DNA of 64,000 nt. Origin: Sulfuricella denitrificans (GTDB taxonomy: Bacteria; Pseudomonadota; Gammaproteobacteria; Burkholderiales; Sulfuricellaceae). Shown here piece by piece: positions 1 through 64,000 of the stretch; within the stretch, counting starts at the first letter, position 1, and each line of letters begins with the position of its first letter. The notes beneath the pieces are model-generated. The model had not been told where the DNA came from. It saw only the letters and a program-made list of their open reading frames with translations, and did no database searches. Both the position numbers and the translations under genes were made by a program. The stretch is taken from NCBI GenBank assembly GCA_002632355.1, contig NSJJ01000001.1:1-64000 (forward strand). Reading direction: 5' to 3'.

Positions 1-105
1 GTGGTGGACTGGGGCGAGGGAAAAGTAGCGGGGCCCAAACCGGCAGTGCAGGCTTCTGGCGATCTGTCGCAATTGCTGAAAGCAGTCGGTCAGGTGCAAC
101 CGTGA
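1..105 (+). CDS. C-terminal end of an unidentified protein (cut by window edge)
   Basis: An open frame runs from the first base to a TGA at 103-105 and gives 34 residues ending DLSQLLKAVGQVQP. The tail is rich in Ala, Gln and Pro before a short amphipathic stretch. Nothing in it identifies a family. It converges on fdxA, whose stop lies 28 bases further on. It could be a chance frame, but the absence of stops up to the window edge and the GC-rich third positions favour a real gene end. Confidence 0.4.
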   Translation: MVDWGEGKVAGPKPAVQASGDLSQLLKAVGQVQP

Positions 106-132
106 GTGAGATGACGGGGGGTGTTTCCGGGC

Positions 133-456
133 TTATTTTTTCAGGTGCTGCAGTTTGTCCTCTGCGCCATTCCACTCGTCCGCATCGGGAAGAGGATCTT
201 TCTTTTTGGTGATAACCGGCCAGGTTTTTGCCAGCACTGCATTGATTTCGAGAAACTTCTCCTGACCTGCCGGAAGGTCGGTCTCCGGGAAGATCGCAGC
301 GGCGGGGCATTCCGTCACGCATACGTCGCAATCGATGCATTCCTCAGGATCGATCACCAGGAAATTCGGCCCTTCATGAAAGCAATCCACCGGACAAACT
401 ACCGCGCAATCCGTATATTTGCAGAGGATGCAGTTTTCAGTCACGACGTAGGCCAT
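133..456 (-). CDS. fdxA: 7Fe ferredoxin, FdxA / Azotobacter FdI type
   Basis: Small soluble electron carrier of 107 residues holding one [3Fe-4S] and one [4Fe-4S] cluster. Cys9, Cys17 and Cys50 match the 3Fe ligands of Azotobacter FdI, and Cys21, Cys40, Cys43 and Cys46 match the 4Fe ligands; Cys12 and Cys25 are additional. The C-terminal extension after the clusters, ending [21 protein letters not shown], is diagnostic of this subfamily. The ATG at 456 is chosen because an AAGGAG ribosome site lies 9 bases upstream; the longer frame to 597 adds sequence unlike any ferredoxin. It is monocistronic as far as can be seen. The redox partner cannot be told from context. Confidence 0.95.
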
Positions 457-624
457 TTGCATGCACTCCTTTCCCGTTGTCTTTGCATCCCATTCAAGTT
501 TATGAGTAATGCATGAAGAATTGGTTCCTTGGCCTGTCGAAAATGGAACCGCGCCCCCATGCCGGGGAGAGGGACGATGAGAACCGAACCGATGCATTCG
601 GCAGTCCGGTTCAGAAGCGGAAGC

Positions 625-885
625 TTATTTCTTGGGTTCCATGGCCATGCTGCCGCCATGTTCCATTTTGTCGCCTTTCTCCATCTTGTCAGCCTGCTTT
701 TCCATTTTTTTCGGCTTCGCTTTCATCATCGCGCCTTCCTTGGTCATGGGTTCCTTCTTCATGGCGTCCTGAGTCATGGCGCCTTTTTCCATGGCGTCAT
801 GTTTGTCCATCGGTTCCATGGCAAATGCCAGGCTGGCGCCGCACATCAGGCACAGGGAAAGCAGTGTGGTTGAAATTTTGTTCAT
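625..885 (-). CDS. Secreted methionine/lysine-rich MXKDX-repeat peptide, MrpX-like
   Basis: 86 residues with a clear signal peptide (about residues 1-22, cleavage after SLAFA). The mature part has 13 Met in about 64 residues, arranged in Lys/Asp/Glu-rich pentads such as MEKGA, MTQDA and MKKEP. There are no cysteines after the signal peptide. Such pentapeptide MXKDX proteins are periplasmic. In Azospira suillum a methionine-rich peptide (MrpX) controlled by SigF/NrsF acts as a sacrificial hypochlorite scavenger and is recycled by a periplasmic methionine sulfoxide reductase. Here the gene is divergent from a SigF-like factor and preceded by a matching ECF promoter at 990-1018. Start supported by CAGGAG before the ATG. 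The scavenger role is inferred. Confidence 0.85.
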   Translation of the reverse strand: MNKISTTLLSLCLMCGASLAFAMEPMDKHDAMEKGAMTQDAMKKEPMTKEGAMMKAKPKKMEKQADKMEKGDKMEHGGSMAMEPKK

Positions 886-989
886 TTGGATCTCCTGTTT
901 TAAAAAATGGCATCATGGCAAAGTGCTCGATGCGGAAAACAAACCTCACGGGTTATGGCCCGAACGAAACTTCTGTCCCGTGTGCTGGT

Positions 990-1018
990 TTATTCGGGCA
1001 GACTCTAAAAAAGGTTAC
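990..1018 (-). promoter_or_regulatory. Predicted SigF-type ECF promoter of the methionine-rich peptide gene
   Basis: Read on the minus strand, GTAACC (1013-1018) is followed after exactly 16 bases by CGAA (993-996), continuing as CGAATAA. GTAACC-N16-CGAA is the form I recall for Caulobacter SigF (NrsF-controlled) promoters. It would give a leader of about 100 bases ahead of the peptide start at 885. It points at the secreted peptide and not at the sigma gene. Confidence 0.6.
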
Positions 1019-1039
1019 AAAAATTTTTCAGGACCGGGT

Positions 1040-1579
1040 TTGGCGGATAAAACAGAAAATCTCGAAGCACTGATGAAGCTGTCCCTGAATGGGGACAAGC
1101 GTGCTTATGCGCTGCTGCTGCAGGAAACCGCGCGCTTTTTGCGGCCGTTTCTGGCCCGGCGGCTCAATGTCGAGAGCGAGGTGGACGATCTGTTGCAGGA
1201 AATCCTGATCTCCGTGCACAAGGCGCGGCATACCTTTGACGGCAACCGGCCATACAGGCCCTGGGCCTTTGCCATCGCCAAATTCCGCTTGCAGGATCAT
1301 TTGCGCGCCCATTATGCCGACCACCTGCGCCACGCGGTCGAGTTGTCCGAGGTGGAAAATGATTTGCAGGAAAATGTAACCAAATCCGGCATGAGTTACG
1401 AATCCATCAGTGGAGAGGTTGAAAAGCTTCCGCCCAAACAGGCCGCCATCCTGCAGATGATGCACCAGGAGGGCTATACCGCCAGAGAAGTGGCGGAGAA
1501 GACCGGCATGAAGGAATCCGCAGTCAAGGTCGCGGCGCATCGCGCCTACAAGATATTGAGAAAGGTACTGGAACGATAA
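1040..1579 (+). CDS. sigF: ECF RNA polymerase sigma factor, SigF-like (NrsF-associated)
   Basis: About 179 residues with sigma region 2 (VDDLLQEILISVHKARHTFD, around residues 45-65) and region 4 helix-turn-helix (LPPKQAAILQMMHQEGYT through AREVAEKTGMKESAVKVAAHR). Regions 1 and 3 are absent, as in extracytoplasmic-function sigmas. TTG 1040 is preferred because AGGA lies 6 bases upstream and the protein then starts as family members do; ATG 1073 is the alternative. The stop overlaps the next ATG by one base, so it is co-translated with the anti-sigma NrsF. It is expected to be held at the membrane by NrsF and to drive the divergent methionine-rich peptide gene. Confidence 0.88.
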   Translation: MADKTENLEALMKLSLNGDKRAYALLLQETARFLRPFLARRLNVESEVDDLLQEILISVHKARHTFDGNRPYRPWAFAIAKFRLQDHLRAHYADHLRHAVELSEVENDLQENVTKSGMSYESISGEVEKLPPKQAAILQMMHQEGYTAREVAEKTGMKESAVKVAAHRAYKILRKVLER

Positions 1580-2214
1580 TGGCAAGCATCGAACAACTGG
1601 TCGATCGTCTGGCGCAGGATGCCGCCCCGGTGAAGCCTGCGCCCCATCCGCTGACGCTGAGCCTCGGATGGGCAGCGGCGGCGGCGGTCTATCTCGTGCT
1701 GTCGCTGTGGATTTCCGGCTTGCGCCCGGACCTGGCGCAGAAGCTCCATGAACCGTGGTTTCTTGCCGAACTGGGAGTTCTTGTCCTGATTTTTCTTGCC
1801 ACGTCCCTGAGCGCTGCCGTGCTGGCCTTTCCCGATCTGCACCAGATGAAGAAGACGGCCTGGGCGCCGGCTGGCCTGTTTGCGGTCTTTATTGCGATCC
1901 TGTTTTTCGCCTGGCGCGCCGACGTGCCGCCCGCACCCCTGCCCGTGCACAGCTTCGAATGCACGGCCAGCATCACCCTGTTCGCGCTTCTGCCGGCAGT
2001 CTGGACCTTCCTCTCCATGCGCAGGTTTGCCAGCACCCACTACCGCTGGGCGGGCAGTGTGGCGCTGCTTTCCGCTTTCAGCGTCGGCGCCCTGTGGCTG
2101 CTGCTGCATGAAGTGAACGATTCGGTTATCCACGTCATCGAATGGCACTACCTGCCCATGCTGGGCATCGGCCTGGCCGGCTGGTGGCTGGGGAAAAAAT
2201 GGCTGAAGTGGTAG
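1579..2214 (+). CDS. nrsF: Anti-sigma factor, NrsF / DUF1109 membrane protein
   Basis: 211 residues: a short cytoplasmic N-terminus (MASIEQLVDRLAQDA) that would contact the sigma factor, then about six hydrophobic segments. This architecture and the position directly after an ECF sigma gene are characteristic of NrsF (DUF1109). Caulobacter NrsF carries conserved cysteines needed for the stress response; here one Cys is visible in the central loop (HSFECTASI). The start ATG shares its A with the sigma stop TAA. NrsF should sequester the sigma factor until an envelope oxidant or metal signal arrives. Confidence 0.88.
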   Translation: MASIEQLVDRLAQDAAPVKPAPHPLTLSLGWAAAAAVYLVLSLWISGLRPDLAQKLHEPWFLAELGVLVLIFLATSLSAAVLAFPDLHQMKKTAWAPAGLFAVFIAILFFAWRADVPPAPLPVHSFECTASITLFALLPAVWTFLSMRRFASTHYRWAGSVALLSAFSVGALWLLLHEVNDSVIHVIEWHYLPMLGIGLAGWWLGKKWLKW

Positions 2215-2217
2215 TGC

Positions 2218-2664
2218 TTACTCAAACAGCCTGCGGTATTCCCCGTAGCCTTCTTTTTCCAGATCTTCCTTCGGGATGAAGCGCAGTGAAGCCGAGTTCA
2301 TGCAGTAACGCTGGCCGGTCGGAGCGGGGCCGTCGTCGAACAGGTGGCCGAGGTGGGAGTCGCTGTGTGCGCTGCGGACTTCGGTGCGCAGCATGAAGTG
2401 CGAGCGGTCCTGATGCAGGGTCACATTCTCCTGATCGAGCGCGCGGGTGAAACTCGGCCAGCCGGTACCGGAATCGAACTTGTCGCGCGAACTGAACAGC
2501 GGCTTGCCCGAGACGATATCGACGTAGATGCCTTCCGCATGGTTGTCCCAGTAGGCGTTGCGGAATGCCATCTCGGTGCCGTTTTCCTGGGTGACGTGGT
2601 ACTGCTCGGGACTGAGGCGTTGCTTGAGGTCCTCAGCATCGGGTTTATCGTGATGAACTGTCAT
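2218..2664 (-). CDS. msrB: Peptide-methionine (R)-S-oxide reductase MsrB
   Basis: 148 residues reducing methionine-R-sulfoxide in proteins. Family motifs are [22 protein letters not shown] and the catalytic [11 protein letters not shown]. The catalytic Cys is the only cysteine, so neither the two CxxC zinc pairs nor a usual resolving Cys is present; regeneration would need direct reduction or an external thiol. Start ATG 2664 is chosen over an upstream frame that lacks family similarity. No signal peptide, so cytoplasmic. It converges on nrsF with a 3-base gap, next to the methionine-rich peptide module, which fits an oxidant-defence theme although it is transcribed separately. Confidence 0.95.
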
Positions 2665-2700
2665 GGTGCCAACTCCTGTCTGGTTTTGATAAAAGTTCTG

Positions 2701-2825
2701 AACCGCAAAGGCGCAAAGGCGCAAAGCTTGTCAAAGACAATAAACACTTCGACATTCAGGCTATGGTTGAGTGGAAAATCCTGAAATCACATTTTTTCCC
2801 TTTGCGCCTTCGCGTCTTTGCGGTT
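2701..2825 (-). repeat. Imperfect inverted repeat of the AACCGCAAAGGCGCAAAG type
   Basis: Arms 2701-2726 and 2800-2825 match at 24 of 26 positions when one is reverse-complemented, separated by 73 bases. The arms are built of AAGGCGC/AAAG tandem units. The right arm runs into the stop codon (2824-2826) of the FemAB-like gene. Similar short AACCGCAAAG palindromes occur scattered in many proteobacterial genomes. The stretch 2665-2823 must also contain the msrB promoter. Confidence 0.7.
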
Positions 2826-3972
2826 AATCGCCTTTCCCCTCCTGTTTAAAAGGACTTCTCTCGTTAAGTTCGTCCATGTAGAAGCCGATGCCGCGCGTCT
2901 CGCGCCTGAGGAAATCGTCGACTGCCTGTGAAAAGCGGGGGTGGGCCAGCCAGTGCGCGGACCAGGTGGTTTCCGGCAGAAAGCCGCGCGACAGCTTGTG
3001 CTCGCCCTGCGCGCCGCCCTCGAAGAGCGGGATCCTGCGTTCGATGCAGAATTCGATGGCCTGGTAGTAGCAGGCCTCGAAGTGCAGGCCGGGGTGGTAT
3101 TCCAGCGCGCCCCAGGAGCGGCCGTACAGCGCATCCTGGCTGTAGAAGTTGAGCGCGCTGGCGACGGGATGACCATCGCGCAGGGCGACGACAAGCAGGA
3201 TGTTGTCCGCCATGCTCGCGCCGATGCGCTGAAAGAAATCCAGATTCAGCGCTTGCGGCGAGTTGTATTGCAGGTGGGTGTTGATGTAGCAGCGATTGAA
3301 GAATTCCCAGTGGGCCGCGCTAATGCTGTCACCGCTCAGGCGCTCGAACGTGATGCCCGCTTCCTTCACCTTGCGCCGTTCCTGTTTGATGCGCTTGCGC
3401 TTGTCGTGACTCATGCCGGCAAGGTAGGAGTCGAAATCGGCATAGCCCGGATTGCGCCAGTGGAACTGTACCCCGCGGCGCAGCATCATGCCCTGCCGCT
3501 GCATTTCCTCTGCCTGAGCTTCGGGCGGAAACAGGCAGTGCAGCGACGAGACGCCCATTTCCTGTGCCAGTTGCAGGGCGGCGTGCAGCAAGGCGGCACG
3601 CCGCTCCGGTGTCGGCGCCAATATTCGCAAACCGGTCACCGGCGTGAATGGGACGGCGCACAGCAGCTTCGGATAGTAGTCCAGGCCCGCGCGCTGGTAG
3701 GCTTCGGCCCATGCCCAGTCGAACACGAACTCGCCCCACGAATGGGTTTTCAGATACAGCGGCATGGCGCCGGCCAGATTCTGCCCCTCCCACAGCGTCA
3801 GGAACTGCGCGCGCCAGCCAGTCTCGGGCGTGGCGCAGCCACTTTCCTGCAGGGCGCTGAGGAAAGCGTGCGAGAGAAAGGGATCGCGACCCGCCAGTGC
3901 ATTCCATTGTTGCGCGGGAATCTCCCTGATGGATTCGATGATGCGAAGGATGGGGGGCTGCGGCAATTTCAT
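2824..3972 (-). CDS. FemAB/GNAT-like protein, DUF482 peptidogalycan biosynthesis family
   Basis: 382 residues, the usual length for this COG3146 family. An N-terminal half containing WNAL..RDPFLSHAFL and a C-terminal half with the acyltransferase-like core (ADNILLVVALRDGHPVASALNF, YGRSWGALEYHPGLHFE, FEGGAQGEHKLSRGF) are the conserved blocks. Family members resemble aminoacyl-tRNA-dependent FemAB transferases, but no reaction is proven. No signal peptide or membrane segment. It stands alone, head-to-head with selO over a 77-base gap that must hold both promoters. Its stop codon lies inside an inverted repeat. Confidence 0.85.
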   Translation of the reverse strand: MKLPQPPILRIIESIREIPAQQWNALAGRDPFLSHAFLSALQESGCATPETGWRAQFLTLWEGQNLAGAMPLYLKTHSWGEFVFDWAWAEAYQRAGLDYYPKLLCAVPFTPVTGLRILAPTPERRAALLHAALQLAQEMGVSSLHCLFPPEAQAEEMQRQGMMLRRGVQFHWRNPGYADFDSYLAGMSHDKRKRIKQERRKVKEAGITFERLSGDSISAAHWEFFNRCYINTHLQYNSPQALNLDFFQRIGASMADNILLVVALRDGHPVASALNFYSQDALYGRSWGALEYHPGLHFEACYYQAIEFCIERRIPLFEGGAQGEHKLSRGFLPETTWSAHWLAHPRFSQAVDDFLRRETRGIGFYMDELNERSPFKQEGKGD

Positions 3973-4035
3973 TAAATCCGTGATCGTAAGACTTGATTCT
4001 AGCCGAAACGGACAAAGTTTACTAAATCACTAAGG

Positions 4036-4041
4036 TATAAT
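4036..4041 (+). promoter_or_regulatory. Consensus -10 box of selO, implying a near-leaderless transcript
   Basis: A perfect TATAAT at 4036-4041 lies 8 bases before the selO ATG (4050). Initiation 6-7 bases downstream of the box would fall at about 4048, leaving only about two bases of leader. No Shine-Dalgarno sequence lies at normal spacing; AAGG at 4032-4035 is 14 bases away and would be upstream of the transcript. No good -35 element is visible at 16-18 bases. Confidence 0.5.
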
Positions 4042-4049
4042 TATTTCCC

Positions 4050-5519
4050 ATGAAAAAACTGGATCAGCTTAATTTCGAGAACAGCTTTGCGCGCCTGCCA
4101 GAGACCTTTCACAGCCGTCTCAGGCCGACCCCGTTGCCCGCGCCTTATCTGGTGAGCTTCAATGCCGATGCGGCAAAGCTGATCGACCTGGATCAGGGCG
4201 AAGCAGGGCGGCCCGATTTTGCCGGGCACTTCATCGGCAACCGTCTCCTGCCGGGCAGCGACCCGCTCGCCATGCTCTACGCAGGCCACCAGTTCGGCCA
4301 TTACGTGCCGCAACTGGGCGACGGGCGCGCCATCCTGCTGGGCGAGGTAAAAAACAGGGCCGGGGAGGGGTGGGAAATCCAGCTCAAGGGCGCCGGCACC
4401 ACCCCTTATTCGCGCAGCGGTGACGGGCGTGCGGTGCTGCGTTCCAGTATCCGCGAATACCTGTGTTCGGAAGCCATGCACGGCCTGGGCATCCCGACCA
4501 CGCGGGCGCTGTGCATCGTCGGCAGCGACCAGGAGGTGTACCGTGAATCCATCGAAAGCGCAGCCGTGGTGACGCGCATGGCGCCCTCGCATGTGCGCTT
4601 CGGTTCCTTTGAGGTGTTTTACTACCGCGAGCAGAAGGAGCCCATCGCGCAACTGGCGGATTACGTCATCGGGCGGCATTTCGCTCACCTGGCTGAAGCG
4701 CCGGACAAATATGCGCAATTCCTGAATGAGGTGGTTTTGCGCACCGCCCGTCTCATGGCCCAGTGGCAGGCGGTGGGGTTCTCCCACGGGGTGATGAACA
4801 CCGACAACATGTCCATCCTCGGACTGACCTTCGATTACGGCCCCTTCGGTTTCATGGACAGCTACGACCCGGCTTATGTGTGCAATCACTCCGACCATGA
4901 GGGGCGCTATGCCTACGACCAGCAGCCGCACATCGGCCTGTGGAATCTTGCTTGCCTGGCGCAGGCGCTAACGCCGATCATCCCGGTGGAAGAGGCCAAT
5001 GCGGCGCTGGAAACCTACGAATCCATTTTCGCCAGCCATTATCTGGGCCTGATGCGCAAGAAGCTCGGGCTGGAAACCGTGCAGCGGGATGATGTCGAAC
5101 TGATCAGCGGCCTGCTGGATGCCATGCACGCCAGCCATGTCGATTACACCCGCCTGTTCCGTAGCCTGGGACGATTCAATTCTGTGCCGGGTGAAACCAA
5201 TGCCGCATTGCGCGACCAGTTCATCGACCGCGCCGCCTTCGACGCCTGGGCCGTGGCCTACCGTTCCCGCCTGCAGGCAGAGCAGAGCGAGGATGCCGGG
5301 CGCAGGCAGCGCATGGATGCGGTCAACCCGAAATACATCCTGCGCAACTACCTGGCCCAGATCGCCATCCGCAAGGCCGAGCAGTCGCGTGATTTTTCCG
5401 AGGTGGACCGCCTGCTGGAGCTGCTGCGGCGCCCCTTCGATGAACAGCCGGAGATGGAAAGCTATGCCGCCCTGCCGCCGGACTGGGCGCAACATATCGA
5501 AGTGAGCTGCTCGTCATGA
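4050..5519 (+). CDS. selO: Protein adenylyltransferase SelO (YdiU)
   Basis: 489 residues, the normal length. SelO is a kinase-fold protein that transfers AMP from ATP to Ser/Thr/Tyr of target proteins and answers oxidative stress. Visible hallmarks are LYAGHQFGHYVPQLGDGRA, the QLKGAGTTPYSRSGDGRAVLRSS nucleotide region, HGVMNTDNMS with the metal-binding Asn, and DYGPFGFMD with the metal-binding Asp. The C-terminus ends CSS, placing Cys at the antepenultimate position where eukaryotic homologues carry selenocysteine. It overlaps the following methyltransferase by 4 bases (ATGA). No ribosome site is present; see the -10 box at 4036. Confidence 0.97.
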   Translation: MKKLDQLNFENSFARLPETFHSRLRPTPLPAPYLVSFNADAAKLIDLDQGEAGRPDFAGHFIGNRLLPGSDPLAMLYAGHQFGHYVPQLGDGRAILLGEVKNRAGEGWEIQLKGAGTTPYSRSGDGRAVLRSSIREYLCSEAMHGLGIPTTRALCIVGSDQEVYRESIESAAVVTRMAPSHVRFGSFEVFYYREQKEPIAQLADYVIGRHFAHLAEAPDKYAQFLNEVVLRTARLMAQWQAVGFSHGVMNTDNMSILGLTFDYGPFGFMDSYDPAYVCNHSDHEGRYAYDQQPHIGLWNLACLAQALTPIIPVEEANAALETYESIFASHYLGLMRKKLGLETVQRDDVELISGLLDAMHASHVDYTRLFRSLGRFNSVPGETNAALRDQFIDRAAFDAWAVAYRSRLQAEQSEDAGRRQRMDAVNPKYILRNYLAQIAIRKAEQSRDFSEVDRLLELLRRPFDEQPEMESYAALPPDWAQHIEVSCSS

Positions 5520-6115
5520 AACCCTACGCCGAATCCTGTGAACAGAACCGCGACCCCATCCTCGCGGTGCTGCGGGAAGTCTTTGCCGATCGCAGGCACG
5601 TTCTCGAAATTGCCAGCGGCACCGGGCAGCACGCAGTGTATTTCGGCCAGGCGCTGCCCCATCTGAGCTGGCAGACCAGCGAGCTGCCCGGAAACCATGC
5701 CGGTATCCACGCCTGGCTGGACGAGGCCCGGCTTCCCAACGTGCTGCCGCCGCTGACCATCGATTTACATGAGGACGCATGGCCGGTGGAGCGCGTCGAC
5801 GCCATTTTCAACGCCAATACCGTGCACATCGTTTCCTGGCCGGCGGTGGAGCGCATGTTCGCCGGAATCGGCCGGGTGCTGGCACCGGGTGGAATCCTGT
5901 GCCTGTATGGCCCGTTCAACTATGGCGGAAATTTCACTGCGGAAAGCAATGCGCGCTTCGACGCCTGGCTCAAGAGCCGGGACCCGGAGAGCGGGGTGCG
6001 GGATTTCGAGGCGCTCGACCGTCTGGCGTGCCAGCAGGGGCTGGTGCTGCGGCAGGACATTGCCATGCCGGCCAACAACCGCACGCTGGTATGGCAAAAG
6101 ATGGATCGTGGCTAG
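5516..6115 (+). CDS. SAM-dependent methyltransferase, DUF938 family
   Basis: 199 residues, essentially the full length of DUF938. The class I SAM motif is VLEIASGTGQHAVYFGQALP (about residues 29-48), and NTVHIVSWPAVERMFAGIGRVL followed by GGILCLYGPFNYGG forms the post-core signature. The start ATG overlaps the selO stop (ATGA), so the two are translationally coupled. The natural substrate of DUF938 is unknown to me. Coupling to an AMPylating enzyme is noteworthy but does not by itself give a function. Confidence 0.85.
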   Translation: MKPYAESCEQNRDPILAVLREVFADRRHVLEIASGTGQHAVYFGQALPHLSWQTSELPGNHAGIHAWLDEARLPNVLPPLTIDLHEDAWPVERVDAIFNANTVHIVSWPAVERMFAGIGRVLAPGGILCLYGPFNYGGNFTAESNARFDAWLKSRDPESGVRDFEALDRLACQQGLVLRQDIAMPANNRTLVWQKMDRG

Positions 6116-6164
6116 ATAACTGGTTTAAGATTGGAGATAATCGAAACCGGATATCGAGTTTATT

Positions 6165-6947
6165 ATGGCCCTGCAAGAGGCCCAGCCTGGCGGCGAAGTC
6201 AATTCGCTGCACATCGCGACCTACAACATCCACAAGGGATTTTCCCAGTTCAACCAGCGCATGGTGCTGCACGAACTGCGCGACCGCCTGCGCAGCATGC
6301 AGCCCGATGTGGTGTTCCTGCAGGAAGTGCAGGGGGCGCATCAGCGACACGCGGAGCGGCATGAAGACTGGCCGGATGAATCGCAGTACGAATTTCTCGC
6401 CGATTCGATCTGGAACGATTTTGCCTATGGCAAGAACGCAGTCTATCCCGAAGGGCATCACGGCAATGCGATTCTCAGCCGCTTTCCCATCGTGCGCTGG
6501 GAGAATGTCGATATCTCGGCCCATCCTGTCGAGCAGCGCGGCCTGCTTCACGGCGAAGTGGTGATTCCCGGCTGGGAACACAAGCTGCACTGCATCTGCG
6601 TGCATCTCGGCCTGTTCGCGCGCTGGCGCCGGAAGCAGCTGCATTTGCTGCGCGAACACATCGAACGTCTGGTGCCGGCGCACGAGCCGCTGATCATCGC
6701 CGGGGATTTCAACGACTGGCGCATCGAGGCCTGCCGCTTCATGATGCGCGAACTGCACCTGAAGGAAGCTTTCGAACAGGTGCATGGCATGCCTGCACGC
6801 AGCTATCCGGCCTCTGTCCCGGTTCTGCGCCTGGACCGCATTTATGTGCGCGGCCTGAAAGTCAAAACGGCCCAGGTGCATTTTGGCCGCCCCTGGTCGC
6901 GCATTTCTGACCACGCGCCCCTGTCCGCCACGCTTGCGCTGGCATGA
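6165..6947 (+). CDS. Endonuclease/exonuclease/phosphatase (EEP) family hydrolase, YbhP-like
   Basis: 260 residues with EEP-fold metal and catalytic motifs in order: ATYNIHKGF, VFLQEVQGA, GNAILSRFP, HLGLFARWR, IIAGDFNDWR and SDHAPLSA. The fold cleaves phosphodiesters of nucleic acids or lipids. The gene overlaps the cardiolipin synthase by 4 bases, matching the ybhP-clsB(ybhO) pair of E. coli, so a role in phospholipid head-group or membrane metabolism is likelier than DNA repair. No signal peptide. The start ATG 6165 follows a 49-base gap after the methyltransferase. Confidence 0.88.
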   Translation: MALQEAQPGGEVNSLHIATYNIHKGFSQFNQRMVLHELRDRLRSMQPDVVFLQEVQGAHQRHAERHEDWPDESQYEFLADSIWNDFAYGKNAVYPEGHHGNAILSRFPIVRWENVDISAHPVEQRGLLHGEVVIPGWEHKLHCICVHLGLFARWRRKQLHLLREHIERLVPAHEPLIIAGDFNDWRIEACRFMMRELHLKEAFEQVHGMPARSYPASVPVLRLDRIYVRGLKVKTAQVHFGRPWSRISDHAPLSATLALA

Positions 6948-8095
6948 TCCGTTTTCTTGAAGGCAACCGGATTACCCTGCTGTATAACGGCGCGGACTAT
7001 TTTCCAGCGCTGGAAGGCGCGATTGACCGGGCCGGGCGGGAAATCTATCTGGAAACCTATATTTTCGAGCATGACCGCACCGGGCAGCAGATCGCCGCAG
7101 CCCTGAAGCGCGCGGCGCGGCGCGGCGTCACCACGCACCTGTTGCTCGATGGCTATGGCGCGAAGGATCTGCCGCGCGAGGTGATCGACGATATGCGCGC
7201 AGCCGGGGTCCAGGTGCTGATTTACCGTCCCGTGCTGGCCAGGTTCCGGCGCAGCAGCTATCGTCGCCTGCACCGCAAGATTGCGGTGCTGGACAATCGC
7301 CTGGCTTTCGTCGGCGGGATCAATATTATCGACGACATGGATACGCCGGGTCAGACACCACCGCGCTACGACTATGCCGTCAGGGTGGAGGGGCCGCTGG
7401 TACAGCCGGTACATGAAGCTTCAAGAAAATTGTGGGGGCTGGTGGCCTGGTCCCAGCTGAAACGCCGTCGCCGCCGCCAGCAACGAGATCCGCTGATTCT
7501 GCCGTTTGCAGAGGGTGTGCGCGCGGCCTTTCTTGTTCGCGACAATATCAGTCACCGGCGCGATATCGAGGAGGCGTATCTGGACGCGATCGGTCAGGCG
7601 CGCTCCGAGGTGATCATTGCCAATGCCTATTTTCTGCCTGGCAGGGCCTTTCGCCAGGCCTTGATCGCTGCCACGCAACGCGGTGTGAAAGTGACCCTGC
7701 TGCTGCAGGGGCGGGTGGAATACCTGTTGCTGCACTATGCCACGCGTGCCCTGTATGGCATTTTCCTCGATGCCGGGATCGAAATCTACGAATACCACCG
7801 CAGCTTCATGCACGCCAAGGTTGCGGTGGCCGATCGTCGTTGGGCTACGGTGGGGTCGTCCAACATCGACCCGTTCAGCCTGCTGCTGTCACGCGAGGCG
7901 AATGTGATCGTGGATGATGCCGGCTTTGCCGCGCAACTGACCACGAGTCTGGAACGGTCGATGGTCGAGGGTTCGCGGGTCGTGACTTATGAAAGCTGGA
8001 AAAAACAGCCGCAGTATCTGCGCCTGCTGTCCTGGCTGAGTTATGGCGGGGTGCGTTTATTGATGGGTATGGCGGGGTATGGGCGCAAGCATTAG
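6944..8095 (+). CDS. clsB: Cardiolipin synthase B (phospholipase D family)
   Basis: 383 residues with two HKD phospholipase D motifs: HRKIAVLDNRLAFVGGINI (about residue 109) and HAKVAVADRRWATVGSSNIDPFS (about residue 288). Both carry the His, Lys and Asp needed for the phosphatidyl-enzyme mechanism. There is no N-terminal double transmembrane segment as in ClsA, and the length and pairing with an EEP gene match ClsB, which makes cardiolipin. A hydrophobic C-terminal stretch (LLSWLSYGGVRLLMGMAG) may anchor it. Its last 4 bases overlap the convergent tetR end. Confidence 0.93.
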   Translation: MIRFLEGNRITLLYNGADYFPALEGAIDRAGREIYLETYIFEHDRTGQQIAAALKRAARRGVTTHLLLDGYGAKDLPREVIDDMRAAGVQVLIYRPVLARFRRSSYRRLHRKIAVLDNRLAFVGGINIIDDMDTPGQTPPRYDYAVRVEGPLVQPVHEASRKLWGLVAWSQLKRRRRRQQRDPLILPFAEGVRAAFLVRDNISHRRDIEEAYLDAIGQARSEVIIANAYFLPGRAFRQALIAATQRGVKVTLLLQGRVEYLLLHYATRALYGIFLDAGIEIYEYHRSFMHAKVAVADRRWATVGSSNIDPFSLLLSREANVIVDDAGFAAQLTTSLERSMVEGSRVVTYESWKKQPQYLRLLSWLSYGGVRLLMGMAGYGRKH

Positions 8096-8697
8096 CGCGG
8101 CGTCCAGCCTTCAAGCAGGGTGCTGGTGACCACATCCGCCTGCTCCGACAGGACAAAACGCTCTCCGCCGGTGAGCACCCAGCGCAGCGCCAGTCCCTGG
8201 ACGGAAGCGATCAGCAGGCAGGCGGCCTGCTGCGGAATGATGTCTGGGCGAATCTCGCCTTTTTCCTGCGCGGCGATGATCATGCCGGAGATGAATTTCA
8301 GGAAAAACATTACCAGTTGATCCATGCGCTCCCGGAATATGGGGTCGCCGCTTTGCAACTCTTCAGAGAACAGCAGGCGCGGGATGCCGGGCTGTTTCTG
8401 GATAAAACCGAGATGGGTGCGTATGACTGTCTTGAGCTGATCCAGCGGTGCCATTTTGTCCAGTTCAAGACTCATCAGTTCCTGCCTGAGACCATCCTGA
8501 ATGGAATCCACCAGCGCCACCAGGACGTGGCTTTTGTTACCGAAGTGAAGAAACAGGGTGGGCTGGGCAATGCCTACTGCCTTGGCGAGTGAACGCGTGG
8601 TCAGTTTTGAAACGCCTTCGTGGCGGATGAGTTCCATCGCGGCCTCGATGATGTCGTGACGCCGGAGTTCAGCGGATTGGCGCTTTCTTGCAGCCAT
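8092..8697 (-). CDS. TetR/AcrR family transcriptional regulator
   Basis: 201 residues. The N-terminal DNA-binding domain shows the TetR pattern IIEAAMELIRHEGVSKLTT followed by the recognition helix region SLAKAVGIAQPTLFLHFGNKSHV (residues about 15-60). The C-terminal two thirds form a helical ligand domain with no recognisable ligand signature. It is last in line after the cytochrome, FadL and DUF2892 genes on the same strand, separated from DUF2892 by 148 bases containing a perfect hairpin. It may control that cluster, whose FadL porin suggests a hydrophobic ligand, but this is inferred. No other regulator lies nearby. Confidence 0.88.
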   Translation of the reverse strand: MAARKRQSAELRRHDIIEAAMELIRHEGVSKLTTRSLAKAVGIAQPTLFLHFGNKSHVLVALVDSIQDGLRQELMSLELDKMAPLDQLKTVIRTHLGFIQKQPGIPRLLFSEELQSGDPIFRERMDQLVMFFLKFISGMIIAAQEKGEIRPDIIPQQAACLLIASVQGLALRWVLTGGERFVLSEQADVVTSTLLEGWTPR

Positions 8698-8788
8698 GAT
8701 GTTTGCCTGCCTTGGAAGAAAAATACAGGTGAATTATAGAAGGCTTTTGGAAGGTGCGGCAATTTGTCGCGGTGACAGGTTTCCAGGA

Positions 8789-8817
8789 CCGGTAGCAGAC
8801 CTCATGGCTGCTACCGG
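8789..8817. repeat. Perfect 10-bp hairpin between the DUF2892 and tetR genes
   Basis: CCGGTAGCAG (8789-8798) and its exact reverse complement (8808-8817) enclose a 9-base loop. No T-run follows on either strand, so it is not a textbook terminator. It lies about 92-120 bases upstream of the TetR start and could be an operator or an mRNA 3' end stabiliser. The rest of 8698-8845 shows nothing coding. Confidence 0.65.
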
Positions 8818-8845
8818 CAGGGCGCTCATTCGAGTTGATGCCGTT

Positions 8846-9049
8846 TCAGGAGCAGCAGTTGCCTTCCCTGACCCCGGATTTCTTGAGCATGAAAGCCAGC
8901 GGACAGAATCCGGTCACGCCGCTTTGCGCCAGATTGGCGCCCACAAAAGCCGTGAGCCAGAGCCAGGCAGGGTCGGAATATTGCGATAGGGCGATACTGA
9001 GCAGCACCATCAACCCGGCCATCAGATGCACAATACGGTCTACTGTCAT
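8846..9049 (-). CDS. DUF2892 (YgaP-type) small inner-membrane protein
   Basis: 67 residues with two closely spaced hydrophobic segments (about 7-23 and 28-45) around a short turn, the DUF2892 layout found at the C-terminus of YgaP rhodaneses and as stand-alone proteins. The C-terminal tail carries two adjacent cysteines (GNCCS), and another Cys is in GVTGFCPL, which suggests sulfur or metal chemistry. AGGAGG lies at ideal spacing before the ATG. It sits 12 bases after the FadL stop on the same strand, so it is probably co-transcribed. Confidence 0.8.
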   Translation of the reverse strand: MTVDRIVHLMAGLMVLLSIALSQYSDPAWLWLTAFVGANLAQSGVTGFCPLAFMLKKSGVREGNCCS

Positions 9050-9061
9050 AAAACCTCCTGA

Positions 9062-10216
9062 TTAGAATTTGTAGCTTAGCTGGACGTTGACGATATTCTG
9101 CTCCAGCTCGATCTTGTTGAAAGGCGCCACATTCGAGGTGATCTCGTTGTGGAAGGCATGGACGTAGGATAGCGAACCTGACACCTTGTCGTTGAATTTC
9201 CGCGTGACACCCAGAGAAAGATGTTTTTCAGTTACCGCCAGCGAACCGATGTTGTTGTTCACGTCTTCCTGACCAATCGGCGATTTGCCATAGTTGAAGC
9301 CAGCGCGCACGGTGGTGTTTGCGTCAATTTCCTTCTGGATGCCGATGGCGTAGACGGTCTGATCACTCCAGCCGAAGTTCATGCTGGTGGTGCCAGCCGG
9401 TGTCTGGAAGGCAACCTTGTCGAGTACGTCACTGAAGGCGATGTGCTTGACGTCTGCTTCGATCAGCAGCCCCGGCATGGGTTTGAAAGCGAGACCCAGT
9501 GCGAACTGCTGAGGTGCGTCCATGGTCATGCGATAGGTACCTGCAGTCGTGTTCCATTTGAACTCGCTCATATTCTGCTCGCTGGTCCACGAGGCGCCTA
9601 CCTGCATTGCATCGCTGAATTTGTAGATCAGGCCCGCATTCATGCCATAGCCGTACACCTGATTTTGCGGCAGGGTAAAGCTGGAATTGTGAATGGCCAG
9701 ACTCTGATAATCGATGTTCAGCGCAGCGCCGATGGATAGCTTGTCGCTGATCTTGTAGCCGAAACCAGGCGCGATTTTGTAGAACTGCTTGGTGGTCGCC
9801 ACTGCCTGGGCACCTGGCGCTGCCGCCATGATGTCGGCAAAATCCACGCCCATGCCCGACAGCCCGGCCATGCCCATTCCAAGATGAAGCTTGTCGTTGA
9901 TGTTGAATGCTACTGCGCCTGAAGGAATCAGGTAGTAATCGGAGTCGCTGTCCTGTCCGTTGGCCTTGCGTGGCGGATTCAGCACGCCGACGCCCATGTC
10001 GAATCTGACTTCCTTGATGCCCAGTTCGGCAATACCTGCCGGGTTGGTCATGATCGTTCCTGCATCCTGCGGTGCAGCTACCACTGCACCGGCCATGCCC
10101 CACTGGGTGGCGGTTACGCCCAGCATCTGGTCGCCATTGGTGGCGTAGGCGTTATGTGCCAGGGCGAACAGGGCAGCAGAGACGGCGCCGGCAATAATTT
10201 TTTTATTCATCATCAT
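9062..10216 (-). CDS. OmpP1/FadL family outer-membrane transporter
   Basis: 384 residues with a signal peptide (about 1-25, ending NAYA), the N-terminal plug motif (QWGMAGAVVAA, TIMTNPAGIAELG), alternating beta-strand sequence, and a C-terminal Phe (QLSYKF) recognised by the BAM machinery. FadL proteins import hydrophobic molecules such as long-chain fatty acids or aromatics by lateral diffusion; the ligand here is unknown. Three consecutive ATGs follow GAGGAGAA, and the second or third may be the true start. Downstream of the cytochrome c'-like gene by 27 bases, and upstream of DUF2892, suggesting one transcript. Confidence 0.9.
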   Translation of the reverse strand: MMMNKKIIAGAVSAALFALAHNAYATNGDQMLGVTATQWGMAGAVVAAPQDAGTIMTNPAGIAELGIKEVRFDMGVGVLNPPRKANGQDSDSDYYLIPSGAVAFNINDKLHLGMGMAGLSGMGVDFADIMAAAPGAQAVATTKQFYKIAPGFGYKISDKLSIGAALNIDYQSLAIHNSSFTLPQNQVYGYGMNAGLIYKFSDAMQVGASWTSEQNMSEFKWNTTAGTYRMTMDAPQQFALGLAFKPMPGLLIEADVKHIAFSDVLDKVAFQTPAGTTSMNFGWSDQTVYAIGIQKEIDANTTVRAGFNYGKSPIGQEDVNNNIGSLAVTEKHLSLGVTRKFNDKVSGSLSYVHAFHNEITSNVAPFNKIELEQNIVNVQLSYKF

Positions 10217-10243
10217 TTCTCCTCAGAATGTGCTCGGGCTGAA

Positions 10244-10840
10244 TTACTTGCTTGCAGGTGTCATCAGATTGGCGGAAACGCCGGGGACGCCACGGAATTT
10301 CTGATGGCAGGCGACGCATCCAGTCATGATTTCGCTCATGTACGATGCCGCCATGGACAGATCGCCCTTGTCTGCGGCGTCGGCCAGTTTCAGTGCGCTG
10401 CCTTCGACGATGGTGTTCATTGTCGGGAGTACGGAAAGATCGTTGGTATTGACCTTGTCCAAGGGGAAATAAGCCAGCAGGCCGCCTTTCGGGATGCGGT
10501 GATTGGCCAGACGGCGCGCGGATTCAGCAGCCTGCTCGGAGTTGTCGGTGGCGATGGCCGAAGCGATGCTTTGGTATTCAGACAGGATTTCGTGCATGAT
10601 CTGGCGCAGGTTGGTTTCCTTGGCGCGACGGGTATGTCCGGCATGCAATTGCTGAATGGTCTTTTTCAGCTCTGGCGAAAGCGCCATGACCTTCTGGCGC
10701 AACTCGGGTGAATAAACTTTCATCATTTGCTGCATTTCGACCGGCATCGGTGCAGGTGTTTGTGGCGCTTCGGCAGACGCTTGGCTGCTCAGCAGCATGC
10801 TGCCAGCCAGCATCAGACCAACGGTCAGTGTTTTCTTCAT
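10244..10840 (-). CDS. Cytochrome c'-like periplasmic haem protein
   Basis: 198 residues: signal peptide (about 1-24), a long helical region, and near the C-terminus a single haem-binding CVACHQKFR (about residues 174-182). This CxxCHxxFR form at the C-terminus is characteristic of class II c-type cytochromes (cytochrome c' and c556). Cytochromes c' bind NO or serve as small electron carriers. The protein is longer than a typical cytochrome c' (about 130 mature residues) because of an N-terminal Pro/Met-rich segment. The first gene of the run with FadL and DUF2892; an inverted repeat lies in its upstream region. Confidence 0.85.
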   Translation of the reverse strand: MKKTLTVGLMLAGSMLLSSQASAEAPQTPAPMPVEMQQMMKVYSPELRQKVMALSPELKKTIQQLHAGHTRRAKETNLRQIMHEILSEYQSIASAIATDNSEQAAESARRLANHRIPKGGLLAYFPLDKVNTNDLSVLPTMNTIVEGSALKLADAADKGDLSMAASYMSEIMTGCVACHQKFRGVPGVSANLMTPASK

Positions 10841-10881
10841 AAATTTCTCCTGGGTGTGAATAGTTGAATTATCTTGTCAAC

Positions 10882-10905
10882 AACATGATCGTAAGATCAC
10901 ATGTT
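10882..10905. promoter_or_regulatory. Inverted repeat upstream of the cytochrome c'-like gene
   Basis: AACATG (10882-10887) is mirrored by CATGTT (10900-10905), and inside it GATC-GTAA-GATC forms a second dyad. It starts about 42 bases before the cytochrome start, where an operator would lie. The flanking GTTGA-N9-TCAAC dyad resembles an FNR half-site pair but the spacing is wrong. The remaining intergenic sequence to 11032 shows nothing coding. Confidence 0.4.
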
Positions 10906-11032
10906 CGGATGATTATATTTCGTTGCCAGGAATTAACGCAAGCAGAAAGTAATGAATTTGATTTGTTTCAGATACCGGTCGGAGAGGTTCTGGCAATAAA
11001 GCAGAAAGCGTTGTGCCGAAAATAAAGGGGGC

Positions 11033-12217
11033 TTATTTTTTGCCTGCTTGTCGGTGCTGGCGGTGGTTTTCGATGGTGTGCAGTTCGAGCTTCCAGTAAA
11101 CCAGCAGGAATGCGATGCCAGCACAGGCGGCTGCGATGGTAAATGTGATCTGCGGCCCCAGTGCATCCCAGGCATAGCCTGCATACAGGCCACCCAGCGT
11201 TCCGCCCGCGCCGAAAGACAGGCTGTTGGAAAGCGCCTGCCCCTTTGCCTGATGGCGGCCACGAAACAAACGGTGAATGACTTCGATCGTCGCTGCCTGG
11301 GCGGAACCGAACGTGCCTGCGTGCAGCACCTGTGCCAGGAGCACGATGCCCACCGAGCCGATTCCCCATGCGATGAAAAGAAAGCGCAGCACACCCAGGG
11401 CAAAACTTGTCAACAGAATCTGGCGCAGACTGAAGCGTCGCATCAGGCGCGGCATCCACAGGAAAACCAGGATTTCGCAGATCACGCCCAGCGCCCATAG
11501 CCAGCCGACGCTGCTTTTGGAATAGCCATGATCCACCAGATAGATGGAGTAAAAGGTGTAATAGGGCCCGTGGGCGGCGGCATTGAAAAAGCTGGCGGCA
11601 AAAAAAGCCAGCACGACAGGCTGTTTGATGACCTGCCAGGCAGGCACGCTGTCGGTGTGATGGGCGCTTGCCATGGCTTCCGGAATGTGACGCGCCAGTA
11701 AAACCAGTCCGATCATCATGCCGAGAATCGCCCAGAGCAGAAAACGGATCGGTACAAAATCCAGAACATAGCCCAGAACCACGACTGAAAAGATAAACCC
11801 AACCGAACCCCACAGGCGGATGCGGCCGTATTTTTCGGTGCGCTCGCCGAGGTGGCTGAGAGTGGTCGCTTCCACTAGCGGTAACGAGGCGCTCCAGAAA
11901 AAACTCAACAGCGACATCACAATAAACAGCCACAGGAAGCTGGTGCCGAAAAACACGCCGATATAGGACACCAGGCTCAGCATCGCAGCCACTTGCACGA
12001 TAGCCACGCGTTTTCCGTTACGGTCGGCTGCCCAGCCCCAGATATTGGGCGCGAAAATGCGCATGACCTGCAACAGCGACATCAGGATGCCAATCTGGAA
12101 TGCGCTGAATTCGAGTGATTTCAGGTACAGCCCCCAGAATGGGGAGATGGCCCCGACGAAGGCGAAATAGAAGAAATAGAAACCGGACAGGCGCCAGTAG
12201 GGAAGGGTGAGGGACAT
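11033..12217 (-). CDS. MFS transporter, 3-phenylpropionate (HcaT)-like family
   Basis: About 394 residues with twelve predicted membrane segments. The N-terminus (LSGFYFFYFAFVGAISPFWGLYLKSLEFSA shared in pattern) and the loop GWAADRNGKR after the second segment match the HcaT/MFS_1-like group; RIRLWGSVGFIFSV in the fourth to fifth segment region is also typical. Substrate unknown: relatives move aromatic acids, nucleosides or sugars. ATG 12217 is preferred to the upstream TTG 12247 because the protein then begins directly before the first membrane segment, although neither has a strong ribosome site. Not linked to an obvious pathway gene. Confidence 0.88.
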   Translation of the reverse strand: MSLTLPYWRLSGFYFFYFAFVGAISPFWGLYLKSLEFSAFQIGILMSLLQVMRIFAPNIWGWAADRNGKRVAIVQVAAMLSLVSYIGVFFGTSFLWLFIVMSLLSFFWSASLPLVEATTLSHLGERTEKYGRIRLWGSVGFIFSVVVLGYVLDFVPIRFLLWAILGMMIGLVLLARHIPEAMASAHHTDSVPAWQVIKQPVVLAFFAASFFNAAAHGPYYTFYSIYLVDHGYSKSSVGWLWALGVICEILVFLWMPRLMRRFSLRQILLTSFALGVLRFLFIAWGIGSVGIVLLAQVLHAGTFGSAQAATIEVIHRLFRGRHQAKGQALSNSLSFGAGGTLGGLYAGYAWDALGPQITFTIAAACAGIAFLLVYWKLELHTIENHRQHRQAGKK

Positions 12218-12280
12218 TTTCGGGAGGTGCGCTGCCGTCGCAAGCAACGGTCAGCGCAAAACGGATTTCAGCTCACTGCC

Positions 12281-12514
12281 TCAATCTTGCAGCATCTGAT
12301 AAAGGGTGGTTTTGAGAGCCAGACGTTTCTTTTTCAGATCTTCAGCGCGAACATCGGAAGCGGGTTCGAGCTCCTGTTCAATGCGCAGGATGTCGCGGTC
12401 GAGCAGGTGGTATTCGTCGAACAGCTTAGCAAAATGCGCGTTGCCAACTTTCATGTCGTGAATCTTGTCCTTTAATTCGGGAAATTCCTTGGTGAGTTCG
12501 TGATATTCCAGCAT
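12281..12514 (-). CDS. YdcH/DUF465 family small coiled-coil protein
   Basis: 77 residues, strongly helical and charged. The conserved block FDEYHLLDRDILRIEQE with downstream LKKKRLALKTTLYQML defines DUF465 (YdcH-like, also SlyX-like in size). The function is unknown. AAGGAG lies 7 bases before the ATG at 12514, which rules out the longer frame. It sits 23 bases after the aroC stop on the same strand and may be co-transcribed with it. Confidence 0.85.
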   Translation of the reverse strand: MLEYHELTKEFPELKDKIHDMKVGNAHFAKLFDEYHLLDRDILRIEQELEPASDVRAEDLKKKRLALKTTLYQMLQD

Positions 12515-12537
12515 CTGAATCTCCTTGAGTAAAAAAA

Positions 12538-13641
12538 TTATTTCTGGATATGTGCCGGAATTTTCGGTGTACCGCAAACGACGTCGGCGTTCTGCGCACG
12601 CTGACGCAGTGCATGATCCATCAGCACAATGGCCAGCATGGCTTCGGCGATAGGGGTGGCGCGGATACCGACGCAGGGGTCGTGGCGGCCGTGGGTTTCC
12701 ACCATGATCGGCTCTCCGGCCCGGTTGATCGAGTGGCGCGGAATGCGGATGCTGGAGGTGGGCTTGATGGCGATGTGCGCGACCACGTCCTGGCCGCTGG
12801 AGATGCCGCCCAGAATGCCGCCGGCGTGGTTGCTGGCAAAGCCTTGCGGGGTCAGTTCGTCGCCGTGCTCGGAGCCTTTCTGCGTCACGCAGGCGAAACC
12901 GGCGCCGATCTCCACGCCCTTGGCCGCATTGATGCTCATCAGGGCATAGGCAATGTCGGCATCAAGCCGGTCGTACACCGGCTCGCCCCAGCCCACCGGG
13001 ACGTTCTCGGCCACCACGGTGAGTTTCGCGCCGATGGAGTCGCCCGATTTACGCAGGGAGTCCATGTAATCTTCAAGTTGCTGCGTAAAGCTGCTGTCCG
13101 CAACGAAGAAAGGGTTCTGACTCACGTCTTCCCAGTTCCTGAACGGGATTTCGATCGGACCCAGTTGCGACATATAGCCACGAATTACGATGCCGTAGCG
13201 CTCATGCAGCCATTTTTTCGCCACTGCGCCGGCCGCCACGCGCACCGCAGTCTCGCGCGCGCTGGAGCGGCCGCCACCGCGATAGTCGCGGAAGCCGTAT
13301 TTCTGCGTGTAGGTATAGTCGGCATGGCCGGGGCGGAAGGTTTCGGCAATGTTGCCGTAATCCTTGCTGCGCTGGTCTTCATTGCGGATCAAGAGGGCGA
13401 TGGGGGTGCCGGTGGTCTTGCCTTCGAACACGCCGGAGAGAATTTCCACCGTATCCGACTCGCGGCGCTGGGTGACGTGGCGCGAGGTGCCGGGCTTGCG
13501 CCGGTCGAGATCGAGCTGGATATCGTCAGCACTGAGTGCGAGTCCCGGCGGGCAGCCATCCACCACGCAGCCGATGGCGGGGCCGTGGGATTCACCGAAG
13601 GAAGTGACGCAGAACAGGGTGCCGAGAGTGTTGCCAGACAT
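12538..13641 (-). CDS. aroC: Chorismate synthase
   Basis: 367 residues. Converts 5-enolpyruvylshikimate-3-phosphate to chorismate with reduced FMN, the last shared step to aromatic amino acids, folate and quinones. The three signature regions are present: [18 protein letters not shown] near the N-terminus, [30 protein letters not shown], and [17 protein letters not shown] near the C-terminus. FMN and substrate contacts in these blocks are intact. Transcribed with DUF465; the divergent side faces a small unknown frame at 13708. Confidence 0.98.
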
Positions 13642-13707
13642 GATTCAGACTCGAAAAAATCAGACTTCAAGTTTAACATAGGCTCATCTATTCTGAGTAA
13701 GCGCACC

Positions 13708-13869
13708 ATGGCCAAGAAAGCCGCCGACCTGTTACTCGAACTGCTGCAGAAGAAGCAGCAGAAGGCGCTGCAATGGCAGCAGGTGGAAAAATCCGTGAGC
13801 AAGCTGGCGAACAGACAAAGCCGCTGGCAGCGTTTCAACCGTTATGTCTGGGACAAAAAACAGGGATAA
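13708..13869 (+). CDS. Small basic protein of unknown function
   Basis: 53 residues (MAKKAADLLLELL at the start, ending RYVWDKKQG), predicted helical with many Lys, Gln and Arg and no signal peptide or cysteines. It fills the gap between aroC and the convergent methyltransferase, ending 19 bases before the latter's stop. The ribosome site is weak (GAGTAA). Composition looks protein-like (leucine heptads, no low-complexity run), but I recognise no family. It could be a chance frame. Confidence 0.45.
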   Translation: MAKKAADLLLELLQKKQQKALQWQQVEKSVSKLANRQSRWQRFNRYVWDKKQG

Positions 13870-13888
13870 GGAATGGTCTGGAAGCTTG

Positions 13889-14755
13889 CTAGCAGGCAAA
13901 GACTTCCGGCCTGAGCGCATCCAGCGGGTCGCCCGGCGCGCAGTTGAAGCGCACGCGCAGCTTCTGGCCCGCCTCAACCTCGATCACTTCTTCCAGCGGC
14001 ACCACCATGTACTGGCTGTGCCAGTCGATGCTGCGTCCCTGTTGTGGCAGGATGGCCAGAATGTTCTTGGTGATGAAGCGCAGGGCGTTGAGCGTGCCGG
14101 CGCGTTCGATCGTGATCTCGCCATCCCAGTTGCAGTGGGCTGGCAGCGTTTCAGCGTAGCATGCTGTCTGATAGATCGCTGGCGGGCCCAGTTCCCAGGT
14201 GCGGTTCTGAGTGGCGCAGGGTTCCTGAAATAACGGGGCCGGAGCGTAGTAGCCTTCGAAATTGAATGATTGATGCACCGGTTGCACCGCGTGAATGAAG
14301 GCTTCCGGCACGAAGAGCGGTAGCGGGCCGCCGAATTTTTCCAGATAGCGTTGCTTGAAAGCGTGGATGACTGGAATCTGCTTTTCCCGCAGCATGGCCA
14401 CGTGGACCATTTCACAGATCACCACGTCCACCGGTTCGGGGGGGAGGTAGCTAAAAGCATCGGCCTCGATGACCTCAACCTCGCCTGGATAGTGGTTGCG
14501 TGCCAGAATCTTGCGGGCCTCGTGCACCAGTTGGGGATTGCGCTCCACGCACCAGACCCGCGCGTGTTGCCGGGCGGCAAAAAAAGACAGCACCCCCGTG
14601 CCACCGCCCAGGTCCAGCACCCGTGCACCAGGGCGCACCACATGCTCGATCGCCATCTTGAAGCTGGAGACGCGTGCGTTGTCGTTGAGCATGTGGAAGT
14701 GGTAGTGAAGAGGAATGAACTGGCCCAGCTCCAGCTCTTCGTGCGGTTTGGTCAT
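13889..14755 (-). CDS. Class I methyltransferase resembling protein arginine methyltransferases
   Basis: 288 residues. An N-terminal helix (LGQFIPLHYHFHMLNDNARVSSF) resembles the PRMT pre-core helix with its Tyr/Met/Asp spacing. The SAM-binding motif is VLDLGGGTGVLSFFAA, followed by CVERNPQ with the acidic ribose-binding residue, and ICEMVHVAMLREKQ occupies the place of the PRMT double-Glu loop. A C-terminal beta-barrel-like half follows. Bacterial PRMT-like proteins are sparsely characterised, and a small-molecule or peptide substrate is possible. It stands alone between convergent and divergent neighbours. Confidence 0.75.
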   Translation of the reverse strand: MTKPHEELELGQFIPLHYHFHMLNDNARVSSFKMAIEHVVRPGARVLDLGGGTGVLSFFAARQHARVWCVERNPQLVHEARKILARNHYPGEVEVIEADAFSYLPPEPVDVVICEMVHVAMLREKQIPVIHAFKQRYLEKFGGPLPLFVPEAFIHAVQPVHQSFNFEGYYAPAPLFQEPCATQNRTWELGPPAIYQTACYAETLPAHCNWDGEITIERAGTLNALRFITKNILAILPQQGRSIDWHSQYMVVPLEEVIEVEAGQKLRVRFNCAPGDPLDALRPEVFAC

Positions 14756-14842
14756 CGTAAGATTATGTCATAAAGCAGCACTTGCGCGTATTCGACCTCG
14801 CGGGGCTTTTTCGCTACAGTGGGGCGCTGATTTTTTTGAGGG

Positions 14843-15694
14843 ATGGTGATGGACAGGAAAAGCATATTGATTACCGGTTGTTCCAGCGGCATCGGCCTGT
14901 GCGTGGCAGAAGGGCTGCTCAGGCGCGGCTACCGGGTATTCGCCACGGCGCGCAAGACGGCGGATTTGGAAATGCTTGCGGCACGCGGGCTGGAAAGCCT
15001 GCAACTGGATGTGGCCGACCCGGAATCCATTCGCTGCACGGTAGACGAGGTATTGCGCCGCACCGGCGGCACGCTTTACGCGCTGTTCAATAATGCCGGT
15101 TATGGTCAGCCGGGCGCCGTTGAGGATTTGCGCCGCGAAGTGCTGCGCGCGCAGTTCGAGACCAATGTGTTCGGCACGGTGGATCTGACCAACCGGCTGA
15201 TCCCGGTGATGCGCGCCCAGGGCGGCGGCCGCATCATCATCAACAGTTCCCTGCTGGGATATGTCTCGTTGCCGTTCCGGGGTGCCTACAATGCGAGCAA
15301 ATATGCCCTGGAGGGGATTGCGGATACCCTGCGCCTGGAATTGCGCGGCAGCGGAATCCGTGTCGCCCTGATCGAGCCGGGGCCCATCACCAGCCGTTTT
15401 CGTGCCAATGCGCATGAGATGTTCAAACGCCACGTAGATGCGGAAGCAAGTCACTTCCGCAATACTTATCGCGCCATGGAAAACCGCCTGGCCAAGCCCG
15501 GTCCTGCCGCACCTTTCACATTGCCGCCGGAAGCGGTACTGGATAAAGTGATTCATATCCTGGAAAGCGATCGCCCGCGAATCCGTTACCCGGTGACCTT
15601 CCCCGCTTACCTGTTTGCCGTGCTCAAGCGCCTGCTGCCGGGCCGTACGCTGGATCGCGTGCTGGGCCAGGTGGGCGAGGGCGAGAACCGTTAA
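14843..15694 (+). CDS. Short-chain dehydrogenase/reductase
   Basis: 283 residues of the classical SDR fold: cofactor motif TGCSSGIG (residues about 12-19), NNAGYG, catalytic Ser in INSSLLGYVS, and YNASK with the catalytic Tyr and Lys; the EPGPI loop follows. The Arg in ARK after the second strand suggests NADP preference. The C-terminus is extended by about 40 residues with YPVTFPAYLFAVLKRLLPGR, a membrane-associating tail seen in retinol/steroid dehydrogenase-like SDRs. Substrate not deducible. Two ATGs six bases apart are possible starts. Confidence 0.9.
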   Translation: MVMDRKSILITGCSSGIGLCVAEGLLRRGYRVFATARKTADLEMLAARGLESLQLDVADPESIRCTVDEVLRRTGGTLYALFNNAGYGQPGAVEDLRREVLRAQFETNVFGTVDLTNRLIPVMRAQGGGRIIINSSLLGYVSLPFRGAYNASKYALEGIADTLRLELRGSGIRVALIEPGPITSRFRANAHEMFKRHVDAEASHFRNTYRAMENRLAKPGPAAPFTLPPEAVLDKVIHILESDRPRIRYPVTFPAYLFAVLKRLLPGRTLDRVLGQVGEGENR

Positions 15695-15724
15695 CTGTGA
15701 ATAGCCGGGACTGGCGCGGGCAAT

Positions 15725-17350
15725 TTATTTGTTTTTAATCAATTCGAAGTGGCTGACCAGTTCTTTCAGGCTCACTGCCGTTTGAGCCAGTTCCCCGGTA
15801 GCTTTCCAGGCATGCTGGGCAGAACTGGTATTTTTCTCGATGAGAGATGAAACTTGCTCCATGTTGCTGGTCACCTGTTCGCTGGCGATGGCCTGCTCCC
15901 TTGCTGCATCGGCAATGTGCCGCGCCATGCTGGTGACTTCCCCGCTGGAAGAGCTGATGCGGCCGAGTGCGGAAAGCGATTCGCGCATCATGCCGGTGCC
16001 CTCGTCCACTTTATGGACTGCCTGTTCCATGGACCCGACAGCCTGGCGTGTGGCCTTCTGAATCTCGCTTACCATGGCGGTAATGTCGGTGGTGCTGTTG
16101 GTAGTGCGTTCGGCCAGTTTTCTTACCTCGTCCGCCACCACGGCAAAGCCGCGCCCCATTTCACCCGCCCGCGCGGCCTCGATGGCGGCATTCAGCGCCA
16201 GAAGATTGGTCTGGTCGGCAATTTCCTTGATGGACTGGGTAATCGTGCCGATTTTTTCTATGGACTGATTGAGTTCGACAATCGTGGTGCTGGAAGCCTG
16301 TACCGCCGCCACCACGCGCCCGGTGGCTTCCATGCTGCTGGTCATGCTGGTGTTGCTTTCTTCGACCAGCTCTTGTGATTCGGTGGCGGAACGTGCAGCG
16401 CCTTCCGCGCTCTCTGCCACTTCTACCACGGATTGACTGAATTCTTCGGTGGCTGCGGCCACAGCCAGCACCCGGCTATGCTGTTCCTCGGACTGGCTGA
16501 CAACCTGAGTCATCTCTTTATTGAGGTTGTTGCACTTGGCCTCGATGGCGCGCGAAGCAACGGAAATTTCGTCCAGCATCACCTTGACGTGCACCTGCAT
16601 CGAGGCCAGGCCGCAGAGAAGTTGCCCGGTTTCGTTGCGGCCGGAAATGTCGATGCTGTCGGTCAGATTGCCCTGGGCGATATGATCGAAATGGCGGATG
16701 GCATTATGCACCGGCTTCATCGCCGAATTGACCAGCAGGGAAAATGATCCGAATGCCAGTATCAGCCATCCCAGGGCGAAAGCGCCGATTTCTGCAATAG
16801 CCGTCCAGCTTAACCCCAGTACGGTCTGACTGGCCACCAGATTGATTCCCATCAGAACGATGAGCGCCCCCAGGAAGCTCGCCATGCGCGCCTTGATGGA
16901 TAGACGTTGCCACCAGCTTCCGCTGCTATCCAGTTTGGCCTTGGTTGTATTGAGCTGTCTGTATAGCTGCTCGGCATCCTGGATCTGCTGCCGGCTGGGC
17001 TCAGAGCGTACTGACATGTAGCCGAGTGTCTGGTCATTTTTTCGAACAGGTACCACGAAAGCGTCAACCCAGTAATAGTCTCCGTTCTTCGTCCGGTTTT
17101 TGACGATGCCGCGCCATGGCCGCCCTTCCTTTACTGTTTTCCACAAATCTTCAAAAGCCTGAGGCGGCATGTCCGGATGACGCACAAGATTGTGGCTTTT
17201 GCCGATCAGTTCTTCGTTGCTAAAGCCGGATAGTTCGACGAAATCTTCATTGGCGTAAGTAATGACGCCTTTCAGGTCGGTTTTGGAAACGAGATACTTG
17301 CCTTTCGGGTAGGTCTTTTCGGTTTGCGTGACGGGGAGATTGATTTTCAT
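15725..17350 (-). CDS. Methyl-accepting chemotaxis protein with N-terminal PAS domain (Aer-like)
   Basis: 541 residues: PAS sensor (about 20-115, with [19 protein letters not shown] and the PAC-like [13 protein letters not shown]), a pair of membrane segments (about 155-210), a HAMP region, and the coiled-coil signalling domain whose hairpin tip is [19 protein letters not shown] followed by [18 protein letters not shown]. There is no periplasmic ligand domain, so it senses internally, probably redox or energy state through a PAS-bound flavin as in Aer. No che genes lie nearby. It would act with a CheA/CheW array encoded elsewhere. Confidence 0.95.
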
Positions 17351-17498
17351 GGTCTGGTTTTTTATCCGACGGCGTGAAGAAAGATATGCCGCTACACTGA
17401 AGGCAGTTGTCGCGACGGCGTAACAGGTGTAAGAAAGTACCTGGCAGGAAAAGTCGCTTAATGTGTCTGTTCTTGGGGCAAAGGACCCCGTTAATCCC

Positions 17499-17532
17499 TT
17501 ATTTCCTGCTGTTTTTGTGTTTTAGGAAATAA
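17499..17532. repeat. Inverted repeat between yicC and the chemoreceptor gene
   Basis: TTATTTCCT (17499-17507) and AGGAAATAA (17524-17532) are exact reverse complements, 16 bases apart. It lies about 150 bases upstream of the chemoreceptor start and 94 bases past the yicC stop. It may be an operator or a 3' end structure. The remainder of the 275-base gap (17351-17625) is AT-rich and noncoding. I see no good sigma-28 promoter in it. Confidence 0.45.
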
Positions 17533-17625
17533 CCAATTTATTCAGGCCCGTATCCTAAACAAGTTACGGTTGTATGACAATACTCAACTTTTAGGGGGCG
17601 CGGCCAGCATAATTGTTGTTGGGTG

Positions 17626-18492
17626 TTATTCAATATTTTGGATCTGTTCACGCATCTGTTCGATCAGCACTTTTAGTTCCATTGATAGCCTGGAAGTTTC
17701 CGTGGCTACGGATTTCGAACCCAGCGTGTTGGCCTCGCGGTTGAGTTCCTGCATCATGAAATCCAGGCGCTTGCCGGCCGCTCCGCCCTGATTCAGAATC
17801 CGCTTCACTTCCTGCAAATGGGCCTGGAGACGGGAAATTTCCTCGTCGATATCGATTTTCTGGGCGAACAGCGCCATTTCCTGCCGGATGCGATCTTCAT
17901 CCAGGCTGGCGGCGGCTTCCCTGAAGCGTGCTGTCAGCTTTTCCTGATAGGCGGCGCGCAGGCGGGGCAGGTGCGGAGCCGCTTCGGCAACCAGCATCTC
18001 CATCTGTTTGGTGCGTTCGAGAATCATGTCTTTGAGTTTTTCCCCTTCGCGGCCGCGGGAGGCGGCGAAATCGTCCAAGGCTTCCTGCGCCAGGGCAACT
18101 GCCGCTTCCTGCAGCACTTCCTGGGGCACCCCCTCCGCTTCCATGATTCCGGGCCAGCGCAGGATGTCCGCTACACTGAGCGGCGCGCTTTGCGGCGATA
18201 GCCCCTCTACTGTCTTGCCGAGCTGGACCAGTTGTTGCGCCAGCGTTGCATTGATAGATAACGGTTTGTGGCTGCCCGCGCTGGGCGTGAAGTTGAGGCG
18301 GCATTCCACTTTTCCGCGCTTGAGTCGGCCGCCAATCGCTTCGCGCAGGGCGGCTTCCGCCGGGCGGAAGATTTCATCCATGCGGAAGGCGATTTCTAGG
18401 TAGCGGTGGTTAACGGCCCGCAATTCGAGGTGCAGTGCACCTTGGGGAAGTTCGCGGTTCACCGCGGCAAACCCGGTCATGCTGTAAATCAT
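17626..18492 (-). CDS. yicC: YicC family endoribonuclease
   Basis: 288 residues, the family length. YicC proteins are Mn-dependent endoribonucleases implicated in small-RNA decay. Conserved blocks are MIYSMTGFAA at the N-terminus, LRAVNHRYLEI, KRGKVECRL, and the C-terminal EEISRLQAHLQEVKRIL with KRLDFMMQELNREANTLGSKS. The ATG 18492 is used because GGAG stands 6 bases upstream and because MxxSMTGF is the family start. It is divergent from the kinase gene over a 72-base AT-rich gap that must hold both promoters. Confidence 0.95.
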   Translation of the reverse strand: MIYSMTGFAAVNRELPQGALHLELRAVNHRYLEIAFRMDEIFRPAEAALREAIGGRLKRGKVECRLNFTPSAGSHKPLSINATLAQQLVQLGKTVEGLSPQSAPLSVADILRWPGIMEAEGVPQEVLQEAAVALAQEALDDFAASRGREGEKLKDMILERTKQMEMLVAEAAPHLPRLRAAYQEKLTARFREAAASLDEDRIRQEMALFAQKIDIDEEISRLQAHLQEVKRILNQGGAAGKRLDFMMQELNREANTLGSKSVATETSRLSMELKVLIEQMREQIQNIE

Positions 18493-18564
18493 GGGTGCTC
18501 CGAAAAATACATTACTTTGTTCAAACAATTGTAAAATGGCGCAAAGATTAGCATAGTAAGCGTA

Positions 18565-19521
18565 ATGAGCTCCCAACAAATCAATCAGGCGTTGCCCGAA
18601 GGCGCGCAAATACTCAATTACCGCATCGCCAAGCAACTTTCGGGCGGGGGATTCAGTATCGTTTATCTGGCCTACGACGAAACCGGTACGCCGGTCGCGA
18701 TCAAGGAATACCTGCCCAGCGGGCTGGCCCTGCGCGATGGGGGTGAAATCGTGCAGGCCACGTCAGTGGATAATCTCAACACCTTCCGTTATGGCATGAA
18801 GTGTTTCTTCGAGGAAGGCAGGGCGCTGGCCAAGATCTCTCATCCCAATGTGGTGCGCGTGACCAATTTTTTCCGCGCCAACGAAACCGTGTACATGGTG
18901 ATGCAGTACGAACGCGGCAGGACACTTCAGGAACATATCCAGCAGCACAAGGGGCACATAAGGGAGAGTTTTATCCGCCGCGTGTTTGCGCAGATGCTCA
19001 ATGGCTTGCGCGAAGTGCATACTCACAAACTGCTGCATCTTGACATCAAGCCTGCCAATATTTATTTGCGGCTCGACGGCTCGCCGGTGCTGCTGGATTT
19101 CGGTGCTGCGCGGCAGACGCTTTCCAGCGAAAAAAACAAGCTCTCTCCCATGTACACGCCGGGTTTTGCCGCACCGGAGCAGTACAAGAACCGTGAACGG
19201 CTGGGGCCGTGGTCGGATATTTACAGTGTAGGCGCAAGCATGTTTGCCTGCATGGCGGGTTTTGCGCCGCAAGCTGCTGACGCGCGAATGGAAGACGACA
19301 AGATGAGTTCCGCCACCAAGCTGTGGCCAGGGGAGTATTCAGAGCAATTGCTGCGCTTGATTGATCAGTGTCTGGATCTGGATTACATGCGGCGCCCGCA
19401 AAGCGTGTTTGCCTTGCAGCGGGAGCTGGTCAAGGATGTCCTGCCGGAAGAGCTGCCACGCAAGAAGTCACTTATCAGCAGTATTCGCGCGACCCTGAAC
19501 AAGGACTTGTTCCGATCCTGA
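18565..19521 (+). CDS. Serine/threonine protein kinase, soluble Hanks-type
   Basis: 318 residues, a single kinase domain without membrane anchor or sensor repeats. The glycine loop is LSGGGFSIVYLA, the ATP-anchoring Lys is in VAIKEYLP, the catalytic loop is HLDIKPANI, the metal-binding DFG is LLDFGAA, and the activation segment ends in PGFAAPEQY. All catalytic residues are intact. It is followed after one base by a PP2C phosphatase, so the two likely set the phosphorylation state of a shared target. As I recall, this pair next to yicC, rph and rdgB recurs in betaproteobacteria. The target is unknown. Confidence 0.93.
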   Translation: MSSQQINQALPEGAQILNYRIAKQLSGGGFSIVYLAYDETGTPVAIKEYLPSGLALRDGGEIVQATSVDNLNTFRYGMKCFFEEGRALAKISHPNVVRVTNFFRANETVYMVMQYERGRTLQEHIQQHKGHIRESFIRRVFAQMLNGLREVHTHKLLHLDIKPANIYLRLDGSPVLLDFGAARQTLSSEKNKLSPMYTPGFAAPEQYKNRERLGPWSDIYSVGASMFACMAGFAPQAADARMEDDKMSSATKLWPGEYSEQLLRLIDQCLDLDYMRRPQSVFALQRELVKDVLPEELPRKKSLISSIRATLNKDLFRS

Positions 19522-19522
19522 C

Positions 19523-20440
19523 ATGAAGTTTTCCATCTACCAGTCCAGCCGGCAAGGCGGACGAAAATACAACCAGGACCGTGTGGCCTACTCCTACAGC
19601 AAGGAATCCCTGCTGATGGTGGTGGCAGATGGTATGGGCGGTCATTTCCATGGAGAGATCGCGGCGCAGATGACAGTCCAGCTTATAGCTGAAATGTTCC
19701 AGAAGCAGGCCCGCCCAACGTTGAGAGACCCCTTGTTTTTCCTTGATCAGGCGATGCACGCGGGACATGAGGCGATCTGCGATTATTCCGTCGATAACGA
19801 GCTTCTGGAAAGCCCGCGCACGACCTGTGTGGCGGCGGTGATCCAGCGCGATATGGTGTACTGGGCCCATGTCGGTGATTCACGACTGTATTTTTTTCGC
19901 CATGGCCGACTGGTGACGCGTACTCAGGATCACTCGCGGGTGCAGCAGCTGTTCGATCAGGGGCGTATCACCGAGGCAGAGATGGCCACGCATCCGGAAC
20001 GCAACAAGATCTACAACTGCCTCGGCGGCATGATCCCTCCGGACGTGGAGCTTTCAAGACGCACTTCGATCGAAGCGGGCGATATTCTTTTACTGTGTTC
20101 GGATGGTCTGTGGGGTTCGCTGAGTGTCAACGAGATCGGATCCATTCTGAACACCTATCCGCTGGACCAGGCCATCCCGGAGCTGATGGATCATGCCGAA
20201 TTCCGCGGCGGTCAGGATGGCGACAATCTGTCAGCCATCGCCATGACCTGGGGTGGGCAAGGCAGCTCCCAGCCTGCTGGCGGGGTTTCGACCGAAATGA
20301 TGCCGCTGGACAGCTTTACTACCCAGCTCGATGTCTTGCACGCACCCCGCCCGGCCGTAGGCGAGGCCCCTGTGACCGACGATGATATCGAAAAGGCGAT
20401 TGCTGAAATCCAGTCCGCCATCAAGAAATTCTCCAAATAA
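19523..20440 (+). CDS. PP2C-type serine/threonine protein phosphatase
   Basis: 305 residues of the PPM/PP2C fold. Metal-binding motifs in order: [12 protein letters not shown] (first Asp), [27 protein letters not shown] and [11 protein letters not shown]. After the catalytic domain comes a linker rich in Gly, Pro and Ser and a short C-terminal helix ([17 protein letters not shown]) that could dock a partner. It should reverse the action of the adjacent kinase. Tight spacing on both sides indicates one operon with the kinase and rph. Confidence 0.93.
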
Positions 20441-20453
20441 ATCAGGGAAAATT

Positions 20454-21170
20454 ATGCGACCCAGCAAGAGAAGCGCGGATCAGCTGCGCGCCATTATCAT
20501 TACCCGGGATTACACCAAGCACGCCGAAGGCTCCGTGCTGATCGAATGCGGCGACACCAAGGTCATCTGCACCGCCAGCATCGACGAGAAAGTGCCGCCT
20601 TTTCTGCGCGGCAAGGGGCAGGGCTGGGTGACGGCGGAATACGGCATGCTGCCGCGCTCCACCGGCAGCCGGATGGACCGCGAGGCGGCGCGCGGCAAAC
20701 AGTCCGGGCGTACACAGGAAATCCAGCGTCTGATCGGGCGCTCCCTGCGCTCTGTGGTGGACCTGAAAGCGCTGGGCGAACGCACCATCCAGATCGACTG
20801 TGACGTGATCCAGGCCGATGGTGGCACGCGCACTGCGAGTATCACCGGTGCTTTTGTTGCGCTGCACGATGCCATTTCTTTTCTGATGAAAAAACAGTTG
20901 CTGGCGACTTCGCCGCTGACCGATTTTGTGGCCGCGATCTCGGTCGGGGTTTACCAGGGTGTTCCGGTGCTCGACCTCGACTACGCCGAGGACTCCGCCT
21001 GCGATACCGACATGAACGTGGTGATGACCGGCAGCGGCGGGTTTGTCGAAGTGCAGGGCACGGCGGAAGGCGCGCCTTTCAGTCGCGGCGAAATGGAAGC
21101 CTTGCTGGATCTGGCGCAGAGCGGCATCGGCCAGTTGGTGACGCGGCAGAAAGCGGCATTGGGGTTATAG
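20454..21170 (+). CDS. rph: Ribonuclease PH
   Basis: 238 residues. A phosphate-dependent 3' exoribonuclease that trims the 3' ends of tRNA precursors. Family blocks: [17 protein letters not shown] near residue 25, [31 protein letters not shown] (phosphate-binding Arg), and [17 protein letters not shown]. The complete C-terminal part is present, unlike the frameshifted rph of E. coli K-12. ATG 20454 matches the family start (MRPSKR) and lies 13 bases after the phosphatase stop, with AGGGA upstream. Confidence 0.97.
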
Positions 21171-21185
21171 AAACAAAAATAAATT

Positions 21186-21244
21186 AACCACGGGGAGCAC
21201 GGGGAAATTCTTTTGATAAAAATCTTCCCGTGTTCCTTGTGGTT
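21186..21244. repeat. Imperfect inverted repeat between rph and rdgB
   Basis: AACCACGGGGAGCACGGGG at 21186-21204 is mirrored by sequence ending CCTTGTGGTT at 21244, 15 of 19 positions matching and the remaining ones compatible with G-U pairing in RNA. It is AT-rich inside. This is the AACCACGGG class of short palindrome often seen between genes. It could act as an mRNA stabiliser or attenuator inside the operon. Confidence 0.65.
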
Positions 21245-21258
21245 CAAGGGTTCTTATC

Positions 21259-21849
21259 ATGAAAAAAATTGTCATTGCATCAAATAACGCCGGCAAGCTG
21301 CGCGAAATCAGCGCCATCCTTGCGCCGATGGCGTTCGAGGTGCTGCCGCAGTCGGCATTCAATATCCCCGAGGCGGAAGAGCCTTATTGCACCTTCATCG
21401 AGAACTGCCTCACCAAGGCGCGCCACGCCTCGGCCCATTCCGGCCTGCCCGCGCTGGCGGACGATTCCGGGATTTGCGTCGATGCGCTGAACGGTGCGCC
21501 GGGCGTATATTCCGCGCGTTTTGCCGGCGAGCCGAAATCGGATCAGCGCAACAACGAGAAGCTGATCGAACTATTGCAGGGGCACGCCAACCGCAAGGCG
21601 CATTACTATTGCGTGATGGTGCTGGTGCGCTGGCCCGAGGACCCGCAGCCGATTATCGCCGAAGGTGCGATGTACGGCGAGATCATCGACACCCCGCGTG
21701 GCGATGGTGGATTCGGCTATGACCCCTATTTCCTGATTCCGGAGTTCGGCCAGACCGGCGCCGAAATCCCCATGGATGTGAAAAATCGCATCAGCCACCG
21801 CGGCAAGGCACTGACCTCTCTGGTGGAAAAGCTGAAGGGCGCTTCATGA
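21259..21849 (+). CDS. rdgB: XTP/dITP pyrophosphatase (non-canonical purine NTPase)
   Basis: 196 residues. Hydrolyses dITP, XTP and ITP to monophosphates and so keeps deaminated purines out of DNA and RNA. The Ham1 signature is complete: VIASNNAGKLREI at the N-terminus (Ser/Thr, Asn, Lys nucleotide contacts), FIENCLTKARHAS, LADDSGICVDALNGAPGVYSARF with the catalytic Asp, GDGGFGYDPYF and SHRGKA. It overlaps the next gene by 4 bases (ATGA). Confidence 0.97.
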   Translation: MKKIVIASNNAGKLREISAILAPMAFEVLPQSAFNIPEAEEPYCTFIENCLTKARHASAHSGLPALADDSGICVDALNGAPGVYSARFAGEPKSDQRNNEKLIELLQGHANRKAHYYCVMVLVRWPEDPQPIIAEGAMYGEIIDTPRGDGGFGYDPYFLIPEFGQTGAEIPMDVKNRISHRGKALTSLVEKLKGAS

Positions 21850-22406
21850 GCGAGACGTTGGTGATCACGGATGGTGATGCGCTGATCGTTGCCGATGTGC
21901 AAAGGGATTTTCTGCCCGGCGGCAGCATGGCCATTGCCGGGAGTGAGGATGTGGTTGCGCCGCTCAACCGCGTGATCGATCTTTTTTACCCTCGGGGCTT
22001 CCCGATTTACGCTGTGAGCTTCAGGCATTCCGACGACCATGCGGCCTTTCAGGCGCAGGGCGGGAAGTTTCCTGCGCATTGCGTGGCTGACACGGCAGGA
22101 GCCGAATTCGCTTCCGGGCTCGGTTTGCCGGCTTTTGCCATGATGATTTCCAGGGAGGTTCAGGAGGGCGGCTCAGGCTTTGCCGGAACCCAGCTGGAAT
22201 TCCAGCTCATGATGTACGGAGTGAAGCGCGTGTTGATCGGCGGTCTGGGAGATGGGGTGGCGGCGATGGTGCGCGATGCCGTCAGGCTGGGGTATTCGGT
22301 GGTGGTATTGCGTGGTGCGGTGCGTACCCATCGGGATGAAGAGCAGGTGCTGGCCGAACTGACCGGGTTGGGCGCTACGGTCATTCCGGCCGCTGACGTG
22401 GCCTGA
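21846..22406 (+). CDS. Isochorismatase/nicotinamidase-fold protein lacking the catalytic Cys
   Basis: 186 residues. The N-terminal ALIVADVQRDFLPGGSMAIAG matches nicotinamidases including the catalytic Asp, and FPAHCVADTAGAEF matches the HCxxGTxGAE metal region. The nucleophile motif, normally GxATDYCV, reads GGLGDGVAAMVRDAVRLGY, so the catalytic Cys is replaced (by Gly in my alignment). The catalytic Lys position appears to be Arg (ISREVQEGG). Both changes argue against nicotinamidase activity. It is translationally coupled to rdgB and placed between rdgB and hemW, which are usually adjacent. Possibly a binding protein or altered hydrolase. Confidence 0.8.
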   Translation: MSETLVITDGDALIVADVQRDFLPGGSMAIAGSEDVVAPLNRVIDLFYPRGFPIYAVSFRHSDDHAAFQAQGGKFPAHCVADTAGAEFASGLGLPAFAMMISREVQEGGSGFAGTQLEFQLMMYGVKRVLIGGLGDGVAAMVRDAVRLGYSVVVLRGAVRTHRDEEQVLAELTGLGATVIPAADVA

Positions 22407-22470
22407 AACTGCTTCCAGGGCCGTGAATACAACGCCAATTCGCTTCATTCCTGATCACGGTGGCGAGAGT

Positions 22471-23625
22471 ATGACTGAGCCGCCTCCCCTCAGCCTGTAT
22501 GTTCACATTCCCTGGTGTGTGCGCAAATGTCCATACTGCGACTTCAATTCCCATCAGGCGGACGCCGGTATCCCTGAACAGGAATACGTCGATACGCTGC
22601 TGCAGGATCTGGAACTGGCGCTGCCTCAGGTGTGGGGGCGCAGGGTTGGCTCGGTGTTTTTTGGTGGTGGCACCCCCAGCCTGTTATCGGGTGAAGCCCT
22701 GGATCGCATCCTGTGCGGTGTTCGGGCATTGTTGCCATTGGAAGCAGGCGCCGAAATTACGCTTGAAGCCAACCCGGGGACGGTGGAAGCGGGCAGATTC
22801 CAGGCGTTTCGTGAGGCAGGCGTCAATCGCCTGTCGCTTGGTATCCAGAGCTTTAATCCACTGCATCTGCAGGCCCTGGGGCGGATTCATGACGCGCATG
22901 AGGCGCGGCGTGCGGTGGAGCTGGCGCGCGAACACTTCGAGAACATCAATCTTGATCTGATGTATGCCCTGCCGGGCCAGTCCCTGGAAGAGGCGCTGCT
23001 TGATATGCGCACGGCGGTGAGCTACGGTCCTCAGCATCTTTCGGCCTACCATCTTACAATCGAGCCCAATACCTGGTTTTACCATCACCCGCCGCAACTC
23101 CCGGATGACGATCTCAGTGCCAGCATGCAGGAGGAAATCGAAAATCTGCTGGGGGAGAGCGGCTATCAGCACTATGAAACCTCGGGTTTTGCGCTTGCAA
23201 ATCAGCGTTGTCGGCACAACCTGAATTACTGGTTGTTTGGTGATTATCTGGGTATCGGCGCCGGAGCCCACAGTAAACTGACTTTGCCCGGCCGAATTAT
23301 CCGCCAGGCAAGACAGCGCCAGCCACAGGCTTATCTGGATGCGGTCGCGCGTGGAAAGCCTCTGCAGAGTCAGAATCAGCTTGGAACAGCGGATATCAGC
23401 TTCGAGTTCATGATGAATGCGCTGCGTCTGACAGAAGGGTTCGCTCTGGAGATGTTTTCGTTGCGCACCGGCCTGTCTCTGATCGAAGTGCTGCCGCAAC
23501 TGGAGCTGGCTGAAAGTCGCGGATTACTGGAGCGCGACGGTTCATGGGTGAAGCCGACACAGCTGGGCCAAAGATTTCTCAACGATTTGTTGCAACTGTT
23601 TTTACCCGGGGAGGATGGTGCATGA
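22471..23625 (+). CDS. hemW: Haem chaperone HemW (radical SAM)
   Basis: 384 residues. HemW binds haem and delivers it to respiratory enzymes; it was long misannotated as oxygen-independent coproporphyrinogen oxidase. The N-terminus SLYVHIPWCVRKCPYCDF carries the CxxxCxxC cluster, GGGTPSLL is the SAM loop, and the C-terminal HemN_C-type domain follows. It lacks the longer N-terminal region of true HemN. ATG 22471 is preferred over GTG 22423 because the family begins just before PPLSLYVHIPWC. Last member of the yicC-side cluster before folE. Confidence 0.93.
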   Translation: MTEPPPLSLYVHIPWCVRKCPYCDFNSHQADAGIPEQEYVDTLLQDLELALPQVWGRRVGSVFFGGGTPSLLSGEALDRILCGVRALLPLEAGAEITLEANPGTVEAGRFQAFREAGVNRLSLGIQSFNPLHLQALGRIHDAHEARRAVELAREHFENINLDLMYALPGQSLEEALLDMRTAVSYGPQHLSAYHLTIEPNTWFYHHPPQLPDDDLSASMQEEIENLLGESGYQHYETSGFALANQRCRHNLNYWLFGDYLGIGAGAHSKLTLPGRIIRQARQRQPQAYLDAVARGKPLQSQNQLGTADISFEFMMNALRLTEGFALEMFSLRTGLSLIEVLPQLELAESRGLLERDGSWVKPTQLGQRFLNDLLQLFLPGEDGA

Positions 23626-23658
23626 CGCCTGTTCTCATACTCGGATCAGGAGGTGGAT

Positions 23659-24300
23659 ATGGCTGAGTGCTGCGACCATGATCGTTTCAGTTTCCCGCCA
23701 CAAGGCGGGATTGGAATCCCCAGGACGGGGCAGTTCGATGGCATCGCGTTCGAAAAAGCGGTTCTGGACATGCTTAGTGCCTGCGGGGTTTCACCCGATG
23801 CGGCGCATACGGGCAAGACGGCAAAGCGTGTGCGCGACTTATGGGAGAAACGCCTGCTGGGCGGTTACGATCTTGATCCGGCCAGCGTATTGGGCGAGGG
23901 TTTCGAGGATGCCAGGGAAGACATGGTGGTGGTGCGCGGCATTGCTGTGCACGGGGTCTGTCCGCACCATCTGGTGCCGTTCCGGGGCGTGGCGCATGTT
24001 GCCTATATTCCCGGTGGTCGCTTGCATGGATTTGGCCGCATTGCGCGGCTGGTGGACGCCATCGGGCATCGTTTTACTTATCAGGAATGGATGACGCGCG
24101 ATATAGCCGAGGCGCTGGTGAGCTTCGGCCATGCGAAAGGCGCTGCCTGCGTGATCGAGGCAGAGCAGTTATGCCTGTTGCTGGGCGAGGACCGGCGCGG
24201 TGATGAGCGCGTCTACACGCAAGCTTTTACCGGCTGTTTCCGCGACAGTGATCACTTGCGCATGGAGTTTCTGCGCGCGCTTCCTGGGAGCGCTGTCTGA
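23659..24300 (+). CDS. GTP cyclohydrolase I (FolE) family protein, divergent
   Basis: 213 residues. The zinc site of FolE is kept: VCPHHLVPF (Cys and paired His) and the later Cys in EAEQLCLLL. RIARLVDAIGHRF and YQEW match the region around Gln151. However the Lys of the SKxxRIV motif is Arg here (GRIARLV), and the phosphate-binding MRG segment after the second zinc Cys reads LGEDRRG. FolE normally opens GTP to make dihydroneopterin triphosphate for folate and queuosine. With these changes the substrate may differ. AGGAGG lies 5 bases before the ATG at 23659. It is convergent with a Fur-family gene 6 bases away. Confidence 0.82.
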   Translation: MAECCDHDRFSFPPQGGIGIPRTGQFDGIAFEKAVLDMLSACGVSPDAAHTGKTAKRVRDLWEKRLLGGYDLDPASVLGEGFEDAREDMVVVRGIAVHGVCPHHLVPFRGVAHVAYIPGGRLHGFGRIARLVDAIGHRFTYQEWMTRDIAEALVSFGHAKGAACVIEAEQLCLLLGEDRRGDERVYTQAFTGCFRDSDHLRMEFLRALPGSAV

Positions 24301-24306
24301 TGCGTT

Positions 24307-24726
24307 TCAGGCGCTGGGTCGAACGCGAACGATGATGTCCACGCCTTCCGTCACCAGTCCCGGAGGCAGTTGCGGAAGGCCGGTGAGGCCGATGTCTTCG
24401 ACATCGATGTCGGTCAGTTCGCCGGTGGCGGTATTGTAAAAGTGGTGATGAGGGAAAGTGTTGGGATCGTAAAACACCTTGCTGGGGTCCACGATCACTT
24501 CACGGATCATCTTTTTATCCAGAAATAGGTTGAGCGTGTTGTACACCGTTGCCTTTGATGTTTCGCTATGTCTGGCATTGGTGATGGACATTACCTGGTC
24601 TGCACAGAGATGTTCATGGTTCGAAAATAGCGCATAAGCGATTTCGATCCTCTGGTGGGTAGGGTTGATGCCATGCCGCCGCAGCAGTTCAACCATATTG
24701 TCGCGTGTGTAATCAGTCGTTCTCAT
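24307..24726 (-). CDS. Fur-family transcriptional repressor (Irr/PerR-like)
   Basis: 139 residues. The N-terminal winged helix shows LLRRHGINPTHQRIEIAYALF and the recognition region TSKATVYNTLNLF. The metal-sensing domain has FPHHHFYNTATGELTDI, the HHHF form found in Fur/Irr/PerR proteins. No CxxC structural zinc pair is present, as in Irr-like members. It should bind metal or haem and repress its own and neighbouring genes. ATG 24726 is used; a perfect ATTAGA-N5-TCTAAT dyad lies 22 bases upstream. Divergent from two small unknown genes, which are candidate targets. Confidence 0.9.
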   Translation of the reverse strand: MRTTDYTRDNMVELLRRHGINPTHQRIEIAYALFSNHEHLCADQVMSITNARHSETSKATVYNTLNLFLDKKMIREVIVDPSKVFYDPNTFPHHHFYNTATGELTDIDVEDIGLTGLPQLPPGLVTEGVDIIVRVRPSA

Positions 24727-24747
24727 GTTGAAAATTTTACCCAATAG

Positions 24748-24764
24748 ATTAGAGCGTGTCTAAT
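24748..24764. promoter_or_regulatory. Palindromic operator ATTAGA-N5-TCTAAT upstream of the Fur-family gene
   Basis: ATTAGA (24748-24753) and TCTAAT (24759-24764) form a perfect dyad with 5 central bases. Its form and position, between divergent genes and about 22 bases before the regulator start, resemble Fur/PerR-family operators. It could serve both the regulator and the divergent gene starting at 24853. Confidence 0.6.
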
Positions 24765-24852
24765 TGTTCGCTTATTTGTAACGATTGACCTTGATTTGTC
24801 TCAAGTTTGCCCGCACGTATTCGGGATATGTAATAAATTTTATGGAGAACCT

Positions 24853-25083
24853 ATGCCCTACTTTGTTTATAAAGTGACAACTTTTCCCTTCAAGCAGTTC
24901 GAACTTGCCGGTCAATTCGAAGCTTTCAAGGAGGCGAGCGCTCATGCCAAGAGCCTGCGTCAGGCGCTTGCTTCCGACCTTAAAACCTCAGTCAAAGTTA
25001 TGTTTGGTGAAAACCAGTTGCAGGCAGAAGATATCCTGAATCAGGAACGTGAACCCCAACCCATGACTGGTGAGGATTACTAG
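24853..25083 (+). CDS. Small protein of unknown function, divergent from the Fur-family regulator
   Basis: 76 residues, MPYFVYKVTTFPFKQFELAG at the start, then a helical, charged middle and an acidic C-terminus (QEREPQPMTGEDY). No cysteines, no signal peptide and no membrane segment. GGAGA stands before the ATG. A probable beta strand then helix layout (FVYKVTTF followed by FEAFKEASAHAKSLRQAL) suggests a small compact domain. It sits 4 bases before the next unknown gene, so the two are probably co-transcribed from the region containing the ATTAGA-N5-TCTAAT dyad. I recognise no family. Confidence 0.75.
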   Translation: MPYFVYKVTTFPFKQFELAGQFEAFKEASAHAKSLRQALASDLKTSVKVMFGENQLQAEDILNQEREPQPMTGEDY

Positions 25084-25086
25084 GAA

Positions 25087-25527
25087 GTGCTGAATGAAGG
25101 GGCCTACAAAGCCGCTTATGATGAGAGGGCGAGGCTCTCATGCCCATTCGAAAAGGCGATTCTGAGTCGTTGTGCCGAGTGCGGGCTGGCGCGAAAATTC
25201 AGTATTGCAGAACGTGAGGCAGTTGCCTGCGAAGCTGCTGTGGCACGCGAGAATTGCCTGACGCTGCATGGCCTGCTGCATCAGAATGCCGCATTTGTGC
25301 TCCGGCTGACTCATCCGGGGGAGCCTTTGCCGCATGCCAAGGAAATCAAGGTGCAGTGTGGTGGTTTACTGGGCATTAAGCGCTTGTTCGATCAAGAAGC
25401 GCTTGTAGTCGAGAACATACATGCCCTGACAGGCGAGATTCAGAGCCGCTATGGCACCTTGCAGGATGTGCCCTACCAGGAAGTGATTAAAGCTGTTGCC
25501 TCCTATGAAGGGCGCCGCAGACGTTGA
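25087..25527 (+). CDS. Cysteine-containing protein of unknown function
   Basis: 146 residues from GTG 25087. Six cysteines are present: Cys19, a CAEC pair (Cys29, Cys32), Cys48, Cys57 and Cys91, spaced so that a metal or iron-sulfur site is possible (SCPFEKAILSRCAECGLARKF). The rest is helical. No signal peptide. It follows the 76-residue protein by 3 bases. The association with a Fur-family regulator suggests metal, haem or peroxide handling, but this is inference from position only. A ribosome site is weak at this start, so the true start may differ slightly. Confidence 0.7.
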   Translation: MLNEGAYKAAYDERARLSCPFEKAILSRCAECGLARKFSIAEREAVACEAAVARENCLTLHGLLHQNAAFVLRLTHPGEPLPHAKEIKVQCGGLLGIKRLFDQEALVVENIHALTGEIQSRYGTLQDVPYQEVIKAVASYEGRRRR

Positions 25528-25540
25528 GGGTCGGGCAGTT

Positions 25541-25726
25541 TTATTTCTGGTAGACGGCCATGATGTTTTTTAACTCTGAAATGACAGCCCGGATTTCTTC
25601 ACTATTCAGATCGAGGGTCTCTGCCACCATCTGACGTTGCTCCAGTGCGCAGATCGCCTCCCGCACATCTGTGCACCCTTTCAGACAGATTTGCTCTATA
25701 CAGTGTTGAACTCTGTTTTGATTCAT
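25541..25726 (-). CDS. Small helical protein of unknown function
   Basis: 61 residues with three cysteines in the N-terminal half (VQHCIEQICLKGCTDVREAIC contains four counting the last) and a helical, acidic C-terminal half (LNSEEIRAVISELKNIMAVY). It converges on the preceding unknown gene with a 13-base gap. No signal peptide. The even codon use and lack of low complexity suggest a real gene, but the ribosome site is weak. No family recognised. Confidence 0.6.
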   Translation of the reverse strand: MNQNRVQHCIEQICLKGCTDVREAICALEQRQMVAETLDLNSEEIRAVISELKNIMAVYQK

Positions 25727-25765
25727 GAATGTAAACTCTGAGTGGCCCGGGTCAGACTCAAGAAT

Positions 25766-25794
25766 TTGACCGCTTAGGTCTTAAACGGTACCAT
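25766..25794 (+). promoter_or_regulatory. Predicted sigma-70 promoter of tpiA
   Basis: TTGACC (25766-25771) and TACCAT (25789-25794) are separated by exactly 17 bases. Initiation would fall near 25801, 23 bases before the tpiA ATG. The spacer contains a GACC-gctta-GGTC dyad. It probably serves tpiA and secG. Confidence 0.55.
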
Positions 25795-25823
25795 GCGCGC
25801 TTTTCGTGAACAAGGGGCGAGGA

Positions 25824-26582
25824 ATGCGCGAGAAACTGGTCGCAGGTAACTGGAAGATGCACGGCAACTTGAGCGAGAACAAGGCGCTGCTTGAAGCCAT
25901 TATTCCTCAGCTGGCTGATTTGAACCGCGCTTCCTGTGCGGTGTGCGTTCCCTATCCTTATCTTTTTCAGGCGCAGGCCGTTCTCCAGAATAGCAATATT
26001 TCCTGGGGTGCCCAGAATTTGAGTCAGCATGAAAAGGGCGCTTACACGGGTGAAGTGTCAACTTCCATGTTGCAGGATTTCGCCTGTAAATACGTAATTG
26101 TCGGGCATTCCGAACGCCGTGCCTTGTACGGCGAGGATGATGCAACCGTGGCCGCCAAGTTTGTTGCGGCCCAGAAAGCGGGTTTGACGCCCATCTTTTG
26201 TGTGGGTGAGACTCTGGAAGAGCGTGAGGGCAATATTACCGAGCAGGTTGTGGCGCGTCAGATGGATGCCGTTTTGGCAGTGGCAGGTGTTGCAGCACTG
26301 GCAAAATCTGTTCTTGCTTATGAACCCGTGTGGGCGATTGGCACCGGAAAAACCGCATCGCCGGAACAGGCGCAGGCAGTACATGCGTTCATTCGTGGAA
26401 AAATTGCTTCTGCAAGCGCAGAAGTTGCCGCCGGGCTGGTCATACAGTACGGGGGTAGCGTAAAGGGCGCTAATGCGGCACAATTGTTTTCCATGCCGGA
26501 TATTGACGGTGGGTTGATCGGCGGCGCTTCCCTGAGCGCAGATGAATTTGTCGCGATTTGCCGCGCTGCTCAGCAAGTTTAA
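25824..26582 (+). CDS. tpiA: Triosephosphate isomerase
   Basis: 252 residues. Interconverts dihydroxyacetone phosphate and glyceraldehyde 3-phosphate. Active-site motifs are complete: GNWKMHGN (Lys), [10 protein letters not shown] (His), [19 protein letters not shown] (catalytic Glu and mobile loop), and [10 protein letters not shown] (phosphate). The ATG 25824 gives the family N-terminus [12 protein letters not shown] and has GAGG upstream. Followed by secG after 27 bases, the usual order in many proteobacteria. Confidence 0.98.
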
Positions 26583-26609
26583 TTAGTATTTAATAAGGTT
26601 CAAGTTTAA

Positions 26610-26945
26610 ATGGAAACAGTAGTTTGGGTCGTTCATGTGCTGGCAGCGCTGGGAGTGGTTGGCCTGGTATTGATGCAGCACGGTAAGGGTGCTGACATGG
26701 GCGCCGCATTTGGCAGTGGCGCATCGGGAAGCCTGTTCGGGTCGACGGGCTCTGCCAATTTCATGAGTCGCGCCACGGCGATTCTGGCGGCGGTCTTTTT
26801 TGTCACAAGCCTGACCCTGACATATTTTTCCGCAGGCAAAGGCAAGCCGGTTGGTGTGATGGAGAGTCAGAAGCAGATTCTGCCAGTCAGTCAGCCGACT
26901 TCTCAGGACGTTCCTGGTTCTAAATCCAAGGATATTCCAAACTGA
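26610..26945 (+). CDS. secG: Preprotein translocase subunit SecG
   Basis: 111 residues, two membrane segments (about 1-20 and 52-72) joined by the SecG signature LMQHGKGADMGAAFGSGASGSLFGSTGSANF. SecG assists SecYE during preprotein export. The C-terminal extension rich in Ser, Gln and Lys is typical of betaproteobacterial SecG. It is directly followed by tRNA-Leu and the nuo operon, a conserved arrangement. Confidence 0.97.
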   Translation: METVVWVVHVLAALGVVGLVLMQHGKGADMGAAFGSGASGSLFGSTGSANFMSRATAILAAVFFVTSLTLTYFSAGKGKPVGVMESQKQILPVSQPTSQDVPGSKSKDIPN

Positions 26946-26988
26946 TTTTTGTTGTGATGCGCTTTTTGCGGCGTCATCGAAATGCAAT

Positions 26989-27073
26989 GCCGATGTGGTG
27001 AAATTGGTAGACACGCTATCTTGAGGGGGTAGTGGCGAAAGCCGTAGCAGTTCGAGTCTGCTCATCGGCACCA
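26989..27073 (+). tRNA. tRNA-Leu (anticodon GAG)
   Basis: Acceptor stem GCCGATG (26989-26995) pairs with CATCGGC (27063-27069); discriminator A at 27070 and an encoded CCA at 27071-27073. The anticodon stem CTATC/GGTAG encloses the loop TTGAGGG, giving anticodon GAG, which reads CUC/CUU. A long variable arm and the TTCGAGTC T-loop fit leucine. No own promoter was evident, so it is probably processed from the secG transcript. Confidence 0.97.
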
Positions 27074-27079
27074 TACATA

Positions 27080-27101
27080 AATATAATCTTATGATTATAT
27101 T
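27080..27101. repeat. AT-rich perfect hairpin after tRNA-Leu
   Basis: AATATAATC (27080-27088) and GATTATATT (27093-27101) pair perfectly around a 4-base loop, 7 bases after the tRNA CCA. It has no GC-rich stem or T-run, so it may be a processing or 3' end signal or an upstream element of the nuo promoter. The rest of 27102-27218 is AT-rich promoter sequence. Confidence 0.5.
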
Positions 27102-27151
27102 GTAATATTCCGTAAAACATTGAAATAAAATAATTAAATACGGGACTGGGC

Positions 27152-27181
27152 TTGACACGCGGTGTTACTCAAGCCTAAGCT
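27152..27181 (+). promoter_or_regulatory. Candidate promoter of the nuo operon
   Basis: A perfect -35 box TTGACA at 27152-27157 is followed after 18 bases by TAAGCT (27176-27181), a weak -10 match. The nuoA ATG is 38 bases downstream of it. No better pair is visible between the tRNA and nuoA. Confidence 0.4.
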
Positions 27182-27218
27182 TTTCACTAAATTGATTCGC
27201 TAATCGTGGAGCTGCGGA

Positions 27219-27575
27219 ATGTTGGAAAATTATTTCCCCATCCTGATGTTTGTGGCGGTTGGCCTCATGGTTGGGGTCGGTCCCATGATAGCGGGGTTTG
27301 TGCTTGCCCCACATCGCCCCGACAGCGAAAAGCTTTCTCCTTACGAATGCGGTTTTGAAGCGTTCGAAGATGCGCGCATGAAATTCGATGTGCGTTATTA
27401 CCTCATCGCAATCCTGTTTATTCTCTTCGATCTCGAAATCGCTTTTCTTTTCCCGTGGGCCGTCGTGCTCGAGGAAATCGGCTTGTTCGGCTATCTGGCC
27501 ATGGTGATCTTTCTTGCCATCCTGGTGGTGGGTTTCATCTACGAATGGAAAAAAGGGGCGCTCGAGTGGGAGTGA
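27219..27575 (+). CDS. nuoA: NADH-quinone oxidoreductase subunit A
   Basis: 118 residues with three membrane segments (about 8-28, 62-82, 88-108). The conserved loop [38 protein letters not shown] carries the Glu/Asp typical of NuoA/ND3. It forms part of the membrane arm near the quinone channel. First gene of the complex I operon, 145 bases after tRNA-Leu. A 101-base gap with a small hairpin separates it from nuoB. Confidence 0.97.
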
Positions 27576-27599
27576 CAGTATGAGCGGGAAGCAGGTGGC

Positions 27600-27618
27600 C
27601 CGCACAGCGGATGTGCGG
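27600..27618. repeat. Hairpin in the nuoA-nuoB gap
   Basis: CCGCACA (27600-27606) pairs with TGTGCGG (27612-27618) around a 5-base loop. The gap between nuoA and nuoB (27576-27676) is much longer than others in this operon and includes a 35-codon frame from ATG 27580 ending inside nuoB. The hairpin may influence nuoB translation. Confidence 0.4.
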
Positions 27619-27676
27619 CCGGTCGCGAATGCTGTCGAAAGCTGTTCTGGCGTCGTGGCGTTGTGGGGAGTGCGGC

Positions 27677-28153
27677 ATGGGCATTGAAGGTGTCTTCGAG
27701 AAGGGCTTCGTTACGACCACTCTCGATACGGTGATCAACTACACGCGCACCGGGTCGTTGTGGCCCATGACCTTCGGTCTGGCATGTTGCGCGGTGGAAA
27801 TGATGCAGGCTGGTGCTTCGCGTTATGATCTGGATCGCTTCGGTATTGTATTCCGCCCAAGCCCCCGCCAGTCCGATGTAATGATTGTGGCGGGTACCCT
27901 GACAAACAAGATGGCCCCTGCACTGCGCAAGGTATATGACCAGATGGCGGAACCTCGCTGGGTTGTGTCAATGGGGTCCTGCGCCAACGGCGGCGGTTAC
28001 TACCATTATTCCTATTCGGTGGTTCGGGGCTGTGATCGCATCGTTCCGGTCGATGTATATGTTCCTGGTTGTCCGCCCACGGCTGAAGCCTTGTTGTACG
28101 GCCTGATTCAGCTGCAAAGCAAGATTCGCCGTACCAATACCATCGCACGTTAA
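27677..28153 (+). CDS. nuoB: NADH-quinone oxidoreductase subunit B
   Basis: 158 residues. Carries the terminal [4Fe-4S] cluster N2 that reduces quinone. Ligand motifs are [13 protein letters not shown] (adjacent cysteines), [10 protein letters not shown] and [12 protein letters not shown]. The ATG 27677 gives the normal betaproteobacterial N-terminus ([11 protein letters not shown]); the longer frame to 27611 adds unrelated sequence. GGGGAG stands upstream of the start. Confidence 0.98.
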
Positions 28154-28175
28154 AGAAAAATAAGAATCCATTTCC

Positions 28176-28769
28176 ATGAACACTTTTCTACAGGGCCTTG
28201 CCAGCTCACTGCAAAATGCTTTAGCAGGGAAGTCATTTACCCTCACCGAACGTCTGGATGAGTTGACTCTGGCAATTCAGGATGTTGATTGGGTCTCTGC
28301 TGCGCTGATCTTGCGGGATCACCCCGAATTGCGTTTTGAGCAATTAAGTGATGTTTGTGGCATGGATTACAGTGATTACGGACATGGGCAATGGGAAGGA
28401 CGGCGTTTTGCAGCGGTTTACCATCTGCTCTCGGTCAGCCACAACCAGCGTGTGCGTGTGCGGGTATTCGCTCCGGATGATGCTTGCCCCATGGTGGATT
28501 CAGTCGAAAGTGTCTGGCCTTCCGCCAATTGGTATGAGCGCGAGGCATTTGACCTCTATGGCATCGTTTTTAATGGGCACGACGACTTGCGCCGTATCCT
28601 GACTGACTATGGTTTTATTGGCCACCCCTTCCGCAAGGATTTTCCACTTTCCGGAAATGTGGAAATGCGTTACGACCCCGATCAGCATCGTGTTATCTAT
28701 CAGCCAGTGACGATTGAAGAAAGGGTGCTGGTGCCGCGCACCCTACGCGAGGACAGTTACAGTGCCTGA
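28176..28769 (+). CDS. nuoC: NADH-quinone oxidoreductase subunit C
   Basis: 197 residues, a separate NuoC rather than the NuoCD fusion of E. coli. The 30-kDa subunit signature is present: [17 protein letters not shown] and [29 protein letters not shown] with GHPFRKDFP. Part of the peripheral arm at the quinone junction. Overlaps nuoD by 8 bases. Confidence 0.98.
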
Positions 28770-30021
28770 AATCAGAAATTACACGCTTAATTTTGGTCCG
28801 CAGCACCCTGCTGCGCATGGTGTGTTACGCATGGTGCTTGAGCTTGATGGCGAAGTGGTGATGCGCGCCGACCCGCATATCGGCCTGCTGCATCGCGGGA
28901 CCGAAAAGCTCGCCGAACATAAGACTTTTCTTCAGTCGGTTCCGTACATGGACCGGCTCGATTATGTTTCTATGATGAGCAATGAACATGCCTATGTGAT
29001 GGCAATCGAGAAGCTGCTGCAGCTCGAAGTTCCTTTGCGTGCCCAGTATATTCGCGTTTTGTTCGATGAAATTACACGTATTCTCAATCATCTGCTGTGG
29101 ATCGGCGCGCACGCACTGGACGTTGGTGCGATGACCATGTTCCTCTATGCATTCCGCGAGCGTGAAGACCTGATGGACTGTTACGAGGCGGTTTCCGGGG
29201 CGCGTCTGCATGCGGCTTATTACCGCCCGGGTGGTGTTTACCGGGATCTTCCCGAGAGTATGCCGCAGTACGATCTGGCGAAGATGCCCAAACACAACGC
29301 CAGCGACATCAAGTTCATGAATTCGAATCGGCAGGGTACGATGCTGGATTTCATCGAGGATTTCTGCCTGCGCTTTCCGACCTATGTCGATGAATATGAA
29401 ACATTGCTGACAGATAACCGGATCTGGAAACAAAGAACGGTAGGCATCGGTGTCATTACCCCGGAGCGTGCGCTTGCCAAAGGATTGACCGGGCCGATGC
29501 TGCGTGGTTCCGGCCTGGCATGGGATATTCGCAAGCAGCAGCCTTATGAGGTTTATGACCGGGTCGAGTTCGATGTGCCCGTTGGAACGAATGGGGATTG
29601 CTACGATCGTTATCTGGTACGCATGGAGGAAATGCGCCAGTCCAATCGCATCATGAAGCAATGCGTGGACTGGTTGCGCAAGAATCCCGGTCCGGTGATC
29701 ACTGAAAACCACAAGGTAGCGCCGCCCAGCCGAGAGGCGATGAAGTCGAACATGGAAGAGTTGATCCATCACTTCAAACTTTTTAGTGAGGGGATGCATG
29801 TTCCTGCTGGCGAGGCCTATTGTGCAGTGGAGCATCCCAAGGGCGAGTTTGGCATCTATCTTGTTTCCGATGGAGCCAACAAGCCATACCGGCTCAAAAT
29901 CCGTGCGCCCGGTTTTGCTCACATGCAGGCCATGGACGAAATGGCGCGCGGCCACATGATAGCCGACGTGGTGGCGCTGATGGGCACGATGGATATCGTG
30001 TTCGGTGAAATTGATCGATAA
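28762..30021 (+). CDS. nuoD: NADH-quinone oxidoreductase subunit D
   Basis: 419 residues from GTG 28762, the start that yields [20 protein letters not shown]. This 49-kDa subunit forms the quinone site together with NuoB. Markers: [13 protein letters not shown] near the N-terminus, [11 protein letters not shown], and the C-terminal [38 protein letters not shown]. The GTG start lies inside the nuoC end, implying translational coupling. Confidence 0.97.
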
Positions 30022-30029
30022 GAACTGAA

Positions 30030-30503
30030 ATGCTAAGCCCAGAATCCACTGCAAAAATAGATCGTGAAATTGCCAAATACCCTGCTGATCAGAAGCAGTC
30101 GGCAGTGATGTCCGCATTACGGATTACCCAGGATGAGCTCGGCTGGCTTTCTTCAGAAGCCATGAATTTTGTCGCTTCCTATCTCGGCATGCCGTCCGTA
30201 GCCGTTTATGAGATTGCAACTTTCTACAATATGTACGACCTGAAACCCGTCGGAAAGTACAAGATCACGGTGTGCAGCAATCTTTCATGCGCCCTGATGG
30301 GGGCCGGTGGTGTCGTTGAGCACTTGCAGAACAAGCTTGGTATCGGCTTCGGCGAAACGACGAGTGACGGGCGCTATACCCTGAAAGAGGGTGAGTGCAT
30401 GGGTGCCTGTGGTGACGGGCCCCTGTTCCTGATCAACAACAAGCGGATGCATGGCTCCCTTTCCAGCGAGAAGGTGGATCAAATCCTGGCGGAGCTCGAA
30501 TAA
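30030..30503 (+). CDS. nuoE: NADH-quinone oxidoreductase subunit E
   Basis: 157 residues. Thioredoxin-fold subunit with a [2Fe-2S] cluster N1a: ligands in CSNLSC and in [11 protein letters not shown] (C-x4-C and C-x3-C). It pairs with NuoF in the NADH-oxidising tip. Its stop TAA overlaps the nuoF ATG by one base. Confidence 0.98.
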
Positions 30504-31768
30504 TGGCAAATGAAGTCATCTTTCACTCCATTCACCAGCCCGAGTCATGGAAGCTATCCTGCTATCTTGCTGCTGGTGGTTACGAAACCCTGAAAAAGGT
30601 GGTGACAGAAAAGGTGTCGCCGGATGAAATCATCAACCAGGTCAAGATTTCTGCCCTGCGCGGTCGCGGCGGTGCGGGTTTTCCTACCGGCCTGAAGTGG
30701 AGTTTCATGCCGCGCAATTATGATGGCGACAAATATATCGTCTGCAACACTGACGAAGGCGAGCCGGGTACGTTCAAGGACCGCGATATCATTCGCTTCA
30801 ACCCTCATCAATTGATTGAGGGAATGGCAATCGCTGCATACACTATGGGTGTGAAGGTGGGTTATAACTATATCCACGGCGAGATATGGGAAGCCTACGA
30901 ACGCTTCGAAGAGGCGCTGGACGAGGCGCGTGCCGCCGGCTTCCTTGGTGATCGTCTTTTTGGTACTGATTTCAGCTTTAATCTTCATGCCCATCATGGC
31001 TATGGCGCCTATGTGTGTGGCGAAGAGACCGCTCTGCTTGAGTCCATCGAAGGCAAGAAAGGGCAGCCGCGCTTCAAGCCGCCTTTTCCTGCGAGCTTTG
31101 GTCTTTACGGCAAGCCCACCACCATCAACAACACTGAAACCTTCGCCAGCATTCCATACATCATCCGTCACGGCGGACAAAAATTTCTTGAACTGGGCAA
31201 GCCCAATAATGGCGGCACCAAGATTTTTTCCGTGTCGGGCCACGTCAACAAGCCGGGTAATTTTGAAATCGGCATGGGCACCCCTTTTTCAGAACTGCTT
31301 GAAATGGCTGGTGGCGTGCGTAACGGCCACAAACTGAAAGCGGTTATACCCGGTGGTTCCTCGGTTCCTGTTGTGCCGGGCGAGATCATGATGGATCTGA
31401 CGATGGATTATGACTCGATCGCCAAGGCGGGTTCCTATCTTGGCGCGGGTTCGGTAATCGTGATGGACGAAACGGTGTGCATGGTGAAGGCGCTTGAACG
31501 CCTGTCCTACTTCTATTTCGAGGAATCCTGCGGGCAGTGCACGCCATGTCGCGAGGGAACCGGCTGGCTCTACCGTGTCATCCACCGCATCGAAAATGGC
31601 CAGGGGCGACCAGAAGACCTGGACCTGCTCGCCAGCGTGACCCAGAACATTTCAGGGCGCACAATCTGCGCCCTGGGCGATGCAGCAGCAATGCCGGTGC
31701 AGGGCATGCTGAAGCACTATCGCAATGAATTCGAATATCACATTGAGCACAAGAAGTGCATGGTGTGA
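30503..31768 (+). CDS. nuoF: NADH-quinone oxidoreductase subunit F
   Basis: 421 residues. Binds NADH and FMN and cluster N3. FMN/NADH region [13 protein letters not shown] (about residue 55) and [15 protein letters not shown]; cluster ligands [15 protein letters not shown] near residue 345 with a later Cys in TICALGDAA. Follows nuoE with one-base overlap. Confidence 0.98.
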
Positions 31769-31799
31769 GCCGCTAATAAACCTAAAACGATACCGAAAA

Positions 31800-34160
31800 A
31801 TGGCGCATATCGAAATTGATGGCAGGCAGCTGGAAGTAAAAGACGGCAGTACCGTAATGGATGCGGCACGTCAGGCCGGGATCTATATTCCGCATTTTTG
31901 CTATCACAACAAGCTCACCATTGCAGCCAATTGCCGCATGTGCCTGGTGCAGGTGGAAAAGGCGCCCAAGCCGCTTCCCGCTTGCGCAACGCCGGTTACC
32001 GAAGGCATGAAGGTGATGACGCGTTCCGAGTCAGCCATCCGTGCCCAGAAGGGAGTGATGGAGTTTCTCCTGATCAACCATCCGCTCGATTGCCCGATTT
32101 GTGATCAGGGCGGCGAATGCCAGTTGCAGGATCTGGCAGTGGGTTATGGCGATGTTTCCTCCCGCTATCAGGAAGAAAAGCGGGTAGTTGCCAACAAGGA
32201 ACTGGGGCCGTTAATTTCTACTGATATGACGCGATGCATCCATTGCACCCGTTGTGTGCGCTTTGGTCAGGAAATCGCCGGCATCATGGAACTCGGCCAG
32301 GCAGGACGTGGCGAGCATTCCGAAATCATGCCTTTTGTTGAACGCACGGTAAATTCAGAACTGTCCGGCAACATGATCGACCTGTGCCCGGTGGGCGCAC
32401 TGACCAGCAAGCCCTTCCGCTATACTGCGCGTGCCTGGGAACTGACCCGTCGCGCATCAGTCAGCCCGCACGACAGTCTGGGCTCCAATATTGCCGTGCA
32501 TGTGAAGAATAACCGCGTGATGCGCGTCACCCCACGCGACAACGAGGCGATCAATGAGTGCTGGCTGTCGGACAAGGACCGCTACTCCTATGAAGCGCTG
32601 AATTCCGGCCAGCGTCTTACACAGCCGATGATCAAGCGACATGGAGAGTGGCAGGAGTGCGACTGGCAGACTGCCCTGGAGTATGTTGCCAATGGCCTGA
32701 AACGCATTCGCGATGATCATGGCGCAGCCCAGATCGGCGCTTTGGCGACGCCGCATAGCACACTGGAAGAACTGTACCTGCTGCAGAAATTCATGCGTGG
32801 TTTAGGTAGTGGCAATGTGGATCACCGCACGCGTCAGGCCGATTTCTCAGCGGATCACGCGCTGCAGGGCGCTCCATGGCTGGGCCAGGACATTGCTTCG
32901 GTACAGGAACTGGATCGTGTGCTGGTAGTCGGCAGCAATCTGCGCAAGGATCATCCCTTGCTTGCGCATCGCCTGCGTCAGGCGGTGAAGGTAGGCGCTG
33001 AACTGAATCTGGTGAACCCTGTCGATGATGATTTGCTGTGCAAGGTGGCCAACAAGCTGATCGTTTCTCCCGTGGAAATGCAGAGCGCCTTGGCGCAGGT
33101 GCTCAAGGCGCTTGCGGAAATCAGGCAGGTCGCCGTGCCACAGAGCGTTGCAAGTGTAGACGTTTCCCCATCCGCACAATGCATGGCTGCCAGTCTGGCC
33201 GTGGGGAACAAAAAAGCCGTGCTGCTGGGCAATCTGGCGCTGCATCATCCACATTATCGCGAAGTGCATGCGCTGGCGCAGGAAATTGCGCGCATTTCAG
33301 ACGCCACGCTGGGTGTCCTGGGTGAAGCTGCAAACAGTGTTGGCGCCTATCTTGCCGGTGCGGTGCCTTTTGCCGGCCCTTTGGGAAAGCCCGCTACGGC
33401 AGGCATGAATGCTGCGGAAATGCTGCATGCGCCGCGCCTGGCTTATTTATTGCTCAATACCGAAGTCGAGCTTGATTGTCATGATCCGCAACTGGCGTCG
33501 GCAGCGATGGAAAGGGCCGAACTGGTAGTTGCCATGAGCACCTATCGCCATCAGGCCATCAATTATGCGGATGTAATGCTGCCGGTTGCGCCGTTTGCCG
33601 AAACATCCGGAACGTTTGTAAACACCGAGGGGCGTGCCCAGCATTTTAACGCCGTCGTCAAGCCACAGGGGGAGGCCCGCCCGGCCTGGAAGGTCATGCG
33701 TGTGCTGGGCAACATGTTTAACCTGAAAGGCTTCGATTTCAATAGTTCCGAGGAGGTTCGTGCCGAGATCCTGGGCGCGGGTGAGAAGAATGTTAAGGCG
33801 GCATGCAATAATCTGTTGAAGGATCTGGGCGAGTTCAGCCTGACTGCAGGTGGTCACGGGGTGCAGCGCATTGCCGAAGTTCCAATTTATCAGGCGGACG
33901 CACTGGTGCGCAGGGCTGATTCCCTGCAGCGCACTGCAGATGGCGCAGCACCTGAAATCGCAATGAACGGGGCATTGATGGCGCAACTGCAACTTGAAAA
34001 TGGCGGCATGGCTGTTGTCCGGCAGGGAGTGGGTAGTGCTGTAATGCGCGCCCGCCTCGATGAAAAACTTCCACCGGCTTGTGCCCGGGTTCCAGCATCT
34101 CATCCACTGACAGCTACTCTTGGTGCGATGTTTGGTGAAATTGTGGTAGAGAAGGCCTGA
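31800..34160 (+). CDS. nuoG: NADH-quinone oxidoreductase subunit G
   Basis: 786 residues. N-terminal [2Fe-2S] domain ([19 protein letters not shown]), then the [18 protein letters not shown] and [17 protein letters not shown] clusters, followed by a long molybdopterin-oxidoreductase-like domain without cofactor ligands obvious. The 2Fe and 4Fe clusters relay electrons from NuoF. ATG 31800 gives the family start [13 protein letters not shown]; the longer frame overlaps nuoF unproductively. Confidence 0.97.
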
Positions 34161-34164
34161 CCAG

Positions 34165-35193
34165 ATGGAATTCCTTCAATCATTATTGGGCCCTCTATGG
34201 CCGCTGGTGTGGACACTGGTGAAAATCGTCGTGATCGTCGGCCCTTTGCTGCTGGCAGTAGCCTATGTCACGTACGCGGAACGCAAGGTGATCGGTTACA
34301 TGCAGGTTCGGATCGGCCCCAATCGCGTCGGTCCGCTGGGCCTGTTGCAACCGATTGCGGACGGTGTGAAGCTGATGATGAAGGAAATCATCATTCCCAG
34401 CGGTGCCAACAAGAAACTCTTTCTGCTCGGACCGGTTCTGGCGATGGCGCCTGCGCTGGCTGCCTGGGCCGTGGTGCCATTTTCCCCGGAACTGGTGCTG
34501 GCAAATATAGACGCCAGCCTGCTCTACATCATGGCCATCACTTCCATGGGCGTTTACGGCATTGTGCTGGCCGGGTGGGCTTCCAATTCGAAATACCCAT
34601 TCCTCGGTGCCATGCGTTCCGCTGCGCAGATCGTGTCCTATGAAATTGCCATGGGTTTTGCTCTGGTCGGCGTGCTGATGGCGGCGCAAAGCCTGAATCT
34701 GGTTGAAATCGTCAATGCACAGAAAGGCACCACTTTTTTCAGCTGGTACTGGCTGCCATTGTTTCCGATGTTCGTGGTATACCTGGTTTCTTCGGTAGCA
34801 GAGATCAACCGCGCCCCGTTCGACGTGGCAGAAGGTGAATCCGAGATCGTCGGTTTTCATGCTGAATATTCAGGCATGGCATTTGCGGTGTTCTTCCTTG
34901 CTGAATATGCAAACATGATCCTGGTTGCCACGTTGTCATCATTGCTATTCCTGGGCGGCTGGTTGCCTCTCTTTGATATTGCGCCTTTTAACTGGATTCC
35001 CGGCTTTTTCTGGCTGATGGCGAAAATCTGTTTCGTACTGTTCCTGTTCCTGTGGTTCCGGGCGACATTCCCACGCTACCGCTACGATCAGATCATGCGT
35101 CTTGGATGGAAAGTATTTATTCCTGTGACACTGGTGTGGCTGCTGGTCGTTGGCGGCATGATGCAGACCCCGCTGGGTTATTTGTTTCACTGA
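34165..35193 (+). CDS. nuoH: NADH-quinone oxidoreductase subunit H
   Basis: 342 residues with about eight membrane helices. It links the peripheral and membrane arms and lines the quinone tunnel. Signatures: [21 protein letters not shown] and [26 protein letters not shown], which includes the acidic residues essential for quinone-coupled pumping. Starts 4 bases after nuoG. Confidence 0.98.
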
Positions 35194-35212
35194 AGAGCAA
35201 GACTAAATAGAA

Positions 35213-35704
35213 ATGATGAAACGCCTCAATGCATTCTTCAAGAGTCTGCTCCTGATCGAGCTGCTTCAGGGTATGGCCGTGACCGGACGTTATCTGTTCG
35301 CGCGCAAAATTACTGTGCAGTTCCCGGAGGAGCGCACACCGATGTCGCCGCGCTTCCGCGGCCTTCACGCACTGCGGCGCTACCCCAATGGCGAAGAGCG
35401 GTGTATTGCCTGCAAACTGTGCGAAGCCGTTTGTCCGGCCATGGCGATCCATATCGACATGGAAGAACGTGCAGATGGCACACGGCGTACTACACGTTAC
35501 GATATTGACCTGACCAAGTGCATCTTCTGCGGTTTCTGCGAAGAGTCGTGCCCGGTGGACTCCATTGTGGAAACCCGGATTTTTGATTATCACGGCGAGA
35601 AACGTGGCGATCTCTACTACACCAAGCCGATGCTGCTGGCAGTAGGCGATAAACATGAAGCGCAAATCGCCAGAGACAGGGCTGCAGATGCGAAGTACCG
35701 CTAG
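35213..35704 (+). CDS. nuoI: NADH-quinone oxidoreductase subunit I
   Basis: 163 residues. Carries two [4Fe-4S] clusters N6a and N6b with ligand sets [16 protein letters not shown] and [16 protein letters not shown]. An amphipathic N-terminal helix ([17 protein letters not shown]) lies along the membrane. Positioned between nuoH and nuoJ as usual. Confidence 0.98.
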
Positions 35705-35725
35705 TTTTATGACAGGATTCTGTTA

Positions 35726-36376
35726 ATGAATGCCCAGATGCTGATTTTTTATCTTTTTGCCACGATTCTGCTGTTCGCAGCGGTTCGCGTTGTCACTGCG
35801 CGCAACCCAGTGCATTCGGCGCTATATCTCGTGTTGTCATTTTTTACCGCTGCCGCGTTATGGATCATGCTGCAGGCCGAATTTCTCGCCATAGTACTGG
35901 TGCTGGTGTACGTTGGCGCAGTGATGGTGCTATTCCTGTTCGTGGTGATGATGCTGGATATCAACTACGACACCTTGCGAGAGGGTTTCTGGAGCAATCT
36001 GCCTTTTGCGCTGACGGTGGCGATTCTGATGGCTGCCGAAATGGTGGTGGTACTCGCCGGGCGTGATTTCTGGGCAAACGGCAGCGGCAGCGTGCCAACT
36101 CTTCATGGACCTGGCTACAGCAATACCAAGGAATTGGGCCGCCTGATCTACACAGAATACGTCTACCCATTCGAAATCGCTTCGGTGATTCTTCTTGTCG
36201 CAATTGTGGCCGCCATTGCACTTACCCTGCGCCGCCGCAAGGATACGAAGTTTCAGGATCCGGCCGCGCAAATCGCAGTACGCCGAAATGATCGCCTGCG
36301 CATCATTCCTGTGGCTGCAGACACCAAACTGATGAAGAAGCCGGAAGACGCACCGCAATCGGAGCAAACATCTTGA
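35726..36376 (+). CDS. nuoJ: NADH-quinone oxidoreductase subunit J
   Basis: 216 residues with five membrane segments; [20 protein letters not shown] is the characteristic third helix with its pi-bulge region. The C-terminal cytoplasmic tail is long and charged ([19 protein letters not shown] and onward). ATG 35726 follows nuoI by 21 bases. Confidence 0.97.
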
Positions 36377-36386
36377 GGAACACCTT

Positions 36387-36692
36387 GTGCTGACACTATC
36401 CCACTACCTGGTACTGGGTGCCATTCTGTTCACCATCAGCGTGTTGGGTATTTTCCTTAACCGTAAGAATGTGATTGTCCTGCTCATGGCCATCGAACTG
36501 ATGCTGCTGGCAGTGAACATGAATTTTGTCGCGTTTTCGCACTACCTCAATGATACGGCTGGCCAGGTTTTTGTCTTTTTCATTCTGACAGTGGCGGCCG
36601 CAGAAGCTGCTATCGGTCTGGCGATTCTGGTAGTGCTGTTCCGCAATCTGCGTACGATCAACGTGCAGGACCTGGATCATTTGAAAGGGTAA
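36387..36692 (+). CDS. nuoK: NADH-quinone oxidoreductase subunit K
   Basis: 101 residues from a GTG start, three membrane helices. Key acidic residues are present in helix 2 ([14 protein letters not shown]) and helix 3 ([13 protein letters not shown]), needed for proton transfer. Followed by a 70-base gap before nuoL that shows no gene. Confidence 0.97.
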
Positions 36693-36762
36693 TGGGGGAT
36701 GAGTCAGGAGGTGGGAAAATTGGTTCTCCACTTTTGTTGCTTCTGATCCCTCGCCAAAATTT

Positions 36763-38754
36763 ATGACTGAAATGCAAAAACTTTACCTACTCGTGCCCTT
36801 GGCTCCCCTTTTTGGGGCGGTGATAGCGGGCCTGTTCGGTAGATTGATTGGCCGCTCGCTATCGCATTGGGTGACGATTGCCGGCGTAGCAGTTTCCTTC
36901 ATCGCGTCTGTACTGGTTTTTCAGGATGTGCTGGCGGGCCATGCATTCAACGGCAGCGTTTATACCTGGCTGACCTCGGGCGAAATGCGTTTTGAGGTGG
37001 GGTTCCTGATCGACAGGCTGTCTGCCCTGATGATGGTGGTGGTAACTTTTGTTTCACTCATGGTCCATATCTATACCATCGGATACATGGCGGAAGACCC
37101 TGGATACCAGCGCTTCTTCAGCTACATTTCTCTGTTTACTTTTTCCATGCTGATGCTGGTGATGAGTAACAACTTCCTGCAGCTTTTTTTCGGTTGGGAA
37201 GCAGTTGGTTTGGTTTCCTATCTTTTGATTGGTTTCTGGTACACAAAACCTACGGCCATCTATGCCAACCTGAAGGCCTTCCTGGTTAACCGTGTAGGCG
37301 ACTTTGGATTCCTGCTGGGTATCGGCATGGTACTGGCTTACTTCGGTACGCTGGATTACGCAGCAGTGTTTGCACTGGCGCCGGAAATGTCCAGTCATGG
37401 CGTCAACCTGCTACCGGGTGAAACATGGAGTTTGATGACAGTCATCTGTATCCTCCTGTTCATCGGTGCCATGGGCAAGTCAGCACAATTCCCGCTGCAT
37501 GTCTGGTTGCCTGATTCCATGGAAGGTCCGACCCCGATTTCTGCCCTGATTCATGCTGCAACCATGGTCACTGCCGGTATTTTCATGGTATCGCGCATGT
37601 CGCCTTTATTCGAGCTGTCAGAAACGGCGCTGTCCTTTGTCATCGTGATCGGCGCGATCACCGCGCTATTCATGGCGCTGGTGGCAATTGTCCAGACGGA
37701 TATCAAACGTGTTGTCGCTTATTCAACCCTTTCTCAGCTTGGTTACATGACTGTGGCACTGGGGGCTTCGGCCTATTCAGCGGCAATGTTTCACCTTATG
37801 ACACATGCTTTCTTCAAGGCGGTGCTGTTTCTTGGTGCCGGCTCGGTGATCATTGCCATGCATCACCAGCAAGATATGCGTTACATGGGTGGCCTGCGCA
37901 AGTACATGCCCATCACTTATCTGACAGTGCTGATCGGCGCCTTGGCTAATGCCGGTCTGCCGCCGTTTGCCGGTTTCTTCTCCAAGGACTCGATTATCGA
38001 GGCGGTCGCGCTTTCGACCATCCCGGGAGCAGGCTTTGCCCACCTTGCAATTCTCGCGGGTGTATTCATTGGTGGGTTTTATTCCTTCCGTTTGGTGTTT
38101 TTCACCTTTCACGGAGAAGAGCGTTTCCGCCATGCGCCTGCCATGGGGCACGGACATCACGACGACCACGGTCACCATGGTTCGAATGAACCGCACGAGT
38201 CACCGTGGGTGGTCACGGTGCCCCTGCTGCTGCTGGCAATTCCTTCTGTGGCGGCAGGATGGCTGATCGGACCCATGCTGTTCGGTGGATACTTCGGCGA
38301 CACCATTCTTATTTCCCACGATCATCACGCGCTCGCGCACATGATGGAAGAGTTTCATGGGGTCGGGGCGATGATGTTGCATGCCATTACCACGCTGCCC
38401 TTCTGGCTTGCTGTCAGTGGTGCGGGAACAGCCTGGTTCCTGTATATCCTTCGCCCGGAACTTCCGGGAGTCATCAAATCCAGATTCAGCCTGATTTCCA
38501 TCATTCTGGAGAAAAAATACGGCTTTGACGCCTTTAATGACTTTTTCTTTGCCGGTGGAGCGCGTTTGCTTGGTCGCAGCTTGTGGAAAGTGGGTGATGT
38601 CTGGCTGATCGATGGCTTGTTCGTCAATGGTACGGCACGCCTGGTGGGGTGGTTTTCAGCGTTGATAAGACATGTGCAGTCCGGCTATATTTACCACTAC
38701 GCCTTTGCCATGATCATTGGTGTATTTTTGATGATCTCACTATTCGTCAGATGA
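36763..38754 (+). CDS. nuoL: NADH-quinone oxidoreductase subunit L
   Basis: 663 residues, the distal antiporter-like subunit with a long C-terminal amphipathic helix that ties the membrane arm together. Antiporter motifs include GWEAVGLVSYLLIGFW, AMGKSAQFPLHVWLPDSMEGPTPISALIHAATMVTAGI, and VAYSTLSQLGYM. A His-rich loop around residue 461 (MGHGHHDDHGHHG) lies between late helices; such loops are seen in related proteins. Confidence 0.98.
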   Translation: MTEMQKLYLLVPLAPLFGAVIAGLFGRLIGRSLSHWVTIAGVAVSFIASVLVFQDVLAGHAFNGSVYTWLTSGEMRFEVGFLIDRLSALMMVVVTFVSLMVHIYTIGYMAEDPGYQRFFSYISLFTFSMLMLVMSNNFLQLFFGWEAVGLVSYLLIGFWYTKPTAIYANLKAFLVNRVGDFGFLLGIGMVLAYFGTLDYAAVFALAPEMSSHGVNLLPGETWSLMTVICILLFIGAMGKSAQFPLHVWLPDSMEGPTPISALIHAATMVTAGIFMVSRMSPLFELSETALSFVIVIGAITALFMALVAIVQTDIKRVVAYSTLSQLGYMTVALGASAYSAAMFHLMTHAFFKAVLFLGAGSVIIAMHHQQDMRYMGGLRKYMPITYLTVLIGALANAGLPPFAGFFSKDSIIEAVALSTIPGAGFAHLAILAGVFIGGFYSFRLVFFTFHGEERFRHAPAMGHGHHDDHGHHGSNEPHESPWVVTVPLLLLAIPSVAAGWLIGPMLFGGYFGDTILISHDHHALAHMMEEFHGVGAMMLHAITTLPFWLAVSGAGTAWFLYILRPELPGVIKSRFSLISIILEKKYGFDAFNDFFFAGGARLLGRSLWKVGDVWLIDGLFVNGTARLVGWFSALIRHVQSGYIYHYAFAMIIGVFLMISLFVR

Positions 38755-38779
38755 CGAGACAGAGTAATTTAGGGAAGTT

Positions 38780-40264
38780 ATGAGCGAAGGTTCGACATTG
38801 TTAAGCTGGGTGATCTGGTTGCCTATCGTGGCAGGTTTGCTGGTGCTCGCCACTGGCAGCGATAGGAATGCAGCATTTGCCCGCGTCATCGCCCTGATTG
38901 GCGCCTGTGCCAATTTCCTGATGAGTATCCCACTGTTTTCGGGCTTCAATCGCCTGACAAGCGATATGCAGTTTGTCGAGCTGGCCCCATGGATTGACAC
39001 TTTCAACATTCACTATCATCTGGGTGTGGATGGAATTTCCGTACTGTTCATTCTACTTACTACCTTTACCACCTTGCTGGTGGTCATTGCTGGATGGAAA
39101 GTGATTGAAAAAAAGGTTGCACAATACATGGCAGCCTTCCTGATCATGTCCGGCTTGATGATCGGCGTTTTCTCAGCGCTGGATGCCGTGCTGTTTTATG
39201 TTTTCTGGGAAGCCATGCTGATTCCGATGTTCATAGCCATCGGTGTCTGGGGCGGACCGAACAGGGTATATGCTGCTGTCAAGTTCTTTCTTTATACCCT
39301 GCTGGGCTCATTGCTGATGCTGGTTGCGTTCATATACCTGTATCACAGATCGGGGGGGAGTTTCAGTATCCTCGACTATTACAGGCTGCCGCTTACTTTT
39401 AATGTGCAGATTCTGCTTTTTATCGCCTTTTTCACTGCTTTTGCCGTCAAGGTACCCATGTTCCCGGTGCATACCTGGTTGCCGGATGCCCACGTTGAAG
39501 CCCCGACAGGGGGCTCTGTGGTGCTGGCAGCGATCATGCTGAAGTTGGGCGCCTACGGTTTCCTGCGTTTTTCGCTGCCAATCCTGCCCGATGCCAGTCA
39601 TGCCATGTCCGGATTCATGATCACGTTATCCCTGATCGCAGTGGTCTATATTGGTCTTGTGGCTCTTGCGCAAAGCGATATGAAAAAACTGATCGCTTAT
39701 TCCTCTATTTCTCATATGGGATTTGTGACGCTTGGATTTTTTATATTCAGCAACTTGGGGATGGAAGGCGCGCTGGTTCAGATGATTTCTCATGGTTTCA
39801 TCTCCGGAGCGATGTTTCTCTGCGTGGGAGTGATGTATGACCGCATGCATTCGCGCAACATAGCCGATTATGGCGGTGTGGTGAACAGGATGCCCGTGTT
39901 CGCTGCCTACTTCATGCTTTTTGCCATGGCCAATGCAGGACTCCCGGGTACCAGCGGTTTTGTGGGAGAATTCATGGTAATTCTGGCCGCGATCAAGGTT
40001 AATTTCTGGTATGGATTCCTGTCTGCTACAACGTTGATTTTTGGTGCGGCCTACACTCTATGGATGTACAAGCGCGTGATCTTTGGCCCAGTGGCAAATG
40101 CGCACGTTGATAAATTGACCGATATCGGCAAACGAGAATTTCTAGTGCTGGGCATGCTTGCCGTGGCAGTTCTCGGGATGGGGATTTATCCCCTGCCTTT
40201 TACCGAGGTGATGCATGCATCGGTCAATCATCTGCTTGCCCATGTGGCGCAAAGTAAACTTTAA
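38780..40264 (+). CDS. nuoM: NADH-quinone oxidoreductase subunit M
   Basis: 494 residues with about fourteen membrane helices. Antiporter-like core: [17 protein letters not shown] (functional Glu), [27 protein letters not shown], and [14 protein letters not shown]. One of three proton-pumping subunits. Follows nuoL by 25 bases. Confidence 0.98.
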
Positions 40265-40275
40265 AGGGCCGTTTC

Positions 40276-41724
40276 ATGACTTTTCCCATGCCCAACCTGA
40301 CACCCGCGTTGCCAGAGATTTTCGTTCTGGTCATGGTGTCGTTGATTCTCGTCATTGACTTGTTTCTTTCGGCCAAGAACCGTTTTATTACTTATGCGCT
40401 GACACAGATAACCCTGCTTGGTGCAGCCTGGATCACAGTGTCGACCCATGGTTCAGCACCGCAATATACATTCAGCAACATGTTTGTAGATGACGCCATG
40501 AGCGACGTGCTGAAGTTGATGAGTTATATCGCCGTGTCCGTCGTGCTGGTTTATTCCCGCTCGTATATCAGTTTGCGCGGTATGTTCCGGGGTGAGTTCT
40601 TTGCACTGGTATTGTTTGCAATGCTGGGAATGATGGTCATGATCTCCGCCAATCATTTCCTGGTGCTGTATATGGGCCTGGAACTGCTATCGCTAAGCCT
40701 TTATGCCATGGTCGCGTTGCAGCGTGACTCCGCAATTTCTACAGAAGCGGCAATGAAGTATTTTGTGCTGGGGGCCCTGGCTTCCGGCTTGCTTCTGTAT
40801 GGCATGTCCATGCTGTATGGAGCAACAGGCAGCCTCAACATCAATCAGGTTGCGACAGTAATTCAGAACACCACGGGCAACCATGTCGTGCTCACTTTCG
40901 GACTGGTATTTATTGTCGCGGGCCTGGCGTTCAAACTGGGCGTGGTCCCTTTTCATATGTGGATCCCTGACGTATATCAGGGTGCGCCTACCGCTGTGAC
41001 CCTTTTCATTGGTTCGGCGCCAAAAATTGCAGCTTTTGCCTTTGTCACCCGGTTACTCGTCGATGGTTTGCAGGGTTTGGTCCATGACTGGCAGGGCATG
41101 CTGGTCATCATGGCATTTCTTTCCATGGCCATCGGTAACATCACCGCGATTGCCCAAACCAATATCAAACGTATGCTGGCTTACTCAACCATTTCACACA
41201 TGGGTTTCATGCTGCTCGGTTTTCTTTCAGGAAGCCTGAACGGTTACAGTTCGTCGATGTTTTATGTGCTGGTGTATGTGCTGATGAGCCTGGGCGGTTT
41301 CGGCATGGTGATGCTGATGTCACGCAAGGGATTTGAGGCTGAAAATCTTGATGATTTCAAGGGGCTGAACCAGCGTAGTCCCTGGTATGCATTCATGATG
41401 CTATTGCTCATGTTTTCCATGGCAGGTATTCCTCCGACTGTCGGCTTCTATGCAAAATTGTCTGTGCTCCAGGCAGCGCTGCAAGCCGGTTTTATCTGGT
41501 TGGTTGTTGCAGCCGTGCTGTTTTCAGTCATCGGCGCGTTCTATTATCTGCGGATTATCAAACTGATGTATTTTGACTCGCCAGTGGATGAGACGCCCAT
41601 TCGTCCGGAAGGCGATATGGCCATGTTGATGAGTACGAATGGACTGGCTGTGCTGGCCCTGGGCATCCTGCCCCAGCCCTTGATGGCACTCTGTGCTTAT
41701 GCGATTCAGCGCTCGCTGTTGTGA
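40276..41724 (+). CDS. nuoN: NADH-quinone oxidoreductase subunit N
   Basis: 482 residues, about fourteen helices. Signatures: [17 protein letters not shown] (functional Glu), [35 protein letters not shown], and [17 protein letters not shown]. Last canonical complex I gene; its stop overlaps the DUF2818 start by 4 bases. Confidence 0.98.
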
Positions 41725-42014
41725 TTACTGGCATGGCGATACTACTGGTGCTGGCATTGGTGGCCGCAAATCTGCCATTTGTGGCTGACCGTCTGTTGTT
41801 GCTCATTCCGCTTAAATCCGAAAAAAGCCTGATCTGGCATCTCTTCGAGCTGATGGTGCTGTATTTCATGGTTGGCGGTGTCAGCGTGTTACTGGAGCGC
41901 CGGCTAGCACCACCGCATTCCCAGAACTGGGAATTCTATGCGGTTACGGCCTGCCTGTTTCTTGTCTTCGCCTTTCCCGGTTTTATTTACCGCTACCTGT
42001 GGCGGAAGCGGTAA
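41721..42014 (+). CDS. DUF2818 family membrane protein at the end of the nuo operon
   Basis: 97 residues with three hydrophobic segments (about 4-22, 38-58, 72-92). The motif [14 protein letters not shown] and the C-terminal [13 protein letters not shown] mark DUF2818, which follows nuoN in many betaproteobacteria. It is translationally coupled to nuoN (GTG within the nuoN stop region; ATG 41733 is an alternative). A role as accessory or assembly factor of complex I is plausible but unproven. Confidence 0.88.
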
Positions 42015-42020
42015 ATAAAA
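41981..42020. terminator. 13-bp perfect palindrome at the 3' end of the nuo operon
   Basis: TTTTATTTACCGC (41981-41993) and its exact complement (42008-42020) flank a 14-base loop. The right arm contains the DUF2818 stop codon. It lies between two convergent genes (DUF2818 and the gene ending at 42041), as a two-way terminator would. The outer A/T pairs are symmetrical rather than forming a one-sided T-run, so termination is likely but not textbook. Confidence 0.6.
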
Positions 42021-42040
42021 CACTGACGCAAAACTTGCCC

Positions 42041-42496
42041 TTATGCGGCTTCCCGGTAACGCTCTTTTGCAGCACGTGCCTCGGAGGCCTGTTTGGCAGA
42101 GTACGCTTTGCCCGACCAGAGCATGCGATAGGCAATTTCCTCGTTTCCGTTTTCGCATAGTTCCAGAACCTGCCGAAATAGAGGCTGAAACGTTTCCGAA
42201 CGATGAGATTGCTCATGTTCTTCAAAGCTCTTCCAGAACGTTACAATTTGAGCTTCTTTGTCTTTCAATGGACTTTCGACGGGTAGTCCAATAGCGCTTC
42301 CTTCGTTCGAAACTTCGCCACTGTTCAGCATCACGAATCCACCGACGAAGCCAGTATCCGAATGATAGGTTTTCACATTTTCGCATAATGTTGCAACGCG
42401 TTCCTCCAAGTCTTCAATGGTGTAGTCTTGTTTAAGTATGACTCGATTCACCGTAACGATGCCATCGGATGGGAATCCTTGTATAAGGTCTGACAT
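42041..42496 (-). CDS. Protein of unknown function with a possible dimeric alpha-beta barrel (ABM-like) domain
   Basis: 151 residues. IVTFWKSFEEHEQSHRSETFQPLF resembles the helix region of small dimeric alpha-beta barrel (antibiotic biosynthesis monooxygenase-like) proteins. The N-terminal part (SDGIVTVNRVILKQDYTIEDLEERVATL) also fits such a strand-helix layout. AAGGAG lies before ATG 42496. It interrupts the otherwise common DUF2818-nudF adjacency, reads opposite to both, and is more AT-rich than the nuo genes, which suggests later arrival. Function not known. Confidence 0.7.
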   Translation of the reverse strand: MSDLIQGFPSDGIVTVNRVILKQDYTIEDLEERVATLCENVKTYHSDTGFVGGFVMLNSGEVSNEGSAIGLPVESPLKDKEAQIVTFWKSFEEHEQSHRSETFQPLFRQVLELCENGNEEIAYRMLWSGKAYSAKQASEARAAKERYREAA

Positions 42497-42629
42497 GACT
42501 GAACTCCTTTTTGATTAAGAATATTAAGTAATGAATAAAATAAACAGAAAATTAATGGGCGAATATAAATATCCAATAGATATACCATACAAAAATACTA
42601 AGGTATTGTCAAACAACTATGGAGAAATG

Positions 42630-43190
42630 ATGCCGGACAGAAATCTGACGGAAAACCAGTTGAGGTCTCAGACGGTTTACAAAGGGGGTCTGCTGCACGT
42701 CAAAGAAGACGTCGTACAACTGCCAAATGGTGAATCTGCCCGGCGTGAATATATTCTGCACCCCGGTGCGGTTGTCATTATTGCACTGCTGGAAAATGGC
42801 AATGTGGTTATGGAGCGTCAGTTTCGCTATCCGCTGCATCAGGAGTTTTATGAGTTTCCAGCGGGAAAACTTGACTCCGGAGAGTCGGCACTGGCTTGCG
42901 GTCAGCGCGAATTGCTCGAGGAAACAGGATATCGTGCTGAGAGCTGGAAATTTGTTGCCACAGTGCATCCCTGTATCGGATATTCAAATGAAGCAATGAG
43001 CCTGTACCTTGCACAGGGCCTGACAGAAGGGCCGCATCGGCGCGATAGCGACGAATTTCTGGAAGTGTTTTCCTTGCCTCTGAGTGAAGCTTTGGAGTGG
43101 GTGCGGAACGGCCGAATTACTGATGTGAAAACGGTCATCGGTCTGTTCTGGGCGGAGAAAATGATCAATGGCTGGCAAGCAGCAGATTAA
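42630..43190 (+). CDS. nudF: NUDIX hydrolase, ADP-ribose pyrophosphatase family
   Basis: About 186 residues. The Nudix box reads GKLDSGESALACGQRELLEETGYRAE (in the pattern GxxxxxExxxxxxxREUxEExG), with QRELLEETG holding the metal-binding Glu residues. The length and the N-terminal strand domain fit ADP-ribose diphosphatases. GGAG lies just before a tandem ATGATG (42627/42630). The 130 bases upstream are strikingly AT-rich and contain the divergent promoters. Position after nuo-DUF2818 matches betaproteobacterial gene order. Confidence 0.9.
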   Translation: MPDRNLTENQLRSQTVYKGGLLHVKEDVVQLPNGESARREYILHPGAVVIIALLENGNVVMERQFRYPLHQEFYEFPAGKLDSGESALACGQRELLEETGYRAESWKFVATVHPCIGYSNEAMSLYLAQGLTEGPHRRDSDEFLEVFSLPLSEALEWVRNGRITDVKTVIGLFWAEKMINGWQAAD

Positions 43191-43250
43191 GCAATACAGT
43201 GATTGAGCATAATTCTTGATCTTTTTCGCACAGCTAAGCACAATCGGCCC

Positions 43251-44375
43251 ATGATTCATATAGTCCCAAAGGGCCAAATTTTCGAAGACACCTCAAGTGG
43301 CGTGATCTGCTGCCAGGGTTCCTGGACCCTGTCGCACGTCAGCAATCTGAAGCAGATGATTGAAGCCTGGAACTGGCCAGCCAGCACGGAAATTCTGCTC
43401 GATTGCAGTCAACTGGTAGCCCTGGATACCACGGGTGCGTGGCTGTTGCACCGAGTCAGGAAAAAAGCGGCGCTCGTTGGGAGCCGTGTAATGATGCAGG
43501 ACTTGCGGCCCGGTTTTGTGGCATTGCTTGGCATCGTCGAAGCCAGTGCCAGGGACGCAGAAGTGCGCCCGCAGGCGCGGCTTGGCTTGCTGGAGCATCT
43601 GGGGAGGCGGTTTGCCGGCCACACAAAGCAGGCGGCCTTGATGCTGGCCTTTGTCGGCGAGGCGGCGCTTGCCGCTTTGCGGCTCATCAGACAGCCTTCC
43701 CGTCTACGAATCCGGCCGCTGCTGCATAATATACAAAGCGCCGGGTTTGAAGCGCTGCCTATTGTTGGCCTGCTTTCTTTCTTGATGGGCGTGGTTGTTT
43801 CTTATCAGGGCGCGGAGCAACTGGCCCGCTATGGAGCGAGCATATTCGTGGCTGACCTGGTAGGCCTGTCCATGTTGCGCGAGATGTCTCCCCTGTTAAC
43901 CGCGATTATCGTGGCGGGGCGCTCCGGGTCTGCTTTCACGGCACAGATCGGCACCATGAAGGTAACAGAAGAAGTGGATGCAATGCGAACCATTGGAATT
44001 GCACCCATGGACTTTCTGGTGCTGCCAAAGCTCATGGCGCTAATCATTGCTGTCCCCCTGCTGACCGTGTATGCAGATATTCTTGGCGTTGTGGGAGGGA
44101 TGGTGATGGCCAAGACGCAGCTTGGGATCAATTTCGAAGACTTTGCCGACAGGCTGGATGATGCAGTCAGCCTTTCTTCATATATCGTCGGCCTGGGCAA
44201 GGCGCTGGTATTTGCTGTTATCGTAGGGATTGTGGGCTGTTTTCAGGGATTCCAGGTGGGTGGCAGCGCTGACAGTGTAGGCCGTCAAACGACGATCAGC
44301 GTGGTTCAGGCGATATTTTTGGTTATTGTGATGGATGCGGTTTTTTCCATTATTTTTAGCTGGTTGAAGATTTGA
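43251..44375 (+). CDS. mlaE: MlaE-type lipid ABC transporter permease with N-terminal STAS domain
   Basis: 374 residues. The first ~95 residues form a STAS-like domain (GSWTLSHVSNLKQM, LLDCSQLVALDTTGAWLLHRVRK), the role played by the separate MlaB protein in E. coli. The remainder is the MlaE permease with GVVVSYQGAEQLARYGA, REMSPLLTAIIVAGRSGSAFTAQIGTMKVTEEVDAM and several membrane helices. It moves phospholipids between inner and outer membranes. ATG 43251 is chosen over TTG 43203. First of a four-gene operon overlapping the ATPase by one base. Confidence 0.9.
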   Translation: MIHIVPKGQIFEDTSSGVICCQGSWTLSHVSNLKQMIEAWNWPASTEILLDCSQLVALDTTGAWLLHRVRKKAALVGSRVMMQDLRPGFVALLGIVEASARDAEVRPQARLGLLEHLGRRFAGHTKQAALMLAFVGEAALAALRLIRQPSRLRIRPLLHNIQSAGFEALPIVGLLSFLMGVVVSYQGAEQLARYGASIFVADLVGLSMLREMSPLLTAIIVAGRSGSAFTAQIGTMKVTEEVDAMRTIGIAPMDFLVLPKLMALIIAVPLLTVYADILGVVGGMVMAKTQLGINFEDFADRLDDAVSLSSYIVGLGKALVFAVIVGIVGCFQGFQVGGSADSVGRQTTISVVQAIFLVIVMDAVFSIIFSWLKI

Positions 44376-45157
44376 TGGCGGAAATTTCAAACATTGTCGA
44401 AATCGATAGTATTTGTACACAATTCGGCACTTTGACCGTACACGAAAATGTAAGCCTGAACGTTCGCCAGGGTGAGATATTCGCGCTGGCCGGTGGGAGC
44501 GGATGCGGCAAATCAACGTTGTTGCGCGAAATCATCTTGCTGCAAAAACCGCTTTCCGGCTCAATTCGCGTGTTTGGACAGGAAGTGCTGGGGTTGGATG
44601 ACGAGGCAGCTTTGCCTTTGCGTCGTCGCTGGGGTGTGATGTTCGAGCGCGGCGCACTGTTCAGTTCACTGTCCGTGCTCGAGAATGTGGGCCTGCCCCT
44701 GCGGGAGCATACAGAACTGGACCATGACCTGATCGATAAACTTGCTGCACTGAAGATTGCGCTTGCAGGTTTGCCGGCCAGTGCAGGAGCCAAGTACCCT
44801 AACGAACTTTCGGGTGGGATGCGCAAGCGCGCGGCACTTGCAAGAGCGCTGGCGCTTGAGCCCGAACTGGTGTTCCTCGACGAGCCCACCGCTGGGCTGG
44901 ATCCGCTTAGCGCCAGCGGTTTCGATGAACTGGTTAAAAACCTGAAAGAATCTCTCGGCCTGACGATCATGATGGTAACGCACGATCTGGACCTGCTGTG
45001 GCAGGTGGCTGACAGGGTCGCCGTACTGGGCGAGAACCGGGTGCTGGGGCTGGGAACCATGGAAGAGCTGTCTAACGAGGAACACCCGATCATTCGTGAG
45101 TATTTTCATGGGGTGCGCGGCCGGGCGGCATGGGAGCAAGCGTGGAAACAAAAGTAA
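44375..45157 (+). CDS. mlaF: ATP-binding protein of the Mla-type lipid transporter
   Basis: 260 residues of an ABC ATPase: Walker A GGSGCGKST, ABC signature LSGGMRKRAALARALAL, Walker B LVFLDEPTAGLDP, and the H-loop THDLD. The GMRKR form of the signature is characteristic of MlaF/Ttg2A. It energises the permease just upstream. Its ATG is fused to the permease stop (TGATG) and its end overlaps the MCE gene by 28 bases. Confidence 0.95.
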   Translation: MAEISNIVEIDSICTQFGTLTVHENVSLNVRQGEIFALAGGSGCGKSTLLREIILLQKPLSGSIRVFGQEVLGLDDEAALPLRRRWGVMFERGALFSSLSVLENVGLPLREHTELDHDLIDKLAALKIALAGLPASAGAKYPNELSGGMRKRAALARALALEPELVFLDEPTAGLDPLSASGFDELVKNLKESLGLTIMMVTHDLDLLWQVADRVAVLGENRVLGLGTMEELSNEEHPIIREYFHGVRGRAAWEQAWKQK

Positions 45158-46062
45158 ATTACACCCTCGTCGGGCTATTCGTGACACTGCTGTTCGGTGC
45201 GCTGGTGGCCGGTATTCTCTGGCTGAGCGGCGGTGCACAATACCGCAAGAATTACGATACCTACCTGGCCTATATGAAAGAATCGGTCGCTGGACTGAAT
45301 CTCAATGCGCCGGTCAAATATCGCGGAGTCGAGGTTGGCCGGGTCAAGCGTATTTCACTCGACCATGGCGAGCAGGTACGACTGGAACTCGATATCGAAC
45401 ATGGGACGCCAATCAGGGCAAATACTGTTGCCGTGTTACGGGTTCAGGGGCTGACCGGCATTGCGCAGGTCGAACTCAGCGGGGGGAGCAGGGATGCGCC
45501 GGATCTCAAGGCGAATCCGGGCGAAAAGTACCCCGTTATTCGCACGGTCCCTTCCTTGCTGACCCGGCTGGACACGGCTGGTACGGACCTGCTTTCCAGC
45601 CTTAACAAGATTGCCGCCGGAGTCAGCGCACTGCTGGATGATGATAATCGGCGGGCCTTTCGCAGCATGATGTCCGATATGGCGACGATCTCGGCTACGC
45701 TTGCGGCACGCAAGGATGCGATTGATGCCAGTTTGCAGGGTGCAGCGCGCACCATGGACAACACTGCGAAAATCAGCGCAGAGTTGCCTCAGATGATCGA
45801 GCGCATGAACAAAAGTGCCGCTGCTCTGGAGAAAATGGCCAATGATGCTTCCCGTGCCAGCATCGCGGTGAACAAGACAGCCAGAGAGCTTGGCGGGGGC
45901 ATGATACAGGTCACTGATAGCGTGGTGCCGGAACTGGAGCGTACCGTGGCTGAAATGCGTGAACTGAGCTCAACGCTCAAGCGGGTCAGCGAGGAAGTCG
46001 AGCGCAACCCCAACATGTTGTTGCTGGGGAAGCAGCCGGATAAGCCTGGCCCGGGAGAATGA
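45130..46062 (+). CDS. mlaD: MCE/MlaD family lipid-binding protein
   Basis: 310 residues. A single N-terminal membrane segment (TLVGLFVTLLFGALVAGILWL) anchors the MCE domain (YLAYMKESVAGLNLNAPVKYRGVEVGRV, LRVQGLTGIAQVEL), followed by a long helical region (residues about 150-290) that would form the coiled-coil or tunnel extension. It carries phospholipids across the periplasm in the Mla system. Longer than E. coli MlaD because of this helical part, closer to the MCE proteins of PqiB/YebT-like or actinobacterial type. Confidence 0.92.
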   Translation: MGASVETKVNYTLVGLFVTLLFGALVAGILWLSGGAQYRKNYDTYLAYMKESVAGLNLNAPVKYRGVEVGRVKRISLDHGEQVRLELDIEHGTPIRANTVAVLRVQGLTGIAQVELSGGSRDAPDLKANPGEKYPVIRTVPSLLTRLDTAGTDLLSSLNKIAAGVSALLDDDNRRAFRSMMSDMATISATLAARKDAIDASLQGAARTMDNTAKISAELPQMIERMNKSAAALEKMANDASRASIAVNKTARELGGGMIQVTDSVVPELERTVAEMRELSSTLKRVSEEVERNPNMLLLGKQPDKPGPGE

Positions 46063-46072
46063 GGTGGAAAAT

Positions 46073-46690
46073 ATGAAGTGGATACGAACAGGAAGCCTGA
46101 CGATTGGACTGCTTCTCACGGCAGGGTGCAGCACATTGCAACCGGTTAAGAAAGAAGTAATCAGCACTTACGCCTTGCAGGCGCAATTCCAGAATGTTCC
46201 TGCGGCAGCTGTCGGCGCCCCGGTGCTGCTGGTAACCCGGCCGCGGGCGCACCCTGGTTTCGAGACATCGCGTATGGCTTACGTCAGAAAAGCACATGAG
46301 CTGGAATATTTTTCTCTTAACCAGTGGGTCGATACCCCCGAGAAAATGCTCGCGCCACTGCTGGTGCAGGCGTTCGAGGCGAGTGGCGCATTCAGTGCGG
46401 TATCGCAGGCGACTGGGGCGGTCACGGCGCAGCTGCGGCTGGATAGCGAAATTGTGCGCTTGCAGCAGGAGTTTACTGCTGCACCGAGCCGGATTCACTT
46501 TACCATGCGAGCTCAGCTGATTGATGTGGCTGGACGGCGCATTATCGCGACACGGGAATTTGATGTGACCGAGAATGCAAACAGCGATGATCCTTACGGG
46601 GGCGTGGTCGCTGCCAGCCACGCAGTACACCGCACTCTGAGTGAAGTCGCAGCATTCTTTGCTGCTCAGGCCAGAGGATTCAAACCTTGA
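46073..46690 (+). CDS. ABC-type transport auxiliary lipoprotein, PqiC/DUF330-like
   Basis: 205 residues with a lipoprotein signal peptide and lipobox LTAGC (Cys at about 20). Downstream, TYALQAQF and PVLLVTRPRAHPGFETSRMAYVRKAHELEYFSLNQWVDTPEKML fit the PqiC/ABC-type auxiliary lipoprotein family, which sits in the outer membrane and receives lipids from MCE complexes. ATG 46073 is chosen since GAGGTGG lies upstream. Last gene of the mlaE-F-D operon. Confidence 0.88.
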   Translation: MKWIRTGSLTIGLLLTAGCSTLQPVKKEVISTYALQAQFQNVPAAAVGAPVLLVTRPRAHPGFETSRMAYVRKAHELEYFSLNQWVDTPEKMLAPLLVQAFEASGAFSAVSQATGAVTAQLRLDSEIVRLQQEFTAAPSRIHFTMRAQLIDVAGRRIIATREFDVTENANSDDPYGGVVAASHAVHRTLSEVAAFFAAQARGFKP

Positions 46691-46727
46691 GTAATATGCT
46701 GAGTTGCCAGCGGGATGGGGTCTGAAT

Positions 46728-47633
46728 TTGGATATTCTACAGGTCAGGGATTACCTTCTCAGACTGCAAAATAGTATTGTCGAACGCCTGGAACAGGTAG
46801 ACGGAAAATCATTTCACCGCGATTCCTGGGTTCGCCCGGAAGGCGGCGGCGGTACCAGCTGCGTAATCGAGGAAGGGAACGTGCTGGAGCGTGGCGGGGT
46901 CAATTTTTCCCATGTCTTTGGCACAAGCCTGCCGCCATCGGCCAGTGCCCACCGCCCTGAACTGGCGGGGCGCAGCTTCGAGGCCATGGGGGTGTCGCTG
47001 GTGTTCCACCCGCGCAACCCCCATGCGCCCACTGTGCACATGAATGTGCGCTGCTTCGTCGCCAATAAGGACGGTGCCGATCCCGTATGGTGGTTCGGCG
47101 GCGGCATGGATCTCACGCCCTATTACGGCTACGCCGAGGATGCCGTGCATTTTCACCGGACCTGCTATGAAGCGCTGCAAGCCTTTGGCGGCACGCATTA
47201 TCCGCGCTTCAAGAAGTGGTGCGATGAATATTTCTACCTCAAGCATCGCCAGGAGCCGCGCGGCATCGGGGGGATATTTTTCGATGACTTCAACGAACAG
47301 GATTTTGCCACCAGCTTTAGTCTGGTGCAGCGCGTGGGCGATCATTTCCTGCCCGCCTATATCCCCATTCTGGAAAGCCGCAAGGACCAGCCCTACGGTG
47401 AGCGCGAGCGGGATTTCCAGGCTTACCGGCGTGGGCGCTATGTGGAATTCAATCTGGTGTTCGACCGCGGCACCTTGTTCGGACTCCAGTCCGGCGGTCG
47501 TACCGAGTCCATCCTGATGTCCCTGCCGCCGCTCGTGAAATGGCGCTACGACTGGAAACCCGAGCCGGGAAGTGCAGAAGCCGGGCTTTACAGCGACTTC
47601 CTGATCGGCAGGGACTGGCTGGGAATTCTCTAG
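46728..47633 (+). CDS. hemF: Aerobic coproporphyrinogen III oxidase
   Basis: 301 residues from TTG 46728 (E. coli HemF has 299). Converts coproporphyrinogen III to protoporphyrinogen IX with O2 in haem synthesis. Motifs: [71 protein letters not shown] and [31 protein letters not shown]. No ATG precedes the conserved part, so TTG is the best start. Convergent with the glutaredoxin-like gene. Confidence 0.96.
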
Positions 47634-47645
47634 CCCTGCAGAAAA

Positions 47646-48038
47646 TCAGGCCTGGCTAAAACGCTGTTGCAGGTACTGGATGATATCGCCGGACTCGTAC
47701 ATCCAGCGGCTGTTACCCTGCTCGTCGGTGATTTTCAGGCACGGGGTCTGAATTTTGCCGCCGCCCTGCAGCAGGGCTTCGCGGTGTTGCGGGTCGTGCT
47801 GTGCATCGCGCAGTTCGATGTTCAGGGACAGGCGGCTGATCTCCTTGCGCACCTTCATGCAGAAGGGGCAGGTTCTGAACTGATAAAGCGCCAAACTGAG
47901 GCATTCCTGGTCGACCCGCTGCTGGTCTTTGGACGGACGCTCGATGCCCTTTGGCGTACTCATTTTTTCTCCCGCCAGCATGAAAGGGGTCAACACCAGA
48001 CGCAGGGTTCTGAAAAACGTTCGGATAATAAACTTCAT
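47646..48038 (-). CDS. Glutaredoxin-like thioredoxin-fold protein
   Basis: 130 residues. The redox motif is RTCPFCMKVRKEISR (CPFC at about residues 57-60), followed by IELRDAQHDPQHREALLQGGGKIQTPCLKI with the cis-Pro, and WMYESGDIIQYL, a glutathione-binding pattern. The N-terminal 20-odd residues (IIRTFFRTLRLVLTPFMLAGEK) are hydrophobic and may anchor it in the membrane. Targets are unknown; related proteins reduce mixed disulfides with glutathione. Confidence 0.85.
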   Translation of the reverse strand: MKFIIRTFFRTLRLVLTPFMLAGEKMSTPKGIERPSKDQQRVDQECLSLALYQFRTCPFCMKVRKEISRLSLNIELRDAQHDPQHREALLQGGGKIQTPCLKITDEQGNSRWMYESGDIIQYLQQRFSQA

Positions 48039-48109
48039 GGGCTCTCTGTCTAAATGTTGCCAAATATCAATAATAAGACGGGGATTTTACTGCACTTGCA
48101 GGTAGCGTC

Positions 48110-49609
48110 CTAACGTTTCTTTCCGCCCAGGATGGACCCGAGCACACCACGGATGATTTCGCGCCCGAGCTGCGAGCCGATGGCGCGGGCGGCGCTTTTG
48201 ATGGCGGCTTCCGCGACGCCCTGGCGGTTGCCGCCTCCGCCCAGCATGCCGCCAATGCTGTCCAGCCAGCCGCCGCCGGCCGGTTTTGTGTTTTCTGCTT
48301 CGTGGGCGGGCGGAATGGAGGCGGGAGCCCGCTCCGCTCTTCCTTTCAGTTTCTCATAGGCAGACTCACGATCCACTTCGGCCTCGTAGTGACCGAACAG
48401 TACTGATTGGCGGATGATGGTCAGTCGCTGTTCGGGCGTGACGGGGCCGAGCTGGCCGCGTGGCGGGACAATCAGGGCGCGCTCCACCGGTTGCGGGCGG
48501 CCCTTTTCGTCGAGCAGCGAAACCAGCGCCTCGCCCACGCCCAGCTCGGTGATGGCCGCTTCCACATTCAGGCCCGGATTGGCGCGGAAAGTTTCCGCCG
48601 CCGCCCGCACCGCTTTCTGGTCGCGCGGCGTGAAGGCACGCAGGGCGTGCTGGACGCGGTTGCCGAGTTGGCCCAGCACCTTGTCCGGGATGTCGAGCGG
48701 ATTCTGGCTGACGAAATAAACACCGACCCCCTTGGAACGGATCAGGCGCACCACCTGTTCGATCTTGTCCTGCAGGGCCTGTGGAGCGTCGTTGAAGAGC
48801 AAGTGGGCCTCGTCGAAGAAAAATACCAGTCTGGGTTTGTCCACGTCGCCCACTTCGGGCAGTTTTTCAAACAGTTCCGACAGCATCCACAGCAGGAAGG
48901 TGGCATACATCTTGGGCGACTGCATCAGTTTGTCGGCGGCGAGGATATTGATCATGCCCAACCCCATTGCATCGCATTGCATCAGGTCGTCGAGGTTCAG
49001 TGCAGGCTCGCCGAACAACTGCTTGCTGCCTTCGGATTCCAGTGCGATCAGGCCGCGCTGGATGGCACCGATGCTGGCGGCGGAGATGTTGCCGTACTGG
49101 GTGGTGAAGCTGCTGGCGTTGTCGCCCACATGCCGCAGCATCGCCTGCAGGTCTTTGAGATCGAGCAGCAGCAGACCGCTGTCGTCGGCAATTCTGAACA
49201 CCAGCGTCAGCACGCCGGCCTGGGTGTCGTTGAGATTGAGCATGCGGGCCAGCAGCAGCGGCCCCATTTCCGAAATGGTGGCGCGCACCGGGTGGCCCTG
49301 TTCGCCGAAAACATCCCAGAAGGTGACCGGGCATGCAGAAAAAGTAAAGTCACTAAGTCCCAGTCTGGCAATGCGCTCGACGATTTTGGGTTTTTCCGTG
49401 CCGGGCTGGCTGATGCCGGAAAGATCGCCCTTGACGTCGGCCATGAACACCGGCACCCCCATGCGGCTGAAATTCTCCGCCATCACCTGCAGCGTGACCG
49501 TTTTACCCGTGCCGGTGGCGCCGGCGATCAGCCCGTGGCGGTTGGCCAGTTGTGGCAGCAGAAACAGTTCCTGGGTATCGTTCTTGGCGATCAGGGAAGG
49601 CGTGATCAT
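48110..49609 (-). CDS. HerA-like ATPase, DUF853/YjgR family
   Basis: 499 residues. Walker A is [10 protein letters not shown] (near residue 32), Walker B-like [12 protein letters not shown], and an arginine finger region around [18 protein letters not shown]. The C-terminal tail has a Gly-rich stretch ([13 protein letters not shown]) and SILGGKKR. Such RecA-like/HerA-type ATPases translocate on DNA, but the cellular role of the YjgR group is uncertain. ATG 49609 has GGAG upstream. Divergent from yebC over 76 bases. Confidence 0.9.
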
Positions 49610-49685
49610 GTCAGGCTCCGGCTTTTTAAAATAATGCCTGAAATGGTACCATTGCACCTTTTGAAACAGAACATCGGAATACGTT

Positions 49686-50411
49686 ATGGCCGGTCACAGC
49701 AAATGGGCAAATATCCAGCATAGAAAAGGGCGCCAGGACGAAAAGCGCGGCAAGGTTTTCTCGCGCCTGTCCAAGGAAATCACAGTCGCCGCCAAGATGG
49801 GTGGCGGCGACGCCAACTTCAACCCGCGCCTGCGCGTGGCCATTGACAAGGCCAAGGAAGTGAACATGCCGGCCGACAACATCGACCGTGCCGTCAAGAA
49901 GGGCACGGGCGAACTGGAAGGCGTGGATTATGTGGAAATCCGTTATGAAGGCTACGGGATCAATGGCGCAGCCATTATCGTCGATTGCCTGACCGACAAC
50001 CGCACCCGCACTGTGGCCGATGTGCGCCATGCTTTCTCCAAACATGGCGGCAATCTCGGCACCGACGGTTCGGTGGCTTTCATGTTCAAGCACTGCGGCC
50101 AGATCATCTTCGCTCCCGGCACGGACGAGGACAAGGTGATGGAAGCGGCGCTGGAAGCCGGTGCCGAAGACGTGCTCAGCAATGACGACGGCAGCGTGGA
50201 AGTCATCACCGCGCCGGGCGATTTTGCCGCCGTGAAAGAGGCGCTGGAAAAGGCCGGTCTCAAGGCCGAAGTGGCCGAAGTCACCATGAAGCCGGACAAC
50301 GAGACGGTATTCGCCGGCGACGACGCGGTGAAAATGCAGAAACTGCTGGATGCGCTGGATGCGCTGGACGACGTGCAGGAAGTCTTCACGTCGGCCGTGA
50401 TCGAGGAATAA
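49686..50411 (+). CDS. yebC: YebC/PmpR family regulatory protein
   Basis: 241 residues. The conserved start [27 protein letters not shown] and [25 protein letters not shown]-like block (here [27 protein letters not shown]) with [37 protein letters not shown] define the family, once viewed as transcription regulators and more recently linked to ribosome rescue at polyproline. Immediately followed by ruvC, the usual arrangement. Confidence 0.97.
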
Positions 50412-50933
50412 TTGACCCGCATCCTCGGTATCGATCCTGGCCTGAGGGTGACGGGCTTTGGTGTCATCACCCGGACCGGCAACCAGCTGGAGTATGTCGC
50501 CAGCGGCTGCATCAAGACCGGGGACGGGGAGCTGCCGCAGCGCCTCAAGACCATCCTCGATTCGATCGGTGAAGTGATCGCGACTTATCAGCCGGAGCAG
50601 GCGGCGATCGAGAAGGTGTTCGTCAACGTCAATCCGCAATCCACCCTGCTGCTGGGCCAGGCCCGCGGCGCTGCGATCTGCGCCCTGGTGGCGCGCGATC
50701 TGCCGGTGGCGGAATATACTGCCTTGCAGGTGAAGCAGGCAGTGGTGGGCAACGGCCATGCCGGCAAGGAACAGGTGCAGGAAATGGTGCGCCGCCTGCT
50801 GCGCCTCGAAGGCACGCCTCAGGCTGATGCCGCCGATGCGCTGGCCTGCGCCATCTGCCATGCCCACGGCGGGCAGGGGCTGGGTGCGTTGGCGACAGCA
50901 GGCTATCGCGTGAAAAATGGGAGGCTGGTGTGA
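50412..50933 (+). CDS. ruvC: Crossover junction endodeoxyribonuclease RuvC
   Basis: 173 residues from a TTG start directly after the yebC stop. Holliday junction resolvase. Catalytic acidic residues are in [15 protein letters not shown] (Asp7), AIEKVFVN (Glu) and [16 protein letters not shown] (Asp pair). Overlaps ruvA by 4 bases (GTGA). Confidence 0.98.
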
Positions 50934-51520
50934 TCGGACGTCTGAGCGGCAAATTGCTGGAAAAACACCCTCCCCAGATTCTGCTCGACGTTCAGGGCGT
51001 GGGCTACGAGTTGGACGTGCCGATGAGCACCTTCTACAACCTGCCTGCTCTGGGCGAAAGCGTGACGCTCTACACTCAGCTGATCGTGCGCGAAGATGCG
51101 CACCTTCTCTACGGTTTTGCCACAGACCACGAACGCCAGGCTTTCCGCCAGTTGCTGAAAGTCAACGGGGTAGGTGCCAAGCTGGCGCTGACCATCCTCA
51201 GCGGCCTGTCCGTGGACGAGCTGTCGCATGCCGTGATGGCCCAGGATGCCGGGCGCCTGATCAAAATTCCCGGCATCGGCAAGAAGACCGCCGAACGCCT
51301 GCTGCTCGAACTGAAAGACAAGTTTGCCCCGGGAGAGGCTGGTTCAGCATTGCTGGGCGCGGTGGTCAGGCCGGTTCCTGCCAGCAGCGACATCCTTAAT
51401 GCCCTGCTGGCGCTGGGGTATAATGACAAGGAAGCAAGCTGGGCGGTCAAACAGCTGGCAGCCGAGACTGGCGTGACCGATGGCATCCGCCAGGCACTGA
51501 AGCTATTGTCCAAGGCATGA
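50930..51520 (+). CDS. ruvA: Holliday junction DNA helicase subunit RuvA
   Basis: 196 residues from GTG 50930. Binds the junction as a tetramer and loads RuvB. Helix-hairpin-helix motifs: [15 protein letters not shown] and [16 protein letters not shown]; the C-terminal domain ([20 protein letters not shown]) contacts RuvB. The stop TGA overlaps an ATG (51517) that begins a remnant copy of the ruvB start, see the repeats at 51515 and 51842. Confidence 0.98.
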
Positions 51521-51529
51521 TCGAAACCG
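51515..51529 (+). repeat. Left 15-bp direct repeat flanking the ruvA-ruvB insertion
   Basis: GCATGATCGAAACCG at 51515-51529 is identical to 51842-51856. The right copy contains the true ruvB start codon. The left copy sits on the ruvA stop, where ruvB would have begun before an insertion. Confidence 0.8.
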
Positions 51530-51582
51530 CAAAACACTCCGTAGAGAAAGAGCAATTCCTGGATTTGGAGGTAAGACGATGA
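51517..51582 (+). CDS. Possible 21-residue leader peptide from the duplicated ruvB start
   Basis: ATG 51517 opens a 21-codon frame ([21 protein letters not shown]) beginning with the first four codons of ruvB (MIET). Its TGA (51580-51582) overlaps the ATG of the UPF0175 gene (51579) in an ATGA, so ribosomes finishing ruvA could translate it and pass to the antitoxin-like gene. It may be a coupling device or merely a remnant. Confidence 0.3.
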
Positions 51583-51827
51583 ATATCGTTGTCGAAGTAC
51601 CGAAAAACCTGCCCGATGCAATTCATTGCACGCCGCAGGAATTTACCCGTGAAGCCAAAATGGCGATGGCCGCCAAGCTCTATGAAATGCGGCGCCTATC
51701 CTCTGGTATGGCTGCCTCACTGGCAGGCGTGGGGCGCGTCGAGTTTTTGCTGGAACTTCACCGTTACGGCGTGGCAGTGATCGACCTCAATCAGGAAGAG
51801 CTTGAGCAGGATGTGGCGAATGCCTGA
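51579..51827 (+). CDS. UPF0175 family protein (orphan antitoxin-like)
   Basis: 82 residues. The family pattern is visible: a short N-terminal strand (MNIVVEVP), FTREAKMAMAAKLYEMRRLSSGMAASLAGVGRVEFLLELHRYGV, with a helix-turn-helix-like centre. UPF0175 proteins are often the antitoxin partner of a PIN-domain or DUF3368 toxin, but no toxin gene follows; 16 bases lead straight to ruvB. GGAGG lies before the ATG. It lies inside a 327-base unit bounded by 15-base direct repeats, so it was inserted between ruvA and ruvB. Confidence 0.85.
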   Translation: MNIVVEVPKNLPDAIHCTPQEFTREAKMAMAAKLYEMRRLSSGMAASLAGVGRVEFLLELHRYGVAVIDLNQEELEQDVANA

Positions 51828-51841
51828 TGGAAGTTAACCCC

Positions 51842-51856
51842 GCATGATCGAAACCG
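51842..51856 (+). repeat. Right 15-bp direct repeat at the ruvB start
   Basis: Identical to 51515-51529 and containing the ruvB ATG (51844). The repeat distance is 327 bases. Removing one unit would rejoin ruvA and ruvB with a 4-base ATGA overlap like the one between ruvC and ruvA. Confidence 0.8.
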
Positions 51857-52899
51857 ACAACCTTAAGGCGGCCAGCCGCCTGATTTCCCCGGCCCACGTT
51901 TCCCCCCAGGAAGAGGCGCTGGAGCGTGCGCTGCGCCCCAAGCTGCTGGACGAATATGTCGGCCAGGAGAAGGCGCGTGGCCAACTGGAAATCTTCATTC
52001 AGGCCGCGCGGAACCGTGCCGAGGCGCTCGACCATGTGCTGCTGTTCGGTCCGCCCGGCCTGGGCAAGACCACCCTGGCGCACATCATCGCCCGCGAGAT
52101 GGGCGTCAATCTGCGCCAGACTTCCGGCCCGGTGCTGGAGCGGCCGGGTGACCTGGCAGCGCTGCTGACCAATCTCGAACCCAACGACGTGCTGTTCATC
52201 GACGAAATTCACCGCCTCTCGCCGGTGGTGGAAGAAATCCTTTACCCCGCGCTGGAAGATTATCAGCTCGACATCATGATCGGCGAGGGCCCGGCGGCGC
52301 GCTCGGTCAAGCTGGAGTTGCCGCCCTTCACCCTGGTGGGCGCGACCACTCGCGCCGGAATGCTGACCAATCCACTGCGCGACCGCTTCGGCATCGTGGC
52401 GCGGCTGGAGTTTTACACCCACGAGGAATTGCGCCGCATTGTCACCCGTTCCGCACGCCTGGTGAGCGTGGCGCTTTCCGAGGAGGGCGCGTTTGAAATT
52501 GCGCGCCGCTCACGCGGCACGCCGCGCATCGCCAACCGTCTGCTGCGCCGGGTACGGGACTTTGCCGAAGTGAAGGCGCAGGGCCATGTCAGTCAGGAAG
52601 TGGCGGATGCCGCGCTGAACATGCTGGATGTGGATGCCCTCGGTCTGGACATGATGGACCGGGTGCTGCTGCTGGCGGTGCTGGAAAAATTCGGCGGCGG
52701 ACCGGTGGGGGTGGACAATCTCGCGGCCGCCATCGGCGAGGAGCGCGATACCATCGAGGATGTGCTGGAGCCGTACCTGATCCAGCAGGGTTACCTGATG
52801 CGCACCCCGCGCGGCCGGGTGGCCACGCCCAGCGCCTATCAGCATTTCGGTCTCAAACGTCCGGAAACCAGCCGTAGCGGGGAGCTGTGGGGGCAATGA
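51844..52899 (+). CDS. ruvB: Holliday junction DNA helicase subunit RuvB
   Basis: 351 residues. AAA+ motor for branch migration. Walker [13 protein letters not shown], Walker [18 protein letters not shown], sensor 1 [12 protein letters not shown], arginine finger region LRDRFGI, and the C-terminal winged helix. The ribosome site ahead of ATG 51844 is weak (GGAAG about 10 bases off), probably because the insertion removed the original coupling to ruvA. Confidence 0.98.
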
Positions 52900-52938
52900 A
52901 AGACAGTTGTAAGCTCGACGTGAGAGAATGCTGCGAAA

Positions 52939-53358
52939 TTGAAAACTGAGTTATTTTCATGGCCGGTACGGGTCTATTACGAGGATACCGATTCGGGCGG
53001 AGTGGTGTATTACGCCAATTACCTCAAGTTCATGGAACGCGCCCGTACCGAGTGGCTGCGGGTTCATGGCTTCGAGCAGACGGACCTGGCACGCGACCAT
53101 GGCGTGATTTTTGTGGTGCGGGACGTGCATATAAGCTATCTCAAACCTGCTGTTTTCAACGACTTGCTGGATGTCATGGTGAGCGTGCATGCAGCCGGCC
53201 GGAGCTGGATCGAATTTTCCCAGACTGTAGTACGTGGTCCTGGTCATACCGAAATACTGTCACGTGCGCAGGTCAAAATCGTGTGTGTGAACCATCTGTC
53301 ATTCAAACCTGTAGAGATTCCTGAGATCATCAGGAGCAAAATGGAATTGTCATCGTGA
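52939..53358 (+). CDS. ybgC: Tol-Pal system-associated acyl-CoA thioesterase
   Basis: 139 residues from TTG 52939, the only plausible start before the conserved core. Hot-dog fold thioesterase with YYEDTDSGGVVYYANYLKFMERARTEWL (catalytic Asp). It is the first gene of the tol-pal operon in most proteobacteria. Overlaps tolQ by 4 bases (GTGA). Confidence 0.93.
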   Translation: MKTELFSWPVRVYYEDTDSGGVVYYANYLKFMERARTEWLRVHGFEQTDLARDHGVIFVVRDVHISYLKPAVFNDLLDVMVSVHAAGRSWIEFSQTVVRGPGHTEILSRAQVKIVCVNHLSFKPVEIPEIIRSKMELSS

Positions 53359-54026
53359 ACGTAACCCAAGATCTTTCTTTTCTTTCCCTGATTACTCATG
53401 CCAGCGTGGTGGTGCAACTGGTGATGCTGGGGTTGCTGCTGGCCTCATTGATGTCGTGGTGGTACATCTTTCAGAAAATGTTTGCCATCAACGTGGCAAA
53501 GCAGACCACCGAAAAATTCGAACGTGAATTCTGGAGCGGGCTGGATATGCAAAGCCTCTTCCAGAAAGTGAACAGCCGCGATGCGGGCGGGATGGAAAGC
53601 ATTTTCGAGGGGGGCTTCCAGGAATTCTCCAAGCTGCGCCGCCAGACTGGAGCAGATGTCGCGCTGGTGATGGAGAGCACGCGCCGCGCCATGCGGGCGG
53701 CCTACCATCGCGAACTCGACTTGCTCGAAGCCCATTTGCCGTTTCTCGCCACGGTAGGCTCGGTCAGTCCCTATGTTGGCCTGTTCGGTACCGTGTGGGG
53801 CATCATGAACGCCTTCCGCAGCCTGTCCAGCGTGGGGCAGGCAACACTGGCGCATGTTGCTCCCGGTATTGCCGAAGCGCTGATTGCGACGGCCATGGGC
53901 CTGTTCGCCGCCATTCCGGCGGTAATCGCCTACAACCGCTACAGTTCCGAAATCGACCGTCTGGCCACGCGCTTCGACAGTTTCATGGAAGAGTTTTCAA
54001 ACATCCTGCAGCGGCAGGTCAAATAA
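53355..54026 (+). CDS. tolQ: Tol-Pal system protein TolQ
   Basis: 223 residues from GTG, three membrane helices (first at about 15-35, later pair after the cytoplasmic domain around residues 135-195). Signature LPFLATVGSVSPYVGLFGTVWGIMNAF. It forms the proton-driven motor with TolR that powers TolA during cell constriction and envelope maintenance. Confidence 0.97.
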   Translation: MNVTQDLSFLSLITHASVVVQLVMLGLLLASLMSWWYIFQKMFAINVAKQTTEKFEREFWSGLDMQSLFQKVNSRDAGGMESIFEGGFQEFSKLRRQTGADVALVMESTRRAMRAAYHRELDLLEAHLPFLATVGSVSPYVGLFGTVWGIMNAFRSLSSVGQATLAHVAPGIAEALIATAMGLFAAIPAVIAYNRYSSEIDRLATRFDSFMEEFSNILQRQVK

Positions 54027-54445
54027 TGAGCGTACGCCGCCAGCGCAAGCTGATGAATCAGATCAACGTGGTGCCATACATCGACGTGATGCTGGTGCTG
54101 CTGATCATTTTCATGATTACCGCGCCGCTCATCAACCCCGGCCAGATCGAATTGCCTCAGGTGGGGCAGGCACTGAAGCCGCCGGTTGCCCCGCTGGAGA
54201 TTTCTATCAAGGAAGACCGGCGTCTGCTGCTGCTTGACCGGGAAAATGCCAGGCAGGCGCTGGAAGTGTCGCGCGATGATCTGGTGCGTGCGGTGAAAGA
54301 GAAGCAGGAGAAAAACCCGGAGCAGCCGGTGGTGATTGCCGCTGACAAGAACGTGCGTTATGAGGAAGTCCTGAACGTGATGGATATCCTGCAGCAGAAT
54401 CAGGTCAGGAAAATCGGCTTGCTGGCGAAGCCGAAGGGCCAGTAA
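54026..54445 (+). CDS. tolR: Tol-Pal system protein TolR
   Basis: 139 residues. One N-terminal helix with the essential Asp (INVVPYIDVMLVLLIIFM) and a periplasmic ExbD-like domain. The ATG shares a base with the tolQ stop. The longer frame seen upstream is out of register with TolR. Confidence 0.97.
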   Translation: MSVRRQRKLMNQINVVPYIDVMLVLLIIFMITAPLINPGQIELPQVGQALKPPVAPLEISIKEDRRLLLLDRENARQALEVSRDDLVRAVKEKQEKNPEQPVVIAADKNVRYEEVLNVMDILQQNQVRKIGLLAKPKGQ

Positions 54446-55249
54446 GTGGTTTTTGAGCGCAAACAACCGGGCCAGTGGAAAGCGGGCGCATTGGCGCTGC
54501 TGGTGCATGTGCTGTTCCTGGGACTGATGATTTTCGGCGTGAGCTGGCAGAATACGGAGCCGTCCGGGGTCGAGGTGGAGTTGTGGAGCGAAATGCCGGC
54601 TCCGGCCAGGGTTGCGCCGCCACAGCATAAGCCGGAACCAGCGCCGAAACCGGAACCCAGGCCCAAGCCTGTGCCGCCCGAGCCGAAACCGGAACCCAAG
54701 CCGGAGCCAAAGCAAGTGAAGGCAGACATCGAACTCAAGGCCAAGGAAGAAGAGAAAAAAAAGCGTCGTGAAGAGGAACTAAAGCAGCAGAAAGAGAAAC
54801 AGAAGCAGGAAGAAGAAAAGCGCAAACAGGAACAGGAAAAAAAGCAGAAGCAGGACGAAGAGAAGCGAAAGCTGGAGGCGCGTCAGCAGCAGGAGAGGGA
54901 GCGGGTCGAAGCAGAAAATGCACGCAAGGCCGAGTTTGCAGCACAACAGTCTGCAGGACAGAAAGTGCTGGATGACTTCACTGGACGTATCAAGGCCAAG
55001 ATCAAGCGTTTCGTTATTCTGCCCCCTGATCTTGCGGGTAATCCCCAGGCGGAGTTTGATGTCACCCTGATGCCGACTGGCGAGGTGCTGAATTTGAAGT
55101 TGACCAGAAGCAGCGGATCCAGCGCCTACGACAGCGCAGTGGAACGTGCCATTTACAAGGCTCAGCCCTTGCCGTTGCCGCCAGATCCGGGTCTGTTCGG
55201 CAAATTTCGCGAGTTGCACCTGAAGTTCAAGCCAAGAGAGGATTTATGA
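54446..55249 (+). CDS. tolA: Tol-Pal system protein TolA
   Basis: 267 residues from GTG directly after the tolR stop. N-terminal anchor ([20 protein letters not shown]), a Pro/Lys/Glu-rich spacer with KPEP-type repeats (about residues 55-90), a long Lys/Glu/Gln helical domain, and the C-terminal domain with the TonB-like fold (ITLPPDLAG-like [35 protein letters not shown]). It transmits motor force to Pal and TolB. Confidence 0.95.
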
Positions 55250-56529
55250 GACGCAATTTGAAGTGGTTGTTGATGCTGTGTGTGACGCTACTGGCTGTGC
55301 CGGTACAAGCTGCGCTGACGATCGAGATCACCGGGGGCGCGGGAAACCAGATCCCGGTGGCTATCGTGCCCTTTGCGGCCGAAAGCACCCAACCCCAAAG
55401 CATCAGCGGCATCGTTTCTGCCGACCTGATGCGCAGCGGCCTGTTCCGCATGGTGGATCCATCTGGTGTTCAGCCGCAGCCACACGAACCTGCGGAAGTC
55501 CGTTATCCCGACTGGCAAGGCCGCAATGCCGAGGCGCTGGTGATCGGCGGCATGACGCCGCGCCCGGATGGCCGAATCGACGTGCATTTCCGCCTTCTGG
55601 ATGTGGTCAAGCAGAATCAGCTGGCAGGCTTCAACTACACCATCGTGCCGGCACAGTTGCGCGCTACGGCACACAAGATTGCCGACGTGATTTACGAGAA
55701 GCTGACCGGCGATATCGGCGTGTTTAGTACCCGGATTGCCTATATCGTCAAGGAAGGAAAACGCTTCGAGCTGCAGGTGGCGGATGCCGACGGCTATGGC
55801 GCGCAGACCGTGATGGCGTCGCAGGAGCCGATTCTTTCCCCGGCATGGTCGCCGGACGGCGAAAAGCTGGCCTATGTGTCGTTCGAAAAGAAAAAGCCCA
55901 TCATCTACGTGCAGATGCTCAAGACCGGCGCCCGCCATGCGCTGGCCTCATTCAAGGGAAGCAACAGCGCGCCGGCCTGGTCGCCGGATGGCAGGAAACT
56001 TGCCATTGTCCTGACGCGCGACGGCCGCTCGCAGCTTTACCTGATCAACGCGGATGGCGGCAATCTGCAACGCTGGAGCGACAGCTCCGGGATCGATACC
56101 GAGCCGGATTTTTCGCCCGATGGCAAGTGGATCATCTTTACTTCCGACCGTGGCGGCAGCCCGCAGATTTATCGCATGCCTGCCGTCGGCGGTGTCGGGC
56201 AGCGCATCACTTTCGAAGGCAGTTATAATGTCTCTCCGCAATTCAGCCCGGATGGAAAGAATTTCGTTTTCATCCAGCGCAACGGCGGGCAGTTCCATGT
56301 GGCAGTGCAGGATTTTGCCACCGGACAGGTGCAGGTGCTGACCGATACCACAATGGATGAGGCGCCCAGTTATGCGCCTAATGGTAAAATGATCATTTAT
56401 GCTACGGAAGTTAACCGCCGTGGTGTTTTGGCCGCTGTTTCCAGCGATGGACGTGTGAAACAGCGTTTGTCTGTACAGGCCGGGGATGTGCGTGAACCGG
56501 CATGGGGTCCTTTGTTGAAAAATCAGTAA
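55246..56529 (+). CDS. tolB: Tol-Pal system protein TolB
   Basis: 427 residues. Signal peptide (about 1-22, ending VQA), an N-terminal alpha/beta domain, and a six-blade beta-propeller with repeated SPDG motifs ([51 protein letters not shown]). Periplasmic partner of Pal and TolA. The start overlaps tolA by 4 bases. Confidence 0.97.
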
Positions 56530-56550
56530 GTTAACTTTTTGGAGAATCAA

Positions 56551-57069
56551 ATGAATAAACTGTTAGTGAGCGCAATCCTGCTGGGTCTGTTATCTGCCTG
56601 TGCCAGTACTGGCGACAAGGGTCAGGGCGCGGCATCGGTCGAAGACAAGAGCCTGGGCCAGGCCGGTGCGTCGACGCAGGGTGCTCAGCAGCAGGGTATG
56701 GCAATGGACCCGCTCAAGGACCCGAACAATATCCTTTCCAAGCGTAGCGTTTATTTTGATTACGATAGCTACAGCGTCAAGAATGAATACAAGCCCATGA
56801 TCGAGGCGCATTCCCAGTACCTGAAGCAGCATGGCAACGCCAAAGCATTCGTGCAGGGCAACGCCGACGAGCGCGGCAGCCGCGAATACAACCTGGCCCT
56901 GGGTCAGAAGCGCGCCGAGAGCGTCCGGAAAGTCATGAACGTGCTGGGTGTGTCCGACAACCAGATCGAAACTGTCAGCTTTGGCGAGGAAAAGCCCAAG
57001 GCTGAGGGCCACGATGAAGCTGCCTGGGCACAGAACCGTCGCGCTGATATCGTCTACCAGGGCGAATAA
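56551..57069 (+). CDS. pal: Peptidoglycan-associated lipoprotein Pal
   Basis: 172 residues. Lipoprotein signal with lipobox LLSAC, then a Gly/Gln/Ala linker, and an OmpA-like domain (SVYFDYDSYSV, GNADERGSREYNLALGQKRAESVRKVM) that binds peptidoglycan non-covalently. ATG 56551 with GGAG upstream starts the family signal peptide; the extra four codons upstream are unlikely. Confidence 0.97.
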   Translation: MNKLLVSAILLGLLSACASTGDKGQGAASVEDKSLGQAGASTQGAQQQGMAMDPLKDPNNILSKRSVYFDYDSYSVKNEYKPMIEAHSQYLKQHGNAKAFVQGNADERGSREYNLALGQKRAESVRKVMNVLGVSDNQIETVSFGEEKPKAEGHDEAAWAQNRRADIVYQGE

Positions 57070-57071
57070 AA

Positions 57072-57920
57072 GTGCGTAGGATCGCGCTTCTACCAGCCTT
57101 GCTGCTGACGGGTGTGTGCCACGCCGGACTGTTCACGGACGACGAGGCGCAAAGAAAAATCAGCGAACTGCAGCAGTCGAACACCCAGCAGCAGACCCGG
57201 CTGGATGAGCGCTTTTCCGGTCTGGAAAACACGCAGCGCGCCCAGGGTCTGGAAATGCTTTCCCAGATGGACGCGCTGAAGGCCGAAATCAGCAAGATGC
57301 GCGGCCAGCTGGAAGTGCAGGCACATGACATCGAAACCATACAGAAACGCCAGCGTGACCTGTATGTCGATGTGGATACGCGGCTGCGCCAGCTGGAGAG
57401 CGCAGCGGCTGCGGTGCCTCCGCCTCCGCCTGTGGCAGATAACCAGCCCCGCTCCGGCAAGGATAAAAAGTTGTCCGCCAAACCCGTTGTTGCTGCAGCA
57501 GCGGTTCCTGCAAGCACGCCAGCACAGACGGCAGAAGCCGATCCGGCGCAGGAGGTGAAAACCTATGATGCCGCGTTCAACCTGTTCAGGGGCGGCAATT
57601 ACCAGGGGGCCCTGGCAGCCTTTCAGGCATTCAATCAGGCCTATCCAAAAAGCCCGCTGGCACCCAGCGCCCATTACTGGATCGGCAATTCCTACTTCAA
57701 TCTCAAGGATTTCAAGTCTGCGATTGCAAGCCAGCAGGAATTGATCAGCCTTTATCCCAAGAGTCCCAAGGTGCCGGATGCATTGCTGAATATCTCGAGT
57801 AGCCAGCAGGGTATGGGAGATATGGGCAGCGCGAGAAAAACGCTGGAGGATTTGCTGGCCCGATTCCCGCTTAGCGATGCGGCCGACAAGGCGAAATATC
57901 GCCTCGAAAACATGAAATAA
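57072..57920 (+). CDS. cpoB: Cell division coordinator CpoB (YbgF)
   Basis: 282 residues from GTG 57072, three bases after pal. Signal peptide (about 1-18), an N-terminal coiled coil (residues about 25-110) that trimerises, a Pro/Ala linker, and C-terminal TPR repeats (YDAAFNLFRGGNYQGALAAFQAFNQAYPKSPLAPSAHYWIGNSYF). Links the Tol machine to peptidoglycan synthesis at division. Confidence 0.94.
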   Translation: MRRIALLPALLLTGVCHAGLFTDDEAQRKISELQQSNTQQQTRLDERFSGLENTQRAQGLEMLSQMDALKAEISKMRGQLEVQAHDIETIQKRQRDLYVDVDTRLRQLESAAAAVPPPPPVADNQPRSGKDKKLSAKPVVAAAAVPASTPAQTAEADPAQEVKTYDAAFNLFRGGNYQGALAAFQAFNQAYPKSPLAPSAHYWIGNSYFNLKDFKSAIASQQELISLYPKSPKVPDALLNISSSQQGMGDMGSARKTLEDLLARFPLSDAADKAKYRLENMK

Positions 57921-57928
57921 GCAGTTTC

Positions 57929-58564
57929 ATGCTGCGAATCAACGAGATTTTTTATTCCCTGCAGGGGGAAACCAGCCGTGCAGGCTTGCCGACCGTATTC
58001 GTCCGCCTGACCGGCTGCCCCCTTCGTTGTGGCTATTGCGATACCTCCTATGCTTTCGATGAAGGCGAGAGTATGGATGTCTCTTCCATTCTGGATCAGG
58101 TAGCAGCCTACGCGCCGCGCTATGTCACCGTGACCGGCGGGGAGCCGCTGGCGCAGAAAGAATGCCCGGCATTGCTCAGTGCTTTATGTGATGCCGGCTA
58201 TTCAGTGTCGCTCGAAACCAGCGGCGCGCTGGATATCTCGAAGGTGGATCCGCGCGTCTCGCGCATCGTGGATGTCAAAACGCCGGGTTCCGGTGAGGTG
58301 GCAAAGAATCGCTGGGCCAATCTGGCCTTGCTGACCCCGCATGACGAACTCAAATTCGTGATCTGCGATGTGGCGGATTACGAATGGGCGCGCCAGCAGG
58401 TGCAGGACCATCAGCTCAGCGCCAGATGCCCGGTGCTGTTTTCCCCGGTGGCCGGCAGTCTTGAACCGGCGCAACTGGCCGACTGGATCTTGCGCGACCG
58501 TCTCGACGTGCGATTCCAGCTCCAGTTGCACAAGCTGCTGTGGCGCGAGGACCGGGGGCGATGA
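57929..58564 (+). CDS. queE: 7-carboxy-7-deazaguanine synthase QueE
   Basis: 211 residues of a radical SAM enzyme. N-terminal [12 protein letters not shown], then [14 protein letters not shown] (CxxxCxxC cluster) and TGGEPL. It makes 7-carboxy-7-deazaguanine for queuosine. It overlaps queC by 4 bases (ATGA), and the two follow the tol-pal genes as in many proteobacteria. Confidence 0.96.
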
Positions 58565-59229
58565 AACGCGCCGTGGTTCTGCTTTCCGGCGGGCTGGATT
58601 CTGCAACCACGCTGGCGATTGCCCGCAACCAGGGTTTCGAATGCTATTGCCTGAGCCTCGATTATGGCCAGCGCCATCGCTCCGAATTGCTGGCAGCCGA
58701 ACGGGTGGCCCAAAGCCAGGGCGCAGCGGCCCAGCGCACGGTCAAGCTGGATCTGACGCTATTTGGCGGTTCTGCACTGACAGATGCCTCGATTGCCGTG
58801 CCCGACGCGCCATCGGATGGCATCCCCATCACCTATGTGCCGGCACGCAATACCATCATGCTTTCGCTGGCCATGGCGTGGGCGGAGGTGCTTGGTGCGC
58901 AGGATATTTTCATTGGCGCCAATGCGGTGGATTATTCCGGCTATCCGGATTGCCGTCCGGAATATATCCGCGCCTTCCAGAATATGGCCAATCTGGCCAC
59001 CCGGGCCGCCATCGAAGGTGCGCCCACCACGATCCACGCGCCGCTCATAGATCTGACCAAGGCCGAAATCATTCGCCAGGGCATGGCACTTGGCGTGGAC
59101 TACGCACTGACCGTTTCCTGCTATCAGGCAGACGAGCAGGGTCGCGCCTGTGGGCGCTGCGATTCCTGCCGCCTGAGAAAGCTCGGTTTCGATCAGGCGG
59201 AAACGCCTGATCCTACCCCTTATCTTTGA
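58561..59229 (+). CDS. queC: 7-cyano-7-deazaguanine synthase QueC
   Basis: 222 residues. ATP-dependent conversion to preQ0 with the PP-loop [11 protein letters not shown] and a zinc site near the C-terminus ([21 protein letters not shown]: four Cys). ATG 58561 is in the overlap with queE. Together with QueE it supplies the queuosine pathway. Confidence 0.97.
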
Positions 59230-59240
59230 CCTCCCCTGTC

Positions 59241-59256
59241 TAGTACTAAAGTACTA
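59241..59256. promoter_or_regulatory. Palindromic operator TAGTACT-AA-AGTACTA upstream of the YeeE gene
   Basis: TAGTACT (59241-59247) and AGTACTA (59250-59256) form a perfect dyad with two central bases, 38 bases upstream of the predicted -35 box. This placement suits a regulator operator. No regulator gene is adjacent. Confidence 0.5.
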
Positions 59257-59293
59257 AGTATCGAATTAAATTACACTTTTTATCAAATCCTGA

Positions 59294-59321
59294 TTGTTCT
59301 TTACAGCAATTCGATTACAAT
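59294..59321 (+). promoter_or_regulatory. Predicted sigma-70 promoter of the YeeE gene
   Basis: TTGTTC (59294-59299) and TACAAT (59316-59321) are separated by 16 bases. Initiation would fall at about 59328, 43 bases ahead of the ATG with a GAGAGGGG ribosome site in between. Confidence 0.5.
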
Positions 59322-59370
59322 CTGGCTTCATTCGGAGCGATGCACTCCAGCATCTGAGAGGGGATAAAAA

Positions 59371-60555
59371 ATGATTTACGAGAGTTTTGCGCCAGCCCAG
59401 TCTTTTTTTCTCTGGGCAATTTTCGGGATTTCCCTGGTCATGGGAGCCGTGGTCAACAAAACCAATTTCTGCACCATGGGCGCGATCTCGGACTGGGTCA
59501 ACATGGGCGATACCGGACGTTTGCGCGCATGGCTTTTTGCCATCGCGGTCGCAGTGCTGGGTGTCGTCGTGCTGGAGTCGAACGGGCTGGTCAATGCTGA
59601 TGCGGCTTTCCCGCCGTATCGGGCGAACCAGCTGGTGTGGGCCGAAAACCTGCTGGGCGGCCTGATGTTCGGCATCGGCATGACGCTGGCCTCCGGCTGC
59701 GGCAACAAGGCCCTGATCCGCATCGGTGGCGGAAACATCAAGTCTGTCATGGTGTTTGCCATTATCGCGGTGATCGCCTATTACATGACCAACCCCTTCC
59801 CGGATTCCGACAAAACGCTCTTCACCGTGCTGTTCTACGACTGGATTCGTCCTCTGGCAGTGACCCTGCAAACCAAACAGGATCTGGGGTCGGTACTCGC
59901 CGGCGCGGAAAAAGCGGCTTCCACACGCCTGATGATCGGCGGTATCCTGGCAGCAGCCCTGATCGCCTTCGCTTTCAAATCACAGGATTTTCGCACCAGC
60001 CTCGATAACATTCTGGGCGGACTGGTTGTGGGTCTCGCCGTCCTCGCGGCCTGGTATGTCACCAGCAATGTCATGGTGAGCGCTGACGGGCAGAACTACT
60101 CCCTGCAAAACTTCGTGGCCGAACAGTGGGATATGTTTGCAGCAGCAGGGGACGTCAAGCCGGCAGACAGCCGTCCGCTTTCTCCGCAGTCGTTCACCTT
60201 CATCAACCCCATGGGCCAGACATTCGGCTATGCGCTCAGCGGCTTCAAGGCGACTGCCATGACCTTCGGCCTGATGGCGGTGGCGGGCGTGATTCTCGGT
60301 TCCATGCTGTGGGCTGTGGTGAGCCGCAGTTTCCGCATCGAGTGGTTTGCCTCGTTCCAGGATTTCGTGAACCACTTTGTAGGTGCCGTGCTGATGGGAT
60401 TCGGCGGCGTGCTGGCCATGGGTTGCACCATCGGACAGGCGGTGACCGGAATTTCCACTCTGGCGATTGGTTCCTTTATCGCCTTTATCGCGATTGTGAT
60501 CGGCTGTGCCGGGACCATGAAGTACCAGTACTGGAAGATGATGCGCGAAGCTTGA
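59371..60555 (+). CDS. YeeE/YedE family sulfur-compound transporter
   Basis: 394 residues with about ten membrane helices. Two internal repeats are visible, each with a Cys-containing motif: NKTNFCTMGAISDW and ASGCGNKALIRIGGGN in the first half, MGFGGVLAMGCTIGQAVTGIS in the second. These match the YeeE/YedE family (TsuA-type thiosulfate uptake and related sulfur carriers). The substrate is likely thiosulfate or another reduced sulfur species. It stands alone behind an operator-like palindrome and ends at a strong hairpin. Confidence 0.9.
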   Translation: MIYESFAPAQSFFLWAIFGISLVMGAVVNKTNFCTMGAISDWVNMGDTGRLRAWLFAIAVAVLGVVVLESNGLVNADAAFPPYRANQLVWAENLLGGLMFGIGMTLASGCGNKALIRIGGGNIKSVMVFAIIAVIAYYMTNPFPDSDKTLFTVLFYDWIRPLAVTLQTKQDLGSVLAGAEKAASTRLMIGGILAAALIAFAFKSQDFRTSLDNILGGLVVGLAVLAAWYVTSNVMVSADGQNYSLQNFVAEQWDMFAAAGDVKPADSRPLSPQSFTFINPMGQTFGYALSGFKATAMTFGLMAVAGVILGSMLWAVVSRSFRIEWFASFQDFVNHFVGAVLMGFGGVLAMGCTIGQAVTGISTLAIGSFIAFIAIVIGCAGTMKYQYWKMMREA

Positions 60556-60561
60556 TTTGCC

Positions 60562-60594
60562 GAAGGCTGGACCCTTCGAGCGGGTCTAGCCTTC
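60562..60594. terminator. Strong hairpin between the YeeE gene and ispH
   Basis: GAAGGCTGGACCC (60562-60574) and GGGTCTAGCCTTC (60582-60594) pair at 12 of 13 positions, the other being G-U, around a 7-base loop. It lies between two convergent genes and covers the ispH stop (60586-60588). No T-run follows, so termination may be factor-assisted. Confidence 0.6.
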
Positions 60595-61512
60595 CTGCAG
60601 CGCCTTGGGAAGCGGAAACGACACATTTTCCGCGATGCCATCGAGTTCCTCGACTTTCGCCCCGCCCAGTTTTTCCAGCCGCACAATGACCTCGCGCACC
60701 AGAACTTCCGGTGCAGAAGCGCCCGCTGTCACACCAACTCTTGTTTTTCCCTGCAACCATTCCGCTTTGAGCTGGCCGGCATTGTCCACCATGTAGGCTG
60801 CGGCGCCATGATTGTGCGCAACTTCGCGCAGACGATTGGAGTTGGAGCTGTTGGGCGAGCCCACCACGATCACGACATCGCACTGGTCTGCCAGTGTCTT
60901 CACCGCATCCTGGCGGTTCTGCGTGGCATAGCAGATATCATTCTTCTTGGGCCCGGTGATGGCGGGGAAGCGCTGTTTCAGGGCCTGGATGATGGCGCTG
61001 GCATCGTCCACGGAGAGCGTGGTCTGGGTCACGTAGGACAGGTTGTTTTCGTCCTGCACCACCAGCGAGGCCACGTCTTCCGGCGTTTCGACCAGATACA
61101 TGCCACCCTCGGACTGACCCATGGTGCCCTCGACTTCAGGGTGGCCTTTATGGCCGATCATGATGATTTCATTGTCGAGTCGCCGCATCTTGCCGACTTC
61201 GACGTGGACCTTGGTCACCAGCGGGCAGGTGGCGTCAAAAACCCGCAGACCGCGCGCATCGGCTTCTTTGCGCACTGCCTGGGAAACGCCATGGGCGCTG
61301 AAAATCAGGGTGCTGCCGGGCGGTACTTCGCTCAGATCCTCGATGAAAATAGCGCCCTTGGCGCGCAGATTGTCCACCACGAATTTGTTGTGCACGACTT
61401 CGTGGCGCACGTAGATCGGCGCGCCGAACTGCTCCAGGGCGCGCTCGACAATGGCGATGGCGCGATCCACACCGGCGCAGAAACCACGAGGGTTGGCGAG
61501 CAGGATTTCCAT
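60586..61512 (-). CDS. ispH: 4-hydroxy-3-methylbut-2-enyl diphosphate reductase IspH
   Basis: 308 residues. Last step of the MEP isoprenoid pathway, using a [4Fe-4S] cluster. The three cluster Cys lie in [24 protein letters not shown] and [15 protein letters not shown] 61512 gives the family start [15 protein letters not shown]. It shares one base with the fkpB stop and is the final gene of the ileS-lspA-fkpB-ispH operon. Confidence 0.98.
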
Positions 61513-61949
61513 TACGACTCCAGTATCTCGATGATCATGACCTCGAAGTTGACCAAGCAACCGCTCAGCGGGTGGTTGAAATCCACCGTGGCGTGGGTCG
61601 AGGTCTTGGCGATGATCTGGCCGGGCAGGGTGTCGCCTTCAGGCAAAGTGAATTCGATCAGACTGCCAACTTCGAATTCATCGTCGGCGAAGGCGTCCAG
61701 CGGCAGTTCCATCACCATTTCCGGGTTGTGGAGGCCGAAGGCCTGTTCCGCTTCCAGCTTGAAGGTGTAGCGCCTGCCGACTTCGAGGTCGATCAGGCAG
61801 GATTCCATATTGGGCTCGATTTCGCCATTGCCCAGCGTCAGGATGACCGGCTCTTCATCGTCGAAGGTATTGATGGCTTCGACGCCATCATCGGAAAACA
61901 GGCGGTAATGCAGGGCGATCCTGTCGCCCCAGAGTGCGGTGCGGGTCAT
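61512..61949 (-). CDS. fkpB: FKBP-type peptidyl-prolyl isomerase (SlpA/FkpB)
   Basis: 145 residues with an interrupted FKBP domain of the SlyD/SlpA type: [10 protein letters not shown] at the N-terminus, [15 protein letters not shown], the inserted IF domain, and [16 protein letters not shown]. No His-rich metal tail as in SlyD. Folding helper in the cytoplasm. Position between lspA and ispH is conserved in many proteobacteria; overlaps both. Confidence 0.94.
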
Positions 61950-62422
61950 GATTTTTTGTCCGTCGGCTTGCGCAGGCTATCCAGGATCAGCAGCATCACG
62001 CCGCCGGTGATGGCCATATCCGCCACGTTGAACGCCGGCCAGTGATAGCCGCGATAAAAGAAATCCAGGAAATCCACCACGTAGCCCCAGCGGATGCGGT
62101 CGATCAGGTTGCCCAGCGCGCCACCCAGCACCAGGCTGAGGGCCAGGCTGAACAGGGTTTGCCGGTGGTGTTTCCGGAGCAGATGGAAGATCACGGCCGA
62201 GGCTATGCTGGCCACGGAGATAAAGAACAGCCGCTGCCAGCCGCCCGCGCCGGCGAGAAAGCTGAAAGCCGCGCCGCTGTTATGCGCCCGGACCAGATTG
62301 AAGTAGGAAGTGAGCGGCAGAATGTCGCCATAACCGAAGGCCTGTACCACCCAGTGCTTGGTCAGTTGATCGAGCGCAATGATCGCCGCGCTGCACAGCA
62401 GCCACAGGCGCCAGTCACGCAT
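61946..62422 (-). CDS. lspA: Lipoprotein signal peptidase
   Basis: 158 residues with four membrane helices. Catalytic Asp residues are in GNLIDRI and FNVADMAI, and [11 protein letters not shown] is the conserved loop. It cleaves the signal peptide of lipidated prolipoproteins, here including Pal and the Mla lipoprotein. ATG 62422 lies inside the ileS end (8-base overlap). Confidence 0.96.
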
Positions 62423-64000
62423 GGGAGCGCGCTTCCCCGTCGCCGAACAAATTGGCAACGCAGCGCCCGCACAGGGTCGGGTGATCGGCATGAGTACCGA
62501 TTTCGGCGCGATAGTGCCAGCAGCGCTCGCATTTCTGGTGCGTGCTGGCATTGACCGTGATCTTCTCTTCCGGCCCTTCCGTGATCCTGGCTTGCGAAGT
62601 GATCAGCACAAAACGCAGGTCGTCGCCCAGGCTTTGCAGCAGGCCGAACAGTTCGCTGCCGACCTGCACTTCCACTTCCGCCGCCAGCGAGGAGCCGATG
62701 GCGCCGGACACCCGCACGGTTTCCAGTTCCCTGGTGACGCGAGCGCGGAACTCGCGGATTTGCTGCCACTTCGCCAGCAGTCCGGCGGCCTGTTCCACCG
62801 CCGGGAAAGCGTGCCAGGTATGCAGGAAGATGCTGTCTTCATTATTGCCGGTCAGGGCTTTCCATGCCTCTTCCGAGGTGAAGCTGAGGATCGGTGCCAT
62901 CAGCCTGAGCAGGGAATGGGTGAGGTGGTACAGCGCATTCTGCGCCGCGCGGCGCGCGGTGGAGTCCTTGCCGGCGGTGTAGAGTCGGTCCTTGAGAATG
63001 TCGAGATAGAACCCGCCCAGGTCCTCGGAGCAAAAGGAAGTGAGCTTCTGCGCCACCAGATGGAATTCGTAGCGCCCGTAATCGGCCGCGATTTCTTCCT
63101 GGAAGCCGGATGCCAGCGCCAGCGCATAGCGGTCGATTTCGAGCCATTGCTCAACGGGTAAGCCATGCTGTTCAACATCGAAATCGGCCAGGTTGGCGAG
63201 CAGGAAACGCAGGGTGTTGCGGATGCGGCGATAGCCTTCCGTCACCCGCTTCAGAATCTCGTCGGAAATGGTCAACTCGCCGGAATAGTCGGTGGAAGCC
63301 ACCCACAGGCGCAGGATGTCGGCGCCCAGCGTATCCATCACCTTCTGCGGCGCGACCACGTTGCCCTTGGATTTGCTCATCTTGTGGCCGTGACCATCGA
63401 CCACGAAACCGTGGGTCAGCAGCGCCTTGTAGGGCGCATGGCCGTCCGTCGTGCAGCCGGTGAGGAGCGAGGACTGGAACCAGCCGCGATGCTGGTCCGA
63501 GCCTTCCAGATACAGATCGGCGGGATGGGCCAGATAGTCGCGCCGTTTCAGCACGCAGGCATGGCTGGCGCCGGAGTCGAACCACACGTCGAGGGTGTCG
63601 CTGACTTTTTTGTATGTAGTGGCGTCGGCACCCAGCAGTTCGGCGGCATCCAGGCTGAACCAGGCTTCGATGCCCTGCTGCTCCACGCGCAGGGCCACCT
63701 GCTCCAGCAGCTCCTGGGTGCGTGGGTGCAGTTCGCCGCTTTCCTTGTGCACGAACAGCGGCATTGGCACGCCCCAGTTGCGCTGGCGCGAGACGCACCA
63801 GTCGGGCCGGTTCCTGATCATGGCTTCGAGGCGGGCGCGACCCCACGAGGGGAAAAACGCGGTGTCTTCGACGGCTTTCAGCGCGGCTTCGCGCAGGCTG
63901 CTGTGAGAGCCGCTGGCTTCCATGCCGATGAACCACTGGTGCGTGGCGCGGAAAATAATCGGCGTTTTGTGGCGCCAGCAGTGGGGATAGCTGTGCTGCA
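62415..64000 (-). CDS. ileS: Isoleucyl-tRNA synthetase (C-terminal part, cut by window edge)
   Basis: The visible 528 or so residues cover the end of the catalytic domain and the C-terminal region. At the window edge the reverse-strand translation reads [22 protein letters not shown], the IleS editing/catalytic junction, and continues into [20 protein letters not shown] (class I synthetase lysine loop) is intact. The C-terminal zinc site is [12 protein letters not shown] with a second CGRC. The N-terminus, including HIGH, lies outside. Upstream member of the lspA-fkpB-ispH operon. Confidence 0.98.

Follow-up and report, generated by a model that had tools for sequence, protein, structure and literature searches.

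The window studied here (the whole stretch of 64,000 nucleotides of Sulfuricella denitrificans DNA that was analysed) encodes a SigF/NrsF-type sigma/anti-sigma factor pair and an exported methionine-rich peptide (Table 1). We think it probable that this locus belongs to a switch that answers envelope stress with sacrificial methionine, thiol-driven repair and intragenic feedback, though both the sink role of the peptide and the inducing signal are presumed. NrsF would keep the sigma factor at the membrane until periplasmic oxidant or thiophilic stress frees SigF, which would then transcribe the peptide as a methionine sink together with a distant operon for a periplasmic MsrB (Tat), a DipZ-type CcdA-thioredoxin fusion and a periplasmic MsrA (Sec). 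DipZ may carry cytosolic thiol electrons over the membrane to MsrA and MsrB, which would reduce both S- and R-sulfoxides in the peptide and in other envelope proteins. The three proteins would thereby stand in for the molybdenum MsrPQ pair that draws on quinones in Azospira and Brucella. SigF would leave its own gene unpromoted, while a SigF-type promoter within sigF would drive nrsF and thus provide negative feedback.

Table 1. Features of the sigF/nrsF locus (positions in the window)
Feature	Position	Strand	Basis
Met-rich exported peptide gene (MrpX/BcrX-like), 86 aa	625..885	-	ORF and TIGR02953 match below curated cut-off
Predicted SigF-type promoter GTAACCTTTTTTAGAGTCTGCCCGAA of the peptide gene	993..1018	-	Motif scan
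sigF, ECF sigma factor, 179 aa, probable TTG start	1040..1579	+	Pfam Sigma70_r2/r4_2
SigF-promoter-like element TGTAACC-N17-CGAATC within sigF	1375..1404	+	28/28 lineage members, nucleotide-level constraint
nrsF, membrane anti-sigma factor, 211 aa	1579..2214	+	PF06532, E 3.4e-46
msrB, no visible signal peptide	2218..2664	-	SelR, E 6.9e-50

The initial annotation had the order and coordinates of the genes right, as checked against the open reading frames: sigF ends on the base at which nrsF starts (1579, a one-base overlap), and the convergent msrB ends at 2218, 3 bases past nrsF. The most likely start of sigF is the TTG at 1040, the position at which relatives begin with MADKTEN or MTDKTEN. 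NrsF lies downstream of the ECF sigma gene and matches PF06532 with 158 bits (cut-off 26.8), as expected of an anti-sigma factor of this family, but reaches only 30 of 300 bits against the NCBIfam NrsF equivalog. The peptide contains 15 methionines, 13 of them past a signal peptide that ends, as read by eye, with LAFA; it matches TIGR02953 (MXKDX repeat) with E 7.6e-7 and 29 bits (curated cut-off 41). A GTAACC-N16-CGAA motif of the kind predicted for SigF/NrsF-type target promoters points at the peptide gene, and families and motif thus agree with the earlier description of a SigF/NrsF system with a methionine-rich exported peptide behind such a promoter. Motif and direction had been called correctly, but the site spans 993-1018 on the minus strand rather than 990-1018.

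For comparison, we listed 44 genomes with NrsF above the cut-off and sorted them ourselves into 19 of the lineage and 25 conventional ones, of which 23 were scored (left out were G198, L149, near a contig end, and G083, L154, without a SigF hit). Second NrsF copies in G137, G195 and G097 were excluded from scoring, a match below the cut-off in G006 from the count, and a partial second copy in G171 (L218, no SigF hit) from the lineage. Each genome contributed a single locus to the tree and codon analyses (25 or 28 rows), and the first intragenic comparison had 14 rows; a search for plasmid relatives of NrsF gave no match. NrsF keeps one of its two usual cysteines, Cys128, in 10 of 10 aligned rows. 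The other, part of an LHC motif in five conventional rows, is aligned with glutamate in all five lineage rows and would, judging by position, correspond to C181 of Caulobacter and C179 of Brucella. Neither this loss, which weighs against the proposed switch, nor the element within sigF described below featured in the initial annotation. With peptide and motif thresholds of our own choice, a methionine-rich peptide was recognised in 18 of 28 lineage genomes including the window's own and in none of the other 10; by our script, 9 of these 18 peptides lie no more than 400 bp downstream of a motif. An antisense SigF-type motif with a spacer of 16 stands within 250 bp before sigF at 22 of the 28 lineage loci.

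The sites of an extended motif point to a regulon beyond the window. The short form GTAACC-N15-17-CGAA occurs at control level (16 sites genome-wide versus 17 for the reversed control), and the extended form with its T-tract, GTAACCTTTT-N12-CGAA, is not enriched once mismatches are tolerated: allowing up to one gave 40 sites versus 30 for the reversed control across 22 genomes of the window's family, which we counted as no enrichment, and allowing up to three gave 70 versus 111 in the own genome. Motif frequency was therefore discarded as evidence. However, exact extended sites number exactly two in the own genome, compared to about 0.02 expected by length alone (equal base frequencies assumed), and when only such exact sites are considered, they are present in 11 of 11 NrsF-positive and 0 of 11 NrsF-negative genomes of the family. 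One of the two precedes the peptide gene, and the other lies 63 bases before the first gene of a predicted operon for MsrB with a Tat signal (DRRAFIKL), a CcdA-thioredoxin protein and MsrA with a Sec signal (both signals read by eye). Pfam searches assigned the three proteins to their families (SelR; DsbD_TM, Redoxin and Thioredoxin_10; PMSR), and the best solved-structure match of the CcdA-thioredoxin protein is "Protein DipZ" (E 1.3e-61). The rest of the genome thus holds a second candidate target, in front of this operon and not of an msrP or yedY gene: the absence of MsrP/YedY that the initial annotation had noted for the window extends to the whole genome, with 0 matches to PF00174 in a search that was positive in 9 of 14 control genomes.

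Full-length DipZ is encoded by 9 of 11 NrsF-positive but only 1 of 11 NrsF-negative family genomes; counter to the model, G015 carries the reductase cluster without NrsF. Across the lineage, relatives of MsrA, MsrB or DipZ (counted by tblastn match, irrespective of signal sequence) are found in 22 of 28 genomes, always with at least one within 400 bp behind a SigF-type motif, a count for which the regions of 11 family genomes were picked partly by motif and DipZ hits and the other 17 by nrsF alone. Of the 17 genomes from beyond the family, for which the fetched DNA was limited to the surroundings of sigF, 13 have a reductase relative behind a motif. The fetched regions of G002, G020, G035, G133, G120 and G575 contain none; searching the entire genomes of G002 and G020 likewise gave no full-length DipZ, while the other four were covered by the fetched stretch only. 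The second motif before exported MsrB, DipZ and MsrA, the co-occurrence in 22 of 28 genomes and the lack of MsrP together suggest that the output of SigF is probably a thiol-driven periplasmic cycle in place of molybdenum MsrPQ. We are rather confident of the proposed regulon, in which SigF binding is predicted from the motifs, and somewhat less so of the thiol cycle, which presumes the operon and its electron flow. Endogenous hypochlorite from chlorite dismutation was considered as a source of stress and ruled against by the lack of any match to the chlorite dismutase family PF06778 in the own genome.

This second cluster already contradicts the view of the initial annotation that the locus is a reduced version with peptide-only output and cytosolic MsrB as the only reductase nearby, which now appears very improbable. 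In the window msrB does adjoin nrsF, but an msrB probe found no hit adjoining the nrsF end in the other lineage regions probed (nearest convergent hit about 1.9 kb off, in G005; the G055 region holds just 269 bp past nrsF). Since this adjacency is not conserved, we rejected msrB as a system partner: it looks like a chance neighbour and is probably not part of the SigF/NrsF system. A more serious but still unlikely alternative is that the system mainly buffers copper or other thiophilic metals, with the peptide binding Cu(I) via methionine motifs and the reductases repairing metal-driven methionine oxidation. The window peptide shows MxxH and HxxM spacings (by eye), and Caulobacter SigF is described as involved in responding to chromium and cadmium and as controlling DUF2282/DUF692 operons (PMC3511200). 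In the relatives G002, G005, G013 and G014 a SigF-type motif also precedes a BufA-like cysteine-rich peptide beside a DUF692 gene, a bufferin-like pair that points to metals. Conversely, the own genome has its two exact extended motifs at the peptide and the sulfoxide-reductase cluster, and each of the 18 lineage genomes in which a peptide was recognised belongs to the 22 with a relative of the periplasmic reductase genes in the fetched regions.

The feedback part of the proposed switch rests on a GTAACC-N17-CGAA element inside sigF (1376-1402, plus strand) whose CGAA ends 177 bases before the start of nrsF. All 28 lineage members carry it, 25 of them exactly and 3 with a single mismatch, whereas no sense-strand SigF motif stands within 250 bp upstream of sigF at any of the 28 lineage loci. 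The other NrsF loci are reversed, with the motif in front of the sigma gene in 20 of 23 (14 exact) and inside it in 0 of 23. A reversed-pattern control scored 0/28 and 1/23 in front and 2/28 and 1/23 inside, and a repeat scan of all 28 and 23 loci with one rule plus this control upheld the counts. As a limitation, the contrast goes back to a single split in the tree. We also considered a sigma-70 promoter upstream of sigF but rejected it, as a consensus scan of positions 600-2700 gave one minus-strand site inside the peptide gene, which is chance level. With no SigF-type promoter before sigF and a putative one inside it, the sigma factor would induce only its inhibitor, and SigF most likely drives nrsF from within sigF as negative feedback rather than inducing itself. 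That the element is a promoter is a reading that we favour slightly. The full scenario appears evenly balanced to us: a lineage without the autoinducing sigF promoter, with a SigF promoter in the sigF coding sequence and a sigma factor inducing only its inhibitor, would have turned positive into negative feedback, with overlapping protein and promoter codes and coupling to a thiol-driven methionine-peptide cycle.

The element could instead mirror a sigma2-sigma4 linker constrained as protein, with codon choice mimicking a SigF site. The encoded V-T and Y-E residues are indeed nearly invariant, and the spacer of 17 differs from the 16 of all 22 antisense motifs before sigF (15-18 scanned). Yet constraint also appears at the nucleotide level. 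The codons are GTA in 24/24, ACC in 23/25, TAC in 25/25 and GAA in 25/25 rows (matched-set p 1.3e-4), and T precedes GTA in 23 of 25 (92%) although the residue to which that base belongs varies among seven amino acids, the top wobble identity of 31 amino-acid-variable columns. The serine following the glutamate uses TCN codons only (25/25), L215 has replaced the tyrosine by phenylalanine but retained CGAATC, and the longest conserved runs across 28 genes, with at most two deviating rows, are TACGAATC (8) and TGTAACC (7, tied with one other run). We therefore regard pure protein constraint as possible but rather doubtful. Less probable still is that the element serves the SigF holoenzyme in another role, as decoy or pause site, or acts as an RNA-level signal. 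A 17-base spacer could allow binding without good firing, but both hexamers are retained, and Corynebacterium glutamicum is described as carrying, inside sigH, a promoter for the anti-sigma gene that depends on SigH (PMC3489674). RNA structure was rejected as the cause of the conserved stretch: in a consensus fold computed from 12 sequences TGTAACC stays unpaired, CGAATC is paired at its final two bases only, and the covariation term is just -0.34.

The preferred reading, an envelope-stress switch with intragenic feedback, suggests a sacrificial-methionine defence independent of the molybdenum MsrPQ pair, with a small predicted regulon. Should the intragenic promoter prove real, it would offer a clean comparison between sigma/anti-sigma pairs whose feedback has changed sign and those in which it has not, with a promoter encoded within a protein-coding gene across several bacterial families, parallel to the SigH/RshA arrangement of C. 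glutamicum.

SigH and RshA belong to other sigma and anti-sigma factor families, and the MsrAB of Haemophilus influenzae is one fused protein. In C. glutamicum, sigH and rshA are cotranscribed from housekeeping promoters, and rshA is also expressed by itself from a sigma-dependent promoter that lies in sigH. This resembles what is proposed here, but Northern blots, promoter fusions and primer extension back it in C. glutamicum, whereas our case is predicted from sequence (PMC3489674). The RpoE2/HrsE system of H. influenzae likewise has an ECF sigma factor controlling periplasmic MsrAB in hypochlorite defence, but its anti-sigma factor is a 67-aa cytoplasmic protein linked to ECF group 13, and the words methionine-rich, NrsF and CcdA are absent from the main text of that report (PMC7907618). 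The BcrS/AbcS-BcrXQP system of Brucella melitensis is described with a similar GTAACCTTTTT...CGAA promoter before a methionine-rich peptide and a divergent sigma gene, but also with a second such promoter before bcrS and with MsrQP-type reductases (PMC8315932); here no such promoter precedes sigF, and the genome has no MsrP match. Homologues of msrA and msrB with predicted export also occur in P. militaris and D. hydrogenophilus, within perchlorate islands that count sigF/nrsF, yedYZ and mrpX among their stress genes; no DipZ is mentioned in the description used here of these perchlorate-reducer islands (PMC4623255). Azospira suillum, with SigF/NrsF, MrpX and YedY1/YedZ (PMC5748585, PMC4623255), pairs YedY with YedZ where the genome studied here has MsrA/MsrB/DipZ and no chlorite dismutase family match, but as described it shares with the predicted system an NrsF-type anti-sigma factor, its sigma factor, a methionine-rich peptide and periplasmic sulfoxide reduction.

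The initial annotation placed the genes of this module correctly, as judged from the ORF positions in the window, and the SigF-type promoter that it saw aimed at the Met-rich peptide gene is likewise present, with a span revised from 990–1018 and on the minus strand. The peptide itself matches TIGR02953 with E 7.6e-7 in the family scan, under the curated cut-off of this family. The neighboring ferredoxin gene fdxA also adjoins the Tat-msrB promoter in a related genome (G004, L183:5811-6131) and lies about 1.7 kb away from the peptide in another (G005, L184:8621-8941). Upstream of msrB (window:2699-2826), AACCGCAAAGGCGCAAAG-type sequence can be read by eye in direct and inverted orientation, with about 100 bases between the two, and is possibly a dispersed intergenic repeat.

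Features of the SigF/NrsF module in the window
Feature	Position	Strand	Description
fdxA (ferredoxin)	133-456		FdxA by family scan; adjoins peptide gene
Met-rich peptide gene	625-885	-	86 aa, 15 Met, 13 of these in likely mature part
Peptide-gene promoter	993-1018	-	SigF-type motif
sigF	1040-1579	+	Probable TTG start; Sigma70 regions 2 and 4 (family scan)
SigF-promoter-like element	1376-1402	+	GTAACC-N17-CGAA, inside sigF (motif scan)
nrsF	1579-2214	+	First base is last base of sigF; PF06532, E 3.4e-46
msrB	2218-2664	-	SelR (family scan); convergent, three bases past nrsF

By its frequency, the short motif GTAACC-N16-CGAA on which this promoter had been called is no evidence: with spacers of 15 to 17 bases it has 16 sites in the own genome versus 17 for the reversed control and is thus not above chance. 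A T-tract suggested by the Brucella peptide promoter (GTAACCTTTTTCCCCTATCCAGCGAA; available part of PMC8315932) was added, and the resulting extended motif GTAACCTTTT-N12-CGAA matches exactly at two sites in 3.09 Mb, where our own arithmetic, rather than a computed exact-match control, gives an expectation of about 0.02 per genome. Once mismatches are allowed, the extended motif exceeds its reversed control barely or not at all (70 versus 111 sites with up to three in the own genome; 40 versus 30 with up to one across 22 genomes), so we place weight on exact sites only.

The second exact site (G000:C9:4367-4392, elsewhere in the own genome) lies 63 bases ahead of a gene for a Tat-signal MsrB (SelR), followed by a 548-aa protein (DsbD_TM, Redoxin and Thioredoxin_10) and an MsrA (PMSR) that carries a Sec-type signal, both signals being assigned by eye. 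Among solved structures the 548-aa protein is matched best by chains named DipZ, from Mycobacterium tuberculosis (E 1.3e-61), and in its N-terminal part by CcdA chains. Based on promoter type, gene order, Pfam domains and the DipZ/CcdA matches, we predict a single operon behind a SigF-type promoter, encoding MsrB, a transmembrane carrier of thiol electrons and MsrA. The proposed lack of YedY extends to the genome as a whole, with no PF00174 (MsrP/YedY) match in a whole-genome search, but cytosolic MsrB can no longer be regarded as the only reductase at hand, and the motif proposed for a search before yedYZ or msrP stands before the Tat-MsrB gene instead.

NrsF relatives occur in 11 of 22 genomes of the family, and exact extended motifs were found in all 11 of these versus 0/11 of the others, an agreement made partly automatic by the 10 of 21 exact sites that lie beside sigF (7 more precede Tat-MsrB and 1 a peptide elsewhere, which leaves 3 others). 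Full-length DipZ is present in 9/11 NrsF-positive versus 1/11 other family genomes, and PF00174 in 2/11 versus 7/11. Of the 28 genomes of the sigma/NrsF lineage, with the own genome counted, 22 contain at least one MsrA, MsrB or DipZ relative within the regions fetched, and in every one of them such a gene lies at most 400 bp behind a GTAAC[CT]-N16-CGAA motif. The Met-rich peptide was recognized in 18 of the 28, all within these 22, and itself lies at most 400 bp behind the motif in 9 of them. Reductase genes were found in 9/11 family genomes, for which regions were picked partly from motif and DipZ hits, and in 13/17 genomes outside the family, for which only the sigF neighborhood was covered; there, one or more reductase genes lie close to sigF/nrsF at loci such as L200, L161, L163, L167, L170, L215 and L030. 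Two observations count against the reductase reading: the fetched regions of 6/28 lineage genomes contain none of MsrA, MsrB and DipZ, and a Tat-MsrB/DipZ/MsrA-type cluster on G015:C13 (L196) belongs to a genome without NrsF match and a fetched stretch without motif, showing that such clusters can occur outside SigF control.

Some relatives seem to differ in their output. In four genomes (G002, G005, G013 and G014; L181, L185, L192 and L195) a DUF692 gene and a gene for a BufA-like, Cys-rich exported peptide lie behind the extended motif (one T-tract mismatch in G005), and in all but G005 this pair holds the sigF-adjacent place taken by the Met-rich peptide in other genomes, suggesting that a SigF-type regulator can serve a metal-buffering output. 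A DUF692 gene is present in 8/28 lineage genomes. In G008, an exact extended motif (C44:1597-1622; L074/L188) lies ahead of an exported protein that may be a further regulon member. In G171, a second NrsF reading frame (C63:23632-23934; L213, L218) is partial, covering just the C-terminal part, and the stretch fetched around it gave no SigF hit.

The lineage is further set apart by the element inside sigF. At 25 lineage loci it occupies the equivalent site in 25/25 (22 exact, 3 with one mismatch), and none of these loci carries a motif on the sense strand in the 250 bp ahead of sigF, whereas the 23 conventional NrsF loci have the motif inside sigF in 0/23 and in front in 20/23. Three further lineage genomes found after the pattern was noticed (two from already sampled families, one from another order) have an exact element inside in 3/3 and in front in 0/3. 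A uniform rule applied to all 28 and 23 loci, and to the reversed pattern for control, gave 28/28 inside (control 2) and 0/28 in front (control 0) for the lineage versus 0/23 inside (control 1) and 20/23 in front (14 exact; control 1) for conventional loci. On the sigma tree, a branch with full support separates the lineage from the other loci, so this contrast represents one evolutionary split, not 28 events.

Conservation of the element could reflect constraint on protein or on DNA. Among 25 aligned genes four of its codons are nearly invariant (Val GTA 24/24, Thr ACC 23/25, Tyr TAC 25/25, Glu GAA 25/25), and 0.013% of the degeneracy-matched codon sets drawn from these genes reach their summed synonymous changes (2). 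This percentage is post hoc in site choice since the site was found through the motif, although the constraint measures are independent of the motif match. Although the codon ahead of GTA encodes seven different residues, its wobble base is T in 92% and shows the highest wobble identity among 31 variable columns; in L215, Phe stands in place of Tyr with CGAATC unchanged. With up to two deviating rows among 28 genes, the longest conserved runs are TACGAATC (8) and TGTAACC (7, a length shared by one other run); if no row may deviate, CGAATC is the longest and GTAACC is lost. In a consensus RNA fold, TGTAACC is single-stranded and CGAATC is paired at its last two bases only. What speaks most against a functional promoter is the spacer of 17 bases; each of the 22 antisense motifs found ahead of sigF in this lineage has 16.

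Taken as a circuit, NrsF would hold SigF until envelope stress frees it to transcribe the peptide gene and the reductase operon, and the peptide would absorb oxidant as methionine sulfoxide. The two sulfoxide epimers are the substrates of MsrA and MsrB, and DipZ would supply electrons to both enzymes. As SigF becomes active, the putative internal promoter would boost only nrsF and thereby damp the response. In our alignment, NrsF of the lineage keeps Cys128 and has Glu at the second-cysteine position of five conventional rows. Two conserved NrsF cysteines matter in Caulobacter (PMC3511200), and work on Brucella suggested that the second is the sensor (PMC8315932), as far as the available parts of these papers go; judged by position, the cysteine lost in the lineage is likely the same one, and sensing would then have to differ or use other residues.

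We conclude that the finding is real and best seen as a variant of the SigF/NrsF Met-peptide system, probably including a thiol-driven repair operon and, probably as well, a feedback promoter inside the sigma gene. In open-licence literature, mostly without full text, we found no paper joining the SigF peptide with MsrA/MsrB/DipZ and no report of an intragenic NrsF promoter, and the variant is new relative to the SigF/NrsF Met-peptide systems described there. As described in the accessible portions of the respective sources, Azospira pairs its Met-rich peptide with a YedYZ-type reductase (PMC5748585, PMC4623255) and Brucella with an MsrQP-type reductase (PMC8315932), unlike the predicted MsrA/MsrB/DipZ partner here; exported MsrA/MsrB are present in some perchlorate islands (PMC4623255), and Haemophilus influenzae RpoE2 controls periplasmic MsrAB, but its anti-sigma factor is of a different kind (PMC7907618). 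The proposed circuit resembles SigH/RshA of Corynebacterium glutamicum, where, in the text available, sigH-rshA is cotranscribed from housekeeping promoters and a SigH-controlled rshA promoter lies within sigH (PMC3489674).
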